Shown here: positions 1-64,000 of the stretch, one piece after another
How positions within the stretch are numbered: position 1 is the stretch's first letter
Layout of the letters: the number at the start of each line of letters is the position of its first letter
NCBI GenBank assembly: GCA_017405875.1
Contig: JAFQZM010000025.1
Span: 1-64,000 of the forward strand
Reading direction: 5' to 3'
DNA from: a bacterium
GTDB lineage: Bacteria; UBP6; UBA1177
Length of the DNA: 64,000 nucleotides
Program-made: the position numbers and the translations under genes
Notes under the pieces: generated by a model
Database searches by the model: none
Told to the model about the DNA's origin: nothing
The model's input: the letters and a program-made list of their open reading frames with translations, nothing else

Positions 1-9
1 AATTTTGTG

Positions 10-111
10 AATCAGGAATCAGGAATCAGGAATCAGGAATCAGGAATCAGGAATCAGGAATCAGGAATCAGGAATCAGGAATCAGGAATCAGGAATCAGG
101 AATCAGGAATC
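10..111. repeat. 7-bp tandem repeat (AATCAGG), about 14.5 copies
   Basis: Fourteen perfect head-to-tail copies of AATCAGG (10-107) followed by a partial copy. There are no spacers, so this is a simple microsatellite and not a CRISPR. It lies about 120 bp upstream of the ATPase gene. A 7-bp unit changes length by slippage and could alter promoter spacing, but nothing here shows that it does. Confidence 0.95.
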
Positions 112-231
112 CGCGTTCAATTATACTTAATTTAAATTTAAAGTCAAGTTTTTCAGCAGGAAAAATTCAAAAAAGTTTAGAAAATTTCGACAGATACAGT
201 CGTTTTACAATTTATTTTGAAGGAGTGTAGC

Positions 232-1824
232 GTGAAAATCAAAAAAGTTACAATCAAAAACTTCAGAAGTTACAAAGACGAAACTTCTATTTATCTCGAT
301 GATTTAACTGCCTTTGTAGGTCACAACGATTCCGGCAAATCTTCTATTTTGGAAGCATTGGATATTTTCTTTAATGAAGGAAAGGGAACTGTCAAGTTGG
401 ATGAAGATGACATCAACAGACAAAACAAAGAAAATGGAAATTGCGATATTGTCATTACCGTATCATTCACTGAATTGCCGGAACGAATCGTGATTGATAG
501 CAGCAATGAAACAACTTTGGCAGATGAATATTTACTTGATTCCGAAGATTGTTTGCAAATAAGGAAAACTTTCAAAAACGGGAGAATCAATCCGGCAGAT
601 ATAAAAATTTCGATAATTGCAAATCATCCAAGCAATCCGGAGTGCAGTAATTTACTACAGAAAAAACAAGCTGATTTAATAATGCAATTAGAACAATTGC
701 ACATTCCTCGTCCCAGTAAAAATAACGCAGACATGAGAGCTGCAATTTGGAATCATTACCGTGATGACCTGCAAATAAGAGAAGGAGAAGTTGCGATTAC
801 ATCTCAAGAAAGCGATGCGAAATCGATCTGGGACAAACTACAAAGCTATTTGCCTTCCTATTCGTTGTTCCAAGCTGACAGAAAAAACAGCGAGAGTGAC
901 AGTGAAATTCAAGATCCTCTGAAAGTTGCCGTTAAAGATATTCTGAAAGAAGTAGGTTTATCAGAACAATTATCGCAAATAGCAAGTCAAGTCCAAGAAA
1001 GATTAGATAAAGTTGCAAAATTAACCTGTGAAAAACTACGAGACATGAATCCTGAAATAGCAAATTCTCTGCATCCTAACATAAATTTTGAGAACTTGCG
1101 ATGGTTTGATGTGTTCAAGCACATATCTATCTCAGGTGACAACGATATTCCAATAAACAAAAGAGGCAGCGGAGTAAGAAGACTTGTTCTTATAAGTTTT
1201 TTCAGGGCAGAAGCCGAAAGACGACAAAATGAACAGAATAATTCCGGAATTATATATGCAATTGAGGAGCCTGAAACTTCCCAGCATGCAGAACATCAGA
1301 AAAAATTGATGGATGCTCTTCTTAAATTGGCACAACAGGCAAATACCCAAATTATAATAACCACTCATAATGCAAATATTGTAAAAGAATTAGATTTTAA
1401 AAACATTTGCCTCATAACGAACAACGAACATGGTGAAAAGGAAATTAAAAATGTTGAGCCTCAAATACTGCCGCATAAATCATTAAATGAAGTCAGTTAT
1501 TTAGCTTTCGGGGAAATTTCGGAGAGTTATCACGATGAATTGTATGGGTATTTGCAAATGAAAGCCGCAGACGAAGACAAAAAATATTGGCATGAAAAAG
1601 ATTTCGACACTTGGTTACAAAATAAAGGTTGCCCCCAAAAAGAATCTTGGATTAGAATAAAAGAGGGGAAAGAGCAAAATCCAGAGCCTCGTACTTTGCA
1701 AACATATATAAGAAACAGCATACATCATCCTGAAAACCGACTAAATAAAAAAAGATTTAACGCAGATGATCTTAAAGCATCAATTGAACAAATGATAGAA
1801 ATTGCTAAAACTTTTCAAAATTAG
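232..1824 (+). CDS. OLD-like AAA ATPase with a possible C-terminal HEPN RNase-like segment
   Basis: An SMC/OLD-type ATPase of 530 residues. The N-terminus KKVTIKNFRSYKDE precedes a Walker A (GHNDSGKSS, about residues 30-38). A middle helical region follows, then a signature-like GSGVRR (about 312-317), a Walker B (IIYAIEEPE, about 340-348) and a switch histidine (TTHN, about 377-380). No TOPRIM nuclease domain is apparent. The last 110 residues instead carry IRNSIHHPEN, matching the HEPN Rx4-6H motif with Asn after Arg (about R494-H499). The GTG at 232 was chosen because AAGGAG lies 6 nt upstream; a TTG at 217 would put that site inside the gene. Codon use is AT-richer than in most of the window, suggesting transfer. 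ATPase-plus-HEPN proteins often act in phage defence, but that role is inferred. Confidence 0.8.
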   Translation: MKIKKVTIKNFRSYKDETSIYLDDLTAFVGHNDSGKSSILEALDIFFNEGKGTVKLDEDDINRQNKENGNCDIVITVSFTELPERIVIDSSNETTLADEYLLDSEDCLQIRKTFKNGRINPADIKISIIANHPSNPECSNLLQKKQADLIMQLEQLHIPRPSKNNADMRAAIWNHYRDDLQIREGEVAITSQESDAKSIWDKLQSYLPSYSLFQADRKNSESDSEIQDPLKVAVKDILKEVGLSEQLSQIASQVQERLDKVAKLTCEKLRDMNPEIANSLHPNINFENLRWFDVFKHISISGDNDIPINKRGSGVRRLVLISFFRAEAERRQNEQNNSGIIYAIEEPETSQHAEHQKKLMDALLKLAQQANTQIIITTHNANIVKELDFKNICLITNNEHGEKEIKNVEPQILPHKSLNEVSYLAFGEISESYHDELYGYLQMKAADEDKKYWHEKDFDTWLQNKGCPQKESWIRIKEGKEQNPEPRTLQTYIRNSIHHPENRLNKKRFNADDLKASIEQMIEIAKTFQN

Positions 1825-1834
1825 AAGGTCAACT

Positions 1835-1996
1835 ATGAAAGAATGTATCAAATGCAGAGCAACAATCCATGAAAGTGGAACTTTCTGTTCCAATTGCGTA
1901 GCAAATGAATATAAGCAGAAAAATTCAAACCATGTCACAAATTTTAAATTTATCAATAATTTTAATAACTTTTTTGTTTATGGAGGTTTAGTATGA
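1835..1996 (+). CDS. Small zinc-ribbon protein, 53 residues
   Basis: A short ORF starting 10 nt after the ATPase stop, with an AGAAGG ribosome site just upstream of ATG 1835. The N-terminus has two CxxC knuckles (CIKC and CSNC, spaced by 11 residues), as in minimal zinc ribbons; the remaining 30 residues are Asn/Phe-rich and unrecognised. Its stop overlaps the next start in an ATGA. Tight spacing suggests co-transcription with the ATPase, making it a candidate partner or regulator. It is too short for family assignment and could be a remnant of a longer zinc-ribbon protein. Confidence 0.6.
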   Translation: MKECIKCRATIHESGTFCSNCVANEYKQKNSNHVTNFKFINNFNNFFVYGGLV

Positions 1997-4551
1997 AAAA
2001 ATTCTGTGCTGTGTTTGCGCTTTTCTGCGTTATGTTTTTATTTGCTGCATGCGGCGGCGACGGAACAACAAAAATAATCAACGAACAAAATTCTGACGAT
2101 TCCTCTTCAGAAACAAACGACTCTGATTCTGATTCAAGTTCTCAGGATCCAGAGGATCAAAATGATGAAGAAATTTTGGATTCTTCCGATTTCCGCGATG
2201 ATTCGGACGGTGAAACTGATACTACACCGGATGATGCCGATCCTACCGATGACAATGCGGATTCCGGTGACGATGAAGATTTCATTGATCCAGATGTCAC
2301 CGATACTGGTGAAACCGTCGGTGAAACGCGGGTCGCAGACTGCACGGGGCTTCCTGAAAACGCAAGTTGGAACACTGTTTCGGCAATAGTCCAGACCTGG
2401 AACGGAGAAAAGTGGGTTCCGTCAGCTGTCGCATCGTTTAATCTTGAAGGAAGCGAGGACGAATGCCGGTTCAAATGCGATACGAATTACGGCTGGGACG
2501 ATTCACATTGCTCGGCTGACGTGAAAAATGCCTACTGCGACGCAAAACCTGAAAACTCAGTTTGGAATGACGGCGGCAGAAACGGCACCTTCGCCCAGAC
2601 TTGGAACGGCTCTGCCTGGACTCCTGCAAGTCACGCGGCAGTTTACAGCAAAAGCGAGGTCGAATGCGGATTTGTCTGCGCCACGGGTTACCTTTGGGAC
2701 GGTTCAGAGTGTGAAACCGCTCCGACTCAGACTGTTGAATGCACCGGTCTTCCGTTAGTCGGAGCCGAGTGGAACACGACTTCGACCATAACCCAGACTT
2801 GGGATGGTGAAAAATGGGTTCCTGAATCGACAACAGGTGTTTACAACGAAAATCCGAGCACTGAAGAATGCCGCTTCAAATGCAAAGAACATTACACTTG
2901 GAAAAATTCCGAATGCACAGCTGACAAGAAAAATTCCCCCTGCATGAATCTTCCGACAAACGGTCAGTGGAATACAGTAAACAGCATCGAACAGACATGG
3001 AGCGGCTCTGACTGGCAGCCCTCAACGACTGGTGTCTACAACAAAACCGCAAGCGACACAGAATGCCGTTTTGTCTGCAAGACAAACTACAAATGGAACG
3101 CTTCAACTTCAAAGTGCGAACCGGAAACAAATGTCGCCGACTGCACAGGCAAGCCTGCAAATTCAGTCTGGAACGGCAGCGGCAAGTTCACCCAGACCTG
3201 GACCGATTCAGGCTGGTATCCGGCAGGCTACGAAGCTACCTACAGCAAAACAGCGGAAACATGCACATTCAAATGTGAAACAGGCTTTGTCTGGGATGAA
3301 ACGAGCTGCATAAGCGCGCCGACAAGGACAGCGGACTGCCTTGGCAAGCCTGAACACGCGCAGTGGAACAGTGTTTCGAGCATAACGCAGACCTACAACG
3401 GAGAAAGTTGGGAGCCCTCGACGACCTCAGTTCACAACACAGAAGCAAGTGAGGACGAATGCCGGTTCAAATGCGAAACAAATTACACATGGAACGGCTC
3501 GACATGCGCAAGCGGCGGCTCATCAACAACACCATGCGACCCCAATCCTTGTCTTAGTGTCGCAAATTCGACACAAGAGTGCTCTGTTTTCGGCGGCACG
3601 AATTACAAATGCGAATGCAACTCCGATTATTATTGGGACGGTAGTGTCTGCGGAACAGTCCAGACGCAAACTGCTGCGTGCACAGGTTTAATATCAAATA
3701 CCGAATGGAACACTGTTTCAGAAATCATTCAAAAATGGGATGATTACCTGGGGACTTGGGTTCCGACAGCCACGGGTTCCTACAACGAAAATCCAAGCAC
3801 AAATCAGTGCAGATATAAATGCAAAGAAAATTATTTTTGGAGTGATTCTAAGTGTGTTAGTCCATGCACTTCCAATCCGTGCGGTCACGGCACATGTACA
3901 GCAATAAATATCTCTGAATATTCCTGCGAATGTGATGATAACTATTTCTTTGATTCAGATTCTGGCAAATGTGTTACCCCATGCACGTCGTGCAGTAGCG
4001 ATCAGAATTCGACAGGAGAGTGCAGCGCAACAAGTTTAACTGACTTTTCATGCGGATGCAAAACCGGTTCCACTTGGAATGTATCTGAATCTAAGTGCCT
4101 TGTTGATCCGGAAAATCTTCCGGAATGTAGCTCGACAAGTGCAACACCGTGCAAGGATTCATCAAGCGGACTCACCTGGTCGACAAGGGCGACAAGCAGC
4201 TATACCTGGCAGAATGCAGTCAACTATTGCAGCAGCTATTCAGAGGGCGGACTCAGCGGCTGGCATCTGCCGACGATCAGCGAGTTGAGAACACTTATTC
4301 AGAATTGCTCTGCAACTCAGACAGGCGGCTCCTGCGGTGTTACCGATTCATGCCTTTCATACAGTAATTGCAGCAATGGTGCTTGTTCCGGTTGTTCTGG
4401 TACAAACAGCAAGTTGGGAGACACCGACTTTTTATGGTCTTCCTCTACTAGATCAGATGATACAGATAACGCATGGTTCGTGGGTTTCAGCTACGGACGC
4501 GTGGGCAGCAGCCTTAAGACTAACAACTTCAATGTCCGTTGTGTGAGGTAG
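1993..4551 (+). CDS. Cys-rich repeat lipoprotein with C-terminal DUF1566 domain
   Basis: An 852-residue exported protein. A signal peptide ends in lipobox FAAC (Cys20), so it should be lipid-anchored. An acidic Asp/Ser linker runs to about residue 110. Seven copies of a roughly 58-residue module follow, each with C-x2-(L/K)P, WN, QTW, W-x-P, ECxFKC and a final YxW-x4-C. EGF-like six-Cys segments (PCxxNPC...CxC) interrupt copies 6/7 and follow copy 7. The C-terminal 150 residues are a DUF1566 (Fibrobacter-type paralogous, C-type-lectin-like) domain with SGLTW, GWHLPT, LWSSS and terminal VRCVR. Start ATG 1993 has GGAGG upstream. Likely a surface binding protein; the ligand is unknown. The last codons have a pattern expected of a diversified target (see findings). 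Confidence 0.9.
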   Translation: MKKFCAVFALFCVMFLFAACGGDGTTKIINEQNSDDSSSETNDSDSDSSSQDPEDQNDEEILDSSDFRDDSDGETDTTPDDADPTDDNADSGDDEDFIDPDVTDTGETVGETRVADCTGLPENASWNTVSAIVQTWNGEKWVPSAVASFNLEGSEDECRFKCDTNYGWDDSHCSADVKNAYCDAKPENSVWNDGGRNGTFAQTWNGSAWTPASHAAVYSKSEVECGFVCATGYLWDGSECETAPTQTVECTGLPLVGAEWNTTSTITQTWDGEKWVPESTTGVYNENPSTEECRFKCKEHYTWKNSECTADKKNSPCMNLPTNGQWNTVNSIEQTWSGSDWQPSTTGVYNKTASDTECRFVCKTNYKWNASTSKCEPETNVADCTGKPANSVWNGSGKFTQTWTDSGWYPAGYEATYSKTAETCTFKCETGFVWDETSCISAPTRTADCLGKPEHAQWNSVSSITQTYNGESWEPSTTSVHNTEASEDECRFKCETNYTWNGSTCASGGSSTTPCDPNPCLSVANSTQECSVFGGTNYKCECNSDYYWDGSVCGTVQTQTAACTGLISNTEWNTVSEIIQKWDDYLGTWVPTATGSYNENPSTNQCRYKCKENYFWSDSKCVSPCTSNPCGHGTCTAINISEYSCECDDNYFFDSDSGKCVTPCTSCSSDQNSTGECSATSLTDFSCGCKTGSTWNVSESKCLVDPENLPECSSTSATPCKDSSSGLTWSTRATSSYTWQNAVNYCSSYSEGGLSGWHLPTISELRTLIQNCSATQTGGSCGVTDSCLSYSNCSNGACSGCSGTNSKLGDTDFLWSSSTRSDDTDNAWFVGFSYGRVGSSLKTNNFNVRCVR

Positions 4552-4589
4552 GTCGTGACCGCAATTTACGAGTGCAGCGAGTTATTTTT

Positions 4590-4614
4590 GCCCGCCCTTT
4601 TGAAGGGGGCGGGC
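4590..4614. other. GC-rich hairpin downstream of the DUF1566 gene
   Basis: GCCCGCCC (4590-4597) pairs perfectly with GGGCGGGC (4607-4614), 38 bp past the stop codon. No T-run follows directly, so termination more likely occurs at the next hairpin. Confidence 0.6.
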
Positions 4615-4621
4615 ATGGTTT

Positions 4622-4649
4622 CCCGCCGTGAGGCGGGTCGAGGTTTTTT
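4622..4649 (+). terminator. Probable Rho-independent terminator of the lipoprotein gene
   Basis: CCCGCC, loop GTGA, GGCGGG (4622-4637), followed after six bases by a T6 tract (4644-4649). The spacer before the T tract is longer than usual. Confidence 0.5.
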
Positions 4650-4746
4650 CCCTCTCAGTCACTATGTGACACCTCTCCCGAAGGGCGAGCCAAGTCAAAA
4701 CCTTGCCTCGCCCTTCGGGAGAGGTGTCACATAGTGACTGAGAGGG
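4650..4746. repeat. Perfect 40-bp inverted repeat with 17-bp loop
   Basis: The arm at 4650-4689 is exactly the reverse complement of 4707-4746; the loop is 4690-4706. Each arm contains a smaller palindrome around GTCACTATGTGAC and the string CTCCCGAAGGG. The layout resembles the palindromic REP/MITE-like elements scattered between genes in many gut-associated bacteria, but no second copy lies in this window. Confidence 0.9.
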
Positions 4747-4970
4747 TTGGGACAGAGGGCAACCGGCTTTTTGCGCTTCTCATCAAACTCCGTTCGGTTC
4801 TCACCTCGTATTTAGCCTATTCATCGAAGGCGAATTCGTTCCGAATCATACAGAAAACCATAAGTCCGCACAAATGGATAGAGAAAATTTTCAAAATATC
4901 AGGAACAAAAGCGGCGTTGTTAGAGGAAATCACGCAGGAACAGGAAAGAATAGTTTTCGGGTTTTATTAG

Positions 4971-4994
4971 AATGTCAGTTGTGTGAGGTAGGTC
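4971..4994 (+). repeat. 24-bp duplicate of the DUF1566 gene 3' end
   Basis: Matches 4531-4554 at 23 of 24 positions, covering the codons for NVRCVR, the stop and three further bases. The only difference is A here versus C in the gene. Sequence to the left does not match the gene, so this is either a short scar or one end of a direct repeat flanking a 416-bp insertion. Confidence 0.85.
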
Positions 4995-5287
4995 ACTTTG
5001 AGATAAACTCGCTCATTTTATGGGAATTTCGAAAATAAATTAGAAGCAAAATGAAAAAAATCCGCACTTGTTTCCGGAGGGAAATTCCGATATCAAAAGG
5101 AAAAATAAGCTATTCTTTATACGAAAAAACTTGGAAAAGCGCATTTTTTTATCTATTACATCTCGGAATCGTGCAGTTTTCGCTGCTGCAAAGTCGCGGA
5201 ATCGTGCCGTCAGATTTTCTCGTGCAGAAGCCAGTTCTCACAAACAGACGAATACAGACCAGAAAACGTGGAATTTTTGCTATTTTT

Positions 5288-5293
5288 TATAAT
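5288..5293 (+). promoter_or_regulatory. Possible -10 box upstream of the HAD lipoprotein gene
   Basis: A consensus TATAAT lies 47 bp before the start codon. No good -35 hexamer is seen at 16-18 bp, so this is weak evidence for a promoter. Confidence 0.3.
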
Positions 5294-5339
5294 AACTCTA
5301 AAATATTAAGTTTTTGTTCCATTCATTCGGGGGTTCACA

Positions 5340-6398
5340 ATGAAAAAACGCTGCTTTATTTTTATCATTTTTTCGATCTTCATTTTCTCTGGATGCGGTG
5401 AAAAAACAACGGAACAGTCAAAGAATCCGTTCGAGCTGTGGAACGAATGCGAATCGATCAGCGCGCTTCAAAACTATGTCGCAGCCGTGACGGACGAAAA
5501 ATCGGAAAATTTCATTCCGGTCGAAGACAGGATCGCAGTTTTTGACATGGACGGAACGCTGTGTGGCGAGCTTTTTCCTGAATACATCGAGTATCTGCTG
5601 CTCGAATACCGCTGCCTCGACGATCCGGCATACAAAGACATTGCCGACGACGAGCTCAGGGAAGTTGCAAATCTCATAAGAGAGTCAGGCAAAAATTACA
5701 AGACTCCGGACGTTGACCACTTTGACCTCGTGCACGGAAAAGCTCAGGCAAAGGCGTTCGAGGGAATGACTCCCGATGAGTTCATTGCGTATGTCAAGAC
5801 GTTTTTAGGACGCAGTGCGCAGGGTTTCGAAGGGCTTACCTATGCAAATTCGATCTACAAACCGATGATCGAAGTCGTTGCATATCTGCAAAACAATGGT
5901 TTTTCCACTTATATCGTGAGCGGTTCCGACAGAATGCTCTGCCGCGCACTTGCCGGAGAAGTGCTGAATATCCCCGAAAATCAGGTCATCGGCATGGATG
6001 TCAGGCTTGTGGCGGCTAACCAGGGAGAAAAGGACGGTCTCGACTATCAGTTCAATGCCGGAGGAAGCGACAAACTCGTCAGAAGCGGAGAGCTTTGGCT
6101 CAAAAACCTCAAAATGAACAAGGTTTTCAATATCGCTCAGGAAATCGGCAAACAGCCGGTACTTTCATTCGGCAACAGCAGCGGAGACGTTAGCATGCAC
6201 GAATACACCGTCACCGGCAACAAGTACAAGGCGATGGCCTTCATGCTTATCGCGGACGACACAGAGCGCGACCATGCCGATATGGAAGAAACAAACAAGC
6301 GCAAGGCCAAATGGGAGGAAAAAGGCTACACCATAATTTCGATGAAAAACGACTTCAAGACCATCTACGGCGAAGGCGTAGTCAAAACTGACGATTGA
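5340..6398 (+). CDS. HAD-superfamily phosphatase-like lipoprotein
   Basis: A 352-residue protein with a signal peptide ending in lipobox FSGC, predicting a lipid-anchored enzyme outside the cytoplasm. HAD motif I is FDMDGTLCGE (both Asp present), motif II is in IVSGSDRM, and motif IV in SFGNSSGDVSMHEY. This arrangement is typical of the phosphoserine-phosphatase-like HAD family (PF12710). The expected activity is hydrolysis of a phosphomonoester; the substrate cannot be read. The start has a GGGGGTT-like ribosome site. The next gene begins 39 bp downstream on the same strand, so the two may be co-transcribed. Confidence 0.85.
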   Translation: MKKRCFIFIIFSIFIFSGCGEKTTEQSKNPFELWNECESISALQNYVAAVTDEKSENFIPVEDRIAVFDMDGTLCGELFPEYIEYLLLEYRCLDDPAYKDIADDELREVANLIRESGKNYKTPDVDHFDLVHGKAQAKAFEGMTPDEFIAYVKTFLGRSAQGFEGLTYANSIYKPMIEVVAYLQNNGFSTYIVSGSDRMLCRALAGEVLNIPENQVIGMDVRLVAANQGEKDGLDYQFNAGGSDKLVRSGELWLKNLKMNKVFNIAQEIGKQPVLSFGNSSGDVSMHEYTVTGNKYKAMAFMLIADDTERDHADMEETNKRKAKWEEKGYTIISMKNDFKTIYGEGVVKTDD

Positions 6399-6437
6399 TC
6401 CCAAAAACAGAAAAATCAGATCTCAAGAGGAAAAATA

Positions 6438-7574
6438 ATGAAAAAATTCTTTCGTATTTTCAGAATCCTGATCGTTGCAGCAGCTTTTGCGGTGGCATTT
6501 TTTATGATGAAGGAACCCGTTAAATCAAGCGAAGACAGCTGCAACCTTGATAAGGAGGCGGCAAAACAGATCTTCAAAACTGCCGAAACTTTCGAAAAAA
6601 CCGGTTCAGAGTGCGTTTTCAATGTTTCCGATGCTTCGGGAAAAATGCTCGGAAGAGTACTTTACGCAAAACCTGACGAGACAAGTGTCGCCGGTTTCGG
6701 AGGAAATCTGAGAGTCGTCGTAGGCATTTCGCCCGAGGGAAAAATCGCAGGAATCGAACTCGGTGAAAACTACGAGTCAGTCGGTTTTATCGAGCGTGTG
6801 AGAGAAACCGGCTTTTTTGAAAAGTGGAACGGACTCAGCGTAGAGGAAGCTGCAAAAGCTGATGTTGACACGGTAAGCGGCGCCACGATGTCAACGAGAG
6901 CGATAAAATCGATGGTTGCCCTCAATCTTTCAAAGTACAGCGGCAGTGAATTCCAGGCGAACTCAAGCGAAACAGAACCTCTCTGGCTTGCGGTCATCGT
7001 TTTCCTGCTTCTCGCCTACTCTCTTTTCGCATTTTTCTTTCCGCAGAAAACGGCAAAATTCAGAATCATTCACCTTATCGCACTTGCAGTTATCCTCGGT
7101 TTTATCGGAGGGTCCGCACTTTCCTTTGAATCGTTCAAAAACTGGACAACTTCAATGGAAATCGCGCTGATTCCTGCTGTAATAATGGCTTTGGCAATAC
7201 TTGTGCCGCTTTTTAGCGGTAAAAATTTCTACTGCAGTTTCGTATGCCCCTTCGGTGCGATGCAGGAACTTTTCGGCAGAATTCCTCTTCCGAAAAAGAA
7301 TCTTCCGCAGAAATTCATGAAAGGAGTTGCTGTTTTCAAAGCCCTTCTGCTTGCCGCGGTTTATATTCTGATGATTTTTAAAGTAGTGACTGACTTCACT
7401 GTCATAGAGCCTTTCAGCGCGTTCAAATTCGATGCGGCGGCACTTCCGACACTCATCTTAGCCGCATCATTCCTTATTGTTTCGCTTTTCATAAACCGCC
7501 CGTGGTGCCGTTTTTTCTGTCCTACGGGAACTCTTTTGAATATGTTCGCAAAGAAAAACGGCGGAGAAATTTAG
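6438..7574 (+). CDS. FMN-binding membrane protein with two CX3CP motifs (NosR/RnfG-like)
   Basis: A 378-residue membrane protein. One N-terminal helix precedes an exported FMN-binding domain (about residues 60-165) containing SGAT, with Thr150 as the expected covalent flavinylation site. Several transmembrane helices follow, carrying CSFVCP (C266/C270) and CRFFCP (C357/C361). This is the architecture of NosR-type flavoprotein electron-transfer proteins, but without the classical CxxCxxCxxxCP ferredoxin clusters. It probably moves electrons across the membrane to an unknown acceptor. AGAGG precedes the ATG. The downstream gene is convergent, leaving only 4 bp between stops. Confidence 0.85.
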   Translation: MKKFFRIFRILIVAAAFAVAFFMMKEPVKSSEDSCNLDKEAAKQIFKTAETFEKTGSECVFNVSDASGKMLGRVLYAKPDETSVAGFGGNLRVVVGISPEGKIAGIELGENYESVGFIERVRETGFFEKWNGLSVEEAAKADVDTVSGATMSTRAIKSMVALNLSKYSGSEFQANSSETEPLWLAVIVFLLLAYSLFAFFFPQKTAKFRIIHLIALAVILGFIGGSALSFESFKNWTTSMEIALIPAVIMALAILVPLFSGKNFYCSFVCPFGAMQELFGRIPLPKKNLPQKFMKGVAVFKALLLAAVYILMIFKVVTDFTVIEPFSAFKFDAAALPTLILAASFLIVSLFINRPWCRFFCPTGTLLNMFAKKNGGEI

Positions 7575-7578
7575 CCTG

Positions 7579-8766
7579 CTATTTTTTGAAATATTCCTTC
7601 ATAAGCGGAATAACTCTTTCAGCCATGTTGTTTCCGACGAGCTTTGCAGATTTCGGGATATAGTGGATACCGTCATAAAACATCGTCTCCGGATAACCTC
7701 TGAAAAGATAGGACTGCTTAAAAATCACAGGATCTTCACTTTCTGAGATTCCTTTTTCGAAATACACTACAAAACTGTTCAATCCCTGAGCAGCCATCTC
7801 GTTTCTGTAGACGACCTTATACTCAGCAGGGCTCAGAGGCTCTTTCAACTGCAGGAAAGGCGGTATGAAGAACACGCTCTTTATCCCTTTTTTTCCCAAG
7901 TTGTCTGACACTTTTTTTGCCCGAGCCTTGAATTTGGCAAGCAGCACATCCGCACGCTCCACAAACTCGGGAATAAGCGGAACGAATTCCGCATCTTTTT
8001 CGAAAGATCCAGATTTCTGGACAGAATCGTTATACAGTGTCTCGCTGATAACCTTGAAGACAGAGCTGCGCTGAAGGAAAGGTCTTTGTTTGTTGCCCTC
8101 AATGTTTTCGATCATGACTTCTCCCACGCTTTCGTTGGGCTTGAACGGCTCATAGTCGACATTTCCTCTTATAAAACTGTTGTTTATGTCAACTATAGCC
8201 GTATAGAACACAGCCATGTCAAGTTCCAGCTTTTCAGCGCTAAGCTCAGCTAAAGGTGCCGCACGCTGGAGATCATACCCTTCTATTCCGATATTGAACA
8301 CGGTGATTTTTTTATCCGGAAATTCCTCCTGCAGCCTTTTCTGCATCACGAAAGGAATCGTATTTTCCTCGACAAAAAGGATTCCGAGGATTCTCGAATC
8401 ACCGAAAACAGCAATACGGTATTCGTTTTCCTCTTTTTTCTGAGGTTCCTCACCGCGGAAGCCGAAAGAATTGAAGTTGAAGCTGTCTGTCCGCGCTTTT
8501 TTGTAGTGGAATATCACCGTTCCCGGAATTGCGACAAGTCTTTCTCCGATCGAAGCGAAATCCTCGCGCGCCTTGATCGCCGTTTTCCTCTCCTCTTCAG
8601 TAAAAGCGATGCTCGCATAGTATTCAACATTGTTGAGCGTGTTGCCGAAAGAAGTGAATTTTCTAAGAATAAATTCTGAAACTCCGAAAAGGACTGATAT
8701 CAGAAAAAGCGCGCAGAAAAGACTTTTTAGAGACCTGATTTTATCTATGCGTTTACTTTTCTTCAA
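7579..8766 (-). CDS. SGNH/GDSL-type membrane-anchored protein, copy 2
   Basis: About 395 residues: one N-terminal membrane helix then an extracytoplasmic SGNH domain with VFGDSR (nucleophile Ser) and YDGIHY (Asp/His block) near the C-terminus. Such proteins next to AlgI-type acyltransferases transfer or remove acyl groups on polysaccharides, like AlgJ/AlgX. The start is set at TTG 8766 because GGAGG lies 5 nt before it and the resulting N-terminus MKKSKRIDKI aligns with MKMPKRVDML of the neighbouring paralog; an ATG at 8778 is the alternative. It overlaps the upstream gene by 14 bp, suggesting translational coupling. Confidence 0.8.
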   Translation of the reverse strand: MKKSKRIDKIRSLKSLFCALFLISVLFGVSEFILRKFTSFGNTLNNVEYYASIAFTEEERKTAIKAREDFASIGERLVAIPGTVIFHYKKARTDSFNFNSFGFRGEEPQKKEENEYRIAVFGDSRILGILFVEENTIPFVMQKRLQEEFPDKKITVFNIGIEGYDLQRAAPLAELSAEKLELDMAVFYTAIVDINNSFIRGNVDYEPFKPNESVGEVMIENIEGNKQRPFLQRSSVFKVISETLYNDSVQKSGSFEKDAEFVPLIPEFVERADVLLAKFKARAKKVSDNLGKKGIKSVFFIPPFLQLKEPLSPAEYKVVYRNEMAAQGLNSFVVYFEKGISESEDPVIFKQSYLFRGYPETMFYDGIHYIPKSAKLVGNNMAERVIPLMKEYFKK

Positions 8767-9955
8767 AATATCCTCCATCTTCCAAAGTCTTTATCATCTC
8801 GTCAGCGATATGATCGGCAGCCACGCGCATGAATTTCGGCGTATAGTGTATCCCGTCAAAAAAAACCGTATCCTGTTCCCCCTGGAATATTTCGCTCTGA
8901 TCAACAATATTCGAACCGTATTTTCCAGTTTCCAAGGCTTCCCTGATTCCCTCGATACATTTTCTGGTGAAAAGATTTATTCCGGGTAAATACATTTCAT
9001 TACGGTACAGAAAAAACTTTTCGTTGTCGCTGAGCGGCTGCTTGACATTTATCATCGCCGGCAGAATAAAAAGGGAAGCTATCCCGTTTTTGTTGAAAAA
9101 ATCAGTTGCGTCAGCCATTCTGCCCAGATATGTTTCAGGGAATTTTTCGGCAAATTCGATTTTCTGAGGCGGTATAGGAAACGCAGGGATTTCTTGTCCT
9201 GTCGTCCGTGCGACCATTTTCTCGGCATCACTGATATAGGTGTGTTTTAAAGTGTTTAAAAGCCTTATTTTGTCGTAAACGGTTTTATCCTCCTCTCTCC
9301 CCTCGATTCCGGGGACGAGTTTTTCATCCCCTTTGAACGGCGGCCAGTCTATGTTACCGAAATCGAAGGCGCCTTGAATATCTATTATCAACGAATAAAA
9401 AACCACCATATCAGGTTTTATTTTTTCCAGATAAAACTTGGCTGTCGTAACAGCCCGCTGGATATCGTGCCCTTCTACGCCCATATTCAGAACGGTTATG
9501 TTTCTGTGAAAATGTTCCCGCAGTTTCCGTTCCGCGATAGATGAGATAGTATCTTTTTCCTGAATAATTAAACCAAACACTTTGGAATCGCCGAAAACCG
9601 CTATTCTGAATTCATCATCACCTTTTTTCACGAACTCCTTGTTTCTGAATCCGTCGGAATTGAGGGTAAAACTCTCCCTTACCGCCGGTTTGTACTTGAA
9701 AATTATAGTTCCCGGGATACTTGTCTGCCGCTCCTCGCCCAAACTTATGATGTCACGTTTGAACTTATCGGCGCTCTCAGCCTCCTCTTTTGAAAAAACG
9801 ATATTCCCATAGAAGTCGACGTCCGTTTTGGCGCCTCTGAAAACAGTAAGATCGAGAACTGCTTCCGAAAACAGAAAATATGCCGCGACACATAAAACAG
9901 CAGCCGCGAGCCTGCCAGCGGAATTCAGCATGTCAACTCTTTTCGGCATTTTCAT
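8753..9955 (-). CDS. SGNH/GDSL-type membrane-anchored protein, copy 1
   Basis: A 400-residue paralog of the next gene along the whole length. It has a single N-terminal membrane segment, VFGDSK nucleophile block, and FDGIHYTP near the C-terminus, so the Ser-Asp-His set is intact. It begins 6 bp after the AlgI-type gene and overlaps the second SGNH gene, so the three form one leftward operon. Likely an extracytoplasmic acyl-transferring or esterase partner of the acyltransferase; substrate unknown. Confidence 0.8.
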   Translation of the reverse strand: MKMPKRVDMLNSAGRLAAAVLCVAAYFLFSEAVLDLTVFRGAKTDVDFYGNIVFSKEEAESADKFKRDIISLGEERQTSIPGTIIFKYKPAVRESFTLNSDGFRNKEFVKKGDDEFRIAVFGDSKVFGLIIQEKDTISSIAERKLREHFHRNITVLNMGVEGHDIQRAVTTAKFYLEKIKPDMVVFYSLIIDIQGAFDFGNIDWPPFKGDEKLVPGIEGREEDKTVYDKIRLLNTLKHTYISDAEKMVARTTGQEIPAFPIPPQKIEFAEKFPETYLGRMADATDFFNKNGIASLFILPAMINVKQPLSDNEKFFLYRNEMYLPGINLFTRKCIEGIREALETGKYGSNIVDQSEIFQGEQDTVFFDGIHYTPKFMRVAADHIADEMIKTLEDGGYFEEK

Positions 9956-9961
9956 TCCGCA

Positions 9962-11356
9962 TTAAAACCTGAAGTAGATGAAAGGATCGGAAAATACCAT
10001 CGTATTGCTGGAAAGCGCAGCAGCAAAGAGAACTATAAGGAAAACCGTCTCCAGACATCTGAAGACTTTTGATTTTCCGAATTTAGCCGTGATCAAGCCG
10101 TAAACCGGAAATCCGAACACGAGTCCTGCAGCAAGTGCGGCAAGCGATTTTGCGTCAAAAAGTCTGGAAAAATCGACCGAAGAAGCAGACGGAACAAACA
10201 TTTCCCTTACTATTTCAAAAAACTGACCGACTGAATTCGCCCGCACCGACAAAAAGAAAGCGGGGAATGCAAAAATCAGCATATAAAGGTGTGCAAGCAC
10301 TTTGTTGCGGTAAGAACATCTCTTTTTGAAGATCCTCTCGATAGTAAGAAAAAACGCGCAGATTGCGCCGAAAAGGACAAAATGCCACACCGCTCCGTGC
10401 CAAAGTCCGCATACGAGAAAAACTATCCAGAGGTTGATTATTGTCCTGAGTTCCCCTTTTCTGTTGCCTCCGAGAGGAATATAGAGATAATCCCTGAACC
10501 ACGTCGAAAGCGAAATATGCCATCTGCGCCACATGTTACCCATGGACGACGCGACAAAAGGATAGAGAAAGTTTTCCGGGATCTTCACGCCAAACATCCT
10601 CCCGAGACCGATAGCCATGTCCGAATAGCCCGAAAAATCAAAGTAAAGCTGGATTCCGAAAAGAAGATAAGCCAGCCATGCGACAGAAGTTCCCATCGCA
10701 GATGATTCCATCGAGAAAATTTTGTCGACCACAGGCGCAACTGTATTGGAAATCAGCACTTTTTTGGCCAGACCGTAGATAAAACGCTTCAAACCGTAAA
10801 GAAACGCTGCATAGTGGACAGCTCTGTATTTAAGCTGCGGGATAAAGTTATCATACCTGACGATGGGACCCGCGACAAGCTGCGGAAAGAAAGAAATATA
10901 AAGCGCGGTATCGACAAACGAGACTTGTCTCTCCTCATGTCTTCTGTAAAAATCGATTATGCAGGAAAGCGCCTGAAACGTAAAAAACGACACTCCGAGC
11001 GGCAGATGGAACTTTGTCGGCACAAGATTGACACCGAATTCGGCTAAAACAAGGGAAAGTTCAGAAGTGAAAAAGTTGGCGTATTTAAAAATCAAAAGAA
11101 TCAGAATCGCTGAAACCGTTCCGACAGATGCAAAAACTGTCTTGTATTTCTCATACCTCTGTATCAGCTTTATCGAACAGTAGGCGATCGTTATGGTCGT
11201 GAGCATCAGAACGACGAAAAATCCTTCGCCGTACATATAGAACAGAAGACTCGCAAAAAGCAGAAAAACCTTGCGGAATCTCTCGGGAAGCAGAGCGTGA
11301 AAAAACCAGACGAAGGGAAGAAAAACAAATAAAAATATCGGACTGCTGAAGACCAT
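9962..11356 (-). CDS. MBOAT-family acyltransferase, AlgI type
   Basis: A polytopic membrane protein of 464 residues. Family landmarks are the N-terminus MVFSSPIFLFVFLP, the block GNMWRRWHISLSTWFRDYLY, YIPLGGNRKG, and the catalytic-histidine block GLWHGAVWHF. AlgI proteins pass acetyl groups from the cytoplasm to a periplasmic SGNH transferase that O-acetylates a polysaccharide; two such SGNH genes follow immediately. Start ATG 11356 is preferred because AGAGG precedes it and it matches the usual family start; a longer frame begins at 11389. The polymer being modified is not identifiable from this window. Confidence 0.92.
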   Translation of the reverse strand: MVFSSPIFLFVFLPFVWFFHALLPERFRKVFLLFASLLFYMYGEGFFVVLMLTTITIAYCSIKLIQRYEKYKTVFASVGTVSAILILLIFKYANFFTSELSLVLAEFGVNLVPTKFHLPLGVSFFTFQALSCIIDFYRRHEERQVSFVDTALYISFFPQLVAGPIVRYDNFIPQLKYRAVHYAAFLYGLKRFIYGLAKKVLISNTVAPVVDKIFSMESSAMGTSVAWLAYLLFGIQLYFDFSGYSDMAIGLGRMFGVKIPENFLYPFVASSMGNMWRRWHISLSTWFRDYLYIPLGGNRKGELRTIINLWIVFLVCGLWHGAVWHFVLFGAICAFFLTIERIFKKRCSYRNKVLAHLYMLIFAFPAFFLSVRANSVGQFFEIVREMFVPSASSVDFSRLFDAKSLAALAAGLVFGFPVYGLITAKFGKSKVFRCLETVFLIVLFAAALSSNTMVFSDPFIYFRF

Positions 11357-11409
11357 GAAAACCTCTGAAACCAGTATAAAAAAATACAAAAAACGCGGTA
11401 GTTTACTAA

Positions 11410-11457
11410 AAAATCGGTAAATTTAAAGTTTAGTCGGCCAATGAAGATACCGATTTT
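11410..11457. promoter_or_regulatory. 10-bp inverted repeat between divergent operons
   Basis: AAAATCGGTA (11410-11419) and its exact complement TACCGATTTT (11448-11457), spaced by 28 bp, lie between the AlgI-type operon and panC. It could be an operator, but 10-bp arms can occur by chance in AT-rich DNA. Confidence 0.25.
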
Positions 11458-11467
11458 CGCCAAAAAC

Positions 11468-11496
11468 TTCAAAACCCCGATTCTTTCTGGTATAAA
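11468..11496 (+). promoter_or_regulatory. Probable sigma-70 promoter of the panC operon
   Basis: -35 TTCAAA (11468-11473), 17-bp spacer, -10 TATAAA (11491-11496), 34 bp before the panC start. Its position makes an upstream in-frame ATG at 11441 unlikely to be used. Confidence 0.5.
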
Positions 11497-11530
11497 CCTG
11501 CGTTTTTTTTATCAACTATCGGAGTTCATT

Positions 11531-12391
11531 ATGAAAGTTTTACGTGAAATAAGTGAAGTAAGAAATGCAAGGCGCGAGTGCCGATCGACTCTGGGACTCG
11601 TTCCGACGATGGGCGCTCTCCACGAAGGACACCTCACCCTCATCAGAAAAAGCGTTGAAAAATGCAGTCAGACCATTGTTTCGATCTTTGTAAACCCGAC
11701 TCAGTTCGGTCCGAACGAAGATTACGAAAAATATCCGAGAACTGTCGAAGAAGACCTCAGAAAATGTGAAGCTGCTGGCGCGGATTACGTTTTTCTGCCG
11801 ACGAACGAGGTGATTTACGGCACTGAAAAGCCGCTCGTTACTCTCAATGTCGACAAGGAACTTACTTCGATCCTCTGCGGAAAAAGCAGACCGATTCACT
11901 TCAACGGCGTTGCGCAGATAGTTTCGATACTTTTCAATATCGCTCAGCCCGATGTAGCGTTTTTCGGCGAAAAGGACTATCAGCAGCTCACTGTTATCCG
12001 CAAAATGGTTGCAGACCTTCACTTCCCGCTTGAGATAGTCGGCGTTCCGACAGTCCGCGAAGAGAGCGGTCTTGCAAGAAGTTCTAGAAACCGCTACCTT
12101 TCAAAAGCGGAACTCGCCGTCGCACCAAATATTTACAAAGTTATGAATATCATTAAAGAAAAAGCAAATTCACTTCATGCTAATAATGAAACTGTTCCAG
12201 TAGAAACTCTCGAAAACGAAGCGAAAAAAATGATTTCGGAACTTGTTCCGGGATCAAAAATCGACTACTTCGAGATCCGCAGCACAAATGACCTCAAAAG
12301 AAGTGAAAATCTTGCAGCAGACTCCCGCATTTTTACGGCAGTTTATGTAGGAACGACAAGGCTCATCGACAACCTTTACATTGGAAAATAG
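11531..12391 (+). CDS. panC: Pantothenate synthetase
   Basis: A 286-residue protein that joins pantoate and beta-alanine using ATP, the last step of pantothenate synthesis on the way to CoA. Visible signatures: VPTMGALHEGHLTLI with the HIGH-like motif, FVNPTQFGPNEDYEKYPR, FFGEKDYQQL and SSRNRYLS (KMSKS-like loop). Length is normal for the family. Start ATG 11531 follows a GGAG site. It heads a rightward operon with folK and der. No panB or panD is in the window. Confidence 0.97.
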   Translation: MKVLREISEVRNARRECRSTLGLVPTMGALHEGHLTLIRKSVEKCSQTIVSIFVNPTQFGPNEDYEKYPRTVEEDLRKCEAAGADYVFLPTNEVIYGTEKPLVTLNVDKELTSILCGKSRPIHFNGVAQIVSILFNIAQPDVAFFGEKDYQQLTVIRKMVADLHFPLEIVGVPTVREESGLARSSRNRYLSKAELAVAPNIYKVMNIIKEKANSLHANNETVPVETLENEAKKMISELVPGSKIDYFEIRSTNDLKRSENLAADSRIFTAVYVGTTRLIDNLYIGK

Positions 12392-12402
12392 AAAATCCGC
12401 AG

Positions 12403-12936
12403 ATGAAATACCTTCTTTCCTTAGGCTCGAACATCGGCGATTCGATGGAAAACCTGAAAACGGCGATTGCCAGACTCGAAGAAAAGTCGATTTTTGTCGA
12501 AGACTGCTCAAGTGTCTATTCATCGAATCCCGTCGATTACCTTGAGCAGAACGACTTTCTCAATATGTCGCTCATTGTCGAAACCGCCTGCGGACCGCAG
12601 CAGCTCCTGAGTGAACTGCAGAATATCGAGCGCGAAATGGGAAGAGTCAAAACGATCGAAAAAGGACCGAGAAACATTGATCTGGATATAATTTTCTGGG
12701 AAAACGGAAGTTTTGAATCGTCAGACCTTACGATCCCTCACAAAGAGGCCGAAAACAGGCTTTTTGTGATATTTCCGACACTTGAAATCATTGGAAGCGC
12801 AGGTTGTTTCGGCAGCGAAAAGGCGCGTCTGGATCACATTCTTGAAACCGAGCAGGAGCGTTTCACGGGACAGAAAATAGAAAAACTGTGTCCTTTCAAA
12901 ATAGAAGGAGAAGACTATGGCTGGGAAAATCGTTGA
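12403..12936 (+). CDS. folK: 2-amino-4-hydroxy-6-hydroxymethyldihydropteridine pyrophosphokinase
   Basis: A 177-residue HPPK that transfers pyrophosphate from ATP to 6-hydroxymethyl-dihydropterin in folate synthesis. Family marks: LSLGSNIGD at the N-terminus, VYSSNPVDYLEQNDFLN, and GPRNIDLDIIFW, which holds the two metal-binding Asp residues. The C-terminal part after residue 125 is less conserved. It begins 11 bp after panC and its end overlaps the next gene by 20 bp. Confidence 0.96.
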   Translation: MKYLLSLGSNIGDSMENLKTAIARLEEKSIFVEDCSSVYSSNPVDYLEQNDFLNMSLIVETACGPQQLLSELQNIEREMGRVKTIEKGPRNIDLDIIFWENGSFESSDLTIPHKEAENRLFVIFPTLEIIGSAGCFGSEKARLDHILETEQERFTGQKIEKLCPFKIEGEDYGWENR

Positions 12937-13222
12937 CAAATTTTTGGAAAAAGTGCCGTTCTCGAACGAGATCATCGAAGCGGTGAACAAAAATTTCGAC
13001 CTCACTTTCACGAAGCAGCTGGCTGCTGAAATATCGAACCAGCTTCTTGAGCAGGGAAGCAAACTCAAAAACGAAATAACAAATGCCGTTTCGGAACAGA
13101 TCCGCAAAGAGATACGAGATCAGATCGACAAAACCGACAAGGCTCAACTGCTTGCCGAAACACTCGAAAATCTTGAAATAACGATCTCTTTCAAGCCGAA
13201 AAAACGGAGCAGAAAGCAATGA
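12917..13222 (+). CDS. Small hypothetical helical protein between folK and der
   Basis: 101 residues, start with GGAGAAG upstream. The sequence is almost entirely charged amphipathic helix (repeated E/K/Q/I/L heptad-like stretches, about residues 5-85) and ends in a basic tail KPKKRSRKQ. No signal peptide or membrane helix. It overlaps folK by 20 bp and der by 4 bp (ATGA), so it is certainly embedded in the operon and likely translationally coupled to der. I do not recognise the family. The basic tail could bind RNA or nucleotide-rich surfaces, which would suit a neighbour of the ribosome-assembly GTPase Der, but this is only a guess. Confidence 0.75.
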   Translation: MAGKIVDKFLEKVPFSNEIIEAVNKNFDLTFTKQLAAEISNQLLEQGSKLKNEITNAVSEQIRKEIRDQIDKTDKAQLLAETLENLEITISFKPKKRSRKQ

Positions 13223-14589
13223 GAAAAATCGTAAACAACGTAAAACCTCTGATTGCTATAATCGGCCGCCCGAATGTAGGCAAATCGACCCTTTTCAACA
13301 AGATCCTGAACAAAAATTCGGCAATCGTTGACGATATGCCCGGCGTAACAAGAGATCTCAACTATCAGGATCTCATTTATGATGACAAACCTTTCACAAT
13401 AATCGATACTGGCGGATTCCACATCGACGAAGACGAAACCGATGCGATAACGAAAGGGATTCGTGACCAGATAAACGAAGTCCTTGACGAAGTTGACGGC
13501 GTGATAATGCTCTGCGACGGAGAAACCGGACTTACCGGAAGCGACCGTGAAATTTATCATTTGATCCGCGTCAAAGGGCTCCGTTCGTGGCTTGCAGTTT
13601 CGAAAATAGATTCCGAAAACAAGGAGATCGCATCTGCAGAATTTTACGAAACGGGCGCAGACATGGTCTATCCGGTTTCGGGGAAAACAGGCTACGGCGT
13701 TTTCGATCTGCTTGACGACGTGACGAAGGATTTCTGGACTGAAAAGGAGATAAACGAAAAACTTCCGCCCGCTCCCGAAGAGATAAAAATCGCGATTTTC
13801 GGCCGTCCGAATGTCGGAAAATCGACTCTCGTAAACAAAATAATCGGTCAGGACAAGATGCTCGTGAGCCCGATTCCGGGAACAACGATGGACCCGATCG
13901 ATTCGACCGCAAAATATATGGGAAAAACACTGCGCCTCATCGACACAGCGGGAATACGCAGAAAGAAAAAAATCGAAATGCTCATGGAAAAGGCGGCTAT
14001 CGTCCGCGCATTCCATTCGGTTGACAGATCAGACATCGTAATTTTCATGATGGATGCTCAGGAACTCGCGACCGATCAGGATCTCCGCATTTTAGGGCTT
14101 GCCCACGACAAAGGAAAAGGAATAATCATCGTCATAAACAAGTGGGATCTCATTGAAAAAGAGACCGGGACCTACGAAAAAATCGTGCAGGATCTACGTG
14201 ACAGGATGAAATTCGCCCCCTACGCGCCGATAATTTCGATATCCGCAATGCAGGGAATGCGCGTTCAGAAACTCCTTGAAAAAGTGCTTGCAGTGCATGA
14301 AAACTATCAGAAGATGATTGACGACGAAACTCTGGAAGAGTGGCTTTCGGCGGTTCTTTCAAAAAATCCGCCGCCACTTACCCGCAAAAACAAAATGATC
14401 CACTTCAACGGAATCACGATGGAACAGACTTCGCCGCTTACAGTCGTAATCAAGGTGAGCGCGCCGAACGACATCCATTTTTCCTACGACAGATACCTGC
14501 TCAACAAGTTCTACGAAGCCTTTCCGTACGAAGGCGTGCCGGTGAAAATCGTTTACAGACACAGCTTTAAAAAGCCGAAAAAGGGGTAA
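13219..14589 (+). CDS. der: Ribosome-assembly GTPase Der (EngA)
   Basis: A 456-residue tandem GTPase needed for 50S ribosome maturation. Two complete G domains are seen: GRPNVGKST near residue 16 with DTGGF, and a second GRPNVGKST near residue 194 with DTAGI and NKWD. The C-terminal KH-like domain contains the usual VPVKIVYR segment near the end. Length fits the family. The start codon overlaps the upstream stop (ATGA), and mltG follows 2 bp later. Confidence 0.98.
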   Translation: MRKIVNNVKPLIAIIGRPNVGKSTLFNKILNKNSAIVDDMPGVTRDLNYQDLIYDDKPFTIIDTGGFHIDEDETDAITKGIRDQINEVLDEVDGVIMLCDGETGLTGSDREIYHLIRVKGLRSWLAVSKIDSENKEIASAEFYETGADMVYPVSGKTGYGVFDLLDDVTKDFWTEKEINEKLPPAPEEIKIAIFGRPNVGKSTLVNKIIGQDKMLVSPIPGTTMDPIDSTAKYMGKTLRLIDTAGIRRKKKIEMLMEKAAIVRAFHSVDRSDIVIFMMDAQELATDQDLRILGLAHDKGKGIIIVINKWDLIEKETGTYEKIVQDLRDRMKFAPYAPIISISAMQGMRVQKLLEKVLAVHENYQKMIDDETLEEWLSAVLSKNPPPLTRKNKMIHFNGITMEQTSPLTVVIKVSAPNDIHFSYDRYLLNKFYEAFPYEGVPVKIVYRHSFKKPKKG

Positions 14590-14591
14590 GC

Positions 14592-15623
14592 ATGAAAAAA
14601 ATCATACTGACGGTTTTTGTTCTCGCGACAGCAGTCGCGCTTTTCAAATGTTATTCTCTCTACAGCGGATATCAGGCTTTCAAAACGACTAAAATAAAAG
14701 TTCCTGACAAAACGACAGTCGTTATCGAAAAAGGAAACACTTGGAACAGCGCGGCAAAAAAACTCGCTGAAGCAAAAATCATCACAGATGCGAAACAGTT
14801 CATGTGGATGATAAAAGAAAAAGATTTCGGCAAGTCGCTCAAAACCGGCGAATTCGAATTTTCTGGCGAAATAAATCCCGAGGAAGCCGCTAAAAAAATC
14901 ATGAGCGGCAAAGTAAAACTCTACTCTTTCACGATTCCAGAAGGCTACAACAAATACGATGCAGCCGCAGTTTTCAAAAATCTCGAATGGATGCAGGGAA
15001 GTGAGAAATTCCTTGAAGTGTGCCACGACAAAAACTTCCTCGAATCAATCGGAGCAAAAAACAAAACCAGCTGCGAAGGCCTGCTTTTTCCTTCGACCTA
15101 CAGCTTTCCGAGAGGCAGCGACATCATCGCGGTCATGAAAAAAATGGCTGAGCAGATGAAAAACACACTCGCAAAATATCAGGCTGACATCGAAAAATCG
15201 GGAACTGACGTCTATGATCTCTTAAAACTCGCCTCAATAGTTGAAAAAGAGACCGGAGCAAAGGACGAACAGCCCAAAATCGCATCGGTTTTTCTCAACA
15301 GGCAGAGAATCGGAATGAAAATGCAGACAGATCCTTCGGTTATTTACGGACTTCTGCCAAAATTCAACGGAAATATCACTAAAAAAGATTTAATGACCGA
15401 CCATCCGTGGAACACCTACACCCGCTACGGATTTCCGGCGACTCCGCTCTGTTTTCCGGGCGAAGGAGCGATAAAAAGCGTCCTTCACCCTGACAAAACG
15501 AACTATCTGTACTTCGTCGCAACAGGCAAAGGCTATCACTATTTTTCAAAGACGCTCAAAGAGCACAACGCGGCTGTAGAACACTATCAGGTTCAGGGCA
15601 GACGCGATAAATTCGTGTATTGA
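14592..15623 (+). CDS. mltG: Endolytic murein transglycosylase MltG
   Basis: A 343-residue inner-membrane protein with one N-terminal helix and a LysM-like then YceG domain. It cuts nascent glycan strands and so sets their length. ASIVEKETG contains the catalytic Glu (about E218); other hallmarks are LNRQRIGMKMQTDPSVIYG, PWNTYTRYGFPATP and the closing GKGYHYFSKTLKEHN. AGGGG precedes the ATG. It is the last gene of the panC operon; no clear terminator follows before the convergent gene at 15715. Confidence 0.96.
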   Translation: MKKIILTVFVLATAVALFKCYSLYSGYQAFKTTKIKVPDKTTVVIEKGNTWNSAAKKLAEAKIITDAKQFMWMIKEKDFGKSLKTGEFEFSGEINPEEAAKKIMSGKVKLYSFTIPEGYNKYDAAAVFKNLEWMQGSEKFLEVCHDKNFLESIGAKNKTSCEGLLFPSTYSFPRGSDIIAVMKKMAEQMKNTLAKYQADIEKSGTDVYDLLKLASIVEKETGAKDEQPKIASVFLNRQRIGMKMQTDPSVIYGLLPKFNGNITKKDLMTDHPWNTYTRYGFPATPLCFPGEGAIKSVLHPDKTNYLYFVATGKGYHYFSKTLKEHNAAVEHYQVQGRRDKFVY

Positions 15624-15714
15624 AAAATCAGAATAAAGCGGAAATACGTCAGAACAAAATTATCGTGTCGAAGTTTTACAGTGACCCAAAAAGAGCAGCC
15701 TCCTTAGTTGAATT

Positions 15715-17325
15715 CTATTCCTTAAACGGGCAAACCCCTTCTTTCTCGCAGTAGCAGTCAAGATTGCGGACAGCCTGAAAAGTATTGCCTCTAAACTGAT
15801 AAAGCAGCCATTTTCCTTCCCACTCATCAAAACCGAAGTAATATTTTTCCATTTCTTCAACTCGTTTCATGCAGGTGTTTTTTTTGGTTTTTCTGTTGTG
15901 GAAACAGGCGTTTCCATCTCCATCTCCTTTTCCATGTAAGAATTCATTATAAAAAATAAAATCTTTGGTTACATTGCTTATCCCGAATCCGCCTCCTTCC
16001 CAAACATCGTCAGCCGATTCATGTTTGTCAGTAACCAATGAATATTCCTTCTTTCCGTTTGTTCCGATTTTCAGGCGTTTTATTGACATGTTTTCAGAAA
16101 TATCTGATTCATAAATTATTTCTGTTTCATCGTCTTCGTTTATTACCGGCGTTCTGATTTCTTCATTCTCTGTTTCATTTACCACAATACAATCTGCAAC
16201 ACTTTGGGGATTTTTCGATAAATCACAGTAGTATGCCCTAAAATAATCATCATAAAAAACCGCCTTATCATTAACAATTTGTGGTTCATAAGAAAGCCCT
16301 TTTATAAGTTTTGTCCACTTCCAAACGCCTACTTTGGCATACATGGTATATTTTGAACCGCCATCTTCTTCCCTGATGTTTGCAACAGCCCAGTTTTCAC
16401 TAAGTGCCGGTGTATACGAAAGCCATGATATTTTTCCTGGATAAACAACTCTTCTTGATCCGTCTTCGCATGCATAAAAAAGGTATCTTTCTTCCTCACC
16501 AATCTTTCTGAAATCAGTTCCCATATAAAGAAAACATCCTTTGTGATACGCAAGTTCATCAGCAATCATTGGAGCAACTGCCTTATATTTTTCCTCGGCA
16601 GGGTCATAAATCATAACCTTTGATGTTGTGGTATAGTTCTCCAGTGTAGTTGAAATATTTTTCAACTTGATTCCGATTTTCCCGTCATTTATATTAAAAT
16701 GTTTAAATGAACCGGCTGTGCCATCTGTCGTCCAACGGTCATTTGTTGATATTGAATAAGCATGAAGTGCAATATCGCATTCGTGAGGTCTGTAAGGGAA
16801 CTTGTGACCCATTCTGTCTTCGGTTGCTTCCCAATCTTCAATAGTCAGATTTCTTAATCCGGCCATATCGCACGGATAGCCGTCTTTACATTCAGATTCC
16901 GGTGAAACTGCATAAAGTTTAGCCGCAGCTTCTTTCCAGAGATTAGCCATACACTGCGGATCTTTCACTGTCGGAGTGTCACACTTGCGGCAGAAGTGGA
17001 TGGTTTTGTCATCGTTGTAGTAAGGGAATTTGGCTTTTGAGAGTTCGGGGCAATCTTCTGCGCCCTGATAATTGACATCAAACGGTTCGTCTGTGTCACT
17101 GTCTGAATCATCGGTTCCGGTGTCGTCAATGTCGGCGACAGTATCAGAATCATCAATAGTTTCCGAATCTTGAAAGTCAGAATCATTATCCTTCGTTTCT
17201 AAATCCTGAGTGTTGGAATCTGAATCAGGGACAGTGTCTGAATCGTTTTTTGCTTTGTTGCCTGAGGAACAGGAAACAAAAGATGCAGCCATAACAAATA
17301 TTAATATTCTTAGATAGTTAGCCAT
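15715..17325 (-). CDS. Hypothetical Cys-containing lipoprotein with Asp/Ser-rich linker
   Basis: About 536 residues. Signal peptide with lipobox FVSC, then a 70-residue acidic linker of Asp/Ser/Thr pairs (DSDTVPDSDS-type) and a large globular region. The body has scattered Cys pairs (CRKCDTP, CYCEKEGVC) and repeated YD/FYDD-containing strands that could form a beta-propeller, but no named domain is recognised. ATG 17325 was chosen because it directly precedes the signal peptide and has GGGGTG upstream; an earlier in-frame ATG at 17379 would add 18 residues and overlap the previous gene. It follows the large TSP3 protein by 13 bp and is probably co-expressed. Likely a surface protein of unknown ligand. 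Confidence 0.8.
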   Translation of the reverse strand: MANYLRILIFVMAASFVSCSSGNKAKNDSDTVPDSDSNTQDLETKDNDSDFQDSETIDDSDTVADIDDTGTDDSDSDTDEPFDVNYQGAEDCPELSKAKFPYYNDDKTIHFCRKCDTPTVKDPQCMANLWKEAAAKLYAVSPESECKDGYPCDMAGLRNLTIEDWEATEDRMGHKFPYRPHECDIALHAYSISTNDRWTTDGTAGSFKHFNINDGKIGIKLKNISTTLENYTTTSKVMIYDPAEEKYKAVAPMIADELAYHKGCFLYMGTDFRKIGEEERYLFYACEDGSRRVVYPGKISWLSYTPALSENWAVANIREEDGGSKYTMYAKVGVWKWTKLIKGLSYEPQIVNDKAVFYDDYFRAYYCDLSKNPQSVADCIVVNETENEEIRTPVINEDDETEIIYESDISENMSIKRLKIGTNGKKEYSLVTDKHESADDVWEGGGFGISNVTKDFIFYNEFLHGKGDGDGNACFHNRKTKKNTCMKRVEEMEKYYFGFDEWEGKWLLYQFRGNTFQAVRNLDCYCEKEGVCPFKE

Positions 17326-17338
17326 TTTTACACCCCGC

Positions 17339-20300
17339 TTAGAACCAGCCGTCACTTGCTTCGCAGCTGCTTTCATCATAACCGCTACACGTTGAGTTGC
17401 ATACTGCCGTACCGCTTATATAGTCGGAATCTATAGCAGTGCATTTGACGGAATCGCCGTCACATACTTCGCCCTTTTCTACTATTCCGTTGCCGCAGAC
17501 GGGCACGATTTCATTCATTGCTGCAATTTGGATTTTGTTTCCTTGCGGGAAGTAACCGTATCCGTTGTATGTGTAACCTTCAATAAGGTTGACAATATCG
17601 CCTGTTTTCGAGGTATAAACAGGCTTATTGCCGTTGTAGGTCAACTCGTAAACCTTGCCGAGGTTAGAAACCAGAATCCTGTCGTCAATTGTGAGTGCAA
17701 GTTTCGGATTCAGCTTATAACTTAAAAGTGTCGGGATTTTGTCGAATGTTTCGGCATCGTATCTTTTCAGTCCGATCAAGTCGTAAAGGTGAATTGTTCC
17801 GTCTTTGATTACAAGTGTTGAAACATCACCTGACGTGTTTATCTTCTGTACGATTTTCAAGCTTTCGGTATCGAGTTTTTTTAACCCCTGTCCGTCTCCG
17901 ATTATCAGATATTTCCCGTATTTTCTAATTGCGGCACTGTCTCCGTAGGTAACAATGTGCTTTTCAACCGTGAAATCCGAGCCGTCGAATTTCAGAACAT
18001 CGATTCCGTTGCCTGAAGCGGCGAAAATTCTTGTTCCTTCGACCTTGACGTCTCTGACTGCTCCGAAAAGATTGATTTTACTCTTCAAAACAGGATTTGC
18101 AGGATCAGAAATGTCGTAAACGTTTATTCCGTTTAAATGTGCTGCAAAGAGATACTTCCCGAGTCCGTCAACTGCAAATATCTTTGTTTTCGCATTAAAT
18201 TCCGCGTATTCCGGATCCATGAACATGCTGCAGAACCCGCCCGTATTGAATCCCCGCCAGAAGTAAGAGGAATCAGTTGCAAAGCACAGTTCGGAATTCG
18301 TGGAATTAGAAACTCCGTCAATCTGAACCAGACCTTCTTCCTCTATCTGACCGCTGTCAGTATTGAGAATCATCTGTTCAGCTACACTGCCTGTAAGAGT
18401 TGTCTGATTGACCAGAAGAAGTTTTTCCCCGTTTCTTCTGATGAAAACCTTGAAGAGATCTTTTCCTGTGTCGGTATTTACAACCTGCCAGCCGTTTTCG
18501 GCATCGAATTTCCAGATGTCGCGTTTCGTTTCAACGGTTTTTCCGTCGAAATTTCCGCCGCCTGCGAGATAAATTCCGCTCTCATCTGAATAGCTGTTGA
18601 AAATGGTTCTTGCAGACGGTTTTTGTGCAGAATCGACATTATTCACAAAATACCCTTGATCTGTCAAAACTATCTCGAACATTTCGAAATATCCGCCATT
18701 GTTACCTGCCAGATAAACATGGTCGCCGTATTCAAGAAAAGCATAATCATCTAATGCCGGAAGTCTCTTAATTTCTTCATCAATTTCATTTTCTGCAATG
18801 ATGAACAGTGAATATTCGCTGTCTTTTTCATTTTTAAGAAGTACGAAAATTCTGTCGTTTGCGACATAAAGTCCTGCAGGTTCGAGATATGCCGGAATAT
18901 TGTCGAAATTTCTAATTGTTGACCATCCCGAAGTGTTTTCAATGATATCGTATTTAAGTGAGATTCCTCCTGTTTCGGCATCCTTATCCAATACAAAAAT
19001 TCCGCCGTTGTACTCAGATAAAGCCTTGAAAGATTTATCGACATAAATTGGAATTGAATTTATGGAATCATTCCATTTTCCTATCCATTTATCGAATCTG
19101 TTCCACTCTTTTTCTGGGTCAAGCAGACCTTCACGCAAATACATCTGGCGCAACCAGTCATCAAAATAAATCATTCTTTCCGGCTCAGGTAAAATCGGCG
19201 CTTTCCATTTGTAATATCCAATAGTCTGATCATTCCACCTTCTGCTTCTTGCATAGCGTTCCTTGTTGTAGAAATGATTTTCGTTTATTTGATTGTTTGC
19301 CTGCAAATATCTATCCTCACTTCCCTTAACACCGACCGAAAGAGTGTATTGAAAATGCGAAATAAACATTCCTTCAGGAAGTGCTTCTGGATGAAGAAGA
19401 TAATCCATATCTGGGAAATCATCGGCGAAATTACTTCTCCAATCCCAGTAAATTGTCGATGGAAGTGAAGTTTTAGCTCGAGGAAAGCTCGCATCAGGGC
19501 ATAACCAACTCGAGTTTAAAACAATTTCATTTCCTACAAAACGCATATATTGCTGGTCATTAGAATCGATAGACAAACAAATTTTGTTGCTTGTCCACTT
19601 AAGTTCTCTCCATGCTGGAGCACCATTATCATTCATCGGTTTTGGATCCGAACCATGACTGAAAGAATAATCACGAATTTTGTGGGCAAGATTCCGATAT
19701 GTTTGTGAATTTTCAGTTTTAGTGCAGTAACCGTCATTTCCCCATGAAGCCCCTTGTTCACCTTCATTTTCTTCGCTTTCTTCTGTCTTCAAAGGCAAAC
19801 TGCAATATCTCAAACTTTGTTCTTTCCTACCGTATTCTTCCGAATCGGTAGCATACATCATTAAATTAATCGAAAGATATTCATTCATAACATTTGAATC
19901 CGTACCATTTTTAGTATAAGACTCCACTTTTTCAACTTTTGAAAACCATTCAGGATTTTGTTCACAAGCGTCAGAAGTGCCGTCAAGATCATGGTCAGGT
20001 TGCCAATAGTATAAATCATGCTCCCAATATGCGTTTATTATTGGGTTGCCATAATCATCCCTTCTTGACGATAACACCCATGCTCCGACAGCTTCATTAT
20101 CTGCATTAGGATTCGGATCTATACCAAACATTATTTCACCTTTTTCTGGGACGAAAGGATTTTTCTTATCAAGACAATTGTCTATAAAATTCAGACGTCT
20201 ATCGTTTCCATACATTATCATATGATTTGCATTGTTCAAAAATAGGAATGAGCGTATCGCTTTTACGTCATAGATAAGTTTTTTTTCTTCCGGATTAAGA

Positions 20301-20719
20301 CCATTGTTCAAATAGAACTTTTTACAGGAAAAGCTTTGTTCATCGCATACTTCATCTTCATCACGATCAATGCAAAAATAGACTTCTACATTGTCTGCAT
20401 CTTTTAAATACGGACAATAATCTCTTTCATTTGGAATTTCATCGCCGTCTATGTCTTCATCACAGGCATCACCTATTCCGTCACCGTCAAGATCTTGCTG
20501 ATCTTTATTCCACTCAAACGGGCAGTTGTCGTAAACATCCTTAATACCGTCTTTATCATAGTCTCTTGATGCATAGTGGTATATATCATAGTATTCTTTA
20601 GCGATATTATTGTTCAAGACAAGTAAATGAATATCATATTCCGTGCCATATTCTCCTTCTTTTGCAGGAAATATATCCAAACCTTCTAATTCTCTATCTC
20701 TTCCCTTACCGGCAGACAT
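17339..20719 (-). CDS. Large secreted TSP3/beta-propeller protein, C-terminal part (probably frameshifted)
   Basis: An 1126-residue frame without a signal peptide. Near its start are thrombospondin type 3 calcium repeats (DYDKDGIKDVYDNC, DLDGDGIGDACD, DIDGDEIPNERDYC). A long region of beta-propeller-like repeats follows, including LVIVD-type units (GINVYDISDPANPVLKS). The C-terminus is a Myxococcus-type Cys-rich repeat (CGNGIVEKGEVCDGD). The ATG at 20719 has no ribosome site, and the frame stays open and protein-like upstream of it (reading SENLEFYLIGFISIQES). Removing one A from the run of five at 20770-20774 fuses it to the preceding secreted protein, giving about 1480 residues. I therefore read this as the larger part of one broken or mis-sequenced gene. 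Confidence 0.75.
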   Translation of the reverse strand: MSAGKGRDRELEGLDIFPAKEGEYGTEYDIHLLVLNNNIAKEYYDIYHYASRDYDKDGIKDVYDNCPFEWNKDQQDLDGDGIGDACDEDIDGDEIPNERDYCPYLKDADNVEVYFCIDRDEDEVCDEQSFSCKKFYLNNGLNPEEKKLIYDVKAIRSFLFLNNANHMIMYGNDRRLNFIDNCLDKKNPFVPEKGEIMFGIDPNPNADNEAVGAWVLSSRRDDYGNPIINAYWEHDLYYWQPDHDLDGTSDACEQNPEWFSKVEKVESYTKNGTDSNVMNEYLSINLMMYATDSEEYGRKEQSLRYCSLPLKTEESEENEGEQGASWGNDGYCTKTENSQTYRNLAHKIRDYSFSHGSDPKPMNDNGAPAWRELKWTSNKICLSIDSNDQQYMRFVGNEIVLNSSWLCPDASFPRAKTSLPSTIYWDWRSNFADDFPDMDYLLHPEALPEGMFISHFQYTLSVGVKGSEDRYLQANNQINENHFYNKERYARSRRWNDQTIGYYKWKAPILPEPERMIYFDDWLRQMYLREGLLDPEKEWNRFDKWIGKWNDSINSIPIYVDKSFKALSEYNGGIFVLDKDAETGGISLKYDIIENTSGWSTIRNFDNIPAYLEPAGLYVANDRIFVLLKNEKDSEYSLFIIAENEIDEEIKRLPALDDYAFLEYGDHVYLAGNNGGYFEMFEIVLTDQGYFVNNVDSAQKPSARTIFNSYSDESGIYLAGGGNFDGKTVETKRDIWKFDAENGWQVVNTDTGKDLFKVFIRRNGEKLLLVNQTTLTGSVAEQMILNTDSGQIEEEGLVQIDGVSNSTNSELCFATDSSYFWRGFNTGGFCSMFMDPEYAEFNAKTKIFAVDGLGKYLFAAHLNGINVYDISDPANPVLKSKINLFGAVRDVKVEGTRIFAASGNGIDVLKFDGSDFTVEKHIVTYGDSAAIRKYGKYLIIGDGQGLKKLDTESLKIVQKINTSGDVSTLVIKDGTIHLYDLIGLKRYDAETFDKIPTLLSYKLNPKLALTIDDRILVSNLGKVYELTYNGNKPVYTSKTGDIVNLIEGYTYNGYGYFPQGNKIQIAAMNEIVPVCGNGIVEKGEVCDGDSVKCTAIDSDYISGTAVCNSTCSGYDESSCEASDGWF

Positions 20720-20765
20720 GCTTTCCTGAATACTGATGAAACCTATCAGATAAAATTCCAGGTTT

Positions 20766-21779
20766 TCACTTTTTGTATTGTAGGAAGTTGTTTCTTATTG
20801 CATGGTAAGCTTTATCAGGCACATAATAAATATATACTCCTATATACTCAGCATTGTCTTCTTTTCCATCATGTACATTATAAAAAAATCTACCGTTTGG
20901 TGAAAACATTCCTCCTTGAATAGAATTATCTTCCCAATCCCCTTGATTGTTTTCCGCTTCCTCAAGCATACTTCTCCATTTTTGAGAATATCTTAAAGAA
21001 GTAGATGCGTTGTTAACCTGTTTTTCCAATGCCTCCATCGTTACAGTATGATTTTGTTTCAGATAAGGATTGTTATCATAACCTAAAATGAGATTACCTT
21101 CTATTTTATTAATTTTACTTGTCGGCTTAAACACTATGCCGTTTTTAGGGAAAATAGCGAGATATGACCAGTCATGCTTTCCTTCTCCGACTCCATTAAA
21201 ATTTTCCAGTTCAAAATCATTGTTATATCTTTTTGATATTGCAATATCACGAAATCCATTGTTTGATGAGGAATCCTCATATACTAAAATAAGTTTTTTG
21301 TTATTTGTAGGAATTAAAAAAGATTTTTGGTGTCCAAGATAGCCTGGATAATAAAAATCGCCATCCATATATTTTCCACCACCGTTTTTATAATTTAGTT
21401 TAAGTTCGTCTGCCGGATTAAAAATATTACTTGAATCCCAAGAAAAAATGTCAACATAATCATTTTTAATAAGAATCCATTTTTCTATGACAGGATTACC
21501 GGTCTCTTTATCATAGTCATGAATATGTAAAATTCCTTGAGTTTCATGTCCACGATCGGGCTCACTTCCCAAACCTTCGGTATATTCATGATTGGGTTTT
21601 CTAAACTCACTACCATCAGAATAGAAGAAATTAAGCCATATTTGGAAACCAGAACCGTTACCTGCTACAGAAGAACTCAAATTATCTTCAAACAATTTCT
21701 CTTCATAAGCACTCATTTCGATAGCTTGTACAAAAAAATAGCATAAACAAATCAATATTAAGAAACTCAAATCTTTCAT
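20766..21779 (-). CDS. Secreted protein, N-terminal part of the split TSP3/propeller gene
   Basis: 337 residues starting with a signal peptide (MKDLSFLILICLCYFF) and a good GGGAGG ribosome site. The body is an unrecognised beta-rich exported domain (repeated W/Y/F strands such as GFQIWLNFFYSDG and GMFSPNGRFFYNVHDG). It ends abruptly at IRNNFLQYKK after a homopolymer A run. In the adjacent frame the coding sequence continues into the TSP3/propeller protein, which itself lacks a signal peptide. The most economical reading is a single gene (17339-21779) with a 1-nt insertion, real or a sequencing error. Confidence 0.75.
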   Translation of the reverse strand: MKDLSFLILICLCYFFVQAIEMSAYEEKLFEDNLSSSVAGNGSGFQIWLNFFYSDGSEFRKPNHEYTEGLGSEPDRGHETQGILHIHDYDKETGNPVIEKWILIKNDYVDIFSWDSSNIFNPADELKLNYKNGGGKYMDGDFYYPGYLGHQKSFLIPTNNKKLILVYEDSSSNNGFRDIAISKRYNNDFELENFNGVGEGKHDWSYLAIFPKNGIVFKPTSKINKIEGNLILGYDNNPYLKQNHTVTMEALEKQVNNASTSLRYSQKWRSMLEEAENNQGDWEDNSIQGGMFSPNGRFFYNVHDGKEDNAEYIGVYIYYVPDKAYHAIRNNFLQYKK

Positions 21780-21916
21780 TTTCTACCTCCCAAAACAATC
21801 TAATAAAAACAAAAAACGTCCGTATTAAAAACGAGCATTAAGCGGAATAATTATATACATTTATCCCTGTTTCACAACAAAAAATGTTGGTCGATTTATG
21901 CGAAAAAAGCGGAAAA

Positions 21917-23830
21917 TCAGTCGAATTTTTCTATGAGTCTTTTGGTCTCGCCGGATTTAAGCTCGACCGGGATAGTTTTGTCGATCTTTGATTTCGGGTT
22001 TTTGAACTGGATTTTGTAACTTCCGGCCGGAAGTTTGTGCTTTGATATCGGAGTCGCACCGATAAGTTTGCCGTCAATATATATATTCGCCCACGGCATA
22101 CTGTTTATCGTGAGATATGCCGGCTCACCCGATTCCATAACAGATTTGGATGAAGAAGTTTCCGATTTTTTCGATTTCTGAGCGGGTGCGTTTTTCATCG
22201 GCTTCAGTATCACACTGACTTCCTTGTTCATATTTGCAGGAACTTTGCCGATGTTCTCTTCGTAAGGGAAGTATCCGTGTTTTTCGACTCTGACAACGAT
22301 GTCAAGCCCTACCGGAATATCGTTTACGATCGTCGGAGTCGCAGCCTGAACTTTTTTGTCGTTGATATAGAGAACTGCGCCGTCAGGATCGGATTTGACC
22401 GTTATCATCGTCTTCTGCTCGCCGATGCGGTACATCTTTACGAACTTCTCAAGTTTGTCGCCTTTGCTTAGAAAAATACTCTCCTTCACATCAACGAAAC
22501 CGGCTTTGGAGAACGAAATTTCGTGCTGACCCGCAAGAAGACCTTCCATAACGCACGGAGTTTCGCAGCGCTTCTGATACATCGTATTTTCGTCCAGGAC
22601 GACTATCGTCTTTCTTTCGTTCGAATCGACGATGAGAGAAGCTGCGTCTTTTTTGCTTCCGCCCATAACGACGAGAAGCGCGATCGCAAAACCGAGAACT
22701 ATAAGAACAGCGGCAAAAATAAGCACCAGCTTTTTCGGTGAAGAACTTGTTGTGTGAATAGCCGAGCCTTCTTCTTCTCTTGACGGAGCGTCGCTGCGAA
22801 CCGCCTGCGAAGCCTCTCTGAGCGGCATCTCGGCCGGTTTTTTGATTTTGTGGTATTCTTCGAGCTTGGCGGTTTCTTCTTCAAGCTCGTCGGCAAAGAA
22901 CTCGCTCATGAAGTTCATCATATCCTGACGTGAGAAGCTTTTTCCGCTCGAATAGCTGAACTTTTTGAGGTCTTCCGAGAACTCGCTTGCCCACTGGTAA
23001 CGGTCTTCCCTGTCTTTAGCCAGGGCTTTCAGCACGATCCTGTCGAGTTCAGGCGGAACCGCACTGTTGAAAACGCTGGGCGGCAGAACTTCCGCTTTTC
23101 TGATCTTTTCAAGCGTTTCGACATCGTTTTTGCCGAGGAAAAGACGCTTTCCGGTGAGCATTTCAAAGAAAACGACACCGAGCGAGAAAATATCGCTTCG
23201 CCTGTCGATCGGCTGACCGCTGACCTGCTCCGGCGACATGTAGCTGAACTTTCCTTTGAGCATTCCGACCTGGGTTTTCGTCGATTTGCTCTTCGCCTTC
23301 GCAATACCGAAGTCGATAAGTTTTACCGTACCTTCGTATGAAACGATCATGTTCTGCGGAGAAATATCGCGGTGAACAATATTGAGCGGATTCATCTTTT
23401 CGTCAGTTTTGCGGTGCGCGTAGTCCAGACCGTCGCAAACCTGGGAAATGATGTATGCGCTCTGCTCGACCGGCATCAGCAGATCGACTCTTTTCAGTCT
23501 TTTGCGGATAGTTTTGAGATCCTTTCCGTTGATGAGTTCCATCGCGATGAAGTAGGAATCTTCGATTTTTCCGAGTTCGAAAATCTGAACGACGTTCGGA
23601 TGCTGGAGTTTTACCGCGATCTTAGCCTCATCGACGAACATTTTGATGAATTCGGCATCTTCCGCGACTTCAGGCAGAATTCTTTTTATCGCAACGATTT
23701 TTTCAAAACCTTCGACTCCGAACATTTTGGCTTTGAAGACTTCGGCCATACCGCCGACGTTGATCAGTTCTAAAAGATAGTATTTTCCGAATAATCTTGG
23801 TAACTTATAACTCGAATTATTTTCTTCCAT
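21917..23830 (-). CDS. Hanks-type Ser/Thr protein kinase with PEGA domains
   Basis: 637 residues. Cytoplasmic kinase domain (about residues 17-290): glycine loop INVGGMAEVF, Lys49 in VAIKR, HRDISPQN (Asp155) and DFG (173-175), so catalysis should be intact. A juxtamembrane Glu/Ser-rich stretch leads to one transmembrane helix (about 368-390) and an extracytoplasmic region with three PEGA-like domains (PCVMEGLLAGQHEISF, VKSDPDGAVLYINDKK, INSMPWANIYIDGKL), which usually bind envelope components. ATG 23830 is chosen over an upstream ATG at 23866 because the latter would lie inside the promoter. The gene stands alone; a PP2C phosphatase that could oppose it is encoded at 59583-60350. Confidence 0.92.
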   Translation of the reverse strand: MEENNSSYKLPRLFGKYYLLELINVGGMAEVFKAKMFGVEGFEKIVAIKRILPEVAEDAEFIKMFVDEAKIAVKLQHPNVVQIFELGKIEDSYFIAMELINGKDLKTIRKRLKRVDLLMPVEQSAYIISQVCDGLDYAHRKTDEKMNPLNIVHRDISPQNMIVSYEGTVKLIDFGIAKAKSKSTKTQVGMLKGKFSYMSPEQVSGQPIDRRSDIFSLGVVFFEMLTGKRLFLGKNDVETLEKIRKAEVLPPSVFNSAVPPELDRIVLKALAKDREDRYQWASEFSEDLKKFSYSSGKSFSRQDMMNFMSEFFADELEEETAKLEEYHKIKKPAEMPLREASQAVRSDAPSREEEGSAIHTTSSSPKKLVLIFAAVLIVLGFAIALLVVMGGSKKDAASLIVDSNERKTIVVLDENTMYQKRCETPCVMEGLLAGQHEISFSKAGFVDVKESIFLSKGDKLEKFVKMYRIGEQKTMITVKSDPDGAVLYINDKKVQAATPTIVNDIPVGLDIVVRVEKHGYFPYEENIGKVPANMNKEVSVILKPMKNAPAQKSKKSETSSSKSVMESGEPAYLTINSMPWANIYIDGKLIGATPISKHKLPAGSYKIQFKNPKSKIDKTIPVELKSGETKRLIEKFD

Positions 23831-23867
23831 CGAAAATTCCCACAAACGATCAAAAAAAAGTCTCAAT

Positions 23868-23895
23868 ATTTTAATTATTGAAGTGTATAAGTCAA
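23868..23895 (-). promoter_or_regulatory. Sigma-70-like promoter of the PEGA kinase gene
   Basis: Reading leftward: -35 TTGACT (23895-23890), 16-bp spacer, -10 TAAAAT (23873-23868), about 38 bp before the ATG. Confidence 0.65.
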
Positions 23896-23907
23896 ATAAA
23901 AGAATCG

Positions 23908-25908
23908 TTATTTAACGCTGACTGATTCTATCGGAAAAGTGATGTGAAAAACAGTTCCTGATGAAGAAGTATCCCACAGAACTATCGAACCGCCCGAAAG
24001 TTTTACTATTTTTTTGCAGGTCGCAAGCCCGAGACCGTTTCCGTTCTTTTTCGTCGTGTAAAAAGGCTCGAAAATCGAATCTTTGTGTTCCGGCGGAATT
24101 CCGGGACCGTTGTCGGCAACTTCGATCAGCAGTTTTTTCTTCTTTTTCGCAACAGTTACTTTGACTCTCCCAACCCGGTCAGTTTTTTCGAGCGCCTGAA
24201 GGCTGTTGTTCACAAGGTTTACGAAAACGTTTTTCAGGACATCCCAGTCGAACATGAATTCCCTGCCGCCGGTCTGATCGGTAAAGTTGACCGTTCGGTC
24301 GGCATAGCTGAAAAACTGTTTCATTTCTGCAAAAAAAGACCTGAAATTGTAGGGATAAGGCGAAAGCTTTATGTTTCTTCCGTACACGAGCATTTTCTCA
24401 ATCGTATCGTTGAGGCGTTTCAACTCTTTGAGTGAAATATCGAGATATTCAGTATCTATATCCTTTTTTCTGTCTATCGCATCTTTCACCACTTCGATGT
24501 TGAACATGATCGAAGTCATCGGAGAGCGGAGTTCGTGGGCAACAAACGAAAGCATTTTATCTACTTCCTTGAAATGTTTGAGCATTTCTACCTTCTTTTC
24601 CGTTTCTATGACCGTGGCGAAAAGAGAGATTTTTTCGAACTTATTGAGCGTCATTTCGGCGAGATTGCTTATGCAAAGCATGGCATTGTGCGAAATATTC
24701 CTTGAATTTATTACGAAAAATCCCGTAAGTTCGTTGTGGTATATGACCGGCAGAAAAAAATCACCGCCGGTTTTTTTGACAAAGTCTTCAAGTGTCGGCA
24801 CCGAAATCAGCGCGAAATCCTTTGAAACATAGGTCTCATGCAGAAGAAACTGTTCGCTGAGAAGCGGCTGGAAATCGTCGTTCCCGTCGTAAAGTTCAAC
24901 CGGCATCTTACTGCTCTGCCACAGGAGATCATCCAGATAGACATACTTTATATGCTTGATTTCATGGAACCATTCGTTTACGCATTCGTAAAATTTATCG
25001 AAAAGAAGCGGCGCTTCGGTGATGTCTTCGATCTCAAGACGGAACTTGTTCAGATAAGTCTGATAGTAGTTGCGGCTTTTGTATATAAAACTCTCGACCG
25101 AAGATGAAAAATAGGAAATAGCTACTCCCGTCAGCATGAAAAGCATAAACAGAGCGCAAAGCACGACAAGCGAAAAGTTCGCGCTGCCGAAAGCGCGTGT
25201 CACCAAAAATCTTAATGAAAACAAAAAGTTGACGAGGAAAGATGCAGGAAGTGCCAAAAGTATGATAAGCCAGAAGTTTATTCTGTTGAGTCCGGTAGAG
25301 GACCTCGGATTCACATAAAGAAAAAGCCCGAAGCACACCACGAAAAGCGCTGAAAGGATCATCGCCGCCACATTGAAATAGAGCGAATTGTAAAACATCA
25401 CCGAAAAAGCCGAAGCAACAGGCACTAGAAGCGAAAGCAGAGCCATTGCGGAGATGTTGAAAAGAACGAATTTTTTCACATTCGCATTCAAGTATTTGAT
25501 TTTTCTGAATATTATCGGAATATCAAGAGCAAGCGCTGCAAGCGGAAGAACAAAATAGACCAAATAAAGCCTTGTCTTCATGTAAATAAACAGAACGACC
25601 ATAAAAACCACGGAAACGGCTATCGTCGTCATCCATATTATGTTAGGAAGGACGGCATGCGGGAACGAATAAATAAAAAGCGTCGAAAATATTACGAAAC
25701 ACAGCATTGCTACAAAAAAATAGACTTTTGAAAACGGAAAATAGACTGCAGCGACAGAGGAAAAAATAAAAACATTTGAAATCATAATAAAGAACAGCCA
25801 GAGATTCTGAGGCAGTCCCCTGCCCTTTATCATGATGTGCCAGCCCGTCGAAGACATGGCTATCGCGAAAAAAATAACGAAATATAAAAAAGAAGCTGAC
25901 TCAGACAT
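23908..25908 (-). CDS. 7TM-type sensor histidine kinase
   Basis: A 666-residue kinase. About 8 hydrophobic helices occupy residues 5-270, then a GAF-like region (about 285-420), a HisKA dimerisation helix with phospho-acceptor His458 in FVAHELRSP, and an ATPase domain with NLVNNSLQAL, DNGPGIP, FEPFYTTK and GNGLGL. This layout resembles PrsK-type sensors of exopolysaccharide/PEP-CTERM systems, which also pair with NtrC-like regulators. It overlaps the response-regulator gene by 8 bp, so the two clearly form a pair. The lack of a periplasmic loop domain suggests that it senses membrane state or an intracellular signal. Confidence 0.92.
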   Translation of the reverse strand: MSESASFLYFVIFFAIAMSSTGWHIMIKGRGLPQNLWLFFIMISNVFIFSSVAAVYFPFSKVYFFVAMLCFVIFSTLFIYSFPHAVLPNIIWMTTIAVSVVFMVVLFIYMKTRLYLVYFVLPLAALALDIPIIFRKIKYLNANVKKFVLFNISAMALLSLLVPVASAFSVMFYNSLYFNVAAMILSALFVVCFGLFLYVNPRSSTGLNRINFWLIILLALPASFLVNFLFSLRFLVTRAFGSANFSLVVLCALFMLFMLTGVAISYFSSSVESFIYKSRNYYQTYLNKFRLEIEDITEAPLLFDKFYECVNEWFHEIKHIKYVYLDDLLWQSSKMPVELYDGNDDFQPLLSEQFLLHETYVSKDFALISVPTLEDFVKKTGGDFFLPVIYHNELTGFFVINSRNISHNAMLCISNLAEMTLNKFEKISLFATVIETEKKVEMLKHFKEVDKMLSFVAHELRSPMTSIMFNIEVVKDAIDRKKDIDTEYLDISLKELKRLNDTIEKMLVYGRNIKLSPYPYNFRSFFAEMKQFFSYADRTVNFTDQTGGREFMFDWDVLKNVFVNLVNNSLQALEKTDRVGRVKVTVAKKKKKLLIEVADNGPGIPPEHKDSIFEPFYTTKKNGNGLGLATCKKIVKLSGGSIVLWDTSSSGTVFHITFPIESVSVK

Positions 25909-27292
25909 CTTTACGCAAACCGAATTCTTCTATTCTTTTGTCTAGCGTCGGACGTGTTATTCCAAGCAGTTCGGCAGTTTTGCCTTTGTGCCAGTTGGTC
26001 TGTTTGAGAACGTATTCGATATAGTTTCTTTCGAAATCGCGCAGAGGCATCAGCTTTTCCGGCATGAAGAGTTCTTCGACCGTATTCTGCTTTGAATTAG
26101 TCTGATCTTTTTTCTCGGCGACAAGAAAAGAAAAACTGTCGCGTGTGAGGACCTTGTCCTTTGCCTTTATCGAAGCACGCTGAATCGTGTTTTCAAGCTC
26201 GCGGATATTGCCGGGCCACGTGTGCGATCTGAGGTAATCGACCGCCTCTTTCGTGATGCTCTGAATCGAGGTGTTCATCATGAAATTTGCCTTTTTTATG
26301 AAGTGCAGGATCAGCATTTCCAGATCGTTCAGGTGCTCGCGCAGCGGCGGCACAGAAATCGTGATGACGTTGAGGCGGTAGAAAAGATCCTCTCTGAACT
26401 TCCCTTTTTCGACGAGTTCCTTTAGATTTTTGTTCGTTAAAGCGACGATCCTGCCGTTGAAGCGCTTTTTTTCGGTCGCACCGATGGGATAAAAATCCTT
26501 TTCCTGAATGACGCGCAGAAGTTTCGTCTGAAATTCGTACGGCATTTCCGAAATTTCGTCGAGAACGAGCGTTCCCCCTTTGACCGCTTCGAGCTTGCCC
26601 TCGCGGTTTGCAGTAGCTCCCGTGAAAGCACCCTTGACGTAACCCATAAGTTCGCTTTCGATCAGGTTTTCAGGCACTGCGGCGCAGTTTATCGCGATAA
26701 AAGGCTCTTCCGGCACAGTGTTTTCGTGGATCGCTTTCGCAACCATCTCCTTTCCGGTTCCGCTTTCACCCGTGACAAGAATCGTCGCCTTGTTTCCTTT
26801 CAGAGTTCCGATAGTTTTGTAAATATCAATCATCAGAGGATCGCGCCCGATTATCGTGTCTTTGAACGGAGTGCTGTCGGGCTCGATGAAGTAAGCGACA
26901 CGCTCTTTCAAAGTGAGCGTTTCAAGCGCGCACTCGACGGTAGAGCGCAGTTTTTCAAGCGGAACAGGCTTCGTCAAAAATTCGTAAGCACCTAAATTCA
27001 TTGCCTTTACTGCCGCATCAAGATCACCGAAAGCAGTCAGCATCACGATAAGCGGCATATCTTTTTTGTTTAAAGTCCGATTGAGGTCTTCGAGAAGTTC
27101 CAGACCGGTCTTGACCGGCATGTTTATGTCGAGCAGAACAAGATCGGGATGCTCTTTTTCTATCGCGATATAGCCCGTCCTTCCATCATCTGCTGTAAAA
27201 ACGGTGTAACCTTCCGATTCAAGGTATTTCTGATAGCTCCGCAAAATAGAAAGATCGTCGTCAACTATGAGTATTTTCCACTTGTTTTTCAT
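25901..27292 (-). CDS. NtrC-family sigma-54 response regulator
   Basis: 463 residues in the classical order: receiver domain with acidic cluster VDDD and phospho-Asp55 (LLDINMP); AAA+ domain with Walker A GESGTGKE (175-182) and the sigma-54-contacting GAFTGA (221-226); C-terminal Fis-type helix-turn-helix (WHKGKTAELLGITRPTLDKRI). It should activate sigma-54 promoters when phosphorylated by the overlapping histidine kinase. It overlaps the upstream methylase-like gene by 4 bp (ATGA), making a three-gene operon. Target genes cannot be told from this window. Confidence 0.96.
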   Translation of the reverse strand: MKNKWKILIVDDDLSILRSYQKYLESEGYTVFTADDGRTGYIAIEKEHPDLVLLDINMPVKTGLELLEDLNRTLNKKDMPLIVMLTAFGDLDAAVKAMNLGAYEFLTKPVPLEKLRSTVECALETLTLKERVAYFIEPDSTPFKDTIIGRDPLMIDIYKTIGTLKGNKATILVTGESGTGKEMVAKAIHENTVPEEPFIAINCAAVPENLIESELMGYVKGAFTGATANREGKLEAVKGGTLVLDEISEMPYEFQTKLLRVIQEKDFYPIGATEKKRFNGRIVALTNKNLKELVEKGKFREDLFYRLNVITISVPPLREHLNDLEMLILHFIKKANFMMNTSIQSITKEAVDYLRSHTWPGNIRELENTIQRASIKAKDKVLTRDSFSFLVAEKKDQTNSKQNTVEELFMPEKLMPLRDFERNYIEYVLKQTNWHKGKTAELLGITRPTLDKRIEEFGLRKDV

Positions 27293-28884
27293 TGCTCGAC
27301 CTCACGTGATTCACAGTTTTCGCCGAGATAACGCTCGATGATACCGACTTCGGCCGGAGAAAGTTTGAAAAGCTGATAGACAAAGCCGTCAAGTCTTTCC
27401 GAAACAGCCGCAAGTTCTTTCTGCAGAGCTTCGTTTTCCCTCGAAAGAGCCATTTCGCGATAGATTCTGCGGATATCAAGCACCTCCTGCGTTATAAGGT
27501 TCTGGAAATTCTTTCCGCAAAGCATAAACGGAATCTTGTTGAAATTTTTCTTCAAAAACTTGTTGTGATGCGGGAATTTTATCTTGTAGAAAAATTCGAC
27601 AAGCCTCGAATTGAGGTATCCTTCCGCAAAAAAGAGATCAACGTCGGATGTGCGCGGAATGACCGCAGCAACGTCGTTCATAAAGTAAAGTCCGTCCTCG
27701 TCGTAGGCGAAAACAGGTTTTACCGAAAGATACCGCATAAGCAGTTTTCTGCTTCCGAAACTGCTTTCCGGCGGAATCTGGAAAAAGGCTTCAGGATCGG
27801 GGTAAATATACTTTTTGATTTTCGGAGTTCTGAACGGAAGGATCTCCTTCGACGTTACAAGCGGGCGGTAAGCTGCGCTTCTTCTCAGCGTTTTGACAAG
27901 ATCGTCAACCGGAGCATTCCTGAACATTCCGAGGAAAAACCTGAAATGGTCGCCGCAGGTCCCGCCGGCCGTTTTCTCTATCTTCGAAACCAGAGCGAGC
28001 TGATCGGCGGTAACTTTGTCGTTGAACGTGAAAAGATGGTTGAAATCAAGGCAGTTGCGGTCAAGTTCGAGGACTTTCCCTTCTGAAAAATCGCGGATAA
28101 CGACATTCTGCGGCTGCATCGGGATCATCCCTTCGATTTTCTTAACGAGCTTAAGCTGCAGAAAATCTGCAAAGCGGTCGATTTCTTCCGCTTCAAAGTG
28201 CGCGTAAAGACTTTTTTTATCCTTTCTGGTAAGCGGAGAAGATAGAAAAGTCTTTTTGACCATAAGATAAAAAACAGCATCGTATTTCAGCAGGACCGAG
28301 AGTGTGTCGAGCAGACTTTCACTCGCAAACGGATAATTTGCGGAATCATCGACGACAATATCGAAATTCTGCGGCCGCAGCTGCGTTCCGTCATCATTCA
28401 TCAGATCGAACAAGGTCGTCTGCATCGAAATAGAAAGCGCCGCGTCACGAGAAACCGGATAATATTCAATGTTTTTGAAAGGTGATTCTTTTGTCCTTTC
28501 GGAAGAGTAGCCGATGAAAAGCTGGATTTTTTTCTCGGTTTCATAAGGAAGAATTATCGAATCGGTGAGAAGAAGCACGGACTGTTTCGGCTGCATTTTG
28601 ACATTCTGAAGTTCGATAACCTTTTCGGCAGGAAGCGAGAGAATCGCACTGACCGAAAGCGACAGAACGAAATCTCTGCCAAGTCTATCAGAAAATTCGT
28701 TGTTTAGAAGCGAAAAATCGCTTTTTGTTATCCCGACCAGAGTATTCGCCGCAGGCCGCTTGTTCTGAAGCGAAAGCCAGAATTTGTTCAGCAGGAATGC
28801 GTAAGGATCAGTCTTAATCGATCTCTGCTTTATAAACTCATCGATTTCGTAAAAAAGTTTTACAAGTTTTTTTCTTTTATCCAT
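27289..28884 (-). CDS. Degenerate TaqI/Eco57I-type adenine-methylase-like protein
   Basis: 531 residues. The C-terminal half looks like the target-recognition region of TaqI/type IIG enzymes: EDGLYFMNDVAAVI, YLNSRLVEFFYK, LKKNFNKIPF (about 375-455) and the typical end LDGFVYQLFKLSPAEVGIIE. In the methylase half the FDxVxxNPPY catalytic block appears as FDIVVDDSANYPF (174-186), so NPPY is lost, and no FxGxG SAM-binding loop is visible. It is probably a catalytically dead DNA- or ligand-binding derivative. It is first in an operon with an NtrC-type regulator and a histidine kinase, suggesting a regulatory use. The family call rests on motif pattern only. Confidence 0.65.
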   Translation of the reverse strand: MDKRKKLVKLFYEIDEFIKQRSIKTDPYAFLLNKFWLSLQNKRPAANTLVGITKSDFSLLNNEFSDRLGRDFVLSLSVSAILSLPAEKVIELQNVKMQPKQSVLLLTDSIILPYETEKKIQLFIGYSSERTKESPFKNIEYYPVSRDAALSISMQTTLFDLMNDDGTQLRPQNFDIVVDDSANYPFASESLLDTLSVLLKYDAVFYLMVKKTFLSSPLTRKDKKSLYAHFEAEEIDRFADFLQLKLVKKIEGMIPMQPQNVVIRDFSEGKVLELDRNCLDFNHLFTFNDKVTADQLALVSKIEKTAGGTCGDHFRFFLGMFRNAPVDDLVKTLRRSAAYRPLVTSKEILPFRTPKIKKYIYPDPEAFFQIPPESSFGSRKLLMRYLSVKPVFAYDEDGLYFMNDVAAVIPRTSDVDLFFAEGYLNSRLVEFFYKIKFPHHNKFLKKNFNKIPFMLCGKNFQNLITQEVLDIRRIYREMALSRENEALQKELAAVSERLDGFVYQLFKLSPAEVGIIERYLGENCESREVEQ

Positions 28885-28915
28885 TTTTTCTCACCTTTCA
28901 AAGTTCGATAAATTC

Positions 28916-28944
28916 AGTATAGGAACCAAATTTAAAAAAAGCAA
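28916..28944 (-). promoter_or_regulatory. Promoter of the methylase-like/NtrC/kinase operon
   Basis: Leftward -35 TTGCTT (28944-28939), 17-bp spacer, -10 TATACT (28921-28916), about 32 bp before the start. It sits immediately downstream of the preceding gene's terminator. Confidence 0.5.
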
Positions 28945-28955
28945 GCTATCAAGGC

Positions 28956-28980
28956 AAAAAAAAAGGGCGCCGGAGCGCCC
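28956..28980 (-). terminator. Rho-independent terminator of the dipeptide-repeat lipoprotein gene
   Basis: Reading leftward, GGGCGC-TCCG-GCGCCC (28980-28965) is followed by nine Ts (28964-28956). It lies 25 bp past the stop codon at 29005. Confidence 0.9.
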
Positions 28981-29004
28981 TAAAAAATCTAAATGACGAT
29001 TGAC

Positions 29005-30252
29005 TTATTCGTCGGTGTCTGCATCGGTGTCTGCGTCGGTGTCTGCATCGGTGTCTGCGTCGGTGTCTGCATCGGTGTCTGCGTCGGTGTCTGCATCGGT
29101 GTCTGCATCGGTGTCAGCGTCGGTATCAGTGTCTGTATCTGTATCCGTATCTGTATCCGTATCGGTATCGGTGTCGGTGTCAGTATCCGTGTCTGTGTCG
29201 GTATCGGTATCGGTATCGGTATCAGTGTCGGTGTCGGTATCCGTATCGGTGTCAGCGTCCTTTGCTACGCACTCTTTGGTCTTTTTGTCTTTCTCGTAAC
29301 CTTCTGCGCAGTCACAGGTGTTTTTCTTTTCGTTGTAAACTTCTGTTGTTGCATCGCATTCAGCTTTGCAGAAGTAACCGGTAAGTTTGGTTTCGTCTGC
29401 CGCGCAAACTGTTCCTTCTTCACATTCGATAACATCGCAAAGATCTTCCGGGCACTCAACTTCTTTCTGCTGGTTGTTTTCGATTGCTATGCAGGAGCAA
29501 GCATCATAACCCTGCTGCTCATAAGCTTCAGCAATTTCTTCCGGAGCGATGATAACAGCTGCATCGATACCAAGTTTGATTTTCTTGCCGGCAGCAACAG
29601 TGCTGTCATCCATGCAGTACTGGAATCTTCCTGCAGAAATATTGCCGTTTGCAGCGCTCATACCAACCGTGCAGGTTTTGACCATGTTGATCATGTAGTT
29701 TGCACCAAGAACATAAGTCATTTCGTTGATGTAAGCAACTGTCGGACCGAAATCAGCGATTTCACCGCTTTCAACTTCTGCCAAATCAGCTTCGGTAAGA
29801 ATAACCTGAGCTTCTACGCCGTAAGCGATAGCAGCAGAATTTTGATCAACGAGAGCCTGGTAAATAGAATCGGTAACGATTGCCATTCCGCCGTTATTAA
29901 GTTCTGCAGCCATAAGATAGGTGCCTGCATTGAAGGAAACATTCGGATAAGCTTCATCATAGAAAGAAGCTTTGAGCATGTCAGCTGATTCTGCTTCGCT
30001 CGGGGTCTGCAGAGTGCCGTAGCCGTTGATCAAAACATAGCTGTCATAATTTGACTTTTTGAAAGAGTCGTCAATTTTGCAGGTGTCGGTCGGCTCTTCA
30101 GTCGGATCTTCGGTCGGCTCTTCAGTCGGCTCTTCAGTCGGATCTGTCGGCTGATCGGTCGGATCTGTCGGTTCATCTTTTTTGTCGCCGCCGCAGCTGA
30201 CAACAAAGAGGGCGAGAACGATCGCCACGAGAGCAAGTGTGAATTTCTTCAT
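29005..30252 (-). CDS. Lipoprotein with Pro-Thr-Glu linker and C-terminal (Asp-Thr/Ala) dipeptide tail
   Basis: 415 residues. Lipobox VVSC, then a PTDPTEEPTE-type linker (about residues 27-58), a globular domain of about 200 residues, a Cys-rich EGF-like segment (ECEEGTVC, CKAECDATTEVYNEKKNTC) and an 83-residue acidic tail of alternating Asp with Thr or Ala. The last part is nine DADT units. The tail ends the protein with no anchor after it. It could bind calcium or act as a stalk or spacer. AGGAG precedes the ATG; the gene has its own strong promoter and terminator, so it is likely monocistronic and well expressed. The globular domain is unrecognised. Confidence 0.88.
   Translation of the reverse strand: MKKFTLALVAIVLALFVVSCGGDKKDEPTDPTDQPTDPTEEPTEEPTEDPTEEPTDTCKIDDSFKKSNYDSYVLINGYGTLQTPSEAESADMLKASFYDEAYPNVSFNAGTYLMAAELNNGGMAIVTDSIYQALVDQNSAAIAYGVEAQVILTEADLAEVESGEIADFGPTVAYINEMTYVLGANYMINMVKTCTVGMSAANGNISAGRFQYCMDDSTVAAGKKIKLGIDAAVIIAPEEIAEAYEQQGYDACSCIAIENNQQKEVECPEDLCDVIECEEGTVCAADETKLTGYFCKAECDATTEVYNEKKNTCDCAEGYEKDKKTKECVAKDADTDTDTDTDTDTDTDTDTDTDTDTDTDTDTDTDTDTDTDTDTDTDADTDADTDADTDADTDADTDADTDADTDADTDADTDE
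29011..29259. repeat. 6/12-bp coding tandem repeat (Asp-Thr/Asp-Ala tail)
   Basis: About 41 six-base units encoding D-T or D-A, in two blocks: a 12-bp DADT block (about nine units, gene 3' end) and a more varied DT block. Copy number is likely to vary by slippage in steps that keep the frame. Confidence 0.95.
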
Positions 30253-30320
30253 TTGAAATCTCCTAAAAAAAAGTTAGTAAAAAAACCCTTCAAATTCATG
30301 TTGTAAAAAAACCGTCTGAA

Positions 30321-30348
30321 ATTTTATGGGTACCTTTTTTTTTGTCAA
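30321..30348 (-). promoter_or_regulatory. Strong sigma-70 promoter of the dipeptide-repeat lipoprotein gene
   Basis: Consensus -35 TTGACA (30348-30343), 16-bp spacer, -10 TAAAAT (30326-30321), leaving a leader of about 60 nt. Confidence 0.75.
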
Positions 30349-30402
30349 GTAAAAAAGCAAAAAAACGCCTCAACTGAAAAAAAACAAAAAAAGCAGGAAC
30401 TT

Positions 30403-32262
30403 TTAACCGCCGAAAACGGTCGAAAGCAGAATTATGAAGACTCCGGCAAGCGATTCTCCGGCGATGATTCCGGAAGCAGCCGGAACGATGTATTCTTCCA
30501 AAGTTTTCTTTTTGTGCTCGATAAAAAGAACGATAAGGGCGCCAAGGAACATCGAAAGAGAGTTCCAGAACGGAATAACGAAGGAAAGTCCGATTCCCAT
30601 CGATGACGGAATGTATTTTGCCGCTTTCGGGAACCACTTTTCGATGAGCGGAATGATTATGCCGATCGCAACGCCGATTATCATCGCGATTTTAGCCGTT
30701 GAGTGAAGTGTCGAAAATCCCTGAGCTAAAAGGTCTGCGACTCTCGACCAGACCTGAGCCGCCGGAGCCGGGAAATAGTCGCTTCCGAGAACGTCGGGCG
30801 TCGGAACTATGAGATAAAATGCGGGAACAATGACGATCGTTCCTGCAAAAATACCGATAAACTGCGCGAGGAACATCTTTCGCGGATTTGCGCCGAGAAT
30901 GTAACCGGTTTTGAGGTCGGTGAGAAGGTCAGCCGAAGATCCCGCGATACCCGAAGTTATCGAAGCTGTCATAAGTGTCGTGACTTTGCTTCCGGGGCGC
31001 AGCATTCCGTAGAACGCCTGAGTTACCTGACCGAGAGCGCCGACCGGAGTAGTGTCGGTTTCACCAGTCGCGCGGCATGCAACTATCGAAAGGAAGAAAG
31101 AAAGAATGACTGCAAGAACCGAAACCCATACCGGAATGTCGAACGCGAAAAGCATGATAAGCGCGATTCCCGTGCCGCCGACGAGGATTCCCCAGAAGAA
31201 CCAGCTCATAGGAACTTCGACTTTTTCGATCTCGGTGAGTTCGCGTTTTTTGCGTGAGAAAAGGTCTTTGAGCGATGCAAACGCTTTCAGAGCGACTTTC
31301 CACTGCATGAGGAAAGAGGTAAATCCGGCCGAGACCATGACGGAAGCGCCGAACCACAAACTCCAGCTGCTGATTCCGCGGTATCCGAGTTCGGTGATAG
31401 CGCCGATTTTCACCATGTAAGGCGCTAAAACTATATAATTGAGTATAGCGCCGAAAAGAATGCTCCACGCCGTACGCCAGCCCATGATACCGCCTGCAGC
31501 GACCATGATGAGGCTCGTTTCCATCGAAACAGTGTATTCTGCAAGTTTTTCGCCGAAAACCGCGTATGTGTATTTTATCCATTCGAAAAAGTCGCGTATT
31601 ACAGTCAGAACCGCGCCGCCTAAAGCAAATCCGAGAAGCGTGCGCGTCTGTTTTTTGCTTTCTTCGCCCGCATAGAGGCTTTTAAGCGTTTCGGCAGTCG
31701 CAGTTCCCGAAGGAAACGGCAGTTTTTCCATGTTTATCATCTGTTTTTTCATCGGTATAGCCATGACGACGCCGGCAATTCCCAGGAAAACGGTCCACGC
31801 CGTAAGCACCCAGAAGTTGAGATGCTGACCTGTGATGAGGATGTAAGCCGCGATCGCACTGACCATCGTTCCGCCCGTCGTGTAGCCTGCACTCGAAGCA
31901 GTTGACTTCATCGAGTTGTTTTCGAGAAGCGTCATGTCGGTCGTGAAAATTTTGGGAAAAAGGACGCGCAAAAGTTTCCAGATGCTGAACGAAAGAACGC
32001 ACGCGGTAATCGTGACACCCAGTCCCCATCCGGTTTTGAGACCGATGTAAAGGTTCGTGAGGCTCATGAGTCCGCCGATTATCATTCCCATGACGACTGC
32101 GCGGACGGTGAGCTGCTTAACGTCGCCCTGATAGACGTTTTTGAGCCAGCGGCGGTCATCTTCCTCGTACTGCTCTTCCAAAGTGAGCGGTCTTTTCGGA
32201 GCGACTTTCGCCGAGACGCCGTTTCCGGCAGAAAAATTTTCGTTTCTGTTTTCTTCTGTCAT
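30403..32262 (-). CDS. OPT-family oligopeptide transporter
   Basis: A 619-residue inner-membrane transporter with about 14-16 hydrophobic helices. OPT/YSL landmarks: LTVRAVVMGMIIGGLMSLTNLYIGLK near the N-terminus (only its start is diagnostic here), NNSMKSTASSAGYTTGG, PFPSGTATAETL, and GSSADLLTDLKTGYILGANP. Members import oligopeptides or metal-peptide chelates by proton symport; the substrate here is unknown. It begins 53 bp downstream of the coiled-coil gene and may share its transcript. A weakly paired T-rich stretch after the stop might terminate it. Confidence 0.93.
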   Translation of the reverse strand: MTEENRNENFSAGNGVSAKVAPKRPLTLEEQYEEDDRRWLKNVYQGDVKQLTVRAVVMGMIIGGLMSLTNLYIGLKTGWGLGVTITACVLSFSIWKLLRVLFPKIFTTDMTLLENNSMKSTASSAGYTTGGTMVSAIAAYILITGQHLNFWVLTAWTVFLGIAGVVMAIPMKKQMINMEKLPFPSGTATAETLKSLYAGEESKKQTRTLLGFALGGAVLTVIRDFFEWIKYTYAVFGEKLAEYTVSMETSLIMVAAGGIMGWRTAWSILFGAILNYIVLAPYMVKIGAITELGYRGISSWSLWFGASVMVSAGFTSFLMQWKVALKAFASLKDLFSRKKRELTEIEKVEVPMSWFFWGILVGGTGIALIMLFAFDIPVWVSVLAVILSFFLSIVACRATGETDTTPVGALGQVTQAFYGMLRPGSKVTTLMTASITSGIAGSSADLLTDLKTGYILGANPRKMFLAQFIGIFAGTIVIVPAFYLIVPTPDVLGSDYFPAPAAQVWSRVADLLAQGFSTLHSTAKIAMIIGVAIGIIIPLIEKWFPKAAKYIPSSMGIGLSFVIPFWNSLSMFLGALIVLFIEHKKKTLEEYIVPAASGIIAGESLAGVFIILLSTVFGG

Positions 32263-32315
32263 TGAAACCCCTGATTTTCTAAAAAAGGAAAGTTAAAAGA
32301 ATGTTTTCGACGGAA

Positions 32316-35300
32316 CTAATCCTCTGAATCTCCGCTGTCCTTCGTATCTTCGATAAGAGCAAGGACTCTGAGATAGTAAGCGCTCTTCGGACTGAGTTCC
32401 TTTCTGAGCTTGATGAGGATTTTCTTCGCCGCGCTTACGTCGCCTGCCTGAAGGTCTGCATAAGCTCTGTCGAACATTGCGGCTGCGGTCTTTTCGATCT
32501 CTTTGAGACCGTTCTGGGCAGATTTGCTGTTTGCATCCGCATAGAGAGCGTCAAAGAAGTATTTTCTTGCCTCGGCGATGTTTTCGTCTTTCAGTATCTC
32601 CATTCCCTGAGCGGCAAGAGCATCGGCTTTGACCGAATTGAGCTGTTTCGTGTATGCGCTGTATTCGTAGTTTCTGTCTCTCTCTTCCTTGAATTCGCTT
32701 CCGCCTGCGAAAGAGATCGATTTTTCTTTGATGAGAGCGTCAACTTTAGCCTTGTACTGCTTTTCGATGTTGTTCTTCGACTGCTCGTATTTAGCTTTTG
32801 CAGCCTCTTCGCGCTTTTCGGCAGCCTTGAGGTTGGCTTCGTGAGCCGCTTTTCTCTTTGCCGCAGCCTTTTCCTGCTCGTCCTTGATCGTGTCGGTCTT
32901 CTTCTCGGCAGCTTCAAGTTCCGCACGGAGTCTCGCTTCCTCTTTTCCTCTGTCGGCAATCATTTTTTTCGAGCTGCCTTCAAGCTGAGCGATCTTTGCA
33001 GTTATAGCTTTTTTGTCGGTCGCAGCCTTTTTCTCGTACTTTGCATAAACCGCCTGTTTCTCTTTTTCTATCGCGTTTTCGTTAGCCTCTTTCTTCTGCT
33101 CGATAGCGATTTCGATATCGTTTACCTTCTTTTCAGCGGCAGCCTTTTTGTTTTCAAGCTGCTGAGCGAGATTGTCTCTCGTTTTTTCTGCATTTGCATC
33201 CGCAGTTTCACGCTGTTTTTCAAGAGCTGCGAGCTGTTTTCTCTTTTCAGCCGAAGTCTTGTCGTAAGCAGCCTTTCTCTGTTTAGCCTTTGCGTTCCTC
33301 TCAGCTTCGCGTTTAGCTGCACGGCCTTCGATCTCTTTGATTTTATTAGCCTTGTTCGCGTTGATGGTAGCCTGTTTCTTTTTGATATCCTTTTCGAAAG
33401 CCGCCTTTTCCTGCTCGACTTTCTTCATTTCGGCATTGAGAGCCTTCTTTTCTTCAGCTTTTTTAGCTTTGAAAGCAGCAGTTTCCTTCTTGATGTCGGC
33501 TTCGCCTTTCTTCTGCTCGGCATCGATCTTAGCCTGCTCGGACTTGTAGTTCTTCGAAATGGAAGCGGTCTCTTTTTCTATGAATTTGTCGTGACCGTCC
33601 TCGAAAGAAGCAAGATCTTTCGAAGCTGCAGCCTGATCTTTTTTAAGTTTCTGCCACTTCGGATCCTTTTCGTATTTTTCTACCTTATCCTGAATTTCGA
33701 ACATCTGGGTTTCGATGGTTTCGACTTTCTTAGCGCGCTCAGCCTGACCTTTGCTGTAAGCCTGCTCGGCCTTTTCCTCAGCTGCGCTTCTTTCCGATTC
33801 GAACTTGCGCTCAGCCTCTTCTCTCTTCTTGTCGAACTTTTCCTGATTCTTGCTCAGTTTTTCTTCCTGTTTGTCGTTGTAATCGCTGATTTCGGAATCT
33901 ATCTTGTCGAATTTTTCGGTATAGGAAGAAAGTTTTTTGTCGTAATCCTCAAGCTGTTTGTTGAGGTTTTCGGTCTCGTCGTCAGCCTTTTTCTCGACAG
34001 CTTCGAGATCTTTGGAATCCTGAGCTTCACCGTCTGCAATGATTTTGTCGAACTTTTCAGATTCCTTCTGCTCTTCAGCTTCGAAATTGCCTTCCATCTT
34101 TTCAACTTCCTTGGAAAGTTTGGCGATCTGTTTTTCAAGGTCGGAATTCGATTTTTCGAGAGCCTGAATCTTGTCGTTATATTCTTTTTCAGCAGCTTCT
34201 ATATCGGCTTTAGACTGTTTTTTGGTCTGCATGAGCTGTTTCTTGAGGTCTTTGTTTCCTTTTTTGTATTTGTCCTCAACAGCAGCAAGCTCTGCTTCTA
34301 TCTCTTTCTGGTAGATTTCTTCAGCCGGTCTTTCGTCTTCGAGCTGCTTGTTCAGCTTTTCGATTTCTCTGTCGGTCTTTTTGAGCTTGTCGCGGTAGAT
34401 CGAGTCCATATTCTCGACATTTTCTCTGAGCGTTTCGAGCTTTTTCTGATGTTCGCGCTCCTGTTTTTTATCGGCTTTAGCCTGTTTTTTCTCGTCCTGC
34501 TCGAATTTTTCGTTGAGTTTTTTCTGCTCGTCGAGTTTTCCGTTCATAGAATCTTCGAGTTTTTTCATTTCGCCGTCGCGCCATACCGAAATGGTCTTCA
34601 TCTCTTTCTTGACGCTCTTGAAAGTACGTCTCGCCTTGTCGTATTCATCTTTTCCAGGCTCGTTGTAACGGCGTTTCTTATTGGTTTCCTTTACGAACTG
34701 AAGCTCTTTGTAGCCTTGTTCCCTGATGTCGAGATCCTTTCTTTCGATTTTGTTTACAGTTTCTACAGCTCTTGAAGCGTCACCGTTTTTGGTCATCGAT
34801 TTCGCATCGTCGAGTGCCTGCATAACTTCGTCAACAGTATCAGCAAGGCTTACGTTTTCAGCCTTTCTGAAAAGGGATGAAGCCTCTTTGCCTTTGCCTG
34901 CCTTGTATGCTTTGAAAGCCGAGCGGAGAACTTCCTTTTTCTCTCTTTCGGTCATTTGCGGAGCTTCTTCCTTCTGCGGAGCCGCTTCTTCCTCGTCATC
35001 GCCGCCTTCTTCACCGCCTTCCGAAAGTTTTGAAAGAGCTTCCATGAGTTTTGCCGCAACTTCCGAAGCAAAATCTTCCGCATCAGTATCGCTGCTTACG
35101 TCAACATTCTGTTTTTTAGCTATTTTTCCGTTCTTGTCGAAAATGTAGAGCACCGCCGAGAATCCTTCGTCGGTAGTCTTTACGACCGGGAAAAGGACAT
35201 ACTGCGCTTTTTTGAACTTTTTGGCTTCTTCGCGGGCACATTTCAGCTTTGCGCCGCACTTTTTAAACTTGCCGGCAGCAGCAGAATCGATATCGGAAAG

Positions 35301-35474
35301 CTGTGCGCCTTTAACGGTTTTGTAAAGGATTTTAAACTCTTTCGAGAGACTTTTCGCCATCGAAGCAGCGTCGTCTTCACCCGCAGCCGGAACAACCGCC
35401 ATTTTGGGGTCGGCAGCGAAAACAGAAAGAGAAACCAAAAGCATAAACACGAAAAGAAAAGATTTTCTGAACAT
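32316..35474 (-). CDS. Giant periplasmic coiled-coil protein
   Basis: 1052 residues. A cleavable signal peptide (MFRKSFLFVFMLLVSLSVFA) precedes a small alpha/beta domain (about 22-150), an acidic Glu/Pro linker, and a huge Lys/Glu/Ala-rich coiled coil spanning roughly residues 200-930. The last 110 residues look TPR-like (AQGMEILKDENIAEARKYF), ending in an acidic tail. No membrane anchor besides the signal peptide. A coiled coil of this size could reach well over 50 nm if continuous, so a periplasmic spacer or scaffold role is possible; function is unknown. It sits between rodA and an OPT transporter gene. The long open frame on the opposite strand is a compositional shadow. Confidence 0.85.
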   Translation of the reverse strand: MFRKSFLFVFMLLVSLSVFAADPKMAVVPAAGEDDAASMAKSLSKEFKILYKTVKGAQLSDIDSAAAGKFKKCGAKLKCAREEAKKFKKAQYVLFPVVKTTDEGFSAVLYIFDKNGKIAKKQNVDVSSDTDAEDFASEVAAKLMEALSKLSEGGEEGGDDEEEAAPQKEEAPQMTEREKKEVLRSAFKAYKAGKGKEASSLFRKAENVSLADTVDEVMQALDDAKSMTKNGDASRAVETVNKIERKDLDIREQGYKELQFVKETNKKRRYNEPGKDEYDKARRTFKSVKKEMKTISVWRDGEMKKLEDSMNGKLDEQKKLNEKFEQDEKKQAKADKKQEREHQKKLETLRENVENMDSIYRDKLKKTDREIEKLNKQLEDERPAEEIYQKEIEAELAAVEDKYKKGNKDLKKQLMQTKKQSKADIEAAEKEYNDKIQALEKSNSDLEKQIAKLSKEVEKMEGNFEAEEQKESEKFDKIIADGEAQDSKDLEAVEKKADDETENLNKQLEDYDKKLSSYTEKFDKIDSEISDYNDKQEEKLSKNQEKFDKKREEAERKFESERSAAEEKAEQAYSKGQAERAKKVETIETQMFEIQDKVEKYEKDPKWQKLKKDQAAASKDLASFEDGHDKFIEKETASISKNYKSEQAKIDAEQKKGEADIKKETAAFKAKKAEEKKALNAEMKKVEQEKAAFEKDIKKKQATINANKANKIKEIEGRAAKREAERNAKAKQRKAAYDKTSAEKRKQLAALEKQRETADANAEKTRDNLAQQLENKKAAAEKKVNDIEIAIEQKKEANENAIEKEKQAVYAKYEKKAATDKKAITAKIAQLEGSSKKMIADRGKEEARLRAELEAAEKKTDTIKDEQEKAAAKRKAAHEANLKAAEKREEAAKAKYEQSKNNIEKQYKAKVDALIKEKSISFAGGSEFKEERDRNYEYSAYTKQLNSVKADALAAQGMEILKDENIAEARKYFFDALYADANSKSAQNGLKEIEKTAAAMFDRAYADLQAGDVSAAKKILIKLRKELSPKSAYYLRVLALIEDTKDSGDSED

Positions 35475-35518
35475 TTTTTTACCCTTTAAAATTCAATTAA
35501 ATAAACAAAAACCGGCGG

Positions 35519-35547
35519 AAGTTAATGAAAAGAGCTTTTTTTGTCAA
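35519..35547 (-). promoter_or_regulatory. Promoter of the coiled-coil gene
   Basis: -35 TTGACA (35547-35542), 17-bp spacer, -10 TAACTT (35524-35519), about 45 bp before the ATG. The -10 is imperfect. Confidence 0.5.
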
Positions 35548-35562
35548 CTTTTTGCGCCGCCG

Positions 35563-36651
35563 CTAAGAATAAGAGCGGTGAAGGCTCACGTTATGCACCA
35601 GACCCATCAGCAGCATATTGAAAATGAGCGAACTTCCGCCGTATGAAAACCACGGCAGCGGAATTCCGACGACAGGCAGAATTCCCGTGACCATGCCGAT
35701 ATTGACAAGCACCTGAAGCCAGATGTGAGCGCAGGAACCGACAAGAATCAGTGCCGAAAACTTGTCCTTGACCTTGCCGACAAGCAGAAGAATCCTTACC
35801 AGAAGCAGAAAATATAGAAAAAGGAGCAGCAGGACTCCGAAAAAACCGAATTCTTCGGCATAGACCGAAAAGATGAAGTCTGTGTGGTGCTCCGGAATGA
35901 AACGGAGCATGTTCTGCGTGCCGCGGTTGTAGCCTTTGCCGTGCAGTCTGCCGCTTCCGACCGCAATTATCGACTGTTTTATGTGGTACTGCGAAGTCTG
36001 GCTGAGTTCCTGCGATTCTTCTCCCAAAAGCATCGTTACAAGCGAAATTACGCGCGTTTTCTGATAGTCGTGAAGTCCCCACATCCAGAGTATCGGAACT
36101 GAAACTATGATGAAAAGCAGAACGCCGATGAGCCATTTCCGGTTGATTTTTGTCGAAAGAATCATCGCGCATGATATCGCTCCAACAAGGATCGCCGTGC
36201 CAAGATCGGGTTCTTTGTAAATCAGAAAAACCGGAATAAATATGCCGAATGCCTCGGGCAGAATGTCGACAAGGTTGTAGCCGTCTTCAAGCGTCGGTTT
36301 CAAATTAAATTGATAAGCTATGAATAATATTACTGAAATTTTTGTAAGCTCGCTGACCTGAAAGTTCATGAACCCGATATCGAGCCACCTCTGTGCGCCG
36401 CCGCTCGTCTTTCCGATCAGAAGAACAAGCGCTAAAAGTATGACGTTTGCAAAATACATCGGGATCGCCGCACGCTCGAAAAGACGGAGATCGGAATACG
36501 AAACGAAAATAAATACCGCCGTGGCAAGCACGACCCATATAAGCTGGATGTAAAACTTTGAAATAAGGGCGCTGCTGAGAGAAAGAAGACCCAGAAAAAG
36601 TATTGCCGCGATCGGAAGAATCAAAAAAATGTCTATCTTTTTTTTGGGCAC
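35563..36651 (-). CDS. rodA: Peptidoglycan glycosyltransferase RodA (SEDS family)
   Basis: About 362 residues with roughly ten membrane helices. SEDS landmarks: GAQRWLDIGFMNFQVSELTKI, YKEPDLGTAILVG, HTDFIFSVYAEEFGFFG and the C-terminal GIPLPWFSYGGSSL. It polymerises glycan during cell elongation together with a class B penicillin-binding protein, which is not in the window. The start GTG 36651 is chosen for its GGAG site and because the family begins just before the first helix; an ATG at 36711 lies upstream of the probable transcription start. RodA is favoured over FtsW by the size and the absence of division genes nearby. Confidence 0.9.
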   Translation of the reverse strand: MPKKKIDIFLILPIAAILFLGLLSLSSALISKFYIQLIWVVLATAVFIFVSYSDLRLFERAAIPMYFANVILLALVLLIGKTSGGAQRWLDIGFMNFQVSELTKISVILFIAYQFNLKPTLEDGYNLVDILPEAFGIFIPVFLIYKEPDLGTAILVGAISCAMILSTKINRKWLIGVLLFIIVSVPILWMWGLHDYQKTRVISLVTMLLGEESQELSQTSQYHIKQSIIAVGSGRLHGKGYNRGTQNMLRFIPEHHTDFIFSVYAEEFGFFGVLLLLFLYFLLLVRILLLVGKVKDKFSALILVGSCAHIWLQVLVNIGMVTGILPVVGIPLPWFSYGGSSLIFNMLLMGLVHNVSLHRSYS

Positions 36652-36683
36652 TGCAGACTCCGAACAAACAAAAACCGGTATCG

Positions 36684-36734
36684 GATATATAGTTTTCGCG
36701 CCGACTTGCAAGAAAAATGAAATAAATTTAATAT
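36684..36734. promoter_or_regulatory. Divergent promoters sharing one palindromic -35 box
   Basis: TTGCAA (36706-36711) reads the same on both strands. Rightward it is followed by a 17-bp spacer and TAATAT (36729-36734) for moxR. Leftward it is followed by 14-16 bp and TATATAT (36691-36685) for rodA. Confidence 0.5.
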
Positions 36735-36773
36735 GCCGCTTGTTTCTGGTTCGGTTTTTTGACGGAGGTTTCT

Positions 36774-37751
36774 ATGGAATTCGGCGAATTGAATGAAAAA
36801 ATCAGAGCTCACGCACTGACGATAAACGCTCTGAAATCGGAAATTTCAAAAGTTATAGTCGGTCAGGAAGAGATGGTCGAAGCGCTCATCATGGGCATGA
36901 TCGGCGAAGGTCACATTCTGCTCGAAGGCGTTCCCGGACTTGCAAAAACGACTGCGGTAAAGGCCTTTGCTGACTCTACCGATCTCGATTTTCAGAGGAT
37001 ACAGTTTACTCCCGATCTGCTTCCCGCGGATATAATCGGAAGCAGGATCTTCAACATGACTGAGCACAGTTTCGAGACGAAAAAAGGTGTGATTTTCTCG
37101 AACGTCATCCTTGCCGACGAGATAAACCGTGCACCGGCGAAAGTTCAGTCGGCACTTCTTGAAGCGATGCAGGAGCGTCAGGTCACGATCGGCGGCGACA
37201 CTTTCAAACTTCCCGACCCGTTCATCGTTCTTGCGACACAGAACCCGCTTGAGCAGGAAGGAACTTATCCGCTTCCCGAAGCTCAGGTCGACAGATTCAT
37301 GTTCAAAGTGCTGATCGACTATCCGACACCTGATGAAGAACTTAAAATCATTGAAAAATTCGAGAAACGCGAACTCACGCAGAAACTCAATAAAATTCTG
37401 AACAAAGCAGAAATAAAAGAGTGGCAGGAGATCGCAAAACAGATTTACACCGATGACAGAATCAAAAAATATGTCATTTCGATCGTTTCGGAAACAAGAC
37501 AGCCGAAAGAAAAGTCTATCGCACAGCTCATCGATGTCGGAGCAAGCCCGCGTGCAAGCATTTTCCTCATTCTTGCAGGCAGAATCCGCGCTTTCATCGA
37601 AGGCAGAACTTTCGTAACGCCTGAAGACATCAAGGAAGTCGCATATCCGGTGCTGCGCCACAGAATTATCCCCTCTTTCGAAGCCGAAGCCGAAAAAATT
37701 TCCACTGACAAAATCATCTCCGAGCTCCTCAACAGAGTTGAGGTGCCGTAA
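36774..37751 (+). CDS. MoxR-family AAA+ ATPase
   Basis: 325 residues. AAA+ core with Walker A GVPGLAKTT, Walker B ILADEINRAPAKVQSALLEAMQE and sensor-1 ATQNPLEQEGTYPLPEAQ, followed by the helical lid domain. MoxR proteins act as chaperones for maturing complexes, usually with VWA-domain and DUF58 partners. Neither lies nearby here, so the client is unknown. ATG 36774 has GGAGG 5 nt upstream; an in-frame TTG at 36759 would contain that site. It is transcribed away from rodA, and cmk follows after a hairpin and a promoter. Confidence 0.93.
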   Translation: MEFGELNEKIRAHALTINALKSEISKVIVGQEEMVEALIMGMIGEGHILLEGVPGLAKTTAVKAFADSTDLDFQRIQFTPDLLPADIIGSRIFNMTEHSFETKKGVIFSNVILADEINRAPAKVQSALLEAMQERQVTIGGDTFKLPDPFIVLATQNPLEQEGTYPLPEAQVDRFMFKVLIDYPTPDEELKIIEKFEKRELTQKLNKILNKAEIKEWQEIAKQIYTDDRIKKYVISIVSETRQPKEKSIAQLIDVGASPRASIFLILAGRIRAFIEGRTFVTPEDIKEVAYPVLRHRIIPSFEAEAEKISTDKIISELLNRVEVP

Positions 37752-37761
37752 AAACCTTGAA

Positions 37762-37809
37762 TAACCGCAATTTTCAAATCAAAATTTGATTTTTTGAAAA
37801 CCGCGGTTA
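37762..37809. other. Imperfect hairpin between moxR and cmk
   Basis: TAACCGC..TTTTCAAA (37762-37777) pairs imperfectly with TTTGAAAA..GCGGTTA (37793-37809). There is no T-run directly after it; it may attenuate moxR transcription. It overlaps the cmk promoter. Confidence 0.4.
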
Positions 37810-37813
37810 CAAT
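37786..37813 (+). promoter_or_regulatory. Promoter of the cmk-ispH-dprA-topA operon
   Basis: -35 TTGATT (37786-37791), 16-bp spacer, -10 TACAAT (37808-37813), about 24 bp before the cmk start and just upstream of its GGAGG site. Confidence 0.55.
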
Positions 37814-37836
37814 ATCTGGTTTTTTTGGAGGGTGCT

Positions 37837-38505
37837 ATGAAAAAAATCAGAGTTGCAATCGACGGTCCGGCAGGTGCGGGGAAAAGCAGCGTGAGCAGAC
37901 TCACGGCTGAAAAACTGGGTTATTCCTATATCGATACCGGTGCTATTTACCGCGCTTTAGCCGTTTTTATGGGGGAGGCAGGCGTTGAAGAACACGACAA
38001 AATCAGGGAACTTCTGAAAAATTTCGAAGTCTCTTTCAAAATCGAAAACGGAGTAAACCGCGTTTTCCTGAACGGAAAAGACGTGACGACTGAGATACGC
38101 ACGGAAAAAATCAGTATGAAGGCAAGTTCTGTTTCGGCAATCCCGTTTGTCCGCGAGGCTCTTTTCAATATGCAGAGAAAATATGCGGAAACCGGCGGAG
38201 TCGTCATGGAAGGGCGCGATATCGGAACAGTCATCATGCCGGATGCGGAACTCAAGATTTTTCTTACCGCCTCTCCCGAAAAACGGGCAAAACGCAGAAT
38301 GCTCGAAATAGAAGCGAAAGGTTTGAAAGTCGATTTTGACGAACTCGTTAAGGAAATCAAAGAGCGAGACATCAAGGATTCAACACGCGCGGTTTCGCCT
38401 TTGAAACAGGCGGAAGATGCCGTTCTGCTCGACAATTCCGACATAAATCTCGAGCAGACGGTCGATCTCATCGTAAAATATGCACATGAAAGAGAGGGAA
38501 AATGA
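37837..38505 (+). CDS. cmk: Cytidylate kinase
   Basis: A 222-residue nucleotide kinase that phosphorylates CMP/dCMP with ATP. P-loop DGPAGAGKSS at the N-terminus, YIDTGAIYRA, the CMP-binding MEGRDIGTVIMPDA, and lid residues RAKRR. Start ATG 37837 follows GGAGGG; a TTG at 37825 would include that site. ispH overlaps its end by 4 bp, the usual cmk-ispH pairing; no rpsA-like S1 gene or domain is fused or adjacent. Confidence 0.97.
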   Translation: MKKIRVAIDGPAGAGKSSVSRLTAEKLGYSYIDTGAIYRALAVFMGEAGVEEHDKIRELLKNFEVSFKIENGVNRVFLNGKDVTTEIRTEKISMKASSVSAIPFVREALFNMQRKYAETGGVVMEGRDIGTVIMPDAELKIFLTASPEKRAKRRMLEIEAKGLKVDFDELVKEIKERDIKDSTRAVSPLKQAEDAVLLDNSDINLEQTVDLIVKYAHEREGK

Positions 38506-39398
38506 AAATAACTGTTGCCGACAATTCAGGTGTGTGCTTCGGCGTGAGAAGGGCTTTTTCTCTGCTTGAAGAAGCTGTGAGAAACGCTAAAAACAGCGGA
38601 ATGAAAGTTTTTATGCTGGGACCTCTCATCCACAATCCGAGAGTGATAGCGCAGTATGCAGAAAAAGGAGTTGACGTAATCGACATCGACTCGATTCAGG
38701 AAAATTCGTGCATTGTGATAAGAAGCCACGGCATAACAAAAGATGAACGCGCCCAGCTCGACAGATTCAGCGGAATAACACTCGTTGACACGACATGCCC
38801 TTACGTTCAGAGGATTCATCAGCTCGTCGAAAAGCGCTCTGCCGAAGGTTTTGCAGTCCTCATCATGGGAGACCGCGAACATTCCGAAGTGAGAGGGATA
38901 ACTTCAAAAATAACGGGCGAATTTTTCGTGATCCACCCGACCGAATTTGAGTCGAAAAGCGAAGAACTCATCTCGTTTATCAAATCTCACGACAGAATTT
39001 TCGCAGTCGCGCAGACGACTTCGCGCCCCGCAAACTACGATTTTCTGCTGAAAAAAGTACGCAGAACCGTCGGGAACATGCCGGGACACAGGTTCATCGC
39101 GGCTGAAACCATCTGCACGGCAACCCTCAAAAGGCAGGATTCGGCAGGCGAACTTGCGAAAAGAGTCTCTTCGATGGTCGTTATCGGCGGCAGAAATTCG
39201 TCTAACACTTCAAAACTTTTTCAGGTTGTCTCGGAGCGCAACAAAAACTCTTTCTGGGTCGAATCACCCGAAGATTTCAGCAGTTTGGAAATCGAAACAC
39301 TGAAAAATTCGGAATCCGTGGGAATCACCGCCGGAGCATCTACTCCCGACGAGCAGATTGAGGAAATGAAATCGTTTTTAGGCTCACTCAATGACTAA
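38502..39398 (+). CDS. ispH: 4-hydroxy-3-methylbut-2-enyl diphosphate reductase
   Basis: 298 residues. The final enzyme of the MEP isoprenoid pathway, an Fe-S protein making IPP and DMAPP from HMBPP. Three cluster cysteines are visible: C12 (SGVCFGVRRA), C99 (DTTCPYVQ) and C205 (ETICTATLKRQ). RSHG, the GDREHSEV block and ITAGASTPD are also typical. It overlaps cmk (ATGA) and dprA (8 bp). Confidence 0.97.
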   Translation: MKITVADNSGVCFGVRRAFSLLEEAVRNAKNSGMKVFMLGPLIHNPRVIAQYAEKGVDVIDIDSIQENSCIVIRSHGITKDERAQLDRFSGITLVDTTCPYVQRIHQLVEKRSAEGFAVLIMGDREHSEVRGITSKITGEFFVIHPTEFESKSEELISFIKSHDRIFAVAQTTSRPANYDFLLKKVRRTVGNMPGHRFIAAETICTATLKRQDSAGELAKRVSSMVVIGGRNSSNTSKLFQVVSERNKNSFWVESPEDFSSLEIETLKNSESVGITAGASTPDEQIEEMKSFLGSLND

Positions 39399-40299
39399 AA
39401 TAAGCAACATCGAAGAAAACCATCCCGACAGGATTTTAAAACTAAAACCAGAAATCGGGCTTCCTCTTGATATTGAAGGCTCAATCCTTCCGTGCGATGC
39501 GGACGCAGTGGCAATCGTCGGAAGCAGAAAACCCTCTCTTTACGGCATAAAACTCGCTGAAAAGGTAGCGACGGCGGCGGTAAATCGCGGAAAAACGGTA
39601 ATCAGCGGTCTGGCGCGCGGCATCGACACTGAATCGCACAGAGCTGCACTCAGAGCCGGTGGAAGAACGATCGCGGTTTTAGGAACCGGAATAAACGTGA
39701 TTTATCCCGAAGAAAACATCGGTCTTGCCGAAGAAATAAAGGCGAGCGGCGCGGTAATTTCACAGTTTCCGCCCGACACTCCGCCGATAGGGAGAAATTT
39801 CCCGATAAGGAACGAAACCGTGGCGAAAATGTGCGGAACACTTGTTCTCATTCAGGCTGCGGCAAAGAGCGGAAGCCTTATCACGGCGAGGCTGGCTCTT
39901 GAATACGGCAAAAAAGTTTTTGTCTGCCCGGGAGAAATCGGAGACCCGCTTTTTGAAGGGAATTACGGATTTTTAAAAAAATACCGCGGGAACAGAAACC
40001 TCGAGATACTTTTCGATTTCGATATGCTGGAAAAAGAAAAACAAAATATGGAACACATTGAAATTTCTAGAGAAAAACCGTTTTTAGAAGAGAAAAAGGA
40101 ACTTCAACTTGATGGAACTAAAAAAATTGTTTATAACATAATAAAGTCAAATCCGTCAGGGATCGACTTTGACACACTTACCGTTCTTTCCGGAATCGGC
40201 GCGGCGGAGCTTCCGGCTGTGCTGCTTACGCTGGTTCTCGAAGGGATAGTGAGCGAGCTTAACGGCAAAATTTATAAACCAAGTGAGGCGAAATTATGA
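39391..40299 (+). CDS. dprA: DNA-processing protein DprA
   Basis: 302 residues. The Rossmann-like core binds incoming single-stranded DNA and loads RecA during transformation. Marks: AIVGSRKPSLYG, ISGLARGIDTESHRAAL, VLGTGINVIYPEEN, FPIRNETVAKM and SGSLITARLALEYG. The N-terminal SAM-like extension found in many homologs is absent, while a C-terminal winged-helix-like region (about 245-300) is present. It overlaps ispH by 8 bp and topA by 4 bp. Its presence hints at competence, but no other competence gene is seen here. Confidence 0.96.
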   Translation: MTKISNIEENHPDRILKLKPEIGLPLDIEGSILPCDADAVAIVGSRKPSLYGIKLAEKVATAAVNRGKTVISGLARGIDTESHRAALRAGGRTIAVLGTGINVIYPEENIGLAEEIKASGAVISQFPPDTPPIGRNFPIRNETVAKMCGTLVLIQAAAKSGSLITARLALEYGKKVFVCPGEIGDPLFEGNYGFLKKYRGNRNLEILFDFDMLEKEKQNMEHIEISREKPFLEEKKELQLDGTKKIVYNIIKSNPSGIDFDTLTVLSGIGAAELPAVLLTLVLEGIVSELNGKIYKPSEAKL

Positions 40300-42524
40300 A
40301 ACTTCTTATCGTGGAATCACCAACCAAGGCAAAAACTCTTACAAAATATCTGCCTGATTTCAAAGTCGTGGCATCGATGGGTCACATCATCGATCTTCCG
40401 TCGAAGACTTTAGGAATCGACATCGACGACAACTTCAAACCCGATTACGAAGTGATTCCGGGAAAGGAAGGAACGATTTCGATGCTCAAAAAAGAGGCTG
40501 ATGCGGCTGATGAAATCTATATCGGCTCCGACCCTGACCGCGAAGGAGAGGCAATCGCGTTCCACATCGCGTCACTTTTCACAAACAAAGTCATCCACCG
40601 CGTTCTTTTCCACGAAATCACGAAAAGCGGAATAGAAAAAGCGCTTTCAACCTCAGCGGAACTCAACGAAGACCTTTACAATTCGCAGCAGGCACGCAGA
40701 ATCCTCGACAGAATCGTCGGCTACAAACTTTCTCCCTTCCTCTGGAGAAGCGTAAAAAAAGGACTCAGCGCCGGCAGAGTTCAGTCGGTCGCACTAGAGA
40801 TGATAGTTGACCGTGAAAAAGAGATCCGCGCTTTCGTTCCCGAAGAATACTGGTCATTCAAAGCCGATTTTGCAGGAAAAAACGGCAAATTCGACGCTCT
40901 TCTTGAAAAAATCAAAGGTGAAAAAGTTGAAATAGCAAACGAAAAAGAGGCTGTAGCAATAAGAGACGACATCGCAAAGACCAACTCTTTCTCGATAGTT
41001 TCGATAGAAAAGAAGGAAAAGAAAGAATCTCCCCTTCCTCCGCTCAATACGAGTAATCTTCAGCAGGAAGGTTCACGCCTTCACAACTACACTGGCGAAC
41101 AGACGATGCGTATCGCGCAGTCGCTTTATGAAGGTAAAGATCTGGGCGAAGACGGCTTCACCGGTCTTATCACCTACATGAGAACAGACTCTTTCAGAAT
41201 TTCGGAAGAGGCAAACGCTGCTCTCAGAGACTACATTGCGGCAAATGTAGGCAAAGAGTTCCTTGCACCGAAAACAAAAATTTATGCAAACAAAAAAGGA
41301 AAAACGCAGGACGCACACGAAGCGATCAGACCGACAAACGTCGAGCTCACGCCGTCTAAAGTCGCTTCCAAACTCACCAAAGACGAACTCAACATCTACA
41401 CTCTCATCTGGAAGAGATTCGTAGCTACTCAGATGAAGGATGCCGTTTACGAAACGACCGCAATCACGATCGAAGATACCGAAAAGAAATACTCATTCAA
41501 AAAGACCGGAAGCGTCATCACTTTCGAAGGTTTCCGCAAAATATACAAAAAAACAGGCAAGGACGACACCATTCCGAAGGTAACCGAAAACGAATCCGTT
41601 CAACTCGAAAATCCGGTATGCGAGCAGCATTTCACGAAGCCGACACCGAGATTCACAGAAGGCAGCCTCGTCAAAGAACTCGAAGAAAAAGGAGTCGGCA
41701 GACCTTCGACTTATGCAACGGTCATAAAACAGATCGTTCAGCGCAACTATGTCGAGCGCATGAAAGAACCCAGAGGCGCACTCATGGCGACAGACCTCGG
41801 AATTTTAGTAAGCGACACGCTTGTTTCCTTCTTCCCCGAGATCATCAACGTCAACTTCACCGCTGAAATGGAATCTGATCTCGACACAGTAGAAACCGGC
41901 GAAAAAGACTGGCTCGACGTTCTCAGAACTTTCTATGCGACATTCTCGAAAGTCCTCGACAAAGGAATCACCGAAGTCAAAAAAGAGGGCAAAAAGAAAA
42001 TTTACGCCGAAGAACCGTGTCCGAAATGCGGCAAAAAACTCGTTCTCAGATGGTCGAAAAAAGGAAATCTTCCATTCCTTTCATGCGAAGGCTACCCGGA
42101 ATGCGACTTTGCCGGAACATTTGAAAAAGACGGCGATGTTTATCACCTCAAAGAGGAAACCGAAGAAGAAAAAAGCGTAGAACTTGATGAAGTCTGCCCG
42201 AACTGCGGAAGCAAACTCGTCATCAAAAAAGGACGTTTCGGCGAATTCAAGGCCTGCAGCGCTTATCCGAAGTGCAAGACGATAATCAAAGAAGAAAAGA
42301 AAATCTGCGACTGCCCTGTCTGCGGAGACGGTGCAATCACCGTAAAACGCTCCAAAAAAGGAAGACTTTTCTACGGCTGCTCAAACTATCCGAAATGCGA
42401 TTTCGTCAGCTGGTACAAGCCGGTTGAAGGCGAAGTCTGCCCAGAATGCGGATTCAAATATGTCGTTGAAAAGAAAAGAAGCGGCAAAGTCTGCCAGAAA
42501 TGCGGCAAAAAAATCGATAAATAA
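40296..42524 (+). CDS. topA: DNA topoisomerase I
   Basis: A 742-residue type IA topoisomerase that relaxes negative supercoils. TOPRIM domain with VESPTKAKT and GSDPDREGEAIAFH; active-site Tyr294 in LITYMRTDS; GVGRPSTYATVI. The C-terminus has four zinc-ribbon modules (CPKC..CEGYPEC, CPNC..CSAYPKC, CPVC..CSNYPKC and a shorter CPEC..CQKC). Start overlaps dprA (ATGA). It ends 1 bp from the convergent acpS, so no room for a dedicated terminator. Confidence 0.98.
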   Translation: MKLLIVESPTKAKTLTKYLPDFKVVASMGHIIDLPSKTLGIDIDDNFKPDYEVIPGKEGTISMLKKEADAADEIYIGSDPDREGEAIAFHIASLFTNKVIHRVLFHEITKSGIEKALSTSAELNEDLYNSQQARRILDRIVGYKLSPFLWRSVKKGLSAGRVQSVALEMIVDREKEIRAFVPEEYWSFKADFAGKNGKFDALLEKIKGEKVEIANEKEAVAIRDDIAKTNSFSIVSIEKKEKKESPLPPLNTSNLQQEGSRLHNYTGEQTMRIAQSLYEGKDLGEDGFTGLITYMRTDSFRISEEANAALRDYIAANVGKEFLAPKTKIYANKKGKTQDAHEAIRPTNVELTPSKVASKLTKDELNIYTLIWKRFVATQMKDAVYETTAITIEDTEKKYSFKKTGSVITFEGFRKIYKKTGKDDTIPKVTENESVQLENPVCEQHFTKPTPRFTEGSLVKELEEKGVGRPSTYATVIKQIVQRNYVERMKEPRGALMATDLGILVSDTLVSFFPEIINVNFTAEMESDLDTVETGEKDWLDVLRTFYATFSKVLDKGITEVKKEGKKKIYAEEPCPKCGKKLVLRWSKKGNLPFLSCEGYPECDFAGTFEKDGDVYHLKEETEEEKSVELDEVCPNCGSKLVIKKGRFGEFKACSAYPKCKTIIKEEKKICDCPVCGDGAITVKRSKKGRLFYGCSNYPKCDFVSWYKPVEGEVCPECGFKYVVEKKRSGKVCQKCGKKIDK

Positions 42525-42525
42525 A

Positions 42526-42858
42526 TTATTTTTCCCAAATAACAACAGCAGTTGCGAATTTTCTTTCGTGGCTGATTGAAAGATGTACTTTTCCTTCGAT
42601 TTCGAATCTGTCGAAGTCAAAAAAAGGCTTTCCGTTCTCATCGTGAGCGATCGTTACCCACGAAAAATTGAAATCCCTCTTGTTCAGAGCTTTGACAAGC
42701 GCCTCTTTTGCAGCCCAGAATCCGGCGATCCGCTCTTCTTTAAACTTGAATTTGCTGATGTATTCGAGATCTTTTTCGGAAAGAAATCTTTTCCAGAGTT
42801 CGTCTTTGGTTTTAAATCTCTCGACTTCGACAATGTCAGTTCCAACACCTGCAATCAT
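42526..42858 (-). CDS. acpS: Holo-[acyl-carrier-protein] synthase
   Basis: 110 residues. Transfers phosphopantetheine from CoA to ACP. GVGTDIVEVERF with the magnesium-binding Asp, FWAAKEALVKAL and HLSISHERKFATAVV are clear. GGGGG precedes the ATG. It is the last gene of the leftward kinase-phoH-lipB operon, 13 bp after the barrel-protein gene. Confidence 0.96.
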   Translation of the reverse strand: MIAGVGTDIVEVERFKTKDELWKRFLSEKDLEYISKFKFKEERIAGFWAAKEALVKALNKRDFNFSWVTIAHDENGKPFFDFDRFEIEGKVHLSISHERKFATAVVIWEK

Positions 42859-42871
42859 TTTTCCCCCACAC

Positions 42872-44737
42872 TTATAAATTTATCTCGATTTCGGCCTTAA
42901 CCCCTTTGAAATCGGGAAGATAACGGCATGTTCCGCCGTCACAGGTAAAACCGCCCTTTTCAAGACCGCCGAAAATGTAAGTTCTCAAAAATTTGTATTT
43001 ATAACCGATCGATCCGCCGGTATAAAAAGTCGGAGAATAATGTAAGGACTTTCCACCGCTAACAACATCTTTGAAAACATATTCTCCGTCATCTTCCTCA
43101 TCATCCTGTGGTGTATCTTTATATTTTTTTTCAATCCATGTCGTGTTTTTGACAGCCACAAAAAGTTCGTGAGTCCTCTTGTATTTCCACGAAACTTCGG
43201 CAACCGTCTTGAGTTCGTGAACATTATCCATTTCGTGAACATCGTCAAGCCAGTAGTCTTTGTGATAGTAGTCGTTGGTGAGCTTCATCGACCAGTCGGA
43301 TACGAAACCGCCGATGTGAATGAATGAAATTATCCAGTCGCGGCTGTTTTTTCTGTTTGAATTGCCGTCAACAGTGTGCCAGCCGGCTCCAGCCGAAAGC
43401 GAAACGTGTTTCCACTCTTTTTCGCCGCTTAAAGCCGAATACCAGAAATCTTCCGCCTGATAGTTGAGAATCAGGTTAGTCCTGCTTTGAGGAAGCGCGC
43501 TTTTGTTGCCGAGGGAATCGCCTTTCACCAAGTCCGCGTGAAATTTTATGCCGGAATAATTCTCGTTGAAGCTGATCCTGCCGCCTACTGCCCAAGTATC
43601 GAATTCGTTATCGATCTGAAGCTCTTTCGGAAGCAGCGTCGGAGGGTTGAAGTAACGGCGTTTCTGATAGTCGGAATCTTCCATTCTGTTGTAGTTGAGG
43701 AAAAATTTATTGTACATTTTCCCTTCCAGCTTGAAGGTGAGACGGCTTTTTTTCTCGCCGAAATCAAAGTAGTAGAGAAGTGATGAATAAAACGCCGCGG
43801 CATTCTGCAAGTCATTTTTTTCTTTTTCGATTTTCGGATCGTTTTCTTTGATCTGCTTACTTTCTGTCGTGTTTTCATAGCCGTAAGGCACATAGACCGC
43901 ACCGGCATAAAACGAAAAACCGGGGAACGGATTGCGAAGTGCAACGTAACTTCCGATAAAGTGAAATTCCTTTTCAGCACTTACTCCGGTTTTAACCGTA
44001 GCCGTACTTACCGGAGTTACAAGATCGTATTTTCCGTAGTTTCCGTAACCGTATTGCACCGCAGCTTCGGCGATTTTCCACTTGTAACCGGTTTCCATTC
44101 CTGCAAGCCAGTCGTCAGCCTCGTTCATTCTTTTGAAAGTCGCGCTGTCACGGAGCTGGGGATTCGCCCTGCCGCCGAACGCCTTGATGAAAAAACCGTT
44201 GTAATTTCCCGCAATGTTGCCGCCGCGTATCGAATTGTCGCCGTAAACCTGGTCGTTTTTCATAGAAAACGCCATTCCGCGGTTCATACTTTCATAAAAA
44301 TCACCCGCCGTGAACTGAAAATTCTTCCACTTTCCCTTCGCGTAAATCCTGTCCAGATACTGTTCCCAGCAGTGGTTGAAGTGCTCGTCGCTGTAAACGT
44401 AATCGAAATTTTTAACGTAATCGGAATCATCATCCTTGCCGGCAAAGAAAAGAAGCGTTTTTCTGATTCCGAAAGTGTAGTTTTTATATGTTATTTCGCC
44501 CAGATCCTCAGTCTGCAGTACGCTGTAAGTATCTTTTGCCGTGCCGCCGCTGATTTTCTGGTCGATAAAGACATGAGCTTTGTTTTTTGAATAGAATTTC
44601 CAGGTTATTTCCGATTTTTTCGGTTGTTCTGCGGGTTTTGTTTCGGTATTGCCGGTATTTTCGGCGGGTTTTTCGACCGTTTCCGCAAAAACAGAAAAAA
44701 TGCTGAAAATCAGTAAAAGCAGAGTTATTTTTTTCAT
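42872..44737 (-). CDS. Putative outer-membrane beta-barrel protein
   Basis: 621 residues with a Sec signal peptide and a Glu/Pro/Asn linker (about 20-45). The remainder is dominated by alternating aromatic/polar beta strands (for example FQFTAGDFYESMNRGMAF and FSFYAGAVYVPYGYE) ending in a short strand AEIEINL. It resembles DUF6029-type barrel proteins of Bacteroidota-like anaerobes, but I cannot confirm the family. Start overlaps the lipB stop by 4 bp; GGGAGAG precedes the ATG. A role as porin or in binding at the cell surface is inferred from shape only. Confidence 0.75.
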   Translation of the reverse strand: MKKITLLLLIFSIFSVFAETVEKPAENTGNTETKPAEQPKKSEITWKFYSKNKAHVFIDQKISGGTAKDTYSVLQTEDLGEITYKNYTFGIRKTLLFFAGKDDDSDYVKNFDYVYSDEHFNHCWEQYLDRIYAKGKWKNFQFTAGDFYESMNRGMAFSMKNDQVYGDNSIRGGNIAGNYNGFFIKAFGGRANPQLRDSATFKRMNEADDWLAGMETGYKWKIAEAAVQYGYGNYGKYDLVTPVSTATVKTGVSAEKEFHFIGSYVALRNPFPGFSFYAGAVYVPYGYENTTESKQIKENDPKIEKEKNDLQNAAAFYSSLLYYFDFGEKKSRLTFKLEGKMYNKFFLNYNRMEDSDYQKRRYFNPPTLLPKELQIDNEFDTWAVGGRISFNENYSGIKFHADLVKGDSLGNKSALPQSRTNLILNYQAEDFWYSALSGEKEWKHVSLSAGAGWHTVDGNSNRKNSRDWIISFIHIGGFVSDWSMKLTNDYYHKDYWLDDVHEMDNVHELKTVAEVSWKYKRTHELFVAVKNTTWIEKKYKDTPQDDEEDDGEYVFKDVVSGGKSLHYSPTFYTGGSIGYKYKFLRTYIFGGLEKGGFTCDGGTCRYLPDFKGVKAEIEINL

Positions 44738-45366
44738 TTGTCTCTCCCGTTTATTTCGTCAGCTATTTTTTCCGCGACATCACACACCTGAAAAATCCTG
44801 CCGGTTTCCTCTTTGACAGAAGTTATTTTACAATCCGGCATTCCGCAGGGAACAATTCTTGAAAAATAGGATAAGTCATTGGAAATATTTACAGAAAATC
44901 CGTGAATCGGAACAAATTTCTTAAAGTGCATTCCTGTAAAGGCGATTTTTCTCTCTCCGACCCAGAGCCCTGCTTTTTCATCGTGCCATTCAAGGTTTTT
45001 CACGCCGCAGAAGCTGCCGAGAACACTTTTTATCGAACCGGCAAAGAAAAGAACGAACTCTTTTATCGAATTAAATCCGTAGTTTCTGAAATCGATCACG
45101 GGATAGATCACAAGCTGACCAGGTCCATGGAAAGTAAGCTCTCCGCCGCGCCTGATGTTGTAAACGGGAATATCGCCTACAGGTTCGATGAAGTCTTCTT
45201 CCCTGCCGCGAAGCCCCGAAGTGTAGACCGGTTTATGCTCTAAAAAGAGAACGCAGCCTGAACTTTTTTTTGCAATGACATCGTTTCTAAGACTTTCCTG
45301 AAATTCAAGGATTTCACCGTAATCGCAGGTGTCTTCAAAAATCCGGCACGGAATGTCAGCAACCAT
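44734..45366 (-). CDS. lipB: Octanoyl-[ACP]:protein N-octanoyltransferase
   Basis: 210 residues. Moves octanoyl groups from ACP to lipoyl domains. Typical blocks: RRGGELTFHGPGQLVIYPV (His80), Lys140 in GERKIAFTG, and catalytic Cys174 in VPCGMPD. The segment after Lys140 (GMHFKKFVPIHGFSVNI) keeps the HGF/NI ending seen in LipB. It overlaps the upstream phosphoesterase by 11 bp and the barrel gene by 4 bp. No lipA is nearby. Confidence 0.95.
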   Translation of the reverse strand: MVADIPCRIFEDTCDYGEILEFQESLRNDVIAKKSSGCVLFLEHKPVYTSGLRGREEDFIEPVGDIPVYNIRRGGELTFHGPGQLVIYPVIDFRNYGFNSIKEFVLFFAGSIKSVLGSFCGVKNLEWHDEKAGLWVGERKIAFTGMHFKKFVPIHGFSVNISNDLSYFSRIVPCGMPDCKITSVKEETGRIFQVCDVAEKIADEINGRDK

Positions 45367-46108
45367 TTCTAAGCCTTTCGCCGAATGAAGCAGGGAGACG
45401 CAACTCCCTTATTTTATTGATAGTCAGCTCAAAATCGTATTCAACTCTGTGATATTTGAGAAGCTGTTTGTCCGTATCGTATGAAACAAAACTCGATCTG
45501 GGATCTCCGTCACGCGGCTGACCTACCGAACCGCAGACGCATACTACCGGATTCGGAAGAGTCGAAATATCGATTTCTCCGCCCGAAATATTGAGCTCGA
45601 CCGACTGATTGTTGCCGGTCAGAAGAAAAAGATTGGTGTAGTGGCTGTGACCTAAGAAATTCACTTTCTGCAGGAACGGCGCAACATCGTAAAGGCGGTT
45701 CACACCTCTGCAGTTGAAAATATAGTCGTATCTTTCAGGCATTCTGGGCGAGCCGTGCGAAAGAAGACAGTGCGCCGCATCATCAACGTGGATGTATTTC
45801 AGACGGTCAAGAAATGCGAACTGATCGTTTGTCAGGATATCGGTCGTCCAGTTGATGACATACCTTACAGCATCGTAGTAATCGTTGATATCGGTCTTTC
45901 CGACAATGCCGGCATCGTGGTTGCCAAGAACGCCGAAGTCAACACTTTCTTTAAGAATATCAATAGTTTCTCCCGGCCACGGACCATAACCGACAGCGTC
46001 ACCGGAAAAGAGAATGACATCGGGTTTGATGTTCTCCTTGATCTCTTTCATAACCGCTTCAAGAGCGGGAAGATTTGAGTGGACATCGCCGATGACTACG
46101 ATCTTCAT
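45356..46108 (-). CDS. Calcineurin-like metallophosphoesterase (YfcE/MJ0936 type)
   Basis: 250 residues. The five metal-binding blocks are visible: GDVHSN, SGDAVGYG, GNHDAG, LSHGSP and GHSHYTN. Such enzymes hydrolyse phosphodiesters or phosphomonoesters in the cytoplasm; substrate unassigned. It starts 3 bp after phoH and overlaps lipB by 11 bp. The start has only a weak ribosome site, so translation may depend on coupling to phoH. Confidence 0.92.
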   Translation of the reverse strand: MKIVVIGDVHSNLPALEAVMKEIKENIKPDVILFSGDAVGYGPWPGETIDILKESVDFGVLGNHDAGIVGKTDINDYYDAVRYVINWTTDILTNDQFAFLDRLKYIHVDDAAHCLLSHGSPRMPERYDYIFNCRGVNRLYDVAPFLQKVNFLGHSHYTNLFLLTGNNQSVELNISGGEIDISTLPNPVVCVCGSVGQPRDGDPRSSFVSYDTDKQLLKYHRVEYDFELTINKIRELRLPASFGERLRNGC

Positions 46109-46111
46109 CGT

Positions 46112-47440
46112 CTACAGAAGCTCCGCAGCAGCGTTTGCAAGTGCCGAACGCTCGCCTTTTTCAAGAGTTATATGACCTGCAAGGGCAAGGTCTTTAAAAC
46201 GGTCGACAATGTAGCTCAGACCGTTGTTGGACTCGTTCATGTACGGATTGTCGATCTGGAACGGGTCGCCCGTGAGAACCATTTTCGTATTTTCGCCGAC
46301 TCGCGAAACGATCGTTTTGATTTCGTGCGGAGTAAGGTTCTGCGCCTCGTCGACGATGATGAACTGTTCGGGAATGCTTCTTCCGCGGATATAGGTGAGA
46401 GCTTCGACTTCAATCACCTTGCTCGCCATAAGCTCGTTCATTTTGCCGACGCTGTTCATGTCGTGATCAGCAAGAAGATATTCCAAGTTGTCGAAAACAG
46501 GCTGCATCCACGGTTTGAGTTTTTCATCGATCGTGCCGGGCAGGAAACCGATATCCTTTCCCATCGGATAAATAGGTCTTGCTACGAGCATTTTCGTGTA
46601 TTTTCCCTCTTCAAGGCACTTCTGCAGACCAGCCGCGATAGCAAGAAGGGTTTTTCCCGTTCCCGCCGTTCCGATGAGGCTCACGAGTTTTACTCTGTCA
46701 TCCATCAGAAGGTCCAAAGCAAGTCTCTGAGCGAAGTTTCTCGCCTTGAGTCCCCACACTTCCTTGAACTGTTTAAGCGGAACGATCGCCTTTTCAAACG
46801 GATCTACTTTGACGGTTGCAGTGTGCTGCTCGCCGATTTCTGCATCAACGAGTTTGAAAAACTGGTTTGCATGAGCCGTTTCGAAAGGAGTTCCAGTCAG
46901 AGAATCAAGCGGGATCTTCTTTTCTTCAAAAACACGGTCGATAAAAGCCCCTTCGATACTCAGAGTTTCGTATCCGGTCGGGAGTTTGTTGAAATTTACG
47001 GTATCGTTTCTGTAATTCTCGGCCTTTATGCCGTAAACATCGGCTTTTATGCGGAGATTGACGTCCTTGCTGACAAGAACGACTTCTCTGTCAGGGTTGT
47101 CTTTCGTGATTTTGTAAGCGGCGCAAAGAATTACGTTGTCGGCATATCCTGATGCAAGTTTTGCACCCGGAAGCTCGAATTCGCCCGTGATGTCTATCCT
47201 TATCGAACCGCCGCCCGGAAGCGCAACACCGTCAAGAAGACTTCCCTGCTGGCGGAGCTCCTCGATGTGACGTGCAAAAGCACGAGCTGCAAGACCGACC
47301 TGATTCATATCTTTTTTGAATTTGTCGAGCTCTTCGATAACGACGATCGGAACGACGATGTCATGCTCGTCAAAATTGAAAATAGCTTTCGGATCGGAAA
47401 TCAGAACATTAGTGTCAAGGACAAAAATCTTTTTAGCCAT
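46112..47440 (-). CDS. PhoH-family ATPase with N-terminal PIN domain (PhoH2 type)
   Basis: 442 residues. The PIN RNase domain (FVLDTNVLISDP and later acidic residues, about 1-150) is joined to a PhoH ATPase domain with Walker A GTAGTGKTLLA, Walker B FIIVDEAQNLTP and TGDPFQIDNPY. PhoH2 proteins act as ATP-dependent RNA helicases/RNases. AGGAGGTGG gives a very strong ribosome site. It overlaps the kinase gene upstream by 8 bp, so a Ser/Thr kinase and an RNase are translationally linked. Confidence 0.95.
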   Translation of the reverse strand: MAKKIFVLDTNVLISDPKAIFNFDEHDIVVPIVVIEELDKFKKDMNQVGLAARAFARHIEELRQQGSLLDGVALPGGGSIRIDITGEFELPGAKLASGYADNVILCAAYKITKDNPDREVVLVSKDVNLRIKADVYGIKAENYRNDTVNFNKLPTGYETLSIEGAFIDRVFEEKKIPLDSLTGTPFETAHANQFFKLVDAEIGEQHTATVKVDPFEKAIVPLKQFKEVWGLKARNFAQRLALDLLMDDRVKLVSLIGTAGTGKTLLAIAAGLQKCLEEGKYTKMLVARPIYPMGKDIGFLPGTIDEKLKPWMQPVFDNLEYLLADHDMNSVGKMNELMASKVIEVEALTYIRGRSIPEQFIIVDEAQNLTPHEIKTIVSRVGENTKMVLTGDPFQIDNPYMNESNNGLSYIVDRFKDLALAGHITLEKGERSALANAAAELL

Positions 47441-48947
47441 TATCCACCTCCTGTTTAAGGTTCAAATTGACCGTCATATCCTTGTCAAGCGTGACCGCCA
47501 TAGGTTTTATCGAGTAGTCTTCGTATTCAAAACCGAGAATTATAACTTCCGATTCTTTTCTCGGCAGCTTCTTCATGCAGGGCGTTTTGCAGATAGTTTT
47601 GCCGTTTTCGTTGTTGAAGACCCTGACACCGGGAATATTCGAATTCACCGTAAGTTTCATCATTGGAACGCTTTTTTTGCCGCTTGCAAGCTGTTTTTTG
47701 GGCTGTTCGACCGGTTTTTTCTCCGGTTTTTCCTTTTCGTTTTCAACTGCCGCGTTTTTCGGAGTATCATACTTCGAAAGCTCGGTGCGTTCAGCCATCA
47801 TCGGCGGATTCTGCTTCCTGAAGAAAGTGTAGGCTGCAATTCCCGCTACGATCAAAAGAAGGCAGAGAACCAGAATTTTGAGAACCGTTCCCGAAGAACG
47901 GTTTTCCATCGAAACATGCTTTACCTTTTCATCCTGCGACGAATTGAGCATTCTGATTATCTCTTCGCTAGAAATCATGTCGGAAGCGGGGTTCATGCTT
48001 CTGACGGTTCCAGAATTGAAAAGAAATGCAAGACTGATTTTTTCTTCAAGATTGTGTTTAATGTAAATATTTTTCAGATCGTTGAGAAGCAGCATCATCG
48101 TGCCGTACCTGTTGAAAGGCTTCTTTTCGAGGCATTTCATTATCAGCGCATTGACATCTGACGGTATGTCAGTGTTTATATTGCTCGGCAGTTCAGGAAA
48201 TTCATACTGGTGTTTATGCAGTATTTTCATATAGTTATCATCAAAGAAAGGAAGTCTGCCGGTCAGCATTTCATACATGATGACGCCGAGAGAATAAATG
48301 TCGGAAGCGGGTTCGACGCTCTCTCCGGCAGCCTGTTCAGGCGACATATACTCCGGTGTTCCGAAGATCGCACCCGACTTGGTCAAAGTGCGCAGACGCT
48401 CGTCCGGTTTTGCATCGGCCTGAAGAATTTTTGAAATGCCGAAATCAACGATTTTGACAAAAGGATAGTTGCCGTCCTTGTTTGTCAGAAGAATGTTTTC
48501 CGGCTTGAGATCGCGGTGGATTATCCCTTTTCCGTGAGCCGAATAGAGCGCAACTGCTATCTGGGCAGCCACAGAAACGGCAAATTCAAGCGGAAGAATG
48601 CGCTGTTCCTTCATAACGTCGGCAAGAGAACGCCCCTCGACATACTCCATGACGAAGTAAGCGTTTCCCTCTTCTGTGTAGCCGAAATCGGTGACGTCGA
48701 CAATGTTGTCCTGACCTATATTCGATGCCGCGATAGCTTCGCGTTTGAACCTTTCAACCGTATCTTTGCGTTTACTCTGCTCGTAGTGCAAAATCTTGAT
48801 TGCAACTTTTTTCCGCAAAATCTCGTGCTCTGCGAGGTAGACGCTTCCCATGCCGCCCGTTCCGACGAGTTTGATTATTTTATAACGGTCGTTTATCACC
48901 GTTCCTATATATTTTTCTTCAAAATCAGCAGTAATATTTGTTATCAA
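47433..48947 (-). CDS. Hanks-type Ser/Thr kinase with single membrane helix and PEGA-like tail
   Basis: 504 residues from a TTG start that has GAGGG upstream. Kinase domain (about 20-290): GTGGMGSVYLAEHE, VAIKIL, HRDLKPENILL and VDFGISK are all intact, as is GTPEYMSPEQ. A helix at about 357-375 (ILVLCLLLIVAGIAAYTF) leads to a short extracytoplasmic Lys/Glu/Pro linker and one PEGA-like domain (VNSNIPGVRVFNNENGK). It is first in an operon with phoH, a phosphoesterase, lipB, a barrel protein and acpS. No clear promoter was found in the 43 bp before it. Confidence 0.9.
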   Translation of the reverse strand: MITNITADFEEKYIGTVINDRYKIIKLVGTGGMGSVYLAEHEILRKKVAIKILHYEQSKRKDTVERFKREAIAASNIGQDNIVDVTDFGYTEEGNAYFVMEYVEGRSLADVMKEQRILPLEFAVSVAAQIAVALYSAHGKGIIHRDLKPENILLTNKDGNYPFVKIVDFGISKILQADAKPDERLRTLTKSGAIFGTPEYMSPEQAAGESVEPASDIYSLGVIMYEMLTGRLPFFDDNYMKILHKHQYEFPELPSNINTDIPSDVNALIMKCLEKKPFNRYGTMMLLLNDLKNIYIKHNLEEKISLAFLFNSGTVRSMNPASDMISSEEIIRMLNSSQDEKVKHVSMENRSSGTVLKILVLCLLLIVAGIAAYTFFRKQNPPMMAERTELSKYDTPKNAAVENEKEKPEKKPVEQPKKQLASGKKSVPMMKLTVNSNIPGVRVFNNENGKTICKTPCMKKLPRKESEVIILGFEYEDYSIKPMAVTLDKDMTVNLNLKQEVDNG

Positions 48948-48990
48948 AACTTTCCCTCATTCGACATAAAACAGAGTCTGGTCAATAAAA

Positions 48991-50091
48991 TCAATAAGTT
49001 ACCGCCACATCATCGAGATAGAAACCGGCTGCCTCATCGGATTCGTCGCTCGTAAAACGGAAGCCGATATCTACGACCTCTCCTTTAAACGGGGAAAGAT
49101 CACCTGTAAACTTGTAGTACTGGGTTCCGAGCTGTTTCGTAATTTTCGTCTTGTGGTTGTCAAGAGCTGCAAGCGGCGAAGAAGGAGTGTCTGCGGAAAG
49201 AGCGACACCGCTGTCGACAAGTTCCCAAACATCTCCGCTTTTCTTCACGACGACTTCGACATAATCAAAAGGCGAATAACCGTTTCCGATCAGATCGACC
49301 CATGCATAGAAAGTTATTTCTGGCTTTCCTGCCGGCGGAATCTTCATCGAATCTTCGTAATAAAACAGATCCTTGCATTTGGCCGGATAGGTACCCTCAA
49401 GATTGGTTGCCGCAACATTCCCGCCGCCGTGAGCTTCTCCCGGACCGCTGACAGGAGCACCTATTTTCCAGCAAGGATTCTCCTCGTCTGCCGGGACTAT
49501 CTTCCATTTTGCACCGCCCTCCTCAAAATCCTCTGTCATAAGGGTTTTGCCTAGAGGAATGTCGTTGCTCGAAGTATCGGCATCGTTGTCGCTGACGGTA
49601 TCGGTTTCAGTATCGGAAGTATCGGAATCGGCATTGTCGTTGTCGTTTGTATCCGGTTCGTCGGAATCAGGATTTTCCGTATCTCCGTTGTCATTGTTAC
49701 CCCAGTCTGACGCTGCTTCGCACTCGCCTGATGCCAGATTGCACTTAGGATAATTCGGATCCATGCAGTCGCTGTTGGAAGAACAAAAGACAACCTCAGC
49801 CTCCTTATTAGTTATGCAGAAACCCTCGCTCTCCTTACACTTCCAATTTTTGGGGCAATCTGCCTGACTTGTGCAGAGCTGCCTCTTTTTGCAGTAGTAA
49901 ACCAGCGTTCCGAGCTCTGCATCCTGCTTCGGATTCTCTAAATCGCAGTAAGAATAATGATCGCAGTCAAGATTTGAATTGCAATTTGTCTTTGCATCTA
50001 CTTCCCCCTCTTCGTCATCCGATGAACAGGAAACTGCAAAAACAAGAAAAACGACTGAAATCAGAAACAAAAACAAGAACTTTTTCTTCAT
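48991..50091 (-). CDS. Cys-rich lipoprotein with MAM-like jelly-roll domain
   Basis: 366 residues. Lipobox AVSC, then Cys-rich segments (CNSNLDCDHYSYC, CTSQADCPKNWKC, CSSNSDCMDPNYPKC) that look like short metal- or disulfide-stabilised modules, a long Asp/Asn/Ser/Thr linker (about 135-180), and a C-terminal beta domain starting LMTEDFEEGGAKWKI and ending GFYLDDVAVTY. That ending is typical of MAM/choice-of-anchor-J folds. Likely exposed at the cell surface and involved in binding; partner unknown. It has its own promoter. Confidence 0.85.
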   Translation of the reverse strand: MKKKFLFLFLISVVFLVFAVSCSSDDEEGEVDAKTNCNSNLDCDHYSYCDLENPKQDAELGTLVYYCKKRQLCTSQADCPKNWKCKESEGFCITNKEAEVVFCSSNSDCMDPNYPKCNLASGECEAASDWGNNDNGDTENPDSDEPDTNDNDNADSDTSDTETDTVSDNDADTSSNDIPLGKTLMTEDFEEGGAKWKIVPADEENPCWKIGAPVSGPGEAHGGGNVAATNLEGTYPAKCKDLFYYEDSMKIPPAGKPEITFYAWVDLIGNGYSPFDYVEVVVKKSGDVWELVDSGVALSADTPSSPLAALDNHKTKITKQLGTQYYKFTGDLSPFKGEVVDIGFRFTSDESDEAAGFYLDDVAVTY

Positions 50092-50121
50092 TTTTCACTC
50101 CTGAAAAAATTAAGTCTGGCT

Positions 50122-50149
50122 ATTCTAATAATTTAAGGAAAAATTTCAA
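50122..50149 (-). promoter_or_regulatory. Promoter of the MAM-like lipoprotein gene
   Basis: -35 TTGAAA (50149-50144), 16-bp spacer, -10 TAGAAT (50127-50122), about 30 bp before the ATG. Confidence 0.6.
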
Positions 50150-50181
50150 CTATTCGGGGATTTTTTCTTGCCGCGACGGGA

Positions 50182-50916
50182 TTAGTTTTCGCGTTTGAAT
50201 TCGGCTCTTCTGTTTTTGAACCACGCTTCTTCGTTCGAAGCGGGATCAACGGGAAGTTCTTCACCGTAGGAAACGATTTTTATTCTCTCACCGTCGATAC
50301 CGGCCTGTATCAGTTTGTTTTTGACTTCCAGCGCTCTCTTTTCACCGAGCGAAAGGTTGTAGTCGTTGCTGCCGCGTTCGTCTGCGTGACCTTCGATTCT
50401 GACGACTCTTTCGGGGAAATTCATCATCCACTGAGCCATAAGATCTATCTTCGGGAGATCTTCTTCAAGGACTGCGTACTGGTTGTATTCGAAGTGAACG
50501 ACCTGAAAATCCATTTCGGGATTTTTCGGGTCTGCGGAAGGATCTGCCGCTTCAGTCGAAGTAATGTTTTCCTCTTTGATGGTGCCGTCGTCCTCACCGT
50601 TTCCCTTTCCGTCTTTCTTCATGCACTCATCCGGATGTTCACGGTAATATTTTGCGATTGCGTCGCTTTTTTCCTTAACGGCGTTGAAAAGTTCCTTCGC
50701 CTTGTCGTAATTTTTGTTGTTGACTTCTTCCCTCGCCTGTCTAAGAAGCTCTTCGGCAGCGAGATAGTTCTCTCTGTCGCAGTCCTTGCCGCCTTCGGCA
50801 TCGGCAAAAGCCTTCTCTGCGAGTTCCCTTTCGTCTTTCGGCGGATTGCCGGCGCAGGAGCAGAGAACTGTAAAAACAAAAACCGCTATTGCACAAAAAT
50901 TGAAAAACTGTTTCAT
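50182..50916 (-). CDS. pal: Peptidoglycan-associated lipoprotein Pal
   Basis: 244 residues. Lipobox LCSC (Cys21), a helical charged stretch (about 35-95), a linker and a C-terminal OmpA-like domain with [23 protein letters not shown], which binds peptidoglycan. Longer than the usual Pal because of the N-terminal helical insert, which looks TPR-like. Last gene of the tolQ-R-A-B-pal operon, 12 bp after tolB. It links the outer membrane to the wall through TolB and the TolQRA complex. Confidence 0.95.
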
Positions 50917-50928
50917 ATCTCACCTCTC

Positions 50929-52227
50929 TTAATTAGTTTCCGCCGGAGACCACGAAGGCATCTGCACTTCGCCTTCACCCGAATAAACCGCAATCTGTTT
51001 CGTTCCGCTTACATTGGAAAGAAAAAGTTTGCTTTTACCGCTTCTGTTTGAAGAGAAACCGATGATTTTGCTGTCGGGCGAGAATGTCGGAGACTCGTTT
51101 TTCCCCTGATTCTGCGTAAGTCTGCTGATCTGCCTCGAAGCCAGATCGATTATAAAAAGATCAAACTGGTATTTTTCGTCACGGCCGCTGAACGCAACTT
51201 TCGTTCCGTCGGGGCTGTATTCGGGATCCTGGTTGTAGTTTCCCTGCTCGGTCAGCCTTTCGACTTTGTTGAGGTCGGAAAGAGACATTCTGTAAATCTG
51301 CGGATTTCCGGATCTGCCGGAGACAAAAACGATTTCGTCACCTTTCGGGCTTACGCTCGGAGCGGCATCGATTTCGGAGTTCACGGTAAGTCTCTTGAGT
51401 TCGTTAGTCATAGTATCGAGCGAATAGATCTCGGAGTTTCCGTCCTTCGAAAGGCAGAGCGCGATAGTTTTGTTGTCAGGGTAAGCGCTTGCAGAAACGT
51501 TGAGTCCGTCATACGCCGAAACGGTCTTTATCTGCGACGTTTTGAGATCGTAGGAGTAAAGGTTCGGATTGTTCTTTTCGTGGCTTGTGAAGAAAATCTT
51601 CTGTCCGTCAGCCGACCATTCGGGAAGAAGGATCGTTTTCGACGTTGAATAGAGTTCTTTTCTGCCCGAACCGTCAAAATTCGTGACAACGAGGCTGTAT
51701 TTTTCACCGGTTTTTTCGACGAACACGATTTTGGAAAACATGAAATTCATCTCTTCGCCGGTAAGCAGTTTGATAACTTCTGCTGCAAAGCGGTAAGCCG
51801 ACTTTTTAGCGAGAGCAGCCTTCGAGCTGTACTTCTTCTGAATGAGCGCTTTTCCTTTTGCGACATCGAAAAACGCAAGTTCAAGCTCGACATCGTCCTT
51901 TCCTTTTATCGTACCTTTGATAAGGCCGTTCGCGCCGACATTGAGCCACGATTTGAAATTGACATCCTTGAATGCCACTTCGGGTTTTTCCAAAAACGAT
52001 CTTTTGTCGAGAATTTTAAAATATCCCGTAATATCAAGCACTTTTTCAATAGCAGCAGAAATTTCCGAAGCACGTGCGGCATCACCGTCAAGAACGTGCA
52101 TCGGGGAAACAGCCATGTTGTACTCGGCAACAGCACCGTCTTTTACCTCGACCTGAAGCTGGGCAAAAAGATTAAAGCAAGCAAAAATCACCGCGGTAAG
52201 GGTGATCAATCTGAAGTGAACGGACAT
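50929..52227 (-). CDS. tolB: Tol-Pal system protein TolB
   Basis: 432 residues, secreted to the periplasm. An N-terminal alpha/beta domain is followed by a six-bladed propeller with repeated SPxG/PDG-type turns (LPEWSADGQKIFF, PSVSPKGDEIVFVSG, PEYSPDGTKVAFSG, PTFSPDSKIIGF). GGAGG precedes the ATG. It overlaps the upstream tonB/tolA-like gene by 22 bp. It shuttles between Pal and TolA during envelope constriction. Confidence 0.96.
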   Translation of the reverse strand: MSVHFRLITLTAVIFACFNLFAQLQVEVKDGAVAEYNMAVSPMHVLDGDAARASEISAAIEKVLDITGYFKILDKRSFLEKPEVAFKDVNFKSWLNVGANGLIKGTIKGKDDVELELAFFDVAKGKALIQKKYSSKAALAKKSAYRFAAEVIKLLTGEEMNFMFSKIVFVEKTGEKYSLVVTNFDGSGRKELYSTSKTILLPEWSADGQKIFFTSHEKNNPNLYSYDLKTSQIKTVSAYDGLNVSASAYPDNKTIALCLSKDGNSEIYSLDTMTNELKRLTVNSEIDAAPSVSPKGDEIVFVSGRSGNPQIYRMSLSDLNKVERLTEQGNYNQDPEYSPDGTKVAFSGRDEKYQFDLFIIDLASRQISRLTQNQGKNESPTFSPDSKIIGFSSNRSGKSKLFLSNVSGTKQIAVYSGEGEVQMPSWSPAETN

Positions 52228-53054
52228 TCAAAACCCTCCTTTAATACAAGTTTCTTCAAATTCTTATCGTCAGGCAAAGGAAGCCTTCCCGTTTTTTTGA
52301 CGGCTTCGATTACCGAACTGTCATAGACTGAATTGCCGGATGACGCCTTGATTTTTATATCGTAGACATCTCCGCTGTAAGTTATTTTGAAATAGATTCT
52401 TGTCATCAGTTTTTTACGCTCGTCAGCCGAGATTATGCTTGGAATATTCCAATTTTCCTTAATCTTTTTGCTGACTTGTCTCGCATACATATTCGCTTTC
52501 AATGCAAGCGCCGGATCTGTGACATCACCGTCTTCGACTCCGTCTTTAGCCCCTTCCTTGCTCTCTTCGGCACGGGCATCGCGCTTGATTTTTTCCATAA
52601 CGTCGCCGGCTAAAAGCTCATCCAGAGAAGAGGGCTTTTGCTTTTCCTCTTTCGGAGGTTCCTCTTTCTTCGGTTTTGCCGGTTTCGGTTCCTCTTTCGG
52701 TTTCAGCGAATTTGCCTTTCCGTCAAGCTCAGGCTTTGTTTTTTCGACCGGTTTCTCCTCTTTTTTAGGCTCCGGTTTTTCATCCTTTTTCTCCGACTTC
52801 GGTGCCGGTTTCGGCTGGGTTATACGCGGCAGCAGCTTTTTGTCGCGCTCTTCACCCAGCTTCACGAGCTTCGCCTGAACGCTTTCGAACTCGATCTTGT
52901 GACTTTCGGCAAACCAGAGACCGCTTCCGAAAAATATCAGCACAAGAATATGGAAAACAAGCGATCCTGCGGAACATCCGAGAAAAGTTTTCCGGCTCAC
53001 ACCGCCGGAATTTTTCCCGAAAATAAAAGATCCGTTCCTTACGTTGCCCGCCAT
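52206..53054 (-). CDS. TolA/TonB-family energy transducer
   Basis: 282 residues: a short cytoplasmic start, one membrane helix (about 27-48), a Pro/Lys/Glu-rich stalk (about 75-150), and a C-terminal TonB-like domain containing ISADERKKLMTRIYFKITYSG and KASSGNSVYDSSVIEAVKKTGRLP. In this position, between tolR and tolB, it should serve as TolA. Its stalk is Pro-rich as in TonB rather than the long helical TolA stalk. Overlaps tolB by 22 bp. Confidence 0.9.
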   Translation of the reverse strand: MAGNVRNGSFIFGKNSGGVSRKTFLGCSAGSLVFHILVLIFFGSGLWFAESHKIEFESVQAKLVKLGEERDKKLLPRITQPKPAPKSEKKDEKPEPKKEEKPVEKTKPELDGKANSLKPKEEPKPAKPKKEEPPKEEKQKPSSLDELLAGDVMEKIKRDARAEESKEGAKDGVEDGDVTDPALALKANMYARQVSKKIKENWNIPSIISADERKKLMTRIYFKITYSGDVYDIKIKASSGNSVYDSSVIEAVKKTGRLPLPDDKNLKKLVLKEGFECPFTSD

Positions 53055-53059
53055 CCGGA

Positions 53060-53497
53060 CTACTCCTTCTCCAAAGGTTCAGTCACAAGGTTGATATTGT
53101 TAACTCCCGCTTTTTTCATTATCGCCATTATTCTGACGACGTAACCGTAGGAAAGGTTGCGGCTTGCGTGAAGGTAAATCTCCTTTTTTTCCTGCAGAAA
53201 AGCGTTTGTTTTGAGCTTGACTTCAAGTTCTTTGAGCGGAACTTCGGTTTTGTCGATAAAAATCTGGTTTTCCGACTCTTTTTTTCCGTCAAAAACTCTT
53301 ACTATGAACTTGTCTTTCGGGCTTTCGATGGGAACTGTCTCGGTCTGAGGCAGATCGAGGTCGACGCCCTGTTCAATGAGCGGAGCCGCGACCATGAAGA
53401 TTATCAGCAGCGTAAAGACGATATCGACCATCGGAGTGATGTTCATCTCCGCGCGGACATTTCTTTTCCTTGGTTCTTCCATTCCGTAATTAGCCAT
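53060..53497 (-). CDS. tolR: TolR/ExbD-family protein
   Basis: 145 residues with one N-terminal helix carrying the essential Asp in MNITPMVDIVFTLLIIFMV, followed by a periplasmic domain. With TolQ it forms the proton-driven motor that energises the TolA-like protein. ATG overlaps the tolQ stop by 1 bp. Named tolR from its operon with tolB and pal. Confidence 0.93.
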   Translation of the reverse strand: MANYGMEEPRKRNVRAEMNITPMVDIVFTLLIIFMVAAPLIEQGVDLDLPQTETVPIESPKDKFIVRVFDGKKESENQIFIDKTEVPLKELEVKLKTNAFLQEKKEIYLHASRNLSYGYVVRIMAIMKKAGVNNINLVTEPLEKE

Positions 53498-54219
53498 CAG
53501 ACGTTGCTCCTTTTGATCTGATTAAGGAAATCGGCTGAAATATTCATAGCTTCGTTCTCGAATTTCTGGAGGCGTGCGTTGAAGTAGTTGAAAGCTACCG
53601 ATGCAGGGATCGCTGCGATAAGTCCGAACGCCGTTGTTACAAGCGCATCAGAAAGGTGCGGTGCAATCGAACCGAGCGTTGCACTACCGGTCTTCCCTAT
53701 TTCCTGAAATGCGTTCATAATGCCGTAAACCGTTCCGAAAAGACCGATAAACGGAGATGCCGTTGCAGTAGTTGCCAGAAACGAAAGTCCGTTTTCGAGA
53801 AGCTGAATCCTTACGTGGGTTTCACGTCTCATCGCCCTGTCGACGTTTGCCGCAAGCTCGTCGACTTTCCCGCCGATAAGAACGATCCCTTTGTCTTCCC
53901 AGCTTTCCTTCGTCTCTTTAAACTCGGCGTAACCAGCCGCAAATACCGATGCGATCGGAGATTTTACCAAAGTCGCAGTTTTTGCGGAGACATCCTGGAG
54001 GTCTTTGTTTTTCCAGAAAATATCGACGAATTTTGCCGTTTCTATCGTAGCCAGCCTGTACTGAATGAACTTCGTGACGATTATCGCCAGCGAGATCACG
54101 CTTGCCAGAATAAGGACCAGAAGCATGATATTTACAAGCAGCGAAGAGTTTTTCATCGTTTCGGCAATATTAAGACCGGACGTGAGCGAATTTGCCGCGA
54201 AATTAAGATTGATGACCAT
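53497..54219 (-). CDS. tolQ: TolQ/ExbB-family protein
   Basis: 240 residues with three membrane helices (about 27-50, 138-160, 170-195). The conserved block is SPFIGLFGTVYGIMNAFQEIG followed by the third helix with ALVTTAFGLIAAIPASVAFNYF. Start ATG 54219 with GGAGG; a TTG one codon earlier is unlikely. First gene of the tol-pal cluster, 31 bp downstream of rseP, so probably read from the same transcript. Confidence 0.95.
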   Translation of the reverse strand: MVINLNFAANSLTSGLNIAETMKNSSLLVNIMLLVLILASVISLAIIVTKFIQYRLATIETAKFVDIFWKNKDLQDVSAKTATLVKSPIASVFAAGYAEFKETKESWEDKGIVLIGGKVDELAANVDRAMRRETHVRIQLLENGLSFLATTATASPFIGLFGTVYGIMNAFQEIGKTGSATLGSIAPHLSDALVTTAFGLIAAIPASVAFNYFNARLQKFENEAMNISADFLNQIKRSNV

Positions 54220-54250
54220 CAAAGCCTCCGTATAAATTAAAATTCAAACA

Positions 54251-55873
54251 TCAGTTACGATTCAAAAACATCGGTATGTATCTCGCGAAATCGTTGAATA
54301 TCGCAAAAACCATAAGCGCGCAGAGCAGAAACAAACCGACCATCAGCGCCTTTTCCTTTATTTTCTGCGGGATAGTCTGCCTGAAAATCCCTTCAAGCCC
54401 GTACATAACAACGTATCCGCCGTCAAGAACCGGAATCGGGAACAGGTTTATAAGCCCGAGATTTATGCTTATCATCGCCATAATCGCCAGGAAATAACGC
54501 ACTCCGGCATCGGCTGCACGTTTCGAAATGTCGAAAATCATTATCGGCCCGCCGAGCCCTTTCGTAGAAATTTTTCCGCTTATCATGTAGGCGAGACCTT
54601 TGAAAGTCGCGCCGATCACATCGACAAGCTCTTTCGCAGCGTATCTTACGGGAAAAGTCAGAAGGTTGCTGCGGCGCGCATAAAACTCTCTGACATTCGG
54701 ATCGTAGTCGAAATACGCGCCCCAGTTTATCCTTTTGTCGCGCATACCCGTCATCTCGTTTTCCGTTTCGTCGAAAGAAGCGTTGAACTCTATATCGAGC
54801 GGCTCTTTGTCTCTGATGAGCGAAAGTTTTACGTGACCGCCTTCCTTTAGTTTGCCCATAACCGAATAGAACTGAAACGGCGCGGTCACTTCGGCACCGT
54901 TCACAGCCGTTATGAAATCGCCTTTTTTAACTCCGACTTTTTCTGAATAACTGCCGCTCTGAACCTCGTTTACAACAAGACCGCCGTAAGCAATGACGAG
55001 CTCTTCCGCACTTTCTTCAGGAAAATCGACAGAAATTTCCTTTTCTCCGCGAAGCACGGTCATCTTTTTGAAAGGCTTTTTGATTCTTTCTGCAAGTTCG
55101 TAGTATCTTTCGATTTTTTCTCCGTCAACAGAACGGACGACATCACCGTTTTCAAGTCCTGAAAACTCTTTGAGAAGAAATATTTTAGGCTCTCTCGGAG
55201 CGCGGACGACACCGAGTTCGCAGCGTGAGTGCGTATCACCAAAAGGATCGGTGTAAGAACCGGTTTTCGGAGTAACGGTATAGGTTTTGACCTCTTTCGT
55301 AAACGCTTTTTCGACTTCGACAGTGACATTTTCACATTTTCCCGATTCGCTCATTGGAGCAAGAATCGAAGGAATGTCGTCCCAGACCGCTATATCATCA
55401 CCGTTTATTCTTATTATCCTGTCACCGTCGGAAATTCCCGCAGCATAAGCCGCACCGTCGGAAGAGACAAATTCAAGAACAGACGAAGGAGCCGAAAACA
55501 TGAAGCAGGAAACAACCATGAGAACCAGAAACGCGAAAATCAGGTTGAAAACCGGCCCCGCACAGACGATAAGCACTTTCTGCCACCACTTTTTTGTGTT
55601 GAAAGCAAACGGAAGATCCTTTTCTTCGATATCGTCACCTTCGGAAGTCGATTCGCCCAGCATTTTGACATATCCGCCGAGCGGAACAAGCGAAATTCTG
55701 TATTCGGTATCACCCGATTTTTTCTTGAAAAGAGGCTTGCCGAAACCTATCGAAAAGATTTCGACCCTTACCTTGCACATTCTGGCGACAATAAAGTGAC
55801 CGAATTCATGCACCAGAACAACTATTCCGAGAAGAACTATCCCGAACAAATACATGTACATCTCAAATTCCAT
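54251..55873 (-). CDS. rseP: RseP-type site-2 intramembrane zinc protease
   Basis: About 540 residues, longer than the usual 420-450. Zinc motif VHEFGHF in the first helix; the third zinc ligand lies in NLFPIPVLDGG near the end. Two PDZ domains are seen between (SDGAAYAAGISDGDRIIRING and EKVGVKKGDFITAVNGAEV). The extra length sits in the region between and around the PDZ domains. Releases anti-sigma factors or clears signal peptides. The start among clustered ATGs at 55873, 55861 and 55855 is uncertain. Confidence 0.93.
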   Translation of the reverse strand: MEFEMYMYLFGIVLLGIVVLVHEFGHFIVARMCKVRVEIFSIGFGKPLFKKKSGDTEYRISLVPLGGYVKMLGESTSEGDDIEEKDLPFAFNTKKWWQKVLIVCAGPVFNLIFAFLVLMVVSCFMFSAPSSVLEFVSSDGAAYAAGISDGDRIIRINGDDIAVWDDIPSILAPMSESGKCENVTVEVEKAFTKEVKTYTVTPKTGSYTDPFGDTHSRCELGVVRAPREPKIFLLKEFSGLENGDVVRSVDGEKIERYYELAERIKKPFKKMTVLRGEKEISVDFPEESAEELVIAYGGLVVNEVQSGSYSEKVGVKKGDFITAVNGAEVTAPFQFYSVMGKLKEGGHVKLSLIRDKEPLDIEFNASFDETENEMTGMRDKRINWGAYFDYDPNVREFYARRSNLLTFPVRYAAKELVDVIGATFKGLAYMISGKISTKGLGGPIMIFDISKRAADAGVRYFLAIMAMISINLGLINLFPIPVLDGGYVVMYGLEGIFRQTIPQKIKEKALMVGLFLLCALMVFAIFNDFARYIPMFLNRN

Positions 55874-55899
55874 ACTTAAAAAAACAATCAAAGCATGGG

Positions 55900-55905
55900 A
55901 TTATA
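55900..55905 (-). promoter_or_regulatory. Possible -10 box upstream of rseP/tol operon
   Basis: TATAAT on the minus strand, 27 bp before the rseP start, in a very AT-rich 190-bp intergenic stretch. No convincing -35 partner; further TATA-like boxes occur upstream (around 55970-55985). Confidence 0.3.
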
Positions 55906-56065
55906 AACATAAAAATAAATAAGAAAAGAGATAAATGCATATATTTTTATATTTTTTATCCATCTTTATCACACTATAACACACAAACTACAATATAACA
56001 AACAAATCAGCTGCTGTAAAAATTTCAGGAAATATAGAAAAGAAGTGAGAAGAAACAGGAAAGAA

Positions 56066-56683
56066 CTACTTTTTAGCCGGTTTTTCAGGTCTCGGCCAGC
56101 CGAGGAACTCTTCGGTATCTTCGTCCATTAGTTCCGGATATTTCGTAAGGAATGTGTCCTTCCACTCTTTGAGCGGGAATCTTCCTTCTTTGACGAACAT
56201 CGTGATGTACATAAGTCTGTCGTTCATCGTTATTACCTGATAACGCTGAACAAGTTGGTCGAGAAGTGCAAGAAGCATTCCGTCGTTAAGGTTTTTTGCA
56301 CCTGCATCAACACATTTTTCAGCGGCTCTTTTGATCCAGCCGTTTACCATCTCTTTGTTGATGTTCTCAACTTTTTTGATTCTGATCATCGCTTCGATCC
56401 AAGCTTTGTGATCTCCTTTCTGTTCAGCTTCATCCCAATATTTCTGGTAGAAACTTTCTGCGATTTTTTCATCGACCTGTCTGTTGAGTTCCGTCAGCTC
56501 CTGATCGTTCGGATACTGTCCTCTCAAAGTTACAAGTTTCGCCTTTGCCTGCTGATATTCGCCTTTTTCGACAAGCTCTTTGACATTAGCTCTTTCGTCG
56601 ACTGTTTTTTTCTCACCGCAGGAAACTGCCGTGAAAGCAAAAAACATTGCGAAAACAACCATAATAAGAACCGATTTTCTCAT
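56066..56683 (-). CDS. Hypothetical lipoprotein with tetratricopeptide-like helices
   Basis: 205 residues. Lipobox AVSC, then helical repeats around VKELVEKGEYQQAKAKLVTL and AWIEAMIRIKKVENI, ending in a Pro/Lys tail. ATG 56683 has GGAGG 5 nt upstream. The first helices resemble TPR or BamD-like lipoproteins, but the length is shorter and no specific family is recognised. It follows the outer-membrane barrel gene on the same strand but after a strong terminator, so it may rely on read-through or its own weak promoter. Confidence 0.8.
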   Translation of the reverse strand: MRKSVLIMVVFAMFFAFTAVSCGEKKTVDERANVKELVEKGEYQQAKAKLVTLRGQYPNDQELTELNRQVDEKIAESFYQKYWDEAEQKGDHKAWIEAMIRIKKVENINKEMVNGWIKRAAEKCVDAGAKNLNDGMLLALLDQLVQRYQVITMNDRLMYITMFVKEGRFPLKEWKDTFLTKYPELMDEDTEEFLGWPRPEKPAKK

Positions 56684-56721
56684 GAGATCCTCCATTTTTC
56701 CTTAACGGAAAAGAAAAAAAT

Positions 56722-56746
56722 AAAAAAAACGGGGACTTTCGTCCCC
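56722..56746 (-). terminator. Rho-independent terminator of the barrel-protein gene
   Basis: Reading leftward, GGGGAC-GAAA-GTCCCC (56746-56731) then eight Ts (56729-56722), 8 bp past the stop codon. Confidence 0.9.
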
Positions 56747-56754
56747 TTCAAATC

Positions 56755-58167
56755 TTAGAACTCAGCCCCTGCCTGAAGAGCGATGGTCGTGAAACCGTAA
56801 TCGTATTTTTTACCATCACCGTTGATGTCTTTTGCGTCAACTTTCGATTTCGGCTGCATCAAAAATGTAAGACCTGCCATAGCGCGGACGCCTGCGATCT
56901 CTTTTGTGAAGAAGTTAGCCGTAACGCCTATTCTCATAATCATAGAAGCACTTCTGAAGTTGGTGAAATCAAGATAGTGAGCATTGCCGTCAAGGTAAAC
57001 ACCCTGAACAAGGTCGAATCTGAGTGCGAGACCGGCTTTGTCAATCCACTCGTGTTTGAAGTGGTATGCGTATCCGGGAGCAAGAGAAAGAAGCATTGCA
57101 GTGGTGTTTTTCCTTGCCGTGCCTTTCATCATCTTCATCATGTTGTAGTCGAAAGTGATCGGCATTTCAAAACCGTATGCCGATACGTTGATGTGAACAC
57201 CGATACCGGTCATATCAAGCGTTTTGTTCGAGTAGTAATCGTTTCTGTACTGGAAAGCGAAAGCAGCTTTGACATAATCTTTGAAGCCGTATCCGACTCT
57301 TCCGTAAAGACCGAAAGTTCTGTCTGATTCCCAGAATTCGCTTGCATTAGCGCCGGTTCCGAGAGAAAGACCGACAAAAACATTGTGGTCTTTTTTGATT
57401 ATGCCGTTGTAACCGAGAGCAAGACCTGCATCGGTTTCAGGAAGGAAACCTTCGACTGCGATAAGGCTCTTGGTAAGAAAAGGAGTCGTGAAACCCATTC
57501 CGAGATTCTGCCACGTGTCGACAAGGCCGTATTCAGGGATTATTTTTCCGCCTTTAATAAAAACATCATAGAATTTAACGCCGCCGTAAACTTCATAAAG
57601 AGCGTTTGCTGCGCCGTTCTGGATCGAATGATGGTTGACTTTTGCAAGCGGGTTGGCGCCGTTATCAATGAAAAAATAGTTGGTTCTGATGTTGAGAGTT
57701 CCCTTTGCAAGAACGTGTTTGCCGAGATATTCAACACCGACGATGCCCTCGTCAAGGCTGCCGAACATCGTGCTGAGAGATTTTCCGCCTTCTTTATATG
57801 AACCGTAAGGAGTGAAGCCGCCTTTTACGAGAAGAACGGGTTTTATACCTTTCAGCGATTTTCCTGCAGCGGCATTTTCAGCCGGAGCCGCTTCTTCTTC
57901 TACATCAGCTGCCTCTTTCTGCTCTTTTTTAGCAGGTTTTTCTTCTTCCGGATCTCCCATAAGATCTTTCATTGCGGCATCACTTTCGGACATTTCCTTT
58001 GATTTTTTCTTGGCAGGAGCTTCCTCCTCCTCTTCTTCTGATTCTGATTCAGAATCTTCGGATTCTTCATCGAAACCGCCGAAATCGTCATCAAAATCAT
58101 CTGCCGTGATTACGAATGGAACGACAAAAAGAACTGCGATAAGCAGTGCGAACATTTTCTTGAACAT
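56755..58167 (-). CDS. Outer-membrane beta-barrel (porin-like) protein with acidic N-terminal domain
   Basis: 470 residues. Signal peptide, then a very acidic Asp/Glu/Ser block (about 22-50) and Ala/Lys/Glu linker to about 105; the remaining 360 residues are amphipathic strands ending ...IALQAGAEF with a terminal Phe as expected for BAM-inserted barrels. ATG 58167 with AGGAGG. It has a promoter and a strong terminator, so it is monocistronic and likely abundant. Probably a porin; the substrate is unknown. The acidic N-terminus is unusual and may bind cations or the cell wall. Confidence 0.82.
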   Translation of the reverse strand: MFKKMFALLIAVLFVVPFVITADDFDDDFGGFDEESEDSESESEEEEEEAPAKKKSKEMSESDAAMKDLMGDPEEEKPAKKEQKEAADVEEEAAPAENAAAGKSLKGIKPVLLVKGGFTPYGSYKEGGKSLSTMFGSLDEGIVGVEYLGKHVLAKGTLNIRTNYFFIDNGANPLAKVNHHSIQNGAANALYEVYGGVKFYDVFIKGGKIIPEYGLVDTWQNLGMGFTTPFLTKSLIAVEGFLPETDAGLALGYNGIIKKDHNVFVGLSLGTGANASEFWESDRTFGLYGRVGYGFKDYVKAAFAFQYRNDYYSNKTLDMTGIGVHINVSAYGFEMPITFDYNMMKMMKGTARKNTTAMLLSLAPGYAYHFKHEWIDKAGLALRFDLVQGVYLDGNAHYLDFTNFRSASMIMRIGVTANFFTKEIAGVRAMAGLTFLMQPKSKVDAKDINGDGKKYDYGFTTIALQAGAEF

Positions 58168-58221
58168 CAAATCCTCCTAAAAAGTCAAAATACTTGCAAA
58201 ACAATCAAAAAAATCTGAAAG

Positions 58222-58249
58222 AGAGTAGTAAAAGAACATCTAATTTCAA
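58222..58249 (-). promoter_or_regulatory. Promoter of the porin-like gene
   Basis: -35 TTGAAA (58249-58244), 16-bp spacer, -10 TACTCT (58227-58222), about 55 bp before the ATG. Confidence 0.5.
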
Positions 58250-58317
58250 GTTTTTTCGGTGTTTCACTAATAATTTTTCCTATTAAAACAAAAAAAACAC
58301 TAAAAAACCCATAAAAA

Positions 58318-58842
58318 TCAACGGGAAAGAAGACTTTCAAGTTCGCGCTTCAAAGCCTCTTCATCACCCGGATTATACCCGCTGTGACACGAAACCACAA
58401 CTCCGTTCTTATCGACAACCATCATGTAAGGCACAGAATCGCCGCCTGGAATCATCGAACTGACCGTGTTTCCGCTCGGATCGACAAGTATCGGGAAAGG
58501 CAGAGCAGCCTCAGCCGCAAACTCGTTCACTTTGTCGATCAGCTCTTCGGTATCGGTGGAAATCCCGACAAATTCGACTGAATCGGAAAAATCGCCGTAC
58601 ATTTCGGCAAGTTTCTTGAGTTCCTGCTTGCACGGTTCGCACCAGGTCGCCCAGAAAGCGGCAACGAGATGCTTTTTTCCGCGGATTTCTTCAAACGAAA
58701 ACGTTCCGCCGTCGACTTTTTCAAGAGTTATCGAAAAACCGCTCTGTGTTTGCCCCTGATTGTCTGAAGCAGTTTTAGTTTCTGCCGAGCCGCACGAAGC
58801 GAAAAAAAGCAAAATTATCAAAAAAAGTGCAATATTTTTCAT
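58318..58842 (-). CDS. TlpA/ResA-type thioredoxin-fold lipoprotein
   Basis: 174 residues. Lipobox FASC (Cys17), then a thioredoxin domain with FWATWCEPCKQE (C68/C71) and the cis-Pro block SVPYMMVVDKNG. Likely a membrane-tethered thiol reductase acting on exported proteins or cytochromes. Last gene of the lipid-kinase/PP2C operon, 3 bp after another thioredoxin-like gene. Confidence 0.9.
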   Translation of the reverse strand: MKNIALFLIILLFFASCGSAETKTASDNQGQTQSGFSITLEKVDGGTFSFEEIRGKKHLVAAFWATWCEPCKQELKKLAEMYGDFSDSVEFVGISTDTEELIDKVNEFAAEAALPFPILVDPSGNTVSSMIPGGDSVPYMMVVDKNGVVVSCHSGYNPGDEEALKRELESLLSR

Positions 58843-58845
58843 AGA

Positions 58846-59568
58846 TTAGATCTCGTCAAGGATAAATTCGATATCATTCATGATTCCAGTTTCCATCTCT
58901 TCGTCCCAACCCTGACCGTAAATGAGGATTTCCATAGTGTTGGCGTCAATAAAAGCCCAGGTCGGATATGCGATACCGTAATCATCGGAAGCGAATTTTT
59001 TGAAAAGTCCCTGTTTTTTCAAGTATGCGTAAACTGCGAATTCAGCGGTATCCGGATCGCCCCAAAGATAGAGGTCTTTGGTTTCTGCAAGTTTTGCCGG
59101 TTCGAGAGAAGGCTGCGGACCCGAAAGCAGACCGTTAAAAATCAGAACTATATTAAAACCTTTATCGCGGTATTCCTTTTTATTGATTTTCAGAAGACTG
59201 CCTTTGAGAATCTGGCACGGAGGACAATCGTAAGTCGTGAAAACGAGCCAGATAAGCTTGCTTGACGGATTGTTCTTGTTATACCACTCCGCAAGAGAAT
59301 GCTCTACGTCAAGGTCGTCATACATAATGACATTCTGCGCTATATCTCCCTCTTTATTTGAAGTCGGTGTAACTTCCGGATAGACAAGTTCTTTGGTTTC
59401 GTCGGCATCCTGAACTTCGGAATCTTCGACTTCCGAATCGTTTTCCTCCGAATCGCTCACTTCATCGGAATCGGTATTTTCGCCCGGTTTTTCTTCACTG
59501 CTTCCGCCGCAGGAAACAAAGAAGAACATTGCGCAGATGGCTGCGACTGAAATCATGATTTTTTTCAT
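58846..59568 (-). CDS. Thioredoxin-like lipoprotein with acidic linker
   Basis: 240 residues. Lipobox FVSC (Cys20), an Asp/Glu/Ser linker to about residue 60, then a divergent thioredoxin fold with TTYDCPPCQ (C115/C118) and a putative cis-Pro in AYPTWAFID. Start ATG 59568 has GGAG upstream. Sits between the PP2C gene and a TlpA-type gene; two thiol-redox lipoproteins in a row suggest an electron relay or separate substrates. The linker type matches the surface lipoproteins elsewhere in the window. Confidence 0.85.
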   Translation of the reverse strand: MKKIMISVAAICAMFFFVSCGGSSEEKPGENTDSDEVSDSEENDSEVEDSEVQDADETKELVYPEVTPTSNKEGDIAQNVIMYDDLDVEHSLAEWYNKNNPSSKLIWLVFTTYDCPPCQILKGSLLKINKKEYRDKGFNIVLIFNGLLSGPQPSLEPAKLAETKDLYLWGDPDTAEFAVYAYLKKQGLFKKFASDDYGIAYPTWAFIDANTMEILIYGQGWDEEMETGIMNDIEFILDEI

Positions 59569-59582
59569 AAAAATCTCCATTA

Positions 59583-60350
59583 TTAGGGTTCAACTTTTAC
59601 CAGAATAACCGTGATATTGTCTTTTCCGCCGTTCGCGTTCGCCATGTCGACAAGCTGTTTCGTCATCTCCTCGAGAGAAACTCCGCTGCCGAGCACCGCT
59701 TCCATGTCGGGATCGGCAACCATGTCGGAAAGTCCGTCCGAGCAGAGAAGATAGATTTCGCCAACTCTCGCCGTGCGTTTCTGAATGTCGACAAGAACGT
59801 TGTCCTTCATTCCGAGAGCACGCATGATAACGTTTTTGTGCGGAAAAGTCTTAGCCTGTTCTTTAGTGATCTGTCCCGCTTTAATGTATTCGTTGACAAG
59901 CGAATGGTCTTCCGAAACCTGAGTAAGCTCGCCCTCGAAAAAGCAGTAGCAGCGGCTGTCGCCGACGTGTGCAACATAAAGATCATCGCCGCCGTCTTTG
60001 GCAATTATCGAAACGACCGTCGTTCCCATTCCGCTGCAAGCCGCGTCCTCGGAAGACTGCTTGAAGATACGTTTGTTCGCGAATTTTATCCCGACCATGA
60101 GCTTGTTCGCGTCAAGAGCGAGCGTCGGATCAAGTTTATAAGGCCACGTCATGTCGTCATCTTCTTCGGAAGCGTGGAAAAATTCGGCTATCGTGTCAAT
60201 CGCAATTTTCGAAGCAACTTCACCGGCGTTGTGACCGCCCATTCCGTCGGCAACGACAAAAACACCTTCGTTTTCAAGAATGACGTAACTGTCCTCGTTA
60301 AGCTCCCTTTTCATGCCGGGATGCGTCTTTGCAGCACTTTTATAATGCAT
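59583..60350 (-). CDS. PP2C-family Ser/Thr protein phosphatase
   Basis: 255 residues, cytoplasmic. Metal-binding motifs are complete: VADGMGGHNAGE, HVGDSRCY, LLCSDGLSDMV and GGKDNITVILV. Removes phosphate from proteins phosphorylated by Hanks kinases; two such kinases are encoded at 21917-23830 and 47433-48947. GGAG lies before the ATG. It follows the interrupted lipid-kinase gene by 3 bp, so it is probably cotranscribed from the promoter at 61306-61333. Confidence 0.95.
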   Translation of the reverse strand: MHYKSAAKTHPGMKRELNEDSYVILENEGVFVVADGMGGHNAGEVASKIAIDTIAEFFHASEEDDDMTWPYKLDPTLALDANKLMVGIKFANKRIFKQSSEDAACSGMGTTVVSIIAKDGGDDLYVAHVGDSRCYCFFEGELTQVSEDHSLVNEYIKAGQITKEQAKTFPHKNVIMRALGMKDNVLVDIQKRTARVGEIYLLCSDGLSDMVADPDMEAVLGSGVSLEEMTKQLVDMANANGGKDNITVILVKVEP

Positions 60351-60353
60351 GTT

Positions 60354-61277
60354 TCACTCCGTAACTAAATCCAACAACGGCCCGGTTTCGACCACAAGTT
60401 TTCCCGACGACGAGTACATATCGCCGTCCAAAGTATATCTGAACGATTTTTCTCCGTTTATGAAGAAGCGGCTTCCCACTGTGTCATCAACGACATCCGG
60501 CGGAACAGCGCGGCTGAGCCATACGCGAAGCACCTGAGGAACGATCCTCGCCTTGTCGCGGAAAGCTATCATCTGCGCTTTTTTCGGATCGATCTTCGCT
60601 CTGAAAGTGAGATCCATTCCGAGTCCGACAGAAGGAAGAGTCGTGATGAGGAAAGCCAGATAAGGCGCCCTGCCGAACGAAAAACCGTCTGCATTGAGCT
60701 CCTGCCACGTCGGTTTGAAGAATTCTTTCGCCAGATTTCCGTGAACCAGCATCGAACCCGCCATCGCAAGGACCGATTTAGCCGCAACAAGCGGAGACGG
60801 GTTGCTGCTTCTGTGGTAGAGATCCATGAAAGTGCAGACCGCACCGCTTCCGAAAATGAATCCGTAACGCTCGTTCACCTTGAGAAGCGAAATCTGCCGG
60901 CAGTTCAGCTCTCTTTCCCTATACGCCTTGACGACGCGCTTGAAAATCGAAACAGTATTGCCTTTCAGCTTGAGGTTCGTGGCGGTCATGTTCATCGTTC
61001 CGCCTTTGAGGATCGCGATCTTCGGAAGTTCCTCGCCGCGGTAGATCTTCATCATCGAAGTGAGCGCGACATGAACAGTTCCGTCTCCGCCGTTTATCGC
61101 AATGACATCGACTTTTTTCTGCTTGAAATGCTCCATCGCAGCATCCATTTAGTCGAATGAATCCGGCAGTCTGACAAGATCTTTGTCAGGAGCGCACTCA
61201 ATAAGCTGCTGAAGCCTGTCGGGATGTTTTCTGTTCTTTTTTGAATAAGGATTGGAGACAAGACCGATTCCCGGCAT
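60354..61277 (-). pseudogene. Diacylglycerol-kinase-like (YegS/DAGK) gene interrupted by an in-frame TAA
   Basis: ATG 61277, with GAGGTG upstream, starts GIGLVSNPYSKKNR, the canonical N-terminus of DAGK-type lipid kinases. After 42 codons a TAA (61151-61149) stops the frame; in the same frame the catalytic domain continues directly with INGGDGTVH (ATP loop), ILKGGTMN and a C-terminal lid, ending at 60354. Joined, it is about 307 residues, normal for the family. The ATG right after the TAA (61148) has no ribosome site, so re-initiation there would be inefficient. Either a nonsense mutation, a sequencing error, readthrough, or coupled re-initiation (TAAATG). The intact enzyme would phosphorylate diacylglycerol or a sphingoid-like lipid. 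Confidence 0.75.
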
Positions 61278-61305
61278 AAAAGCACCTCGAAAAAATAAAC
61301 AACGG

Positions 61306-61333
61306 ATTATAGTGTCAATGATTTTTTTGTCAA
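61306..61333 (-). promoter_or_regulatory. Consensus sigma-70 promoter of the lipid-kinase/PP2C operon
   Basis: Perfect hexamers: -35 TTGACA (61333-61328), 16-bp spacer, -10 TATAAT (61311-61306). A leader of about 20 nt follows before ATG 61277. It begins only 13 bp after the buk stop. Confidence 0.85.
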
Positions 61334-61345
61334 AAACTCTTAAAT

Positions 61346-62419
61346 TTAATAGATTTTGGCTTTTTCGACGCCGTCAACGACTCTGAAAGCACCTTCCGCA
61401 AGTGCCGCAAGCTCGTCTTCGCCCGGATAAACGAAAAATTCACCCATCCAGCCGGTGTATTCCTTGAGATCTTCGACGAATTTCTTGAAGTACGCACAAC
61501 CGCCGGTGACGATGATTCCGTCGATCTTTCCTTTCAGAGCTGCAGCATACGCACCGATCTCTTTTGCGACCTGATATTCGAAAGCGTCGAAAACTTTGAG
61601 GGTTTCGGGGTCGCCCGCTTTTACCTGATTTTCGATGTCGCGGAAGTCTTCAGTTCCGATGTATGCCTTAAATCCGCTCTCTCGCGAGAAAATGCGGATG
61701 ACTTCTTCTTTCGGCATCGAGTAGCACATATTTATGATTCCGATAAGCGGCATCGCACCGGCTCTGTTCATGCTGAAAGGTCCCATTCCGAGAAGTCCGT
61801 CGTTTACGTCTACGACTTTGCCGCCTTCGAGCGCAGCGATCGAGATACCGCCGCCCAGGTGAGCTACGACATAATTTGCTTTGTAGAAATCCTTGCCCTG
61901 CTTCTCGGCTATCTTTCTTGCTACTGCCTTGATGTTGAGTGCGTGAACGCGGCAGATCCTCGTGATCCCCGGAAGTCCGGAAAGTCTCGCCTTGTCCCAC
62001 ATATTGTCGGTCGTAACAGGGTCAACGATGTAGCTTTCTTTAAGTCCGAAATCTTTTGCCAGTTTATCGGCAATGATTCCGCCCAGATTCGATGCGTGGT
62101 TTGCGAATCTGCAACTGTTCAAATCATCAAGCAGCGCCTGATTGACAAGGTATGTGCCGCCTTCGAGCGGTTTTACCGGGCCGCCCCTGCCGACAGATGC
62201 AACGACCTGAAAGCCTTTTTCCGCGACGACTTTGTCAACTGCTTTTTTTATCATCGAATACCTGAAATCGAACTGCTCCGAAACGAGTTTGAACTTTGCC
62301 AGCTCTTCCTGCGGATGGCGGACGGTCTCTTCGTAAAGAGAACCTTCACGGCTGAAAACGGCGAATTTCGTTGAAGTTGAACCTGGATTTACTACGATTG
62401 TGACTTCTGTTTTTGTCAT
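61346..62419 (-). CDS. buk: Butyrate kinase
   Basis: 357 residues, ASKHA fold. Makes butyrate and ATP from butyryl phosphate. Marks: VNPGSTSTKFAVF, GRGGPVKPLEGGTY, VAHLGGGISIAA, DGLLGMGPFS and VTGGCAYFKKF. ATG 62419 follows GGAGAG. In operon with ptb, with a DUF493 gene between them. Confidence 0.96.
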   Translation of the reverse strand: MTKTEVTIVVNPGSTSTKFAVFSREGSLYEETVRHPQEELAKFKLVSEQFDFRYSMIKKAVDKVVAEKGFQVVASVGRGGPVKPLEGGTYLVNQALLDDLNSCRFANHASNLGGIIADKLAKDFGLKESYIVDPVTTDNMWDKARLSGLPGITRICRVHALNIKAVARKIAEKQGKDFYKANYVVAHLGGGISIAALEGGKVVDVNDGLLGMGPFSMNRAGAMPLIGIINMCYSMPKEEVIRIFSRESGFKAYIGTEDFRDIENQVKAGDPETLKVFDAFEYQVAKEIGAYAAALKGKIDGIIVTGGCAYFKKFVEDLKEYTGWMGEFFVYPGEDELAALAEGAFRVVDGVEKAKIY

Positions 62420-62432
62420 TTTTCTCTCCATA

Positions 62433-62702
62433 TTAAATTGCGAATTTTACGTCAGGATGAGCTTTCAAAGCCTCGTAAAGAGCGTGCATTTTTTCTTTGT
62501 TTTCCACATAGACCGGAACCGTGTATGATGTGTATTTTCCGGCTGAACTTTTGTTTTCGGTCACTTTTCCTTTGAGCGGGATTTCGGTTTTTGCAAGGAT
62601 ATCAAGAAGATCGGCAACGTTTTTCCCGACTTCTTCCTTTGAATGCATAACCACTTTCAAAGTGATGAGAACCGGATATTTTACTTCGTGTTTTTCAGCC
62701 AT
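62433..62702 (-). CDS. DUF493 (YbeD-like) small protein
   Basis: 89 residues with the ferredoxin-like alpha/beta pattern of the YbeD/DUF493 family: KYPVLITLKVVMHSK near the start, YTSYTVPVYVENKEKMHALYEALKAHPDVKFAI at the end (last residues diagnostic). Family members look like small regulatory ACT-like domains and often sit beside lipB; here it lies 11 bp after ptb and 13 bp before buk. A regulatory role for butyrate production is possible but unproven. Confidence 0.85.
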   Translation of the reverse strand: MAEKHEVKYPVLITLKVVMHSKEEVGKNVADLLDILAKTEIPLKGKVTENKSSAGKYTSYTVPVYVENKEKMHALYEALKAHPDVKFAI

Positions 62703-62713
62703 AACTATCCAAT

Positions 62714-63634
62714 TTAATTAGCGTTTACCGTAATTCCGAGAACGAGCGAATTGATCTTTGCCCTTGCATCGTCGGCACGCGAGCTTAAGAGAACGGGAAC
62801 TTTAGCGCCTACGATTACGTGACCGGTCTGAGCGCCGCCCCAGTAGTGAACGAGCTTGCCGAGAACGTTTCCGCTTTCGATGTTCGGGAAAATGAGGATG
62901 TCTGCGCATCCCGCCATGACGGAATTGATCCCTTTGACTTTTGCCGCGTATTCCGAAATTACGTTGTCGATAGCGTAAGGTCCTTCAAGGTAAGCGTTGA
63001 TGTCGTCAAGCTCGCCTTCTGCTTTCATTCTCTGGATTTCAGCTGCGTCAACTGTCGACTGGATCTTCGGAGAAACGGTCTCGATCGCAGAAATGTATGC
63101 GACTCTCGGTTTTTCAAAGCCGAGTTTGTGGAAAACCTGAACCGCGCCGCGGGTCATCTCTATCTTCTGTTCAAGTGTCGGAAGCGGGATTATGCCGCCG
63201 TCCATAAGACCGACGAGACGCTTGCCCTCGCCTTTTGAAAGCGGATCTTCGTAAATGAGGATATCGCTGACGACTGCCGCAGCCTTGAGTCCGTTCTCCT
63301 TTCTGAAAACTGCTTTCATGATCTGCGCCGTCTCGACGCTTCCTTTGAGAAGGATGTTGACTCTGCCGTCTGCCGCATAATCTGCAGCTTTCGAGCAGCT
63401 TTCAACATTGTCGGCACACGGAACTATCTCGACTTTTCCTTCGAGAACGGTTCCTTCGATGAGGTGATTTATTTTTTCAGCGTTTCCGAAAAGAACGGGA
63501 ACCGCCAGATTTTCAACGACCATATCTATTGCCGCCTCTATTGCGACCGGCTTATCGGCGCCGACAACCGCAACGACCTGCTTTTTTTCCATTTTCTTAA
63601 CAAAATCAATCATTTCGTCAAAACTTCTGAACAT
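62714..63634 (-). CDS. ptb: Phosphate butyryltransferase
   Basis: 306 residues. Converts butyryl-CoA and phosphate to butyryl phosphate and CoA. PTA/PTB family marks: VVGADKPVAIEAA at the start, LLKGSVETAQIMKAVF, GLMDGGIIPLPTLEQK, and VLLSSRADDARAKINSLVLGI at the end. GGAGG before ATG. First gene of the ptb-DUF493-buk operon, 100 bp from two tRNA genes on the same strand. Confidence 0.95.
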   Translation of the reverse strand: MFRSFDEMIDFVKKMEKKQVVAVVGADKPVAIEAAIDMVVENLAVPVLFGNAEKINHLIEGTVLEGKVEIVPCADNVESCSKAADYAADGRVNILLKGSVETAQIMKAVFRKENGLKAAAVVSDILIYEDPLSKGEGKRLVGLMDGGIIPLPTLEQKIEMTRGAVQVFHKLGFEKPRVAYISAIETVSPKIQSTVDAAEIQRMKAEGELDDINAYLEGPYAIDNVISEYAAKVKGINSVMAGCADILIFPNIESGNVLGKLVHYWGGAQTGHVIVGAKVPVLLSSRADDARAKINSLVLGITVNAN

Positions 63635-63735
63635 TTTCGACCTCCGAACAAAAATAAGTCAATAATCAAAAACGCCGAATACTTGCATTTTAAAAGAGTT
63701 AAATCAAGAAAATCCTGTGTGGGAAAGAAAAAAGA

Positions 63736-63812
<77 letters not shown>

Positions 63813-63830
63813 GTCTCGATTGTGAAAGAA

Positions 63831-63906
63831 TGGTAGGCGCTGCAGGGTTCGAACCTGCGACCACCGGCTTGTAAGGCCGATGCTCTCCCAGCTGAGCTAA
63901 GCGCCC
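63831..63906 (-). tRNA. tRNA-Val (TAC)
   Basis: Reads leftward from GGGCGCT; anticodon loop CTTACAA (TAC), T loop TTCGAAC, acceptor closing with a G1-U72 wobble, discriminator A and encoded CCA. It lies 18 bp upstream of tRNA-Asp. Confidence 0.97.
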
Positions 63907-63919
63907 ATCAGCGGCAGGT

Positions 63920-63947
63920 AATATAGCCAGAATTGTTTTGAAGTCAA
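63920..63947 (-). promoter_or_regulatory. Promoter of the tRNA-Val/tRNA-Asp operon
   Basis: -35 TTGACT (63947-63942), 16-bp spacer, -10 TATATT (63925-63920), followed by a short GC-rich stretch before the tRNA-Val 5' end. Confidence 0.75.
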
Positions 63948-64000
63948 ATAAAAAATGATTTTTTTTGGAATAAGATGCTAATTGATTGAATTTATTTGAA

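Follow-up and report, generated by a model that had tools for sequence, protein, structure and literature searches.

Does the gene at positions 1993–4551 end in the variable repeat (VR) of a diversity-generating retroelement (DGR), and if so, where are the template and the reverse transcriptase (RT) that would rewrite it? The window, the whole stretch of 64,000 nucleotides analysed here, lies on contig C18 of a MAG of 2.51 Mb in 47 contigs, which belongs to the same genus as the rumen candidate-phylum bacterium UBP6_UBA1196, along with MAGs from yak and reindeer. The gene is an open reading frame on the forward strand, as are all stranded features described below, and encodes an 852-aa protein with a lipoprotein-type N-terminal signal, MKKFCAVFALFCVMFLFAACGG (lipobox read by eye), cysteine-rich repeats and a C-terminal Lcl_C/DUF1566 domain (4153–4548). 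Pfam PF07603 matches residues 721–852 with E 1.2e-20 and 74.4 bits against a cut-off of 34.9. A PDB sequence search with this single domain as the query gave no matches. An AlphaFold2 model of the domain, of moderate confidence (pLDDT 72.7), found the C-terminal domain of Legionella Lcl as its best structural match (8q4e, E 9e-4) and C-type lectins next, so that the domain is predicted to have a C-type-lectin-like fold, the usual fold of DGR targets. Lcl_C/DUF1566 stretches are abundant in the source genome (132 in 2.5 Mb), some of them in tandem inside frames of 1000–3000 aa, and only about five of the 132 are recognised as VRs.

The variable repeat and its template

A segment of 124 bp at 4435–4558, which spans the end of the gene, matches a template repeat on another contig of the same genome, C46. 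The two differ at 18 of the 124 positions, and all 18 mismatches fall on template adenines (47 A and 77 non-A positions; Fisher p 2e-9), comprising 10 A>G, 6 A>T and 2 A>C substitutions, with complete identity at the 77 non-A positions. Against a second template repeat, on contig C14, the window VR has two non-A mismatches, which are exactly the two positions that separate the C14 and C46 templates. In the region preceding the VR, the window gene and the C46 target gene share just 68% identity; together with the full identity at non-A positions, this is compatible with copying limited to the VR segment. By this comparison of sequences, the window VR bears the mark of having been copied from a template of the C46 type. 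The sequence-only reading of this DNA had placed the variable segment at 4468–4551; that span lies within the VR, which starts earlier.

Searching the genome with the C14 template as a pattern in which adenines were left free returned six matches, namely the two templates, two VRs on C14, one VR on C46 and the window, while the reversed pattern, used as a control in the same genome, returned none. The VRs on C46 and C14 also differ from their own templates at adenines only (20/20 and 15/15 mismatches, respectively). A fifth VR of the source genome, at C16:28724-28753, has the IMH GGCCGCA, a different spacer and, compared with the C46 template, apparent small in-frame indels (read by eye).

Cassettes and cis elements

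Two RVT_1 genes are present in the source genome, on C14 and C46, which places template and RT on contigs other than that of the window. Both contigs carry the same order of an Lcl_C target gene, a 128-aa Avd protein, a non-coding template repeat, the RT and a further Lcl_C gene, making two complete DGR cassettes. The 128-aa proteins match PHROG 3206, 'Avd protein of DGR', with E 6e-14 and 1e-12, and the NCBIfam Avd model weakly, far below its cut-off. The RT matches PHROG 1423 at about E 1e-101, contains the motifs PIGNLTSQ and YVDD, and has its best PDB match in 8ub7 (149 bits), which we take to be the RT of the BPP-1 DGR; the next match, the best group II maturase, scores 41 bits. By these features the RTs on both contigs are of the DGR type. 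We rejected a defence RT, since matches to PADLOC and NCBIfam RT models (DRT, retron, group II) were far weaker than that to PHROG 1423 or fell below cut-off. A scan of IMG/VR with the RT as the query found no relatives and thus no sign of a phage home. The sequence-only reading had proposed the gene end as a DGR target and had staked this on a template repeat and a DGR RT being found in the genome; both are there, with Avd, and the proposal stands. In both RT genes (L001:1096-2571 and L002:1099-2568), a palindromic repeat is translated in frame near the C-terminus (NPSQSLLRQAQQPTALP..GEVSRSDGEG), and the repeats at the corresponding position in other RTs or RT stumps from the genus are different.

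Directly at the end of the window VR lies a putative IMH, GACCGCA (4557–4563). In every cassette read, the VR form of this element (GRCCGCA) is distinct from the template form, IMH* (GAACGCA). We used it for a survey of the genus, in which the pattern GTTGTGTSAGGTA-spacer-GRMCGCA occurred 50 times in 14 of 15 genomes and its reversal not once in the same 15. The sites sort by their ending, GAACGCA marking templates with one exception and GRCCGCA marking VRs. The exception, G002:C37, carries GAACGCA on codons that are not Asn-rich, and is probably not a true template. Of the 36 distinct VRs of the genus, 9 have mismatches to a genus template solely at adenines. Two genomes that are 98–99% complete, G004 and G010, have VRs whose differences from the C46-type template fall exclusively, or nearly so, on adenines; an RT was not found in either genome (RT lost or assembly gaps). 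A diverged RT at G012:C21:6107-6364 (35% identity, in a 435-aa frame) is perhaps of a different DGR type.

Just 3′ of the window VR is a GC-rich inverted repeat, TGCCCGCCC-TTTTGAAGG-GGGCGGGCA, with a 9-nt loop (4589–4615), whose core the genome contains just three times, always in a VR flank. A second inverted repeat follows, CCCGCC-GTGA-GGCGGG (4622–4637), which at the C46 VR reads CTCGCC-GTGA-GGCGAG, a paired change, and at the C14 VR CCCGCC-GTAA-GGCGGG. The GC-rich hairpins past the stop that had been noticed from the sequence alone, one of them GTGA-looped, are thus real, but the more conserved hairpin after the VR is the one with the 9-nt loop. Across the genus, a GC-rich downstream hairpin of 6 or more GC pairs is found in 26 of 36 distinct VR flanks, as against none of 7 GAACGCA-marked flanks (six distinct repeats, one with two flanks; G002:C37 included) and none of 500 random segments. 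Stems diverge and still pair, as in TGCCCGTCC/GGACGGGCG at L135 and TGTCCGCC/GGCGGACG at L166. Such a hairpin after the VR, with none at the template repeat, is consistent with a DGR, and in BPP-1 it is needed, but with GRNA loops (Guo et al. 2011, PMC3240598). The loops in the window, 9 nt and GTGA, depart from this 4-nt consensus, which is one of phage DGRs and not defining for all DGRs. Rfam gave no match in 4000–5400.

A reverse transcriptase stump beside the target

Between the hairpins and the next reading frame lies a REP-like palindromic repeat (4650–4746, no strand assigned), a probable deletion junction with related copies upstream of and inside RT genes. The open frame that follows (4743–4970) is a C-terminal stump of a DGR RT, lacking the catalytic part, with similarity to the C14 RT (58%, E 5e-22); across 72 codons it is 87.5% identical to the end of the RT of cassette L045. 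It had been said from the sequence that no RT lies in the window and that one would have to be elsewhere, which holds for a functional RT and overlooks this stump. Directly after it the 3′ end of the VR is present once more, AATGTCAGTTGTGTGAGGTAGGTC (4971–4994). Such a copy also stands straight behind the RT stop codon in L045 (7294 onward) and L046 (2317 onward), and at all three places no target gene adjoins it. The RT stump beside the target is a previously unreported element of the locus.

The order of target, repeat and RT stump recurs in two sister species, once in L051 and twice in L052 (the latter being G002:C75, with coordinates in agreement). The open frame of the stump and the concentration of its 24 window-lineage changes at third codon positions (15, against 7 at first and 2 at second positions) make it probable that the RT was truncated recently. 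The simplest reading of the junction is that avd, the template repeat and most of the RT were deleted between palindromic repeats. A HAD gene at 5340–6398 is retained in six sisters, and we saw no VR in front of it or at the orthologous place in the sister stretches read, one of which reaches only about 1 kb upstream; the arrangement of target and stump therefore looks lineage-specific.

The RTs most similar to the stump are those of the L045/L046 type; the VR and its spacer, by contrast, belong to the C46 type. A C46-type VR beside an L045-type stump may reflect overwriting in trans after the loss of the local cassette, and recombination between cassettes is another explanation.

Explanations for a remote target

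Drawing on the adenine-confined pairing, the cassette make-up, the cis elements and the RT stump, we consider it very likely that 4435–4558 is the VR of a DGR target gene remote from its machinery, whose former local cassette has been cut to an RT stump; rewriting in trans, probably from C46, would account for its sequence. The DGR RT, acting together with Avd, would misread adenines as it copies template RNA of the C46 (or possibly the C14) cassette, and the cDNA would replace the 3′ end of the lipoprotein gene, with the IMH and the hairpin past the stop directing the replacement. Such replacement would vary the binding face of the C-type-lectin-like domain of a protein that may be displayed on the surface to bind varied ligands. 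The local cassette would have been reduced to the stump, probably via recombination between palindromic repeats, before homing from C46 set in; that homing may lie in the past, or C46 may still act on the window VR today.

The closest rival, which we think doubtful, is that the VR diversified while its own cassette was present and has been inert since that cassette was lost. The adjoining stump would suit such a relic, as would G004, G010 and other genomes in which VRs are found and an RT is not, and the core VRs of G004 and G005 are identical, as expected of a frozen VR; a remote target of Treponema denticola SP32 was interpreted as the leftover of a lost DGR (PMC4891356). Against it, two intact cassettes remain in the source genome, the IMH and both hairpins are intact, and all non-A positions match the C46 template rather than a template of the L045/L046 cassettes, whose RTs are the ones that the stump resembles.

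We consider it improbable that the RT fragment has been kept as a module with a function, be it a small accessory protein or a cis element, rather than being debris. Its recurrence next to VR genes in three species and four copies, all with an open frame, speaks for such a role, together with the excess of third-position changes; that bias could, however, predate the truncation, the junction repeats differ among copies, stump L050 was found with no target beside it, and no start signal was identified (by eye only).

Overwriting in trans of a stranded target can be set beside known DGRs. The Bordetella phage BPP-1 DGR likewise combines RT, Avd, template repeat and VR with an IMH and a hairpin after the VR, whereas here the hairpin loops are mostly 8–11 nt, the second hairpin has a GTNA and not a GRNA loop, and the target is a chromosomal lipoprotein. 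The Legionella target LdtA presumably resembles the window target in being a DUF1566 protein with several targets per genome. The DUF1566 targets of Stenotrophomonas do so as well (PMC6642488); in the window, unlike in either, the VR is on another contig than template and RT. Also comparable are the TvpA-type remote targets of T. denticola, lipoproteins with a C-type lectin fold far from the core, with a remote target read as left over from a lost cassette (PMC4891356); here, by contrast, we find a DUF1566/Lcl_C domain, an RT stump marking the deletion, two complete cassettes remaining and another phylum. Cyanobacterial remote variable proteins are also dispersed, with VRs at the 3′ end of C-type lectin genes, and transposase genes lie near them (PMC7517822), where here palindromic repeats flank the cassette loss.

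DUF1566 targets (PMC4159848, PMC6642488), remote targets (PMC7517822) and leftover targets (PMC4891356) have thus been described before, and contig-based surveys miss remote targets by design (PMC8144416). Our literature search found no text joining DGRs and UBP6. The present locus adds a DGR target confirmed from raw sequence, with template and RT elsewhere in the genome, and a candidate-phylum rumen genus with VR-type sites in 14 of 15 species genomes; repeat-mediated deletion would be a visible path by which targets become remote. More tentatively, at somewhat less than even confidence, we suggest that targets in this genus outlive their cassettes: deletions between palindromic repeats would strip avd, template repeat and RT, leaving target, IMH, hairpin and RT stump, and the stranded targets would go on being overwritten in trans by any cassette that remains. 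If true, the surface proteins would form a dispersed network supplied by a few templates.

The suspicion had begun with codons. The template has 13 Asn codons (AAC/AAT) facing the segment from Trp4474 to NVRCVR, and 15 in all with two further upstream (4459, 4468); the sequence-only reading had described these codons correctly and counted fourteen, the extra one probably being ACT (4519) or the framework codon TTC (4486). Its observation that they end in C or T is borne out at 13 of 13 and at the two upstream (15/15), and 10 of the 13 are altered in the window. Codon endings taken alone are suggestive only, weak against the genome background: 67.5% of codons in the same columns of other Lcl_C/DUF1566 domains of the genome end in C or T, and 14 of 14 would arise by chance with p about 0.004 per domain, against 132 domain stretches. 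That the gene is an ordinary DUF1566 paralogue with endings set by codon usage, which this background would allow, is nonetheless next to impossible given the A-only template mismatches and the DGR RT, Avd, IMH and hairpin; the reading as a DGR target is decisive because the template comparison puts 18 of 18 mismatches at adenine. Two control domains score 15/15, one of them itself a VR. A multi-domain Lcl_C protein on C45 (L040, a 1557-aa frame) has one Lcl_C domain with C/T-ending codons at 15 of 15 columns, possibly an old VR.
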